Origin: a virus
IMG/VR virus record: IMGVR_UViG_3300044546_001351
Coordinates: 1 to 22,991 of that record
Strand: one strand, 5' to 3'
Length of the DNA: 22,991 bases
Shown here piece after piece: positions 1 to 22,991 of this stretch (the first letter of the stretch is position 1; each line of letters begins with the position of its first letter). The position numbers were made by a program, and so were the translations under genes. The notes beneath the pieces were generated by a model. The model made no database searches. It worked only from the letters and a program-made list of their open reading frames with translations, and was not told where the DNA came from.

Positions 1-347
1 TAACTCAGCCTGTATCTATAGCTAGCGTTCCAGCGGAATCCGGTAGGTCCAAAGTTCTTCTTTATAGGAATGACTACGGTACGGTTAACGTGACTACCTC
101 TGCCTACGTCGAAGTTACGGCCTCGACTTCTGGAGCTATCAATAGGCTCTACATTGCTGATACCTCTGGCTCTGCGATGATTTTAGCGACGGGCGGAGCA
201 GGCTCGGAAGTAGACCAGCTATACATCGGGCCAGGCGGTAATGAAGCTCCCTTCGAGTTAGCTATCCCTACAGCCACACGGGTATCAATCAAAGCCCTAG
301 ATGTAAGTGCGACATCCGGTCAAATGATTATCACTGCTCTCTCTTGA
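1..347 (+). CDS. Phage virion-associated protein, 5' end outside the window
   Basis: The reading frame is open from base 3 with no stop before 347, so the gene begins upstream of the window. The internal GTG at 90 is probably not the start. About 115 residues are visible: a beta-rich, Gly/Ser/Thr/Ala-rich chain. It contains a run like INRLYIADTSGSAM, then an LYIGPGGNEAPF segment, and ends with a VSIKALD...GQMIITALS strand pattern. Small phage structural proteins next to tail-fibre genes often look like this (family knowledge). A head or tail accessory role is inferred, and no catalytic motif is visible. The gap to the next gene is 21 bases and holds a GAAAGG ribosome site, so the two genes are probably co-transcribed. 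Confidence 0.7.
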   Translation, partial: TQPVSIASVPAESGRSKVLLYRNDYGTVNVTTSAYVEVTASTSGAINRLYIADTSGSAMILATGGAGSEVDQLYIGPGGNEAPFELAIPTATRVSIKALDVSATSGQMIITALS

Positions 348-368
348 GCATTACCGAAAGGTATTGAT

Positions 369-1739
369 ATGGGTAAGCCGATTATCTGGTCCGGTGTTAA
401 CGCCAAACTGATCAACTCGGGAGACTTGATTGATAAAAACAATCTAAGTCTAACCAATGGTGATAAAATTACAGTCACCCAAGCTAGCCACGGTTTTACA
501 TCGAGTGATGTAGGCAGGCCTCTATATCTGAACTCTGGCACTTGGACGCTAGCTATTGCTAACGCATCTGCTACCGCCGAGGTAGCAGGCTTTATCTACA
601 GTGTGCTAGATGCCAATACACTCCGCATCAGTACCTCAGGTCAGTGTCCTACTGTAGGAGCTAACTTCCTAGACGGCGGCGGTTCACTCGTCGCTGGTGA
701 AGTGTATTTCCTCTCGCCTACCACAGCTGGTAAAGTCAGTGTCACAGAGCCTAGCGTCATAGGTCAAGTGTCTAAGCCAGTAGGCGTTGCTACCTCTACA
801 ACAGCGTTCCAGTTTTTCAATTTTAGGGGTTCGGTTGTAGGAGGTGCTAATGCTAGGACGCAAATCAGTCTCAGCAACAATACTACTGCTAACATTCAAA
901 ACGTATCACTATACGATGCTGGTGAAATTGTCGGTTGGGTTTATATCGATGCTGGAACTGACTATCGCTTTTTGATCAAAGCGCAGTTTGCTAAAACAGG
1001 TGCTGGTACTAACTGGAACCTTAGCTATCAAACTGTGGGTGATACCCCACCTTCAGGTTTTAGCTTTAGCATTACCTCTGCAGGTGTCATTCAGTACACC
1101 ATGCCAAGTGTAGCTAGCTTTTCTACTGCTTTATTCAATTATGCGCTCAATGCTCCAGCTGTAGGTACAAGCTTTCCTCTAAGTGTATCCGGTACCAATG
1201 TTGTAGGTGGGACGCCTACCGTTGACACTGTGAATGAGTACACCACAAACAATGGTGTACAGATTCAAGGCAGGAAAAGCGGTGCATCTATAGCTAGTGG
1301 TTATGTTGGTGAATTGAATCAATTACAAAGCGGTTCATATTCCATTAACAACACACAATCATCTTGGAGAGTTGCTTCATCTGTATCATTAACTACAGGT
1401 ATTTATTTAGTTAGCTTTGGCGGTCGCTTTGGTTTAGATGGTATGACATGGACTACGTTAATTGATTTGAATGTTGCTATTTCTGGATCTTCTGCGGCTC
1501 CAACTGTAACTAATGGTTATGATGGCTCGTCTAGCGGGAGCAGCATAAGTTTAAACCCAACATATTACAGAGTATCATTAAGCACTGCACCTGTTTATGT
1601 TCGAGTAACATCATCTAACATCATTGTTGGAACAACTTCATTTTCTGGTTCTACATTATATTTCCAGCTTTACACAAACCAGCCATCGACTGGAACAGGG
1701 ACATTTCTCTGGGCTTATCAAGTAATAAGAATAGCATAG
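369..1739 (+). CDS. Tail-fibre-like / receptor-binding virion protein
   Basis: This 456-residue protein is almost entirely Gly/Ser/Thr/Asn-rich beta sequence with few charged residues, typical of phage fibres that contact the host surface. Roughly residues 1-155 form one domain, starting MGKPIIWSGVNAKL and including NSGTWTLAIANASA and a GEVYFLSP segment of the kind seen in phage fibre repeats. The middle (about 156-300) looks like a second beta domain. A C-terminal module starts at residue 308 (IASGYVGEL) and ends in IRIA. A related module ends the next gene product, so the two are partial paralogues. The ATG at 369 follows a GAAAGG site. Fibre function is inferred from composition and neighbours; the receptor cannot be told. 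Confidence 0.75.
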   Translation: MGKPIIWSGVNAKLINSGDLIDKNNLSLTNGDKITVTQASHGFTSSDVGRPLYLNSGTWTLAIANASATAEVAGFIYSVLDANTLRISTSGQCPTVGANFLDGGGSLVAGEVYFLSPTTAGKVSVTEPSVIGQVSKPVGVATSTTAFQFFNFRGSVVGGANARTQISLSNNTTANIQNVSLYDAGEIVGWVYIDAGTDYRFLIKAQFAKTGAGTNWNLSYQTVGDTPPSGFSFSITSAGVIQYTMPSVASFSTALFNYALNAPAVGTSFPLSVSGTNVVGGTPTVDTVNEYTTNNGVQIQGRKSGASIASGYVGELNQLQSGSYSINNTQSSWRVASSVSLTTGIYLVSFGGRFGLDGMTWTTLIDLNVAISGSSAAPTVTNGYDGSSSGSSISLNPTYYRVSLSTAPVYVRVTSSNIIVGTTSFSGSTLYFQLYTNQPSTGTGTFLWAYQVIRIA

Positions 1740-1754
1740 GTGACACATGGCAAA
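1731..1754 (+). repeat. 24-base direct repeat, copy 1, at a tail-fibre gene junction
   Basis: These 24 bases are identical to 3607-3630. The repeat covers the last codons (IA) and stop of the upstream fibre gene, a GGTGACAC spacer holding the ribosome site, and the ATG plus MAN codons of the next gene. It marks the edge of a duplicated module. Confidence 0.9.
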
Positions 1755-3615
1755 CTCAGCATTTAGCCCTACACTAACAGTCACCGGCGGCACTACGCAG
1801 CAAGGTGAAATAAACGTAATCACAAACCCTATCGCTCAAACTGATACGAGCGGCTGGACTACTTCTAGCGTAACACTCAGCCGTGTAGCTACAGGATCGC
1901 CTCTTGATCCCGAGATACCTACAGGCTTCCAAGCTATTTCAACTACTACAACAACGTCCTACATCCAAACTACCCTACAACTTATTGCTCCATCCCTACG
2001 GAATAGAAAACTCAAACTACAATTTTTCTTAGCTTTGACTAGTAGTACATCCTGGAAGGTGGACATATTTAAGTCTGACGGAGTGACTAGGTACCCTCTC
2101 AGCACTGATAGCTCTGCAGTCAGTGTAATACCTGCTTTGACCGGGACCTACACTACTACTTTCGATATGGACACTGACACTGGTGTCTACGTGCGGTTTA
2201 CTAGGCATGCAGGTTCAGGGACCACTACACTAAACTTTACTAACTTGATTGTAGGACCTGGGATTCAACCTCAGGGGGCGGTAGTACAAGAGTGGCAAAA
2301 TTTTACTCCCGTCACTTTCGGGTCTACTACTTACAGCTCTCTTACTGGTAAATACAGAAGGATTGGTGATTCTGCTACTTTTAGAATATCAGCTACGATC
2401 AACTCAGCCTCTGGTACATACTGGTTTGACCTACCATCTGGTTTGACAATTGACACCACAAAAGTAAGAAACGGAAACTACCAGGATCAGTATGGTTATG
2501 CTACCTACTATCGATCACCGACTGTAAACTATATTGGCATAGTGCAAAAAACAAACGTAGCCAACAGGGTGCGGATTGTAGGACCTAACGGTACTAACGA
2601 GTGGTCACAAAGTACCAACTTGCCAACTACGCCAGCCACGGGTGATGGAATAGAATTAGAATTTACTGTACCTATCGCCGAGTGGTCTGGCTCCGGCACT
2701 GTACAGCTAGCCCAGAATGATGTGGAGTGGGCTTCTAATGACGGAAGTGGTGGTACAGCCGCAAACACTAACTATTCAACAGGTATGCAATATGGTCCCA
2801 GTGGTAGCTCCATAGTAGCCGTTGCCTCAACATCTGGCGGTTATGCAATTACTGGTTACAAAGTTCAGTTTCAAAGTCCGATTCAAAACGGCGATAGGAT
2901 TCAAGTAGAAATATTAGGTTCTGGCGCAACAAGTTGGGTACCACTAGAAGAAACTGTTTTTGCTCAAAATATAAGGGGAACAGGATACAGAACGGGAATT
3001 ATTGTAATTGCCAATGATAGTACAAGTGTGTTTGTTCAGTTTGGAAATGCGGGATGTTATTCAAATAGCGCAACTTATGAGGCTGCAGGTGCTGCATGGT
3101 CAACGCAGACTGCAACTAAGTGGAGAGTGAGGAAAACTTCTGCAGGCGCAGCTATAGGCTTTGGCCTAGTAGTACCCGGTACATCAGCTGGCCTAGTATC
3201 TGCTTCGGGTGTTCCAGGGAATACCACAGGGAATGCGATAGCTAGTGGGTATGTGGGTGAATTGCTGACAGCTACATGGACAGGCCAAACCATTACCACG
3301 GGCGGTGGACTGACCTTAGGGACTATTACATCTGTTTCTCCTGGCATTTATTTAGCAGTGATAGAGGCTGATGTAACTTTTGGATCGGCTACAAGGATCA
3401 CATCAACAATTGGCGGAACGGCTACAGCTGTTGTTCAAAAAAATGCTCTTGGTGGGGACTATATACGGCAAGTTGCGTCAACTGCTGCCTCTTTATATGT
3501 AACTTATTTTGTGCGAGTAACTTCTTCCGGATCGATGACTTTTACTTCGGCTTCAGTAACAGCGAACACAACAAATGATGCTCGTGGCTCATTTAGCTTA
3601 ATCCGCATAGCATAG
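1747..3615 (+). CDS. Large tail-fibre-like / receptor-binding virion protein
   Basis: This 622-residue, beta-rich protein has no signal peptide or membrane segment. Residues about 23-170 look like a carbohydrate-binding-type sandwich (NVITNPIAQTDTSGWTTSS ... TLNFTNLIVGPG). Residues about 179-320 begin VVQEWQNFTPVTF and continue as a second beta domain, an arrangement common in phage fibres. A further segment follows around VEWASNDGSGG. The C-terminal module starts at residue 498 (IASGYVGEL) and ends SLIRIA, matching the end of the preceding protein. The start lies in a 24-base repeat shared with the next gene junction. The modular make-up suggests host-range variation by domain exchange; this is inferred from sequence only. 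Confidence 0.78.
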   Translation: MANSAFSPTLTVTGGTTQQGEINVITNPIAQTDTSGWTTSSVTLSRVATGSPLDPEIPTGFQAISTTTTTSYIQTTLQLIAPSLRNRKLKLQFFLALTSSTSWKVDIFKSDGVTRYPLSTDSSAVSVIPALTGTYTTTFDMDTDTGVYVRFTRHAGSGTTTLNFTNLIVGPGIQPQGAVVQEWQNFTPVTFGSTTYSSLTGKYRRIGDSATFRISATINSASGTYWFDLPSGLTIDTTKVRNGNYQDQYGYATYYRSPTVNYIGIVQKTNVANRVRIVGPNGTNEWSQSTNLPTTPATGDGIELEFTVPIAEWSGSGTVQLAQNDVEWASNDGSGGTAANTNYSTGMQYGPSGSSIVAVASTSGGYAITGYKVQFQSPIQNGDRIQVEILGSGATSWVPLEETVFAQNIRGTGYRTGIIVIANDSTSVFVQFGNAGCYSNSATYEAAGAAWSTQTATKWRVRKTSAGAAIGFGLVVPGTSAGLVSASGVPGNTTGNAIASGYVGELLTATWTGQTITTGGGLTLGTITSVSPGIYLAVIEADVTFGSATRITSTIGGTATAVVQKNALGGDYIRQVASTAASLYVTYFVRVTSSGSMTFTSASVTANTTNDARGSFSLIRIA

Positions 3616-3630
3616 GTGACACATGGCAAA
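3607..3630 (+). repeat. 24-base direct repeat, copy 2, at the next fibre junction
   Basis: This copy is identical to 1731-1754 and sits in the same functional position: end of one fibre gene, ribosome site and first codons of the next. It is consistent with duplication of a fibre module or with recombination at conserved junctions. Confidence 0.9.
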
Positions 3631-4714
3631 TACAGCACAATTAGGCTCGTATGGTGATGTTAGTGGATCACCACTGGTTTTTAGGAATAAGTTAATAAAC
3701 GGAGCAATGTTAATCGACCAAAGGAATGCTGGAGCAAGCAAAACTCCGGTTGACGGTGAATATCTGTTAGATAGGTGGAAAGCTGGCGCAAGTGCTGCAT
3801 CAAAATTCAGCGTTCAGCAAGTGACTTCAACCGCTCCGGTTGGTTTTAGTCATGCTTTGCAAATAACATCATTATCTGCTTATTCAGTTACAACAAACGA
3901 TAATTTTGAAATTTTTCAACTCATTGAAGGTTTCAATACTTATGATTTGGCTTTTGGAACGGCAAACGCCAAAACAATCACGGTATCATTTTGGGTACGG
4001 TCTAGTTTAACTGGAACGTTTGGTGGAGCTATTCAAAATAGCGCATTTAATCGATCTTACCCTTTTACTTATACAATTAGTGCAACGAATACTTGGGAGT
4101 ATAAAACCGTAACGATCCCTGGCGATACCTCTGGGACTTGGATTGGTGCGACCAGCGGCGCAGGATTAGTTTTATGTCTTGGGATTGGAGCAGGTACTGG
4201 TAGAAGTGGTCCGGCTGGTGCTTGGGCAGGAGCGACCTATTATAACGCGACAGGAGCAACTAGTTTAGTAGGAACTAACGCCGCTACTTTATTATTTTCA
4301 GGCGTCCAGCTAGAAGCTGGAAGTGTAGCGACACCGTTTGAACAAAGGCCGCTTGGTACTGAGTTAGTTTTGTGTCAGAGGTATTACGAACGAGCGTGGC
4401 CCTTGGGTGTTGCTACAGGCGCGGGTACTCCATCTTATTATGTTAGCGGTATGGTTTTAGCATCTGCAACAAATTTAGCCAGAGGTCCAGCACCTTGGAA
4501 AATTGAAAAAAAAGGCTCTGTCACTACTAAAGTTTGGGCATTTTCAGGTGACGCAGATAAAATTTCTGTGATGGGTTCTGGTATGACTCTCGCAGGAACA
4601 GTTGTAAGTAAGGCGGTAGATAATAATACATTCTTTTTATTGTCTGATAGTGGAAGCGGTTTAGCTATAGGCACATGGTATTGTTATGCTTGGACTTGTG
4701 AATCAGAACTCTGA
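3623..4714 (+). CDS. Phage tail-fibre / adsorption protein with the 'RNKLINGAMLIDQR' fold
   Basis: The protein has 363 residues. Residues about 20-52 read FRNKLINGAMLIDQRN...YLLDRWK. Residues about 225-260 read SGVQLEAGS...FEQRPLGTEL...CQRYYE. These paired signatures bracket a carbohydrate-binding-like beta sandwich that recurs in phage tail proteins (family knowledge). The first residues, MAN, come from the shared 24-base junction repeat. The gene follows the two fibre genes directly and most likely encodes a third fibre or tip component. No peptidase or lyase motif is visible. The third gene lacks the IASGYVGEL/IRIA C-terminal module of the other two. Confidence 0.8.
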   Translation: MANTAQLGSYGDVSGSPLVFRNKLINGAMLIDQRNAGASKTPVDGEYLLDRWKAGASAASKFSVQQVTSTAPVGFSHALQITSLSAYSVTTNDNFEIFQLIEGFNTYDLAFGTANAKTITVSFWVRSSLTGTFGGAIQNSAFNRSYPFTYTISATNTWEYKTVTIPGDTSGTWIGATSGAGLVLCLGIGAGTGRSGPAGAWAGATYYNATGATSLVGTNAATLLFSGVQLEAGSVATPFEQRPLGTELVLCQRYYERAWPLGVATGAGTPSYYVSGMVLASATNLARGPAPWKIEKKGSVTTKVWAFSGDADKISVMGSGMTLAGTVVSKAVDNNTFFLLSDSGSGLAIGTWYCYAWTCESEL

Positions 4715-4723
4715 GAGGCACTT

Positions 4724-5170
4724 ATGAAAACGCTATTAGCTCTGTTTTTATTTTCCTCACAAGCTTTCGCACAGTGGGTTCCAGCGCCTCCTGCGGATCC
4801 AATTCCTACACCCTTTCCAGGTCCCTCGGCGCTATCTTGGGAAGTAAATGAGTTTCGCACTCAGTTTAACCTAGTCAATTTGACTTCTACTGCAGAGCTA
4901 GACTGTGCTGCGTATAGGCATGCTGCAGACCTATATGCCTCGCGTGTATGTAGGCACACGGGTTCAGATGGCTCCACATTCCCTGACAGAGCTAGGGACT
5001 GTAACACTGATGCTAAATCTCAGCTGATAGCCTGTGGTTTCCAGAGACCTGAAGCTGTAATCCGAAAGTGGGTAGCTGATACTCTAGGTCAGCAAATCTT
5101 GCTAGATCCTGACTATATAGCTTTAGGATCAGCGCATGTAGGTAACGTTTGGGTTTTACTTTTACAATAA
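4724..5170 (+). CDS. Secreted CAP (SCP/PR-1)-like domain protein, degenerate
   Basis: This 148-residue protein has a clear signal peptide: MKT, a hydrophobic core, and a likely signal peptidase I site after AFA (residue 16). A Pro-rich linker (about 19-36) follows, then a CAP-like domain. Cys61, 76, 93 and 104 align with four cysteines of the second CAP protein in this window (8094-8540), suggesting two disulfides in an exported protein. CRHTGSDGS (from residue 76) is a classic CAP motif. However, the Glu of the usual GEN motif is missing (KSQLIACGF), and the GHR-type His is missing (TLGQQILLDPDY). The full CAP cavity tetrad is therefore absent. A GAGG site precedes the ATG. The role is unknown; it could act at the host envelope. 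Confidence 0.75.
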   Translation: MKTLLALFLFSSQAFAQWVPAPPADPIPTPFPGPSALSWEVNEFRTQFNLVNLTSTAELDCAAYRHAADLYASRVCRHTGSDGSTFPDRARDCNTDAKSQLIACGFQRPEAVIRKWVADTLGQQILLDPDYIALGSAHVGNVWVLLLQ

Positions 5171-5181
5171 AGGATACACAT

Positions 5182-5625
5182 ATGCCTCTCAAGTCTGGAT
5201 ACTCTCAAAAAACTATTTCCAAAAACATTGGTACTGAAATGAAATCGGGCGCTCCACAGAAACAGGCTATAGCCATTGCTCTGTCTAAAGCCCGTGAAGC
5301 TAAGAAAAGAGCAGGCAAATGGATGGGCGGAAGAGTAGAAGGCGAAGAGGGTAGGGCAGCACCTGATAATCAGTCTTGGGATTTAAAACAGCCTATGCCT
5401 GAAAGAGTTGATAGCACAGGTGAACCTCATGCTGCAGAACGTAAAGCCGAGAATTTTAGTAACCTAGGTCCTGACAGCCCGGCAGGACTAAGCTATACTT
5501 ATCACACCTCACCAGACTACAAGTCGCCTGTCCTAGATCATCTAGGCGAAACGGATGTTACACCCAAGTACGATCCTGACGACGAAATGTCTATTGTCGC
5601 AGCGTTAAAAAAGAGGGTGAAATGA
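5182..5625 (+). CDS. Conserved small phage protein, basic N-terminus
   Basis: This 147-residue protein starts at the ATG at 5182, preceded by AAAGGA; an upstream in-frame codon at 5149 lacks a good site and would overlap the CAP gene. The N-terminus (KSGYSQKTISKNIGTEMKSG, then PQKQAIAIALSKAREA) matches a small phage protein family in which a short helical segment contains PQKQAxAIALSKA (family knowledge). The remainder is hydrophilic and probably disordered, with many Pro, Asp and Glu residues. It ends in a basic LKKRVK tail overlapping the next gene by 4 bases (ATGA). The function of the family is not known to me. Its position suggests a virion or late accessory protein. Confidence 0.65.
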   Translation: MPLKSGYSQKTISKNIGTEMKSGAPQKQAIAIALSKAREAKKRAGKWMGGRVEGEEGRAAPDNQSWDLKQPMPERVDSTGEPHAAERKAENFSNLGPDSPAGLSYTYHTSPDYKSPVLDHLGETDVTPKYDPDDEMSIVAALKKRVK

Positions 5626-5957
5626 GATTTATTCAATTTGAACCTTTTGCCAGTATTACAGCTGCTGCTGATGCCTACTCTGATCCGGTAGAAATAGCCT
5701 CGGTTTTTAGCATGGGCATGCATGCACACGTATTGACAGGCACGGCTAAAGGCAAGGCCTATTTCCAAGTCAGCTGTGATCCTATTGGTGGGACACCGGG
5801 TAATTTTGTTACCTATGGTTCTGGCGCGGACCTTACTGGTAGTGAAGTACAAGCCTACAGTTTCACCGAAATAGCTGCAAACTGGGTGCGTCTTTTTTGG
5901 GATCATAGTTCTGGAAGCGGAACGCTCAGAATTCACCTTAAAACCAACGGGTATTAA
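5622..5957 (+). CDS. Small beta-rich phage structural protein
   Basis: This 111-residue protein is translationally coupled to the previous gene through ATGA. The pattern is beta-rich: FEPFASITAAADAYSDPVEI, then HVLTGTAKGKAYFQVSCDP, then a WVRLFWDHSSGSGTLRIHL end. Small phage virion proteins encoded between tail and lysis genes often read this way, with a 'vtGta.G...lQ.S.D' core and a 'WVR...GSGTL' end (family knowledge). No enzyme motif is present. A tail or decoration role is inferred. It loosely resembles the partial protein at the left edge of the window in strand pattern, but I cannot prove homology by eye. Confidence 0.6.
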   Translation: MRFIQFEPFASITAAADAYSDPVEIASVFSMGMHAHVLTGTAKGKAYFQVSCDPIGGTPGNFVTYGSGADLTGSEVQAYSFTEIAANWVRLFWDHSSGSGTLRIHLKTNGY

Positions 5958-5959
5958 CT

Positions 5960-6133
5960 ATGTTTCAAAAATGGATTTTATCCGCTTTGAAAACTGTCTT
6001 AGCTGATGATGGCACAAAAAAATGCTTATTTTCAGCGTTAGATAAAGCTGTGAAAGACACTAAAAATCCGGTAGATGATAAAGCGGCGGAAGTCATTAAA
6101 GCTACCTATGACGTCATAGTAGGTATCTTATGA
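5960..6133 (+). CDS. 57-residue helical protein upstream of the endolysin
   Basis: This short gene reads MFQKWILSALKTVLADDG at its start and NPVDDKAAEVIKATYDVIV near its end. It begins two bases after the upstream stop and overlaps the endolysin start by ATGA, so it belongs to the same cassette. The sequence predicts two amphipathic helices around a short Lys/Asp-rich centre. I see no convincing transmembrane helix, so it is not an obvious holin. Short proteins with a 'TkNpvDDk' type core are common beside phage lysis genes (family knowledge, moderate). A lysis-accessory role is a guess from location. Confidence 0.6.
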   Translation: MFQKWILSALKTVLADDGTKKCLFSALDKAVKDTKNPVDDKAAEVIKATYDVIVGIL

Positions 6134-6585
6134 AAGAGCCAACCCGTTTCAGTAGTCCTAACCTATTGTTTCCGCCGTTTTTGGCGGAACTGGTGCTGGG
6201 CATAGCAAGGGCTAATGAAGCGGGTTTCCCTATTGCTATCTTTGAAAGTTTCCGATCGCCTATACGCCAAGGCCAGCTGTACGAGCAAGGTAGGTCTCAG
6301 TCTGGTAAGATAATTACTAATGCTCAGCCCTGGAAAAGCTGGCACCAATACGGCCTAGCAGCTGATATTGCGCTGTTTCAAAACGGTGGGTGGAGTTGGG
6401 ACTTTGATCCCAAGAAAATAGCTAAGTTTTTTGAAAGTCCTAAACTTACTTGGGGAGGGACTTTTAAAAGTTTTGATGGCCCACACTATGAGTGGAAGAA
6501 AAAGCCAAGCCTCGTAGTGTCCGAAGCTTTGGTTAAATCTCAAGGTATACTTAGATTTTGGGCGGAAATTGAAGCTTCGTCTTAA
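6130..6585 (+). CDS. Endolysin: M15-family D-Ala/L-Ala-D-Glu-type peptidase
   Basis: This 151-residue enzyme should cut peptide cross-links or stems of peptidoglycan to release progeny. Zinc-site residues are visible in order: SWHQYGLAADI gives His72 and Asp79, and FDGPHYEW gives His119 with Asp116 three residues before it as the likely catalytic acid. The N-terminal FESFRSPIRQGQLYEQGR segment is a typical substrate-side motif of the VanY/M15C branch. The length suits a single-domain endolysin with no added cell-wall-binding domain and no signal peptide, so release would normally need a holin. It overlaps the 57-residue gene by ATGA. Its stop at 6585 is one base from the end of a convergent minus-strand gene. 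Confidence 0.88.
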   Translation: MKEPTRFSSPNLLFPPFLAELVLGIARANEAGFPIAIFESFRSPIRQGQLYEQGRSQSGKIITNAQPWKSWHQYGLAADIALFQNGGWSWDFDPKKIAKFFESPKLTWGGTFKSFDGPHYEWKKKPSLVVSEALVKSQGILRFWAEIEASS

Positions 6586-6586
6586 T

Positions 6587-6808
6587 TTACTTGGGACCAC
6601 ACACATGCACGATAGCTTCGCGTTTCATCTTAGGTTTTCTTAGCCTCACTTTAATCTGAGACTTGTTAAAACCCTCTAATACCTTAGTCAGAATAGAATA
6701 ATCATCTAGGCTAAAGTGATAGGGCTCAGACCTCTCAAGTTTTACCATTGATTCAGCTGTAACTTTTAAGCCGTGGAGTATCATTAGTTCTTGTACTGTC
6801 AGCTGCAT
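6587..6808 (-). CDS. Unknown 73-residue protein, last gene of the RecT operon
   Basis: The start overlaps the RecT-like gene stop as TAATG, so translation is coupled. The sequence has a hydrophobic N-terminal helix-like part (MQLTVQELMILHGLKVTAES), a centre with HFSLDDYSILTKVLEG, and a basic C-terminal stretch (IKVRLRKPKMKREA). The basic end would suit nucleic-acid contact, but that is only inferred. I do not recognise a family. The gene ends one base from the convergent endolysin gene, with no terminator-like hairpin between them. Confidence 0.6.
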   Translation of the reverse strand: MQLTVQELMILHGLKVTAESMVKLERSEPYHFSLDDYSILTKVLEGFNKSQIKVRLRKPKMKREAIVHVCGPK

Positions 6809-7632
6809 TACTGGCCTCCAAACGTGCTGTAAACATCTGCTTCAAATTTCACCACATCAATTATTTCAGCAACGGTAGGTTTGTTCCACGTCCTGCCTTC
6901 AAGTAATGCCAGAGCTCGATCAATACCCGCAGCGTCTAGCTCTTTACCTAAAACACTTTTTGCTACTTCTACCATACGAGTATTTTTGTTACTGAATAAC
7001 GCCGGATTTTTTTTAACATCGGGCGTAGGTGTTGGGACAGAAGTAGGGCTCGGTGCTGGAGTAGGTGTGGGTGTCGGCGAGATATCTATTACGTCTCCGC
7101 TCTCATCTACTTCGGCACCTAGTTCTTCAGGTGTATAGCTAATACCAGCTATAGCATCGGGAAATAATGATCTAGCCATCTCAGACACTACCCTAGCGTG
7201 AAGCATAGCCCGGGGGTATTTAGACCACGTTGGATTGCCCGTAATACCTGCCTTTTTGGCATCCTCAAGGCTCCAAACGAAAGTCTCGACTCCGTGCCCA
7301 TCACGCTTCGCTTCGACAATACAGCGTTCACTAGAGCGCTCTTTAAACTTAATCACGGTCTTTGGGTGTAGCCGGTAGATTTGAGCAAGCATAAGCTCAG
7401 CACTCATACACGGCTTACCGTTGATTACATGGATATGACTCAGGGCTTGCAGAGGCGGGATTTGTAGCTCTTTACCCTTCAGTACAATAAGAATCACTTG
7501 CTCGGGCTTGGTAATCCCTTTTGGGAGTAAGCCTGATGCCAGTAGGGACTTGGACTGCTCTTTCAGTAAATCCCACTCGTGCAGGGTAGGCAGGTGATTA
7601 GAATAAGTCGAAAGCATCGTCTGGGATGTCAT
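6808..7632 (-). CDS. RecT-like single-strand annealing recombinase
   Basis: I set the start at 7632 because CAGGAG lies 9-10 bases upstream of that ATG. A longer frame to 7719 would overlap the preceding gene by more than 120 bases. The 274-residue product carries the phage RecT-type core: LKGKELQIPPLQALSHIHVI, GKPCMSAELMLAQI, the DAKKAGITGNPTWSKYPRAM segment and MARSLFPDAIAGISYTPEEL. Such proteins coat single strands and anneal homologous DNA during phage replication (family knowledge). A Pro/Thr/Ser linker (SPTPTPTPAPSP...) joins the core to a C-terminal helical part. It overlaps the 123-residue upstream gene by 35 bases. No partner exonuclease gene is beside it. Confidence 0.75.
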   Translation of the reverse strand: MTSQTMLSTYSNHLPTLHEWDLLKEQSKSLLASGLLPKGITKPEQVILIVLKGKELQIPPLQALSHIHVINGKPCMSAELMLAQIYRLHPKTVIKFKERSSERCIVEAKRDGHGVETFVWSLEDAKKAGITGNPTWSKYPRAMLHARVVSEMARSLFPDAIAGISYTPEELGAEVDESGDVIDISPTPTPTPAPSPTSVPTPTPDVKKNPALFSNKNTRMVEVAKSVLGKELDAAGIDRALALLEGRTWNKPTVAEIIDVVKFEADVYSTFGGQ

Positions 7633-7969
7633 ATGCAGTTGTCTCCTGTTTTTTCGCAGTCTTGAGATATTCGTCTTTAATCCGGTTAAAGATAGTGCGC
7701 TGTTTTTCGGTAAATTCATGCCGTTTTGCTACATCATTGATAAATTTTGCTTCCCACTCTGGAAGCTTGCCAGCTTGTAACAGATGTAGGCTTGCACGGT
7801 CATCTTCTGAAACCGGGCTTGTCTCTTTTGCTACTGGCTCGTGATAACCCAACCACTTTAGGCAGTCCTGGCATACCTTTTTCCCAGCAGCCTGAGTAAA
7901 AGGACCTGGAAGAATAAACTCCCTGTGTTTCCCGTCCTTTGTATAAGACCACTTACATTCGTCGGTCAT
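7598..7969 (-). CDS. Unknown 123-residue protein with SSB-like acidic C-terminal tip
   Basis: This is the first gene of the minus-strand recombination operon, with a GAGG site ahead of the ATG and a promoter at 8006-8033. The N-terminal part has Cys5 and a CQDC pair (Cys33, Cys36), with His15 in between, perhaps a small metal site. The middle reads LPEWEAKFINDVAKRHEFTEKQ, a helical segment of a type common in phage recombination/replication accessory proteins. The last residues, DIPDDAFDLF, are acidic with hydrophobic ends, like the tail of single-stranded DNA-binding proteins that recruits partners. A role with the RecT-like protein is inferred. The family is not firmly recognised. Confidence 0.7.
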   Translation of the reverse strand: MTDECKWSYTKDGKHREFILPGPFTQAAGKKVCQDCLKWLGYHEPVAKETSPVSEDDRASLHLLQAGKLPEWEAKFINDVAKRHEFTEKQRTIFNRIKDEYLKTAKKQETTAYDIPDDAFDLF

Positions 7970-8005
7970 AAAACATCCTCGTTATGTTACCTAAATGGGA
8001 TGAGT

Positions 8006-8033
8006 TATATACCATAATAATTAATTAATTCAA
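8006..8033 (-). promoter_or_regulatory. Sigma70-type promoter for the RecT operon
   Basis: Read on the minus strand there is TTGAAT (8033-8028), a 16-base spacer, then TATATA (8011-8006) preceded by TGG, an extended -10. Transcription would start near 7999 and lead into the ATG at 7969. The very AT-rich spacer supports melting. Confidence 0.6.
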
Positions 8034-8093
8034 AATAAATAAACCTAAAACCAGGGGGGCGTGGTACCATAAATAAAACGTGGCGAGGTTTAT

Positions 8094-8540
8094 ATGAGGT
8101 GGCTGTGGCTCATAGCTATGTGCTTGTTTTGTTTGGGATTTAAGAATGAATCCCAGGAGTATATGCTTGCGCGTATTAATGCTGTTAGAGCGACCTACAG
8201 ACTTCCAGCCGTAGGCCTGCGTAAAGACCTTGAGTGTGCTAGTAGGTCATGGTCAAAAGACCTTTGGAGGACTAAGACCTGTAGGCATTTCGATCCTGCC
8301 AAAAGGGAGTATTTTTGGGACCGTGTAAGGATATGCGGTGGTTCTATTATACAGGGCGGTGAGATCGTCGCTTGTGGGTATCCGGATATTGATGCTGCGA
8401 TTGTAGGCTGGCTGAATAGCCCACAACACCGAAACATCTTCCTGTCGCGCTATACTAAAATCATAGGGGTTGGGTGGGCAGGAGAAGAAAACGGCGCCCA
8501 CTGGTATACTATGATAGCTGACATGTCGCCTGGAGTGTAA
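8094..8540 (+). CDS. Exported CAP (SCP/PR-1) domain protein with more complete site
   Basis: This 148-residue protein has an N-terminal hydrophobic segment (RWLWLIAMCLFCLGF) acting as signal or membrane anchor. The CAP domain follows. CRHF carries His65, GGEIVACGY carries Glu90 (GEN-type motif) and SPQHRNIF carries His112, so the classic cavity residues are mostly present, unlike the copy at 4724. Cys48, 63, 81 and 94 match the four cysteines of that copy. Spacing within LxC...CRH...DRxRxC...ACG(F/Y) is alike in both, so they are homologues. Arginine codons here are mainly AGG/AGA (8 of 13). The gene follows a GAGG site in the divergent region. Function in a phage is unknown; envelope or host-interaction work is inferred. 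Confidence 0.8.
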   Translation: MRWLWLIAMCLFCLGFKNESQEYMLARINAVRATYRLPAVGLRKDLECASRSWSKDLWRTKTCRHFDPAKREYFWDRVRICGGSIIQGGEIVACGYPDIDAAIVGWLNSPQHRNIFLSRYTKIIGVGWAGEENGAHWYTMIADMSPGV

Positions 8541-8831
8541 ATGTACCCTAAAGTCTACAAGGTTACGTTGCTACTACCTTGGCAACCCCCGCAAGTTGTA
8601 CTTGTGAGGGAGCTACTCGCCGGCGTCTACAGACTGCAGTTATTAGACAGGTATGACCGGAAGATAAACTATGCCGGAAGCGACATAGGTTTCGGCGTGA
8701 AACTTTTTAAAAGTACACAGAACCAAAGCTATATTGTCGTAAAGAATCACTGGGACGAGGTCCTATACGCTTCCGCCGACGGCAGGCCGCAAATCGTTGA
8801 GGTACTAGACATAGAGTCCGACGATTGCTAG
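8541..8831 (+). CDS. Unknown 96-residue protein
   Basis: The ATG comes directly after the CAP gene stop, so the two are co-translated or coupled. The sequence alternates hydrophobic and polar residues (YKVTLLLPWQPPQVVLVRELLAG, then YRLQLLDRYDRKI, then YIVVKNHWDEVLYA), which predicts a small beta-rich fold. It ends acidic (VEVLDIESDDC). No signal peptide or known motif is visible. A stem-loop follows the stop. The conserved neighbourhood of CAP protein plus this gene would be the best clue to function. Confidence 0.6.
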   Translation: MYPKVYKVTLLLPWQPPQVVLVRELLAGVYRLQLLDRYDRKINYAGSDIGFGVKLFKSTQNQSYIVVKNHWDEVLYASADGRPQIVEVLDIESDDC

Positions 8832-8856
8832 ATTTTACTAATACCTAAGTAAAATC
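8831..8856 (+). other. Intergenic stem-loop between two small genes
   Basis: GATTTTACT (8831-8839) pairs with AGTAAAATC (8848-8856), a perfect 9-bp stem with an 8-base loop. No T-run follows, and the next gene's GAGG site begins right after it. It looks more like an mRNA processing or translation-control hairpin than a terminator. Confidence 0.55.
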
Positions 8857-8867
8857 CGAGGCCTGTG

Positions 8868-9059
8868 ATGGACATTGATGATGTAGCCAATCTTTTCTCT
8901 GACCGTCCTTTTAAAATGACCCATATACACAGATCCCTACTGACCCGGATGATCGCTGTTTGCCGGTGTGCTAAGGATTGGTCAGAAGACCCCAAAGATC
9001 CTGAATTTATTGATGCTTTAATTGAATCTATCGAAGAACTAAGCGACTATGAAGATTAG
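8868..9059 (+). CDS. Unknown 63-residue acidic protein
   Basis: I chose the ATG at 8868, which has GAGG seven bases upstream; a GTG codon one position earlier is less likely. The product (MDIDDVANLFSDRPF ... CAKDWSEDPKDPEFIDALIESIEELSDYED) is strongly acidic and probably helical. Small acidic early proteins of phages often bind host proteins, but no family is recognised here. It is followed by a strong terminator-like hairpin at 9090-9124. Confidence 0.6.
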   Translation: MDIDDVANLFSDRPFKMTHIHRSLLTRMIAVCRCAKDWSEDPKDPEFIDALIESIEELSDYED

Positions 9060-9089
9060 CATGCGTCTTCGTGGTAAATCTCCTTAGTC

Positions 9090-9124
9090 GGCTTCGGTGT
9101 TTTCAACATCGAAGTCTTTTTTTT
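9090..9124 (+). terminator. Rho-independent terminator-like hairpin
   Basis: Bases 9090-9101 pair with 9105-9116 to give a 12-bp stem (two G-T pairs) around a TTC loop, followed at once by eight T residues (9117-9124). The GGAG ribosome site of the next small gene starts at the following base, so this may be a partial terminator or attenuator. Confidence 0.75.
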
Positions 9125-9133
9125 GGAGCGCAA

Positions 9134-9247
9134 ATGGATATCTTAAAATGCCTCGTAAAATTTGCCCTCCTTTGGTGCTGTGTGCATTTTGCACAAGCGG
9201 TATATCACAAAGTCAGCGACACTATTAAATCTCAACTCGAGAATTAA
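9134..9247 (+). CDS. 37-residue small membrane-type protein
   Basis: The ATG at 9134 has GGAG spaced 5 bases upstream, and the frame ends just before the nuclease-like gene. The peptide starts MDILKCLVKFALLWCCVHFA, giving a hydrophobic run of about 18 residues with two adjacent Cys. It ends with a hydrophilic HKVSDTIKSQLEN tail. This is one predicted transmembrane or membrane-associated helix. A holin-like or envelope role is possible but only guessed. It sits directly after a terminator-like hairpin, which may limit its expression. Confidence 0.5.
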   Translation: MDILKCLVKFALLWCCVHFAQAVYHKVSDTIKSQLEN

Positions 9248-9248
9248 A

Positions 9249-9590
9249 ATGTACAGCTACAACGCTAGATTCGTTGAAGTTATTGATGGCGACACGGTGC
9301 TTTTGTATATCGATTTAGGATTTTATATCTGGACAATGGCAGGAGCGAGGTTGACGGGCATTGATCTCTTGCAAGATCTTTCGCCGATCGAAATACAGCG
9401 GGAAAAGCAGGCAGTCCAGTGGCTTGAGAAACGGCTCGCAGATACAGAAGTGCTCCAAATCGATACACACAAAATGCCCGATGGCGGCATCACCGTTGAT
9501 ATAATCAGTGACGGCGTGACTGTCAATCTAGAGATGGAGCGTCAAGGTCTATTGCGAGGCTCTGTAAAGCTACTGGGCATCGTTCATTAA
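9249..9590 (+). CDS. Staphylococcal-nuclease-like fold, catalytic residues lost
   Basis: The start is the ATG at 9249, one base after the previous stop; an upstream in-frame TTG/ATG region to 9162 overlaps that small gene in another frame and is unlikely. The 113-residue product matches the SNase OB-fold: FVEVIDGDTVLLYIDLGF, then ARLTGIDLL, then DGGITVDIISDG, VNLEMERQGLL. Against SNase, the metal Asp21 and Asp40 and Arg35 positions are kept. Glu43 appears as Gln (GIDLLQ for DTPE) and Arg87 as Gly (DGGI for YGRG). The enzyme is therefore probably inactive or altered. Its 3' end overlaps the convergent RuvC-like gene by 68 bases. Confidence 0.75.
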   Translation: MYSYNARFVEVIDGDTVLLYIDLGFYIWTMAGARLTGIDLLQDLSPIEIQREKQAVQWLEKRLADTEVLQIDTHKMPDGGITVDIISDGVTVNLEMERQGLLRGSVKLLGIVH

Positions 9591-10026
9591 GATAGCCGTA
9601 CTGTGCAATAAGGGCCGCGTCTACTAGCCCATCGTGCGGTTTTGAGCTTTTGGGTGTAGCCAACCACTCTTGATCAGGCCAAAGATGACGAGCACACCAG
9701 AGGCTCCTCTCTTTCGCATCATCAATCTTGGGTGCCATAGTGTGAATGCGCTTAGCCCAGACCGCAGGCCTCATTAGATGTATGATCATACCTGAACCCG
9801 CAAGTGTACCTAAGAGATAGCCGAAATCCCTACCATAATTGAAAGCACTAGCAATCCCTTGTTTTGGAAATGACTGCGCCTGCTCAATGTAAACAACTTT
9901 GACATTTCGCTGTAATAGCCAGAACCTTGGCACCACGTTTTTGAGTAGAGCCATGTCTTCAATGACACCATCTCGCAAAATAACTAGCGCTCCTGCTTTG
10001 CCTGGATCAATCCCAGCGACTAGCAT
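9523..10026 (-). CDS. RuvC-like Holliday-junction resolvase
   Basis: This 167-residue protein has the RNase-H/RuvC fold signature: GIDPGKAGA with Asp7, VVYIEQAQ with Glu48, and KPHDGLVDAALIAQYG with Asp132 and Asp136 as metal-binding acids. FNYGRDFGYLLGTLAG is a motif shared by phage RuvC-type enzymes (family knowledge). It would resolve branched DNA made by replication and recombination before packaging. GAGG lies upstream of the ATG in a 34-base divergent gap shared with the primase gene. About 20 C-terminal residues beyond the core lie inside the convergent nuclease-like gene, so the overlap costs neither core. Confidence 0.85.
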   Translation of the reverse strand: MLVAGIDPGKAGALVILRDGVIEDMALLKNVVPRFWLLQRNVKVVYIEQAQSFPKQGIASAFNYGRDFGYLLGTLAGSGMIIHLMRPAVWAKRIHTMAPKIDDAKERSLWCARHLWPDQEWLATPKSSKPHDGLVDAALIAQYGYLNERCPVALQSLAIDLDAPSLD

Positions 10027-10060
10027 ATAAACCTCACTTCAAAATAGACTGGAGATGGAT

Positions 10061-10861
10061 GTGCCTTCCTATCATCGCACAGAACCAGGCGTTTACATAT
10101 ATGCTAAGGATTTTGAGACTTTACACAATTGTGATCTGCGTAGGCTAGGAGCAATAGCTACGCGCTATACGTGGTGTCCTGCAGCCTTGGCAGATAACTA
10201 CAGGAAAAAAGCTAATTTCTTGTGGTCAGATTTCGTAGGCTTCGATGTTGATAACACTGAAGGCGAGCCATACACATTAGCCCAAGCGATGGAAGATTGG
10301 GCAGATTCAGTGTGTGTGATTGCTACAACACGCAGTCATCAAAAAGAAAAGAACACCGGTGGGACGATACACCTACCAGCTGATCGGTTTCGCATCATCA
10401 CACAATGGGATAGGCGTATAGAGAGTATTGAAGAATTCGAATACAACACACGGCTCATACTGAAGCACAACGAGCCCTTTGATGCTGCTTGTGTTGATGC
10501 GACGAGGTGCTTTTATCCTAGCTCTAAGATTGTATTTGTTAATTTCGATGGGATTAAACAACCGGTAAAGAATATAGAAAAGAAGGAAAAAACTATTGCA
10601 GAACAAGCTTATGAATACATAAAAGCTAAATCTAATAGAATACCTACGCACGTTGATAACTTTATTAAAAGGGGCATAGTGTTTGGTGATGGTAGGAATA
10701 AATCGGTATATGTTAGTACCTTAGAACTTTTAAGTGTAGGCACTCCGCCGGAAAAAGTGCTTGAACTTTTGAAGGAATCGCCGTTTGATAGGCGGGAGTT
10801 TCCCGAATATGAATTAGAAAACACGTACATGAGTGCTATGAAGCGCTTTGTACAGACGTAA
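10061..10861 (+). CDS. Archaeo-eukaryotic primase-like (AEP/prim-pol) protein
   Basis: I prefer GTG 10061 because GGAG (10051-10054) abuts an ATG at 10055 with no spacing but lies six bases from this GTG; the two differ by two residues. The 266-residue product has the AEP pattern. Motif I is FVGFDVDN (two Asp), motif II is TTRSHQ (Ser-x-His type) followed by ADRFRII, and a later Asp lies in DAACVDATRCFYPS. The C-terminal part (about 170-265, starting IAEQAYEYIKAKS) is helical, like primase C-terminal domains. It would make primers, or prime and extend, with the helicase encoded next. No other polymerase is in view. Confidence 0.75.
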   Translation: MPSYHRTEPGVYIYAKDFETLHNCDLRRLGAIATRYTWCPAALADNYRKKANFLWSDFVGFDVDNTEGEPYTLAQAMEDWADSVCVIATTRSHQKEKNTGGTIHLPADRFRIITQWDRRIESIEEFEYNTRLILKHNEPFDAACVDATRCFYPSSKIVFVNFDGIKQPVKNIEKKEKTIAEQAYEYIKAKSNRIPTHVDNFIKRGIVFGDGRNKSVYVSTLELLSVGTPPEKVLELLKESPFDRREFPEYELENTYMSAMKRFVQT

Positions 10862-10866
10862 AAAAA

Positions 10867-10898
10867 ATTGACCAGTCCGTGATGGGGCGCTGGTCAAT
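10867..10898 (+). other. Stem-loop after the primase gene
   Basis: ATTGACCAG (10867-10875) pairs with CTGGTCAAT (10890-10898), a 9-bp perfect stem with a 14-base loop. It follows the primase stop by 5 bases. A-rich bases follow rather than a T-run, so simple rho-independent termination in the forward direction is not supported. On the opposite strand the T-run would lie beside it. Confidence 0.6.
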
Positions 10899-10905
10899 CA
10901 AAAAT

Positions 10906-10919
10906 GGATTTTTAAATCC
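10906..10919 (+). repeat. Short inverted repeat
   Basis: GGATTT and AAATCC flank TT (10906-10919), an AT-rich palindrome. It sits between two stronger hairpins in the primase-helicase gap and may be part of a regulator or protein-binding site. Confidence 0.45.
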
Positions 10920-10924
10920 GACAA

Positions 10925-10942
10925 ATACAAGGGTGCTTGTAT
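10925..10942 (+). promoter_or_regulatory. Hairpin masking the helicase ribosome site
   Basis: ATACAAG (10925-10931) pairs with CTTGTAT (10936-10942), a 7-bp stem with a GGTG loop. It ends one base before the ATG at 10944 and contains the AAGGG purine run that is the only ribosome site. Folding would reduce translation unless something opens it. Confidence 0.55.
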
Positions 10943-10943
10943 C

Positions 10944-12281
10944 ATGACAGATAATAATGACAACAACAATGTTGTAGATCTAGTTAAAAAAAAGCAAGAA
11001 AAAGCCGATAAAACATCGGATGGAAAAAATCCACCGAAACTTTCTGCTTGGGAAAAACAGGCACTTATAGCTGATTGGCTAAATGGCTTAGCTCTTGATT
11101 TTAAAAAACCTATAAATACATTCGCTTTTCTGACAGATCAAAAGGGTGAAAAAAAGCTTTATAGGATTACGAACGAAAAAGAGCTTGTGGCATGTGATAT
11201 GGATTGGGTGGCTGATACGATAGCCCACGCCGTCCATAATGAATTTAGACATCATTTTGACATTGTAGACAGGCAAATATCAGGCGCTGCTAGGTATTGG
11301 TCGATGGTCACACCAGCGATCGAACCACCACCCCTGTTTGCGTTCTCTGGCACTGATCATCTAGTCACTCGCAGAGTACCCCTAGAGCTTTTCGAAGGAC
11401 CTACGCCGCTCTGGGACGAGATGATGTCTCGTGTAACTAATTCTCAAGCTCTCATGGCTTGGATCGGTAGCTTGTTTGCTGAAGAATCGGATAGGCAACA
11501 ATACGTCTGGCTACACGGCCAAGGAAATGATGGCAAGGGCTCCCTAGCTCGGTTTCTAAAAAGGGCATTAGGCCATGTCTACACCAGCCAGGAACCTCCC
11601 AGCCTAAATGATAGGTTTTGGACCTGGAGCATTAAAGATGCAAGGCTCGTGGTTTTTGAAGACTGCAATAACACTGGCTTTGTAACCACTGGCCTTTTTA
11701 AATCGCTTACTGGTGGCGACTGGGTGAGGGCAGAAATAAAAGGTGGAAAAGTATTAAGCATCCAACCGAAAGCCAAATACCTTTTTCTCTCTAATGAAAA
11801 ACCAGACCTTAGCTCGGAACGGGCTGATACCAGGCGAGTGATTTATTGCACCATTAGCAAATTTTTTGAAGAAGCTGATGGTAAATATGAACAAGGGTTA
11901 TGGCATGAGGGTGGGCGGTTTTTATATAAATGTATGAAAATGTATGATCTTTTATGTCCTAATTATCAAAGCATAAAATGTCATACAGATACCTTAGATG
12001 AAGTGATCAGTGCGAATGAGGAAAAGTTTTCTTCATTTCTTGAAAATAACTTCATTGTTGGTCCAGCGCATCAGTGTAGGCCACATATCCTCCAAGAATT
12101 ACTCAACAAAGAATTCAAAAGTAAAAAAGAGCAGAAAGATTTCAGAGCTTTTATGGAACGCCAAGGGATCAAACGAGTGATGAAACGATGCGAGGATAAA
12201 ATGCCTCGTTACATTTACGTTGGTCTCAAACCTAGATCCATGTCCCTTTCCAGCGCGAACCTTCTACCTACTCTCCTGTAG
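10944..12281 (+). CDS. SF3/D5-like replicative helicase
   Basis: This 445-residue P-loop ATPase should unwind DNA at the replication fork. Residues 192-200 (GQGNDGKGS) are the SF3-type Walker A with Lys198. LVVFEDCNN (235-243) is Walker B, KAKYLFLSNEKPD (277-289) is motif C with Asn284, and ERADTRR (292-298) supplies likely arginine-finger residues. The N-terminal part (about 30-150) is the D5/P4-type helical region preceding the ATPase. The first 30 residues are Asn/Asp/Lys-rich and probably disordered. The primase is encoded separately just upstream, unlike P4 alpha, where primase and helicase are fused (family knowledge). It is followed by an AT-rich non-coding region that may be the origin. 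Confidence 0.85.
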   Translation: MTDNNDNNNVVDLVKKKQEKADKTSDGKNPPKLSAWEKQALIADWLNGLALDFKKPINTFAFLTDQKGEKKLYRITNEKELVACDMDWVADTIAHAVHNEFRHHFDIVDRQISGAARYWSMVTPAIEPPPLFAFSGTDHLVTRRVPLELFEGPTPLWDEMMSRVTNSQALMAWIGSLFAEESDRQQYVWLHGQGNDGKGSLARFLKRALGHVYTSQEPPSLNDRFWTWSIKDARLVVFEDCNNTGFVTTGLFKSLTGGDWVRAEIKGGKVLSIQPKAKYLFLSNEKPDLSSERADTRRVIYCTISKFFEEADGKYEQGLWHEGGRFLYKCMKMYDLLCPNYQSIKCHTDTLDEVISANEEKFSSFLENNFIVGPAHQCRPHILQELLNKEFKSKKEQKDFRAFMERQGIKRVMKRCEDKMPRYIYVGLKPRSMSLSSANLLPTLL

Positions 12282-12326
12282 TAGTGCAGTCACATAAAAA
12301 AGCCCTTTTTGGTAGTATTTGCCTAT

Positions 12327-12340
12327 TTTTTATACAGCAA
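12327..12340 (+). repeat. 14-base direct repeat, copy 1
   Basis: TTTTTATACAGCAA occurs here and again at 12353-12366, 26 bases apart centre to centre. The right part of this copy forms the left arm of the terminator-like hairpin at 12331-12351. Confidence 0.8.
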
Positions 12341-12357
12341 AATGCTGTGTAATTTTT
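12331..12357 (+). terminator. Terminator-like hairpin after the helicase gene
   Basis: TATACAGCA (12331-12339) pairs with TGCTGTGTA (12343-12351) around an AAA loop, nine pairs with one G-T, followed by T residues at 12353-12357. The stem is AT-rich, so efficiency is uncertain, but placement after the helicase stop fits. Confidence 0.6.
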
Positions 12358-12366
12358 ATACAGCAA
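12353..12366 (+). repeat. 14-base direct repeat, copy 2
   Basis: Identical to 12327-12340. The two copies overlap the terminator-like hairpin and its T-run, so they may reflect either slippage duplication or paired protein-binding sites. Confidence 0.8.
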
Positions 12367-12502
12367 CGCAACACTTTTGCCGTTGTCGTGTAAAAATTTT
12401 TTTGTAGTTGAAACTTAGTAGGTAAATAGTCACCTCCGTAGTGTCATTTAACCCACCGAGATACCTATATATAGTAGTGTAGTAACCTTTTTTTTAATTA
12501 TT

Positions 12503-12534
12503 AGAGAGAGAGAGAGAGAGAGAGTATATATATA
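12503..12534. repeat. (AG)11 followed by (TA)5 simple repeat
   Basis: Eleven AG units (12503-12524) run straight into five TA units (12525-12534). An eight-base T-run lies just before. Such long dinucleotide tracts are rare in phage DNA. The purine/pyrimidine strand bias and the TA tract favour local melting or unusual structure. Confidence 0.9.
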
Positions 12535-12614
12535 GGCATATAGCTATAGGCGAATAAGGGTAGTAACAGACTACTGCTTACTTCGTACTACTTGCCTATT
12601 TCTTGAACACATTG

Positions 12615-12643
12615 TTGACAAGGTGATATCACTTTGATATCTT
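12615..12643 (+). promoter_or_regulatory. Sigma70-type promoter with palindrome in the spacer
   Basis: TTGACA (12615-12620) is a perfect -35, followed by a 17-base spacer and TATCTT (12638-12643, four of six). The spacer contains the perfect palindrome GTGATATCAC (12623-12632), a plausible operator. Transcription would begin near 12650 and serve the 12682-13593 genes. Confidence 0.65.
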
Positions 12644-12681
12644 CCCGTTTGTCAGACCCATCAACAAACTGGGGGTACAAA

Positions 12682-12873
12682 ATGAGAGCATCACTAGAAA
12701 CTTTGATGATCACTGATCAGCAAGAGCAAGGCCTGATAGCCTTCCGTGCTCAACAAAATGAGCAAGAGAGTCTAAGGGACCAAGATTTTTTAGACTTTTA
12801 TGTCATGTGGCAATACGAGGAAGGCTATTATGACGATGCCTATTTGCTTGCAAAAAAGGTAAAAATCCAATGA
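12682..12873 (+). CDS. Unknown 63-residue acidic helical protein
   Basis: The ATG at 12682 has a GGGGG purine run 6 bases upstream. An in-frame ATG at 12634 falls inside the promoter and is unlikely. The product (MRASLETLMITDQQEQGLIAF ... FYVMWQYEEGYYDDAYLLAKKVKIQ) is Gln/Glu-rich and helical, with an aromatic-acidic patch near the end. It is the first gene after the TTGACA promoter and overlaps the next by ATGA. No family recognised; the position suggests an early, host-directed or regulatory protein. Confidence 0.6.
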   Translation: MRASLETLMITDQQEQGLIAFRAQQNEQESLRDQDFLDFYVMWQYEEGYYDDAYLLAKKVKIQ

Positions 12874-13073
12874 AGCCTTACCTCACCACGACTATTGACG
12901 GCACTACTCTTTGGCTCAATTTAGACAGGGTCAGGACTATAATGCCGGTTGATCATCCTGATCACACAGCCGTATCATTTTCAGACAAAGACATTGTAAT
13001 TGTTAAAGAAAACTTTGATTCGATGATTGAAATGATTTTTGACATGTATGAGGCAACCCCTGATGAAACCTAA
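12870..13073 (+). CDS. 67-residue protein, weakly FlbD-like
   Basis: Coupled to the previous gene by ATGA. The pattern TTIDGTTLWLNLDRVRTI, then DHPDHTAVSFSDKDIVIVKENFDSMIEMI, recalls the small FlbD-type fold (Gly-containing start, N-x-x-x-I, a PDT-like turn, and a VKE...I end). I call this weak because it rests on a few residues. Similar tiny beta proteins are common in phage early regions. Role unknown. Confidence 0.55.
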   Translation: MKPYLTTTIDGTTLWLNLDRVRTIMPVDHPDHTAVSFSDKDIVIVKENFDSMIEMIFDMYEATPDET

Positions 13074-13113
13074 AAATAACCAAGCCATTGCGAAAGAAGT
13101 GGGTTTAGCATGA
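13063..13113 (+). CDS. Possible 16-residue coupling mini-gene
   Basis: ATG 13063 has a good GAGG site nine bases upstream. The frame reads MKPKNNQAIAKEVGLA and stops in the TGA that overlaps the ATG of the ribbon-helix-helix gene at 13110. It begins inside the previous gene. Its main effect may be to carry ribosomes to the next start, whose own ribosome site is poor. It could also be chance. Confidence 0.3.
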   Translation: MKPKNNQAIAKEVGLA

Positions 13114-13361
13114 AGAGGGACCAAGCGATCTTTACGAGGATCAGCAAAGAGAACAAGTGGTGGCTAGATGCCCTAGCCGAGGCTAACAGCCGAAGCATTA
13201 GCGCGATGCTGGATGACCTGTTGACTAGTATCAGGACTGAGCAGGATCTAATCCCGCGCCAGATAGGGCAAATTACCGATCCTAGCGTCTCTGAGACGTT
13301 GGATAGTATCGTGGCTACCATGGCCCGCATCGCAGCGAGGTTGGAACGTGTTAGCAAGTGA
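13110..13361 (+). CDS. Ribbon-helix-helix-like DNA-binding protein
   Basis: In this 83-residue protein the N-terminal AIFTRISKENKWWLDALAEANSRSISAMLDDLLTSIR looks like a CopG/Arc-type ribbon-helix-helix: a short strand (AIFTRIS), helix, tight turn at NSRS, and second helix. Such proteins bind DNA as dimers and repress or activate operons. The C-terminal half (SVSETLDSIVATMARIAARLERV) is a likely coiled-coil helix for oligomerisation. The operator could be the palindrome in the promoter at 12615-12643, which would give self-regulation; this is inferred. It overlaps the next gene by 14 bases. Confidence 0.6.
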   Translation: MKRDQAIFTRISKENKWWLDALAEANSRSISAMLDDLLTSIRTEQDLIPRQIGQITDPSVSETLDSIVATMARIAARLERVSK

Positions 13362-13593
13362 AGCCAAGACCCTAGCTGATGAGACCAATGCACCAAAGCC
13401 TGCGAAAGCCCTAGCCAAAGTTCTGGCGACGATTGAAGCCGCCGCGAAGAAGGGCAAGTACCAAGAATGGATCAGTTTGCGCCATCGGGACGCCATCTTG
13501 ATCCTGGAAGACCTGGAGAAAGCTGGCTACGCGGCCAAGCTCCTGCCTCCAGACCGTGAGGAAGACGTACTTCTTAGTGTCTCATGGCAGTAA
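13348..13593 (+). CDS. Unknown 81-residue Ala/Lys-rich helical protein
   Basis: It starts with GTG at 13348, GAGG eight bases upstream, inside the end of the previous gene. The N-terminal half is Ala/Lys-rich (LASEAKTLADETNAPKPAKA, then KVLATIEAAAKKGKY). The second half (HRDAILILEDLEKAGYAAKLLPPDREEDVLLSVSW) looks like a small structured domain. This is the last gene of the 12682 operon before a non-coding stretch with a terminator. No family recognised. Confidence 0.6.
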   Translation: MLASEAKTLADETNAPKPAKALAKVLATIEAAAKKGKYQEWISLRHRDAILILEDLEKAGYAAKLLPPDREEDVLLSVSWQ

Positions 13594-13696
13594 TTACTAG
13601 CTATAACAACTATTTAGCGATCATACACTAAACATAGTAGGCATGTGTCTTATTGTATACACTTGAGTTTAAAGTAAAAAAAAGTAAGGTAGCCAC

Positions 13697-13729
13697 ATGA
13701 ATGGATACCCCGGCCTCAAGCGCTTTTAG
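13697..13729 (+). CDS. Possible 10-residue leader peptide overlapping a terminator
   Basis: ATG 13697 follows an AAGG site 7 bases upstream. The frame reads MNGYPGLKRF and stops inside the loop of the terminator hairpin at 13714-13747. Such an arrangement could let a ribosome block the hairpin, but no gene on the same strand follows for over 600 bases, so chance is likely. Confidence 0.2.
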   Translation: MNGYPGLKRF

Positions 13730-13747
13730 CCTTGAGGTTATTTTTTT
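13714..13747 (+). terminator. Rho-independent terminator of the 12682-13593 operon
   Basis: CCTCAAG (13714-13720) pairs with CTTGAGG (13731-13737) around a 10-base loop that can add two more G-C pairs. TTATTTTTTT (13738-13747) follows. It lies 120 bases after the last gene of the operon. Confidence 0.85.
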
Positions 13748-13840
13748 ATCTGGCTAAAGTTTTGATAGATCCAAAACAGCTAATACCTGACTTCCTCGTA
13801 TCCGGTTCTTAACTTGTTTTGGTTTCAGAGAATTCGGTGG

Positions 13841-13864
13841 CTTGCTAGGAATTGTCCTGGCAAG
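13841..13864. other. Strong 10-bp hairpin beyond the minus-strand gene
   Basis: CTTGCTAGGA (13841-13850) pairs with TCCTGGCAAG (13855-13864) around ATTG, ten pairs with one G-T. It is nine bases past the stop of the minus-strand membrane-protein gene. No T-run follows on that strand, so it may protect the mRNA end rather than terminate. Confidence 0.55.
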
Positions 13865-13872
13865 TCGCTGTA

Positions 13873-14022
13873 TCATTTCCACCAGGCGGGAGCCTGCGGA
13901 TCAATGCTAGCGACAATCGCGCCCGTCCGAGCACCTTCGCCGTAGCCTTTGTGATACCCCAGCCAGAACATTAAAACCCCTACCACTGGAAACCCGACCA
14001 TAGCTAATTCTTGCCAGTCCAT
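13873..14022 (-). CDS. 49-residue single-pass membrane protein
   Basis: I chose the ATG at 14022, which overlaps the upstream stop as TAATG and has AGAGG nine bases away; an in-frame ATG at 14031 touches that site with no spacing. The product begins MDWQELAMVGFPVVGVLMFW and continues LGYHKGYGEGARTGAIVAS, then ends DPQAPAWWK. Residues about 7-24 form one transmembrane helix, and a Gly-rich cytosolic or periplasmic tail follows. It could be a holin-like or spanin-like accessory, or an immunity/exclusion factor; the sequence does not decide. Confidence 0.6.
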   Translation of the reverse strand: MDWQELAMVGFPVVGVLMFWLGYHKGYGEGARTGAIVASIDPQAPAWWK

Positions 14023-14219
14023 TAGGTCCATCCTCTAATACAATCGTGCATCTTTTTGCCGTCATCGATCCATAACTGCCTAGTCTTCGCAGCCTGGTAA
14101 TCGATAGGCCATGCATATTCTTTGTCGGGCCCGTAGTGGACATATTCTTGGTGTGGTCCGTAGGGCTCGCCGTAGTTTTTTCTCAATTCAGCCATAACTA
14201 ATTGCATTAGCTCTTGCAT
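14022..14219 (-). CDS. Unknown 65-residue Tyr/Pro-rich protein
   Basis: This is the first gene of a two-gene minus-strand island inserted between early and packaging genes on the other strand. The start at 14219 has AGGACGG upstream. The sequence (MQELMQLVMAELRKNYGEPY ... YVHYGPDKEYAWPIDYQAAKTRQLWIDDGKKMHDCIRGWT) has a helical N-terminus and a Tyr/Pro-rich middle. No signal peptide or known motif is seen. Stop and next start overlap as TAATG, so the pair should be made together. Confidence 0.55.
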   Translation of the reverse strand: MQELMQLVMAELRKNYGEPYGPHQEYVHYGPDKEYAWPIDYQAAKTRQLWIDDGKKMHDCIRGWT

Positions 14220-14323
14220 TGTAATCCGTCCTGTGTCTTCATAAACGCAGTAATAACACAGCTAAATAGAAAAAGTAACGCAGCCGTGGGCAGTATTTCC
14301 GTCCTGCAAACGCTGCCGTTCCT

Positions 14324-14347
14324 GCCGAGGGGAGCCACCCTCTCGGC
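14324..14347. other. GC-rich hairpin upstream of the packaging operon
   Basis: GCCGAGGGG (14324-14332) pairs with CCC-t-CTCGGC (14338-14347, one bulged T) around AGCCA. It lies 16 bases before the first packaging-region gene. No T-run follows. It may be a transcript leader structure or a recognition site. Confidence 0.55.
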
Positions 14348-14363
14348 GGTTTAAAGGATGTAC

Positions 14364-14618
14364 ATGGGTATTTATTATAAAGACCGCACGAGACCTTTCC
14401 ACGGACGTGTTCGCGTACTGTGTGGGTATGAGCATACTCATAAGCTTGAGCGTGAATTCGATGTGATCATGATCACTGTCAATCACTCAGACGAAATCAT
14501 CGACGAGTTTAAAAAGCATGCGAAAATATTAGACAGGATCAACCCTGTGTTAAAATTATACCTACCGGAAAATAGACAACCTACTTTTGACGCGAGGTTA
14601 CCGAGTGAGCAAGCCTAG
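14364..14618 (+). CDS. Unknown 84-residue protein ahead of the small terminase
   Basis: AAAGG abuts an ATG at 14358 with no spacing, so I place the start at ATG 14364, six bases away. The product (MGIYYKDRTRPFHGRVRVLC ... LEREFDVIMITVNHSDEIID) is a mix of beta strands and helices with no known motif. It overlaps the small-terminase start by 14 bases, which suggests it belongs to the packaging operon. Function not recognised. Confidence 0.55.
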   Translation: MGIYYKDRTRPFHGRVRVLCGYEHTHKLEREFDVIMITVNHSDEIIDEFKKHAKILDRINPVLKLYLPENRQPTFDARLPSEQA

Positions 14619-14985
14619 ACGGATTTATACGCCTGAAGAGATTGCGATGATTAAGAGGTACGCAGGACTCGGTGCCACACTCAATCAAATCTCGTATCTT
14701 GTCGACGAAGAAACACGCACTCTAACAAACCAAATGGAATACAACCCGGAAGTCCGTGAAGCCATCGAGAACGGCAGGGCAAAAGCGGCTATTCGTGTCA
14801 TGGAAACAGCGTATGACATGGCAACAAATGGCGACTATCCAGCCATGACCACGTTCTGGCTCAAGACGCGCTGTAACTGGCGCGAAGCCAAAGAGCCACT
14901 GCCCGATGATGCTGACAAAGTCGACAAGATTAAAAAACTGCCTACATCCGAGCTTATCAAGCTAGTAAAAGAGAAAATTGGATGA
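14605..14985 (+). CDS. Terminase small subunit-like (TerS)
   Basis: The start is GTG 14605 with GAGG seven bases upstream; earlier in-frame TTG 14587 lacks a site. The 126-residue product has an N-terminal helix-turn-helix-like part: YTPEEIAMIKRYAGLGATLN, then QISYLVDEETRTLTNQ. A helical middle (VREAIENGRAKAAIRVMETAYDMATNGDYPAMTTFWLKTR) and NWRE follow, the pattern of phage small terminases or their homologues (family knowledge). It would recognise the packaging site and load the large subunit. It lies directly upstream of the GNAT gene (ATGA overlap) and three genes ahead of TerL. Confidence 0.7.
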   Translation: MSKPRRIYTPEEIAMIKRYAGLGATLNQISYLVDEETRTLTNQMEYNPEVREAIENGRAKAAIRVMETAYDMATNGDYPAMTTFWLKTRCNWREAKEPLPDDADKVDKIKKLPTSELIKLVKEKIG

Positions 14986-15494
14986 TTGACGAAATCATCA
15001 TCCGGGAAGCAACGGACGACGATATGCCGTTCTTTTTTAACTCATTACTGCATCACTATAAGCACTCGTCACCGCACACGAAGCTTATGGCTGACTATGA
15101 TTATTACAATGATCTGCACAACATCATCAGTCGTGCGCTAGAACGCAAGGGAAATAGGCTAAGTTTTGTAGCTCTCAAAGAAGAGCCCGATGTGGTGCTT
15201 GGGTATGTTTGGGCAAATGATTGTATTCAAACGATCATGTACGTGTATGTGAAGAAAGCCTTTAGGCTGATGGGCATCGGCAAGCATCTTGTTTCCTCGG
15301 TATTTCCCAGCATGGACCACAAGATCTATTACCCTTTCCTGACCTATGACGCTGGCAAGCTATCGCAAAAATACCCGAATCTATTTTTTAATCCGTATTT
15401 ATTGGATGCACACATATGGAAGACCTACCAGAACCGCTTCGAAGAAAACCAGGACGACCTAGAAAGTATCCCATCTCATGCGAGGGTAATGTGA
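14982..15494 (+). CDS. GNAT-family N-acetyltransferase-like protein
   Basis: In this 170-residue protein the N-terminus IIIREATDDDMPFFFNSLL is a typical GNAT beginning. YVWANDCIQTIMYVYVKKAF, then RLMGIGKHL (95-103), is the acetyl-CoA loop (R-x-x-G-x-G). It would transfer an acetyl group to an unknown target, perhaps a host or virion protein. Such genes occur between terS and terL in several podovirus-like phages (family knowledge). A GTGA overlap links it to the next gene, although a longer alternative start there would overlap by 79 bases. The C-terminal 25 residues are Glu/Asp/Arg-rich. Confidence 0.7.
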   Translation: MIDEIIIREATDDDMPFFFNSLLHHYKHSSPHTKLMADYDYYNDLHNIISRALERKGNRLSFVALKEEPDVVLGYVWANDCIQTIMYVYVKKAFRLMGIGKHLVSSVFPSMDHKIYYPFLTYDAGKLSQKYPNLFFNPYLLDAHIWKTYQNRFEENQDDLESIPSHARVM

Positions 15495-15751
15495 CTGAAG
15501 TACCGTATGATCTTATTGACGATGAGATTATTGAAAAGTTTAAAGCCACCAGTGAATCACGCGGTAGGCATGTGCAACGCGTTCAGTTTCACACGGGTGT
15601 TCAAATTGGAAACCGTGTGCGCAATAGCCTTGATGCTACGGTTGACGCTGTTTTAATGCAGTTAGTCGAGCACGGCGTACAAATCGACACTCAAGCCAAA
15701 GAGACATACATCGTCGGCATGCCAGACATCTTATGGGTAAAGCTTAAATGA
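15491..15751 (+). CDS. Unknown 86-residue protein, possibly with an AT-hook extension
   Basis: I take GTG 15491, preceded by GAGGG and overlapping the GNAT stop as GTGA. An in-frame ATG at 15416 would add 25 residues containing EPLRRKPGRPRKYP, a perfect AT-hook core, but it overlaps the GNAT gene by 79 bases. The main product (TEVPYDLIDDEIIEKFKATS, then RHVQRVQFHTGVQIGNRVRN) looks helical with a mixed tail. It could be a packaging or DNA-organising partner. No family recognised. Confidence 0.55.
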   Translation: MTEVPYDLIDDEIIEKFKATSESRGRHVQRVQFHTGVQIGNRVRNSLDATVDAVLMQLVEHGVQIDTQAKETYIVGMPDILWVKLK

Positions 15752-15966
15752 AAACTTGTTACCGTTTAGAGCTAGATTGGAATAATAGAGTAGTCGTGAG
15801 AGAGCCTCTTGGAATGCAAGACTATGAAGTGCATTACGAAGGCAGATATAAGCATCGGTTTTTATCTAAAGCCAATAGCCTACTTTTCAAGTCAGAGAGC
15901 TTTAAAGACTGTATGGTATTTGCTTTAAAACACGCAGCCGATCTTGTTGAAAAAGACTTTAAATGA
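15748..15966 (+). CDS. Unknown 72-residue protein upstream of the large terminase
   Basis: Coupled by ATGA to the previous gene and by ATGA to TerL. The product (MKTCYRLELDWNNRVVVREP, then MQDYEVHYEGRYKHRFLSKA, then FKDCMVFALKHAADLVEKDF) is small, mixed alpha/beta and basic-aromatic. The tight coupling to TerL suggests a packaging accessory, but no motif confirms it. Confidence 0.55.
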   Translation: MKTCYRLELDWNNRVVVREPLGMQDYEVHYEGRYKHRFLSKANSLLFKSESFKDCMVFALKHAADLVEKDFK

Positions 15967-17429
15967 ATCTATCAGACGAAGAATTGCGTATTGCGCTGGA
16001 AGAAATCTCAAGAAGACCTCCAGTGTTTTCGCCGGAAAACTTTTGTTTTCCAGAGCAAATTAAATTTATTAGAGACCCAGCTACATACAAAGTAGCTGTG
16101 TGTTCTCGCCGTGCTGGTAAGACGATAGCCTGTGCTGTAGACCTACTAGACACGGCCCTACAAAAGCCCAAGTGTGCCAGCCTCTATATTACCCTTAGCC
16201 GTCTCAATGCTAAGCGCATTATATGGGCTGAGATCCTCGAAATTAACAGGCTTCATGAGCTAGGAGGAGTAGCGAATGAGACTGAGCTATCTCTTAGATT
16301 TCCTAACGGACATATCATTTACTTTTCAGGCGCTAAGGATAAGACGGAAATTGAGAAATACCGTGGCTTCCCGCTGGTCAAAGTCTATATCGACGAAGCC
16401 CAAGCCTTCCGGCCATATCTCGAGGGATTAGTAGATGACGTCCTATCTAAGTCACTCTTCGACTATGACGGGACACTATGCCTGATCGGCACTCCTGGCC
16501 CTGTACCCGTGGGCTATTTCCACAAAGCATCAGAAAGCAATCAGTGGTCCCATCATGGCTGGACGATGCTGCAAAACCCCTGGCTAGAGCGCAAGTCCGG
16601 TAAAAAGCCGATGGAGCTTATCCTAAGGGATTGTAAGCGCATGGGAGTCTTTCCCTCTGACCCTAAAATCCAGCGCGAGTGTTTTGGCAAATGGGTTACA
16701 GATAGTAATAGCCTGGTGTTCAAGTACGACAGCATTCGCAATGACTTTGTGAGTTTTGAGCCTAAGACAGCGCAGTACGTCATCGGCGTTGACCTTGGTT
16801 TTAATGATGCGGACGCAATAGCTGTGATCGGCTGGAACCAAGCCTACCACTATCCTGGTGCTACACCGCAGCCTTCAGCGACCTATCTGGTATACGAACA
16901 AGCTGTGCAAAAACAAGGCGTCACAGAACTAGCTACTCAATTAGATAGGCTAGTAAAGCAGTACAATCCTGTAGCGCTCGTCATGGATGCCGGTGGGCTC
17001 GGGAAAAAAATTGTTGAGGAGCTTAAAAGGCGCTACGGCCTACCCGTCAAAGCAGCTGAGAAATCACGAAAGTTTGAATACATCGAGCTATTAAACGATG
17101 CCTTACGCACTGGTCAGTTTCTCGCCAAGTCTCAAGGCCTTTTTGCCCAAGACACCAGGCTGATCGAGTGGGACAAGGCGAAGAATAGCAATGAGCGCCT
17201 GGTGATCAGCGAAGCCTATCACTCAGACATTGCCGACGCTGTTCTATATGCCTTCCGCGAGAGCTTGCACTGGGTGAGTCACGTAGTCGGTCAGCCTACT
17301 GCGCCATACGGGACGCCGGAATGGGTAGAAGAACAAGAACGCGAGATAATCGCAGCACTAGAAAAACAATTAGCCGAGGATGACGATGACCCCATCTCCT
17401 GGAACGAGCAAGGTTTTGACGATCTCTGA
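15963..17429 (+). CDS. terL: Terminase large subunit (ATPase-nuclease)
   Basis: This 488-residue motor translocates DNA into the procapsid and cuts it. Walker A is SRRAGKT (48-54); Walker B is VKVYIDEAQ (139-147) with Asp144-Glu145; the coupling motif is LIGTPGP (174-180). The nuclease domain has GVDLGF with Asp277, ALVMDAGG with Asp342, and SDIADAVLYAF with Asp422 and Asp425, the RNase-H-like acid set. Length is typical. It starts by ATGA overlap with the small upstream gene. Its last 44 bases overlap a small downstream gene, showing dense packaging genes on one transcript. Confidence 0.92.
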   Translation: MNLSDEELRIALEEISRRPPVFSPENFCFPEQIKFIRDPATYKVAVCSRRAGKTIACAVDLLDTALQKPKCASLYITLSRLNAKRIIWAEILEINRLHELGGVANETELSLRFPNGHIIYFSGAKDKTEIEKYRGFPLVKVYIDEAQAFRPYLEGLVDDVLSKSLFDYDGTLCLIGTPGPVPVGYFHKASESNQWSHHGWTMLQNPWLERKSGKKPMELILRDCKRMGVFPSDPKIQRECFGKWVTDSNSLVFKYDSIRNDFVSFEPKTAQYVIGVDLGFNDADAIAVIGWNQAYHYPGATPQPSATYLVYEQAVQKQGVTELATQLDRLVKQYNPVALVMDAGGLGKKIVEELKRRYGLPVKAAEKSRKFEYIELLNDALRTGQFLAKSQGLFAQDTRLIEWDKAKNSNERLVISEAYHSDIADAVLYAFRESLHWVSHVVGQPTAPYGTPEWVEEQEREIIAALEKQLAEDDDDPISWNEQGFDDL

Positions 17430-17664
17430 TGCCGAGGCATTCATTGAGCTAGCCCGCCGCCTGAAGGTAAAAAAGGCTAGTTTTACTTATGGTCTTAATT
17501 TTTCTAAACTTCGCATTGAGCTATTTGAAGATAAAAAAGAAGAGCCTTCCCTGCTTGCTGAGATTGAAGCACCAAGCCAGAAAACTCGCCTCCCTACTGA
17601 GGACGAGCTATTATACTGGTCTACCGCTTATGAACCTGACATTAACGCAAGCAAACCGGAGTAG
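17386..17664 (+). CDS. Unknown 92-residue protein between TerL and portal
   Basis: GAGG abuts an ATG at 17380 with no spacing, so I place the start at ATG 17386, six bases on; the gene overlaps the end of TerL by 44 bases. The product (MTPSPGTSKVLTISDAEAF ... LARRLKVKKASFTYGLNFSKLRIELFEDKKEEPS) has a helix and then a strand-rich part. Small helper genes in this spot are common in podovirus-like genomes (family knowledge). No motif recognised. Confidence 0.6.
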   Translation: MTPSPGTSKVLTISDAEAFIELARRLKVKKASFTYGLNFSKLRIELFEDKKEEPSLLAEIEAPSQKTRLPTEDELLYWSTAYEPDINASKPE

Positions 17665-17667
17665 GTC

Positions 17668-19530
17668 ATGCCTATAGACTATACGTCCTTCAATCGCGGC
17701 GAAAAACCACAGCCAGTTGACTTCGGTAAGAAGTGGTGGCTCATGACCGATTACGAAATGGCGCAGGCTATCGTCGGGACTGTCACGAGCATTGCTAACG
17801 GTGATGCCAAGAGACAGACACAGTATCAAATCTCCGCAAGGCTCTACGGCAATACGAACATCATGGGTATCAACGGTCTTAGTTTTTCTAAGATACAAAG
17901 CACTCAGGCAACACTGAAGGACCGTGTTAGCTACAACATCATCCAAAGCTGTGTTGATACCTTAGTATCTAAGATCAGTAAAAATAGGCCTAAGCCTAGC
18001 TTTATTACTTCTGGTGCTACGTGGAAAGTGCAACGGAAAGCAAAACAGCTAGACAAGTTTGTCGACGGTATTTTTTACGAGAACGAAATTTATAGGCTAG
18101 GACCTAAGATTTTCAGGGATGCCTTGGTGTTTGGCTCTGGTGTCATTCATGTGTATGAGCACGAGGGACGCTGTAAATTTGAGCGAGTCATCCCTTCAGA
18201 GCTATACGTTGATCAGATGGAAAGTTTTTACGGGCATCCTAGACAAATGCACCGCGTAAAGAACGTGGACCGTGGTGTCCTTGCTGCGCTTTATCCCGAG
18301 CACAAAGAACGCATCATGGAAGCCAACGCTGCGACAATCGATATTACCGGGACCTATCAAAATATCGCCGACCAAATCACAGTCTGTGAATCGTGGCATT
18401 TACCCTCAGGTAAAGACGCCAAAGACGGCCTGCATGTAATAGCTATCGATGAGGCTATTCTCTTCAAAGAAGTTTGGGAAAAGGATCATTTCCCTTTTGC
18501 ATTTATGCAGTGGTCAGACAGGCTCTACGGATTTTGGGGACAAGGCCTAGCTGAACAGATTCAAAACATACAGCTAGAAGTGAATAAACTGTTGTGGGTA
18601 ATTCAGCGCTCCATGCATATGGCTGGAACCTTCAAAGTATTCCTCGAGCATGGATCTAAGATAGTAAAAGAGCATATCTCGAATGACATTGGTGTCCTCA
18701 TTAACTACACTGGCACACCTCCACAATATGTTAGCCCACCGATTGTCCCGCCAGAAATTTATGCACATTTGCAGACATTGAAACAACAGGCCTTTGAGCA
18801 AGCCGGTATCTCACAGCTATCGGCTACTAGCCAGAAGCCTGCAGGTCTCAATTCTGGTAAAGCGCTAAGAGAATTTAACGACATTGAAACCGAGCGCTTT
18901 ATGAATGTCGGCCATGAATATGAAAACTTTTATATTCATGTGGCGAAGCTAGCAATTGGTGTCGTAAAGGACATTTATGCTAGGGAAAAAAGCTACCGAG
19001 TTTATACTCCCGGTAAGAAATTCTTGGACCAGCTGGACTGGAAATCGATTCAATTAGACGACGATGAGTACACACTTAAAATTTATCCTGTGTCTAAGCT
19101 GCCCACTGATCCTGCTGGCCAGCTGCAGACTATTACCGAGTATATCCAGGCAGGCTTTATTAGCCCTCGCGCTGGTAGACGTTTGCTTGATTTCCCTGAT
19201 CTGGAGCGAGCGGAAGATTTAAGCAACGCACAGGAAGAGTGGCTGCACAAAGTCATCGAGGACATGATTGATAACGGCACCGTGTATCATCCCGAGCCTG
19301 ATGATGATCTAGCCCTAGCTCGTGAATTAGCTTTGCAATACTTGCCGTTTGCGAAAACTCAGGGAGCACCTGAGGAGAACATCCAGATCTTGAGAGACTT
19401 TATCTCTGAGATTGATCAGCTGTCTCAGATGGCACTTGCTGCAAGCCAGCCGCCTATGCCTGAAGCGCAAGCTCCAGCGATGCCAATGGCTCCTAGTGAA
19501 TTAGTACCGAACGTCCCGATGGTCGCATAA
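17668..19530 (+). CDS. Portal protein (head-to-tail connector)
   Basis: This 620-residue protein should form the dodecameric ring through which DNA enters and leaves. Typical features: LKDRVSYNIIQSCVDTLVSK followed by ISKNRPKPSFITSGATWK, then AKQLDKFVDGIFYENEI, then DALVFGSGVIHVYEHEG, then GLAEQIQNIQLEVNKLLWVI, AGISQLSATSQKPAGLNSGK and ALREFNDIETERF, a pattern common to phage portals of this length (family knowledge). The C-terminal part has Pro/Met/Ala-rich segments (PPMPEAQAPAMPMAPSE), as seen in portal tails. GGAG lies 6 bases upstream. It follows the terminase genes and precedes the scaffold. Confidence 0.85.
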   Translation: MPIDYTSFNRGEKPQPVDFGKKWWLMTDYEMAQAIVGTVTSIANGDAKRQTQYQISARLYGNTNIMGINGLSFSKIQSTQATLKDRVSYNIIQSCVDTLVSKISKNRPKPSFITSGATWKVQRKAKQLDKFVDGIFYENEIYRLGPKIFRDALVFGSGVIHVYEHEGRCKFERVIPSELYVDQMESFYGHPRQMHRVKNVDRGVLAALYPEHKERIMEANAATIDITGTYQNIADQITVCESWHLPSGKDAKDGLHVIAIDEAILFKEVWEKDHFPFAFMQWSDRLYGFWGQGLAEQIQNIQLEVNKLLWVIQRSMHMAGTFKVFLEHGSKIVKEHISNDIGVLINYTGTPPQYVSPPIVPPEIYAHLQTLKQQAFEQAGISQLSATSQKPAGLNSGKALREFNDIETERFMNVGHEYENFYIHVAKLAIGVVKDIYAREKSYRVYTPGKKFLDQLDWKSIQLDDDEYTLKIYPVSKLPTDPAGQLQTITEYIQAGFISPRAGRRLLDFPDLERAEDLSNAQEEWLHKVIEDMIDNGTVYHPEPDDDLALARELALQYLPFAKTQGAPEENIQILRDFISEIDQLSQMALAASQPPMPEAQAPAMPMAPSELVPNVPMVA

Positions 19531-19540
19531 GGATTGTAAA

Positions 19541-20368
19541 ATGGAAAATTTAGATCAAATGCCAGAAGTTGGGACACCAGAAGTCCCAGAGACACCAGCC
19601 GCTCCACAAGAGCGAGTCAGCGATAGGTTTTCATTTCTAGCCAAAAAAGAGGCTGGGATTGTACGCCAACGCCAAGAGCTTAAATCCCAGATGGATGCCA
19701 TCGCGGCGCAAAAAACCGAGATGGATAAGCTACGGCAAGAGATCGATCAGGCGAGACAACGCAAGGGATCATACAAAGCCAACCCGCTGGCAGTGCTAGA
19801 AGACCATGGCTTAAGCTATAAAGAGCTTACGGACTACATTCTCAATAATAATACGGTCAGCACTGAATCCCAGATTAAGGCACTTCAGGATAAAATTGAG
19901 CAGCAAGAGAAACAGAGGGAGCTAGATAGGCAAGAGCAGGTCAAGCGCGAGCAAGAGCGGCATGCAGCTAGGGAGACTGAGGTAATCGCTGAGTTTAAAT
20001 CAGAAATCGGTACCTTTTTGTCACGCCAATCAGAAAAATATGAATTGACAAACTTGTACGATTCTGCTGACTTAGTGTATGATACTGTGGAAGAATATTT
20101 TGCAAAAACTAATAAAGTATTGTCAATCCCTGAAGCCTGCGACCTAGTCGAGTCATATCTCGAAAAACAGGTTGAAAAGTCTCTTGCGACAAAAAAACTT
20201 TCAGCAAGAGTGTCTAAGCAAGAACCTTCATCTCCTACTGCTAATAAACCCTCAGAGCCGCGACGTACCCTAACAAATAACGACTATACGTCTAGCACGC
20301 CGTCTTTCGTTTCTCCCAAAGTGGAAAACGACAGAATGTCTCGTGCGCTTGCGGCATTAGATCAATAG
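19541..20368 (+). CDS. Capsid scaffold protein
   Basis: In this 275-residue protein a Pro/Thr-rich N-terminus (MPEVGTPEVPETPAAP) is followed by a long Lys/Glu/Gln-rich coiled coil (from KKEAGIVRQRQELKSQMDAI to about 165). A folded helical part comes next (YELTNLYDSADLVYDTVEEYFAK), and then a basic Ser/Thr/Pro-rich tail. This is the usual build of phage scaffolds that bind capsid subunits and are released or cut later. No protease motif is visible. It lies between portal and major capsid genes with short gaps, the standard order. Confidence 0.8.
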   Translation: MENLDQMPEVGTPEVPETPAAPQERVSDRFSFLAKKEAGIVRQRQELKSQMDAIAAQKTEMDKLRQEIDQARQRKGSYKANPLAVLEDHGLSYKELTDYILNNNTVSTESQIKALQDKIEQQEKQRELDRQEQVKREQERHAARETEVIAEFKSEIGTFLSRQSEKYELTNLYDSADLVYDTVEEYFAKTNKVLSIPEACDLVESYLEKQVEKSLATKKLSARVSKQEPSSPTANKPSEPRRTLTNNDYTSSTPSFVSPKVENDRMSRALAALDQ

Positions 20369-20396
20369 ATAATTAACTTAGTAAAGGATAAGCACT

Positions 20397-21629
20397 ATGC
20401 CTACTGTCGGACCTTATTTAAACCTCACAGCGATGAACGCAGCACTCAAAGAACTCTACGATGGTCAGGTCGTAGAAAACCTAGTGTATGCAGATAACCC
20501 ATTCCTCGCCATGGTGCCCAAGAAAACGGATTTCGGCGGCAAATATAAGCCAATTCCAATCATCACTGGTGTTTCCCAAGGTCGTTCGGCTACTTTTTCG
20601 AACGCTCAAGGAAACCAGTCTCCAGTGCAAATTCAATCGTTCTTGCTCACTCGTGTTAGCGATTACTCAATCGCCACGATTGATAACCAAACCATGCTTG
20701 CTTCTAGAACTGACAAGATGTCGTTCCTTGAAGGTGCCAAGTTAGTCATTGACGGTGCATACCGTTCTGTTACTAACTCGCTCGCGTCTTCGCTCTTTCG
20801 TTCTGGAACGGGCTCTATCGGTGCTATTGGCTCCATCAGCACTGGTGTTATTACTCTTAGCAACGCCGCCGATGTTGTTCAGTTTGAAGTTAACCAAGTC
20901 TTGCAAGCAAATGCTACGGATGGCGGTACGCCACGCGCTGCCCTCGGTTATGTTATTGCTGTTAACCGCTACCTCGGTACCGTGACTGTTTCCGCTACGG
21001 GCCTCGGCGGTGCAGCTGGTACGCCGTCGGGATGGGCCGCAGCTGACTTCTTGCTTGTGCAAGGTGACTTGAACGCCAAGGTTAAAGGCCTAGCAGCTTG
21101 GCTCCCAAGCACCGCGCCTACAACTGGAGATTCTTTCTACGGCGTTGACCGTAGCCAAGACGTCACGCGTCTAGCTGGTATTCGCTACGACGGATCAGCA
21201 CAGTCCATCGAAGAATCCTTGATTGATTCCTCTTCCCTACTCGCACGAGAGGGTGGAAAGCCGGACGTCTGTATCACCAACTTTGCATCTTATGCTGCCC
21301 TTGAGAAATCCTTGGGAGCTAAAGTGCAATACGTTGACATGAAAGGCCCGGCTGATATCGCATTCCGCGGCATTATGATTAACGGCGCTAACAGCATGAT
21401 CAAGGTCTTCCCTGATCGTAACTGCCAAGCCCAAACTGCCTACTTGCTCCAAATGAATAGCTGGTGCTTTAACAGCCTAGGGGACGCGCCTCAAGTGCTT
21501 CGCTACGGCGATGGCCTTGAAATGCTTAGGGTTTCTAACGCGGACGCGGGAGAGGTACGCATAGGCTACTATGGTGCGCTCTCAACCAATGCGCCGGGCT
21601 TTAATGCCAGCGTCGTTCTCAGCGCATAA
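20397..21629 (+). CDS. Major capsid protein, HK97-fold type
   Basis: In this 410-residue protein the N-terminal helix region (LNLTAMNAALKELYDGQVVE) and the VYADNPFLAMVPKK segment are typical of this capsid branch. IDGAYRSVTNSLASSLFRSG, then SSSLLAREGGKPDVCI and a late VRIGYYGALS strand, follow the expected order. Arginine codons are 13 of 16 CGT/CGC, unlike neighbours, as expected for a heavily made protein. The gene follows the scaffold by 28 bases and ends at a strong terminator, allowing a high transcript level. Confidence rests on gene order plus these features; the fold is inferred. Confidence 0.85.
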   Translation: MPTVGPYLNLTAMNAALKELYDGQVVENLVYADNPFLAMVPKKTDFGGKYKPIPIITGVSQGRSATFSNAQGNQSPVQIQSFLLTRVSDYSIATIDNQTMLASRTDKMSFLEGAKLVIDGAYRSVTNSLASSLFRSGTGSIGAIGSISTGVITLSNAADVVQFEVNQVLQANATDGGTPRAALGYVIAVNRYLGTVTVSATGLGGAAGTPSGWAAADFLLVQGDLNAKVKGLAAWLPSTAPTTGDSFYGVDRSQDVTRLAGIRYDGSAQSIEESLIDSSSLLAREGGKPDVCITNFASYAALEKSLGAKVQYVDMKGPADIAFRGIMINGANSMIKVFPDRNCQAQTAYLLQMNSWCFNSLGDAPQVLRYGDGLEMLRVSNADAGEVRIGYYGALSTNAPGFNASVVLSA

Positions 21630-21642
21630 TTATCACACCTAG

Positions 21643-21676
21643 GGCAGAGTAGTCAAGTACTATTCTGCCTTTTTTT
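21643..21676 (+). terminator. Rho-independent terminator after the capsid gene
   Basis: GGCAGAGTAGT (21643-21653) pairs with ACTATTCTGCC (21659-21669), 11 pairs with one G-T, around a five-base loop, followed by seven T residues (21670-21676). It would end or reduce transcription downstream of the capsid gene. Confidence 0.9.
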
Positions 21677-21693
21677 CTACAAAGGTTAAAACC

Positions 21694-22284
21694 ATGGCTA
21701 ATAGATTTTTCCAACAATTTAGCTTTGGACTGGATCATTATCCTGTCCGGCTCGATTGCAATGCGCTGATCGGCGCATCTGGTGCTACATCGGCCCTTAA
21801 GGGCTCTGGTGTATTGTCTCTGACTCGCCTTGCGGCTGGTGTGTATAGAGCTGTTTTAGAAGACGACTATTTCCGTTTTCTAAACTTCTCGGCAATCTTC
21901 CGCGCTCCTGTAACAGGATCCGCTGTTACCGGTGGTTCTTTTGTATCGGGCACGGCTTATGAGATTGTGACGGTAGGTTCTACCGATTACAGCCTGGTAG
22001 GTTTGCCTACGGGTGTTACAGCCGCTCCCGGCGTTGCTTTTGTAGCTACGGGTGCAGGTGCAGGTTCCGGCACTGTGAAAGCCTTGGGTTCTTCCGGTGT
22101 GTTTGCAGTGAGCCTGCTTGGTGATCCGCAAACGATGGATAGCTCCACGGTACAAGGCTCCGGAGCAACAATTTTCTTCAAGTGCCTCGATGCTACCGGT
22201 GCCGCCGTTGATCCTGCAAGCGGCTCGCAAATCTTCCTTCAATTCTGGATGCGAAATAGCTCTGTAAAAGGCAAAGGGGAATAA
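21694..22284 (+). CDS. Virion protein with an inserted Gly-rich repeat-type domain
   Basis: In this 196-residue protein the outer parts (FQQFSFGLDHYPVRLDCNAL, then SLTRLAAGVYRAVLEDDYF, and the end LQFWMRNSSVKGKGE) form a phage head-associated fold. Residues about 75-131 (from GSAVTG through TAYEIVTVGSTDYS to ATGAGAGSGTVK) look like a separate Gly/Thr-rich inserted domain, known from other phage virion proteins. It comes after the capsid terminator. A decoration or head-completion role is inferred. Confidence 0.7.
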   Translation: MANRFFQQFSFGLDHYPVRLDCNALIGASGATSALKGSGVLSLTRLAAGVYRAVLEDDYFRFLNFSAIFRAPVTGSAVTGGSFVSGTAYEIVTVGSTDYSLVGLPTGVTAAPGVAFVATGAGAGSGTVKALGSSGVFAVSLLGDPQTMDSSTVQGSGATIFFKCLDATGAAVDPASGSQIFLQFWMRNSSVKGKGE

Positions 22285-22285
22285 C

Positions 22286-22543
22286 ATGATTATTCCTGAC
22301 AAGAAAAAAGCCGCTACGGTGATTGTCTCCATGATGCACGGTCAGGATTTAAAAACTCCTGACAGTGAAGAAGGCGGCGATCACGAAGAGTGTGTTGCCC
22401 TTGGCCAAGATTTACTTGATGCGATGTCTGGTAAAGACGCTATGGGCGCGTATAATGCTATCAGAGCTATTTTCCTCAAAGTCGACCTAGAGCCACACGA
22501 GGAATACGGCGAAGAAGAAGAAGAATCCGAAGAAGAATACTGA
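22286..22543 (+). CDS. Acidic small phage protein
   Basis: This 85-residue protein starts two bases after the previous gene, with AAAGGGG upstream. A short helical head (DKKKAATVIVSMMHGQDLKT) is followed by VALGQDLLDAMSGKDAMGAY and NAIRAIFLKV, a helical pattern seen in small phage head-region proteins. It ends in an extreme acidic tail (EEYGEEEEESEEEY). The acidic tail may hold off other proteins until assembly. The function is not known to me. A terminator follows. Confidence 0.6.
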   Translation: MIIPDKKKAATVIVSMMHGQDLKTPDSEEGGDHEECVALGQDLLDAMSGKDAMGAYNAIRAIFLKVDLEPHEEYGEEEEESEEEY

Positions 22544-22564
22544 GTTATTATTGCTAATTTATAG

Positions 22565-22599
22565 GCCAGGGTGTGCATTCATGCCCTGGCTATTATTTT
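22565..22599 (+). terminator. Rho-independent terminator-like hairpin
   Basis: GCCAGGG (22565-22571) pairs with CCCTGGC (22584-22590), extended inward by four more pairs with two G-T, around a four-base loop. TATTATTTT follows. It lies 21 bases after the acidic gene's stop and just before the next gene. Confidence 0.75.
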
Positions 22600-22608
22600 G
22601 GGGGTTAT

Positions 22609-22991
22609 ATGGCAACAACAATGACCTTGCTAGAACTGAGAACAGCGTCTAGGCAAAGAGCAGATATGGTAAATAGCCAGTTTGTCACTGATGCTGAATT
22701 CAATAGCTACATCAATCAAAGCTACTTTGAATTGTACGACCTTTTGGTTTCAAAATATGGTGACAACTATTATGTCGCGCCTGTCTATACGCTCACTACG
22801 GACGGCACTACTGATCAGTATGCGCTGCCTACTAGCCCTAGTGTCTACAAGCTTTTGGGTGTTGACCTTGGGCTATCCAATACTTCTGATAGCTTTGTTA
22901 CTATCAGGCCGTTCGAGTTTATTGACAGAAACCGTTATGCGGTTCCTAACTTCCAGAGTTTTTACGGACTAACAAACCTGCGCTATAGACT
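22609..22991 (+). CDS. Head-tail region phage protein, 3' end outside the window
   Basis: The frame is open from ATG 22609 to the last base, so the gene continues beyond the window; at least 127 residues are visible. GGGGG lies 4 bases ahead of the ATG. The sequence TLLELRTASRQRADMVNSQF, then DAEFNSYINQSYFELYDLL, VSKYGDNYYVAPVYTLTTDG and YALPTSPSVYKLLGVDL is a pattern widespread in phage proteins encoded just after capsid genes (family knowledge). It is probably a head-tail adaptor or tail-completion factor. Confidence 0.75.
   Translation, partial: MATTMTLLELRTASRQRADMVNSQFVTDAEFNSYINQSYFELYDLLVSKYGDNYYVAPVYTLTTDGTTDQYALPTSPSVYKLLGVDLGLSNTSDSFVTIRPFEFIDRNRYAVPNFQSFYGLTNLRYR

What the first reader, a model, noticed from the sequence alone, without database searches (positions are those of the whole stretch)
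4724..8540. Two divergent CAP-domain proteins in one phage
The genes at 4724-5170 and 8094-8540 are both 148 residues and exported or anchored. They share four aligned cysteines and the CRH, DRxRxC and ACG(F/Y) pattern. The second keeps His65, Glu90 (GGEIVACGY) and His112 (SPQHRNIF); the first lacks the Glu and second His. CAP proteins are rare in phages, and a pair with one degenerate copy suggests specialised roles, for example envelope action, superinfection control or virion attachment. Seen: signals, cysteines, motifs. Inferred: function and homology by eye.
Basis: partly seen in the sequence, partly recalled or inferred. Interest (0 to 1): 0.65.

Follow-up and report, generated by a model that had tools for sequence, protein, structure and literature searches.

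The report
Paired CAP-domain envelope proteins in phages
This uncultured phage carries two exported proteins of the CAP fold, one with the usual histidine/glutamate site and one that has lost it; similar pairs recur in other uncultured phages, often beside tail-fibre genes, so they probably act on the host cell envelope rather than in the virion, but what they do there is untested.

Summary
P0002 (8094-8540) passes the Pfam CAP cut-off (44.4 vs 21.1 bits). P0001 (4724-5170) misses it narrowly (20.3), but a 53%-identical ortholog in another phage passes (27.9), and its confident AlphaFold model aligns to solved CAP/SCP domains (Z 19). The four cysteines align; P0002 keeps His65, Glu90 and His112; P0001 keeps only the first His. 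Both start with an export signal or anchor, so virion assembly is unlikely. About 18 independent uncultured phage contigs carry this four-cysteine CAP clade; none of 22 Pseudomonadota homologs aligned has the cysteines. All six contigs with a degenerate copy also carry an intact CAP (a biased sample). P0001's ortholog is the only gene its phage shares with this window in the stretch compared, and both lie directly downstream of a tail-fibre gene; a third degenerate copy does too. P0002 heads an operon divergent from a RecT operon; sister phages keep a CAP pair at that site. Best guess: envelope-acting accessory proteins, most likely interfering with re-adsorption (as T5 Llp does) or binding peptidoglycan (as DalA does). 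Function is untested. Phage CAP proteins were already known; this is a new variant.

The parts
4724..5170 (+). P0001, degenerate CAP protein (148 aa); keeps 4 Cys and the first His; Glu->Gln, second His->Gly
4724..4771 (+). Predicted cleavable signal peptide of P0001 (MKTLLALFLFSSQAFA/QW)
   Evidence: read from sequence; hydropathy scan; same kind of N-terminus in the G481 ortholog
4829..5167 (+). CAP domain of P0001
   Evidence: AF2 model residues 36-147 ordered; VIA-align Z 19.0 to the SCP domain of 4ifa, model residues 34-148
4713..4718 (+). Likely ribosome-binding site GAGAGG of P0001, overlapping the end of the tail-fibre gene
   Evidence: read from sequence
3623..4714 (+). Tail fibre protein directly upstream of P0001
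   Evidence: phrog_4492 tail fiber, E 5e-51
8094..8540 (+). P0002, intact CAP protein (148 aa) with 4 Cys and His65/Glu90/His112
8094..8144 (+). Hydrophobic N-terminal signal/anchor of P0002 (MRWLWLIAMCLFCLGFK), like that of the degenerate upstream copy b in sister phages
8154..8528 (+). CAP domain of P0002
   Evidence: Pfam CAP residues 25-138; AF2/Foldseek
8062..8070 (+). Candidate extended -10 element TGGTACCAT upstream of P0002; sister phages have TGNTATACT at the matching place
   Evidence: read; not found by the consensus scan, so weak
8085..8088 (+). Likely ribosome-binding site GAGG of P0002
   Evidence: read from sequence
6808..7719 (-). RecT-like annealing protein of the operon divergent from P0002
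   Evidence: phrog_561, E 2e-33
6130..6585 (+). Peptidase M15 (VanY-like) endolysin, same strand as and downstream of P0001
   Evidence: Pfam Peptidase_M15_4 E 6e-10; endolysin PHROGs
8541..8831 (+). Conserved small protein directly downstream of P0002; 67-70% identical in sister phages

Best explanation
P0001 and P0002 are two members of a phage-borne, four-cysteine clade of exported CAP proteins that act in the host envelope as binding proteins, not as virion parts. Shown: CAP fold in both, four conserved cysteines, export-type N-termini, intact site in P0002, lost site in P0001. Inferred from gene order: P0002 heads an operon with replication genes that is divergent from the RecT operon, so it is probably made early; P0001 lies between the last tail-fibre gene and the endolysin, so it is probably made late. 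Inferred, less certain: these are accessory genes that alter the envelope of the infected cell, most likely reducing re-adsorption of phage (receptor or surface masking, as T5 Llp does with an unrelated fold), with peptidoglycan/outer-membrane binding (as the CAP relative DalA does) as the anchoring activity. The site-less copies would be pure binders.
For: CAP fold and homology. Four Cys in all 24 phage rows tabulated and in none of 22 Pseudomonadota homologs; phage and bacterial rows separated by a supported branch (100/98, 97/98). Degenerate copies are under constraint: third-position excess 63/34/98 for P0001 vs G481 and 33/20/70 for G012_b vs G027_b. Degenerate copies lie directly 3' of a fibre gene in three otherwise unrelated contigs (window, G481, G052); P0001 is the only gene of this window that matches the 14.6 kb of G481 compared, so the gene moves and lands in the same kind of site. 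Other CAPs lie next to an M15 endolysin (G053, G477) or a transglycosylase-like gene (G475). Most other members carry a lipobox. Precedents: Llp is a small disulphide-bonded lipoprotein encoded adjacent to and downstream of the receptor-binding protein and blocks the receptor from the periplasm (PMC9586334; PMC4728585); DalA, the best NCBIfam hit of both proteins, is an outer-membrane lipoprotein that binds peptidoglycan non-covalently (PMC10470522).
Against: No functional data. Neither window protein has a lipobox, unlike Llp and DalA. In two sister phages the intact copy (G012_a, G027_a) has no visible signal peptide, which does not fit simple envelope action for that copy. Several members lie away from fibre genes (for example G480). 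The fibre adjacency was noticed after the fact and not tested against a null. Host and receptor are unknown. Early and late timing is inferred from gene order only.
Confidence: 0.4

Rival explanations
1. DalA-like division/peptidoglycan modulators: the proteins bind peptidoglycan and divert the host's wall-remodelling machinery during infection, with no role in phage adsorption.
For: DalA is the best NCBIfam hit for both (40.6 and 45.3 bits). All 17 DalA-type sequences aligned have Thr in place of the second His, and two phage degenerate copies (G052_3, G053_2) also have Thr there, after Asp. DalA binds peptidoglycan and its loss disturbs division (PMC10470522).
Against: Both are far below the DalA equivalog cut-off of 200 bits; DalA lacks the four cysteines and groups with other bacterial CAPs in the tree; P0001 has Gly, not Thr, at the second-His site.
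Confidence: 0.25
2. Lysis accessories: the CAP proteins help the endolysin or the outer-membrane disruption step at the end of infection, perhaps standing in for a spanin.
For: P0001 shares the strand and region of the M15 endolysin; G053 and G477 CAPs are next to M15 endolysins, G475 next to a transglycosylase-like gene. No convincing spanin was found among the window proteins scanned.
Against: P0002 and its sister-phage counterparts sit in the replication-side operon, not the lysis region; the fold is not that of a known spanin or hydrolase; not all proteins of the window were scanned, and the genome is incomplete.
Confidence: 0.2
3. Neutral or host-derived morons: CAP genes are picked up from hosts and carried without a specific role in the phage cycle.
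For: Patchy distribution: 4 of 86 related contigs searched carry one, besides the window; horizontal transfer of P0001 alone.
Against: Purifying selection even on degenerate copies; a distinct four-Cys clade without a close match in 398 Pseudomonadota genomes; recurrence of intact plus degenerate combinations and of one kind of genomic site.
Confidence: 0.1

Closest known systems
CAP/SCP superfamily (Pfam PF00188); nearest solved folds 4ifa (SCP-domain protein of Bacillus anthracis) and 4d53 (Borrelia BB0689)
   Same: Alpha-beta-alpha CAP fold, His/Glu/His site in P0002, exported protein
   Different: About 20% identity; a four-cysteine pattern that none of the bacterial homologs aligned here has; P0001 lacks the Glu and second His
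DalA (NCBIfam NF052539), Rhodobacterales outer-membrane lipoprotein
   Same: Best NCBIfam hit of both; CAP-type domain; DalA also lacks the second His, as P0001 does
   Different: No cysteines in the domain, lipobox present, window proteins score 40-45 against a cut-off of 200 bits, separate in the tree
LysM-CAP (YkwD-like) protein of Bacillus megaterium phages Stills and Slash
   Same: Phage-encoded secreted CAP protein of unknown role (PMC4541274; tblastn hit to Slash)
   Different: Gram-positive host, LysM fusion, 30% identity, no pair reported
T5 Llp / Cor superinfection-exclusion lipoproteins
   Same: Small, exported, cysteine-bearing protein encoded beside the receptor-binding or tail-fibre gene
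   Different: Unrelated sequence, much smaller, lipidated; no receptor shown here

Membership tests
CAP superfamily (PF00188) | Profile score over the curated cut-off, P0002 | tested here: met
   44.4 bits against 21.1
CAP superfamily (PF00188) | Profile score over the curated cut-off, P0001 | tested here: inconclusive
   20.3 bits, 0.8 below the cut-off; its 53% ortholog scores 27.9, above it
CAP superfamily (PF00188) | CAP alpha-beta-alpha fold, both proteins | tested here: met
   AF2 models with pLDDT 92.8 and 88.3; Foldseek top hits are CAP/SCP domains; P0001 VIA Z 19.0, rmsd 1.4 over 115 residues to 4ifa
CAP superfamily (PF00188) | Conserved His/Glu/His site residues, P0002 | tested here: met
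   H65, E90, H112 aligned and invariant in the P0002 sub-clade
CAP superfamily (PF00188) | Conserved His/Glu/His site residues, P0001 | tested here: not met
   First His kept; Gln and Gly at the other two. The site varies in true CAP proteins: human CRISP1 lacks one His (PMC7943821 abstract), so I place P0001 in the CAP fold but not among site-bearing CAPs
DalA (NF052539) | Equivalog cut-off 200 bits | tested here: not met
   40.6 and 45.3 bits; DalA sequences of the Rhodobacteraceae genomes searched score 208-276
DalA (NF052539) | Lipobox and outer-membrane anchoring | tested here: not met
   No lipobox in P0001 or P0002 by pattern
DalA (NF052539) | Peptidoglycan binding | not testable with these tools
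   Needs purified protein
YkwD family (TIGR02909) | Curated cut-off 171 bits | tested here: not met
   P0002 41.5 bits
Llp/Cor superinfection-exclusion lipoproteins | Lipoprotein signal | tested here: not met
   No lipobox in either window protein; present in most other phage members
Llp/Cor superinfection-exclusion lipoproteins | Gene beside the receptor-binding or tail-fibre gene | tested here: met
   P0001 starts 9 bp after a tail-fibre gene; same arrangement for G481 and G052_3. P0002 does not share it
Llp/Cor superinfection-exclusion lipoproteins | Blocks a phage receptor | not testable with these tools
   Host and receptor unknown

The most novel reading that the evidence does not exclude
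A family of phage-specific four-cysteine CAP proteins used as a two-part envelope system: an intact copy, and a site-less copy that moves between unrelated phages into the place beside tail-fibre genes and blocks re-adsorption through a CAP fold, a superinfection-exclusion mechanism not yet described for this fold.
Probability: 0.2. Interest if true: 0.75.

Novelty: new variant of a known kind. Interest (0 to 1): 0.45.

Why it matters
CAP proteins occur in all kingdoms but their molecular role in bacteria is mostly unknown. Phages that keep intact and site-less copies under selection offer a small system in which the His/Glu/His site can be separated from the fold, and the tail-fibre adjacency gives a direct, testable guess (adsorption control). 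It would also add a fold to the short list of phage proteins that change the envelope of the infected cell.

Tried and rejected
Programmed frameshift joining copy b to copy a in sister phages: rejected, because in G027 a TGA stop lies in the a frame between the G run and the ATG; a plain start with an upstream GGGGGA fits better. Virion attachment: unlikely given the export signals. Simple within-phage duplication giving P0001 and P0002: not supported by the tree or the G481 ortholog. Single origin of all degenerate copies: the best tree needs three changes, but one clade is not rejected (p-AU 0.245), so neither is settled. Single-protein scans of IMG/VR with P0001 and P0002 found nothing; alignment scans were needed. 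The host was not settled: a capsid-protein scan of 84,980 genomes gave one hit, at 43%, in a Rhodobacteraceae MAG contig that may be a mis-binned phage. Alignment A8 was too divergent to scan with. Promoter consensus scan: no hit at P0002 and no more promoter-like sites than in shuffled sequence. Literature searches found no report of phage CAP function.

Full report
WHAT WAS CHECKED. The window is the whole of an IMG/VR record of 22,991 bases, a tailed-phage fragment with terminase, portal and major capsid genes. Both ORFs are as described. They are homologous to each other (25% over 105 aa, E 1e-10) and both are CAP proteins: P0002 clearly by Pfam, P0001 at 20.3 bits against a cut-off of 21.1. 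The doubt about P0001 is removed by an ortholog in contig G481, 53% identical over 149 residues, that scores 27.9 bits, and by structure: AF2 models with pLDDT 92.8 and 88.3, Foldseek top hits 4ifa and 4d53 for both, and VIA-align Z 19.0 with rmsd 1.4 for P0001 against 4ifa. The two models were predicted from alignments of the same 11 sequences, so they are not fully independent of each other.

THE SITE. P0002 has H65, E90 and H112. P0001 has the first His but Gln and Gly at the other two places. The four cysteines (48, 63, 81, 94 in P0002) are present in all 24 four-Cys phage rows tabulated, intact or degenerate, and in none of the 22 Pseudomonadota homologs, 17 of which are of DalA type. Disulphide pairing was not tested.

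THE FAMILY IN PHAGES. Relatives of the window's phage were collected through terminase and capsid proteins. Among 86 of these contigs, CAP genes were found in four: G010, G012, G021, G027. Many contigs are fragments, so absence is weak evidence. Alignment scans of IMG/VR added contigs from other phage groups, giving about 18 independent CAP-bearing contigs. Degenerate copies occur in six (window, G012, G027, G052, G053, G481), and each of these also has an intact CAP; in G481 the intact one is of a different CAP type, judged by reading its sequence. G052 and G053 were found through their intact copies, so this 6-of-6 count is biased. G010, G472 and G482 carry a second CAP of another type (Pfam CAP 40-53 bits). 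In all, 9 of about 18 contigs carry two or more CAP genes.

ORIGIN. In the trees the phage clade is separated from the sampled bacterial CAPs (100/98; 97/98), but only Pseudomonadota were sampled, so a donor elsewhere is not excluded. P0002 belongs with the intact copies of G012 and G027 (47-52% identity; support 100/100). In those sister phages a degenerate copy b lies just upstream and overlaps a; b carries the hydrophobic N-terminus and a has none. P0002 combines a b-like N-terminus (LFCLGFK shared with G027_b) with the a domain, which suggests either a fusion by deletion or an ancestral single gene; the direction is unknown. P0001 is closest to its G481 ortholog. Blastp of the 14.6 kb of G481 held against the window found no other shared gene, so the CAP gene has most likely moved horizontally. 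Degeneration needs at least three changes on the best tree, though one origin is not rejected.

GENE ORDER. P0001 starts 9 bp after a tail-fibre gene (phrog_4492), and the M15 endolysin follows downstream on the same strand. In G481 the ortholog directly follows a 1,127-aa protein with tail-fibre similarity, and in G052 the degenerate copy directly follows a 939-aa fibre-like protein. In G472 the CAP gene follows tail proteins; G053 and G477 CAPs are next to M15 endolysins. The adjacency was noticed after the fact and not tested against a null. P0002 is the first gene of a rightward operon with replication genes, divergent from the RecT operon; the b-a pair of G012 and G027 holds the same place. 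A candidate extended -10 element is conserved there by eye but was not found by the consensus scan.

SELECTION. Differences concentrate at third codon positions between P0001 and G481 (63/34/98 at positions 1/2/3) and between the two b copies (33/20/70), so degenerate copies are maintained proteins, not decaying ones. dS was saturated in these two comparisons.

MECHANISM. Both proteins begin with an export signal or anchor (read from sequence; hydropathy), which places them in the envelope and argues against assembly into virions. Two precedents fit. Llp of T5 is a small disulphide-bonded lipoprotein encoded just downstream of the receptor-binding protein; it blocks the receptor FhuA from the periplasm (PMC9586334; PMC4728585). 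DalA, the best NCBIfam hit, is an outer-membrane lipoprotein that binds peptidoglycan non-covalently and, in the 17 sequences aligned here, has Thr for the second His. I favour envelope binding with control of re-adsorption, clearest for the fibre-linked P0001 type, at about 0.4, with peptidoglycan/division modulation and lysis assistance as rivals. None of these roles is shown.

NOVELTY. Phage CAP proteins are known (Stills and Slash, role unknown; SCP-domain proteins in uncultured Caudovirales). New here, as far as these tools show, are the four-cysteine phage clade, the recurrent intact plus degenerate combination, and the horizontally moved fibre-adjacent copy. That makes it a new variant of a known kind.

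Noticed in passing
L113 8104-9065 and L115 11533-12377 (sister phages): The intact CAP copy a lacks a signal peptide and its start codon lies inside the degenerate copy b, which has one; how a would reach the envelope is unexplained.
   Followed up: partly
L112 7796-8380 and L162 6737-7333: A second, different CAP type with a lipobox lies beside the four-Cys CAP in G010 and G472; G482 (L175 9501-9965) has a comparable extra CAP.
   Followed up: partly
L131, L135-L155 (Rhodobacteraceae and other Pseudomonadota): All 17 DalA-type sequences aligned keep the first His and the Glu but have Thr in place of the second His; the terms 'CAP superfamily' and 'SCP' do not occur in the main text of the DalA paper (PMC10470522).
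   Followed up: partly
window 14982-15494: A conserved protein that looks like an acetyltransferase lies in the gene cluster upstream of the large terminase, about 60% identical in sister phages; its family was judged by eye only.
   Followed up: no
L112 11120-11896 and L114 7709-8482: An exported protein that looks like an esterase lies near the CAP genes of G010 and G021.
   Followed up: no
L116 (Rhodobacteraceae MAG contig PIVL01000026.1): A contig of 24.6 kb in a named MAG encodes a capsid protein 43% identical to the window's; possibly a phage of that host, possibly mis-binned.
   Followed up: partly
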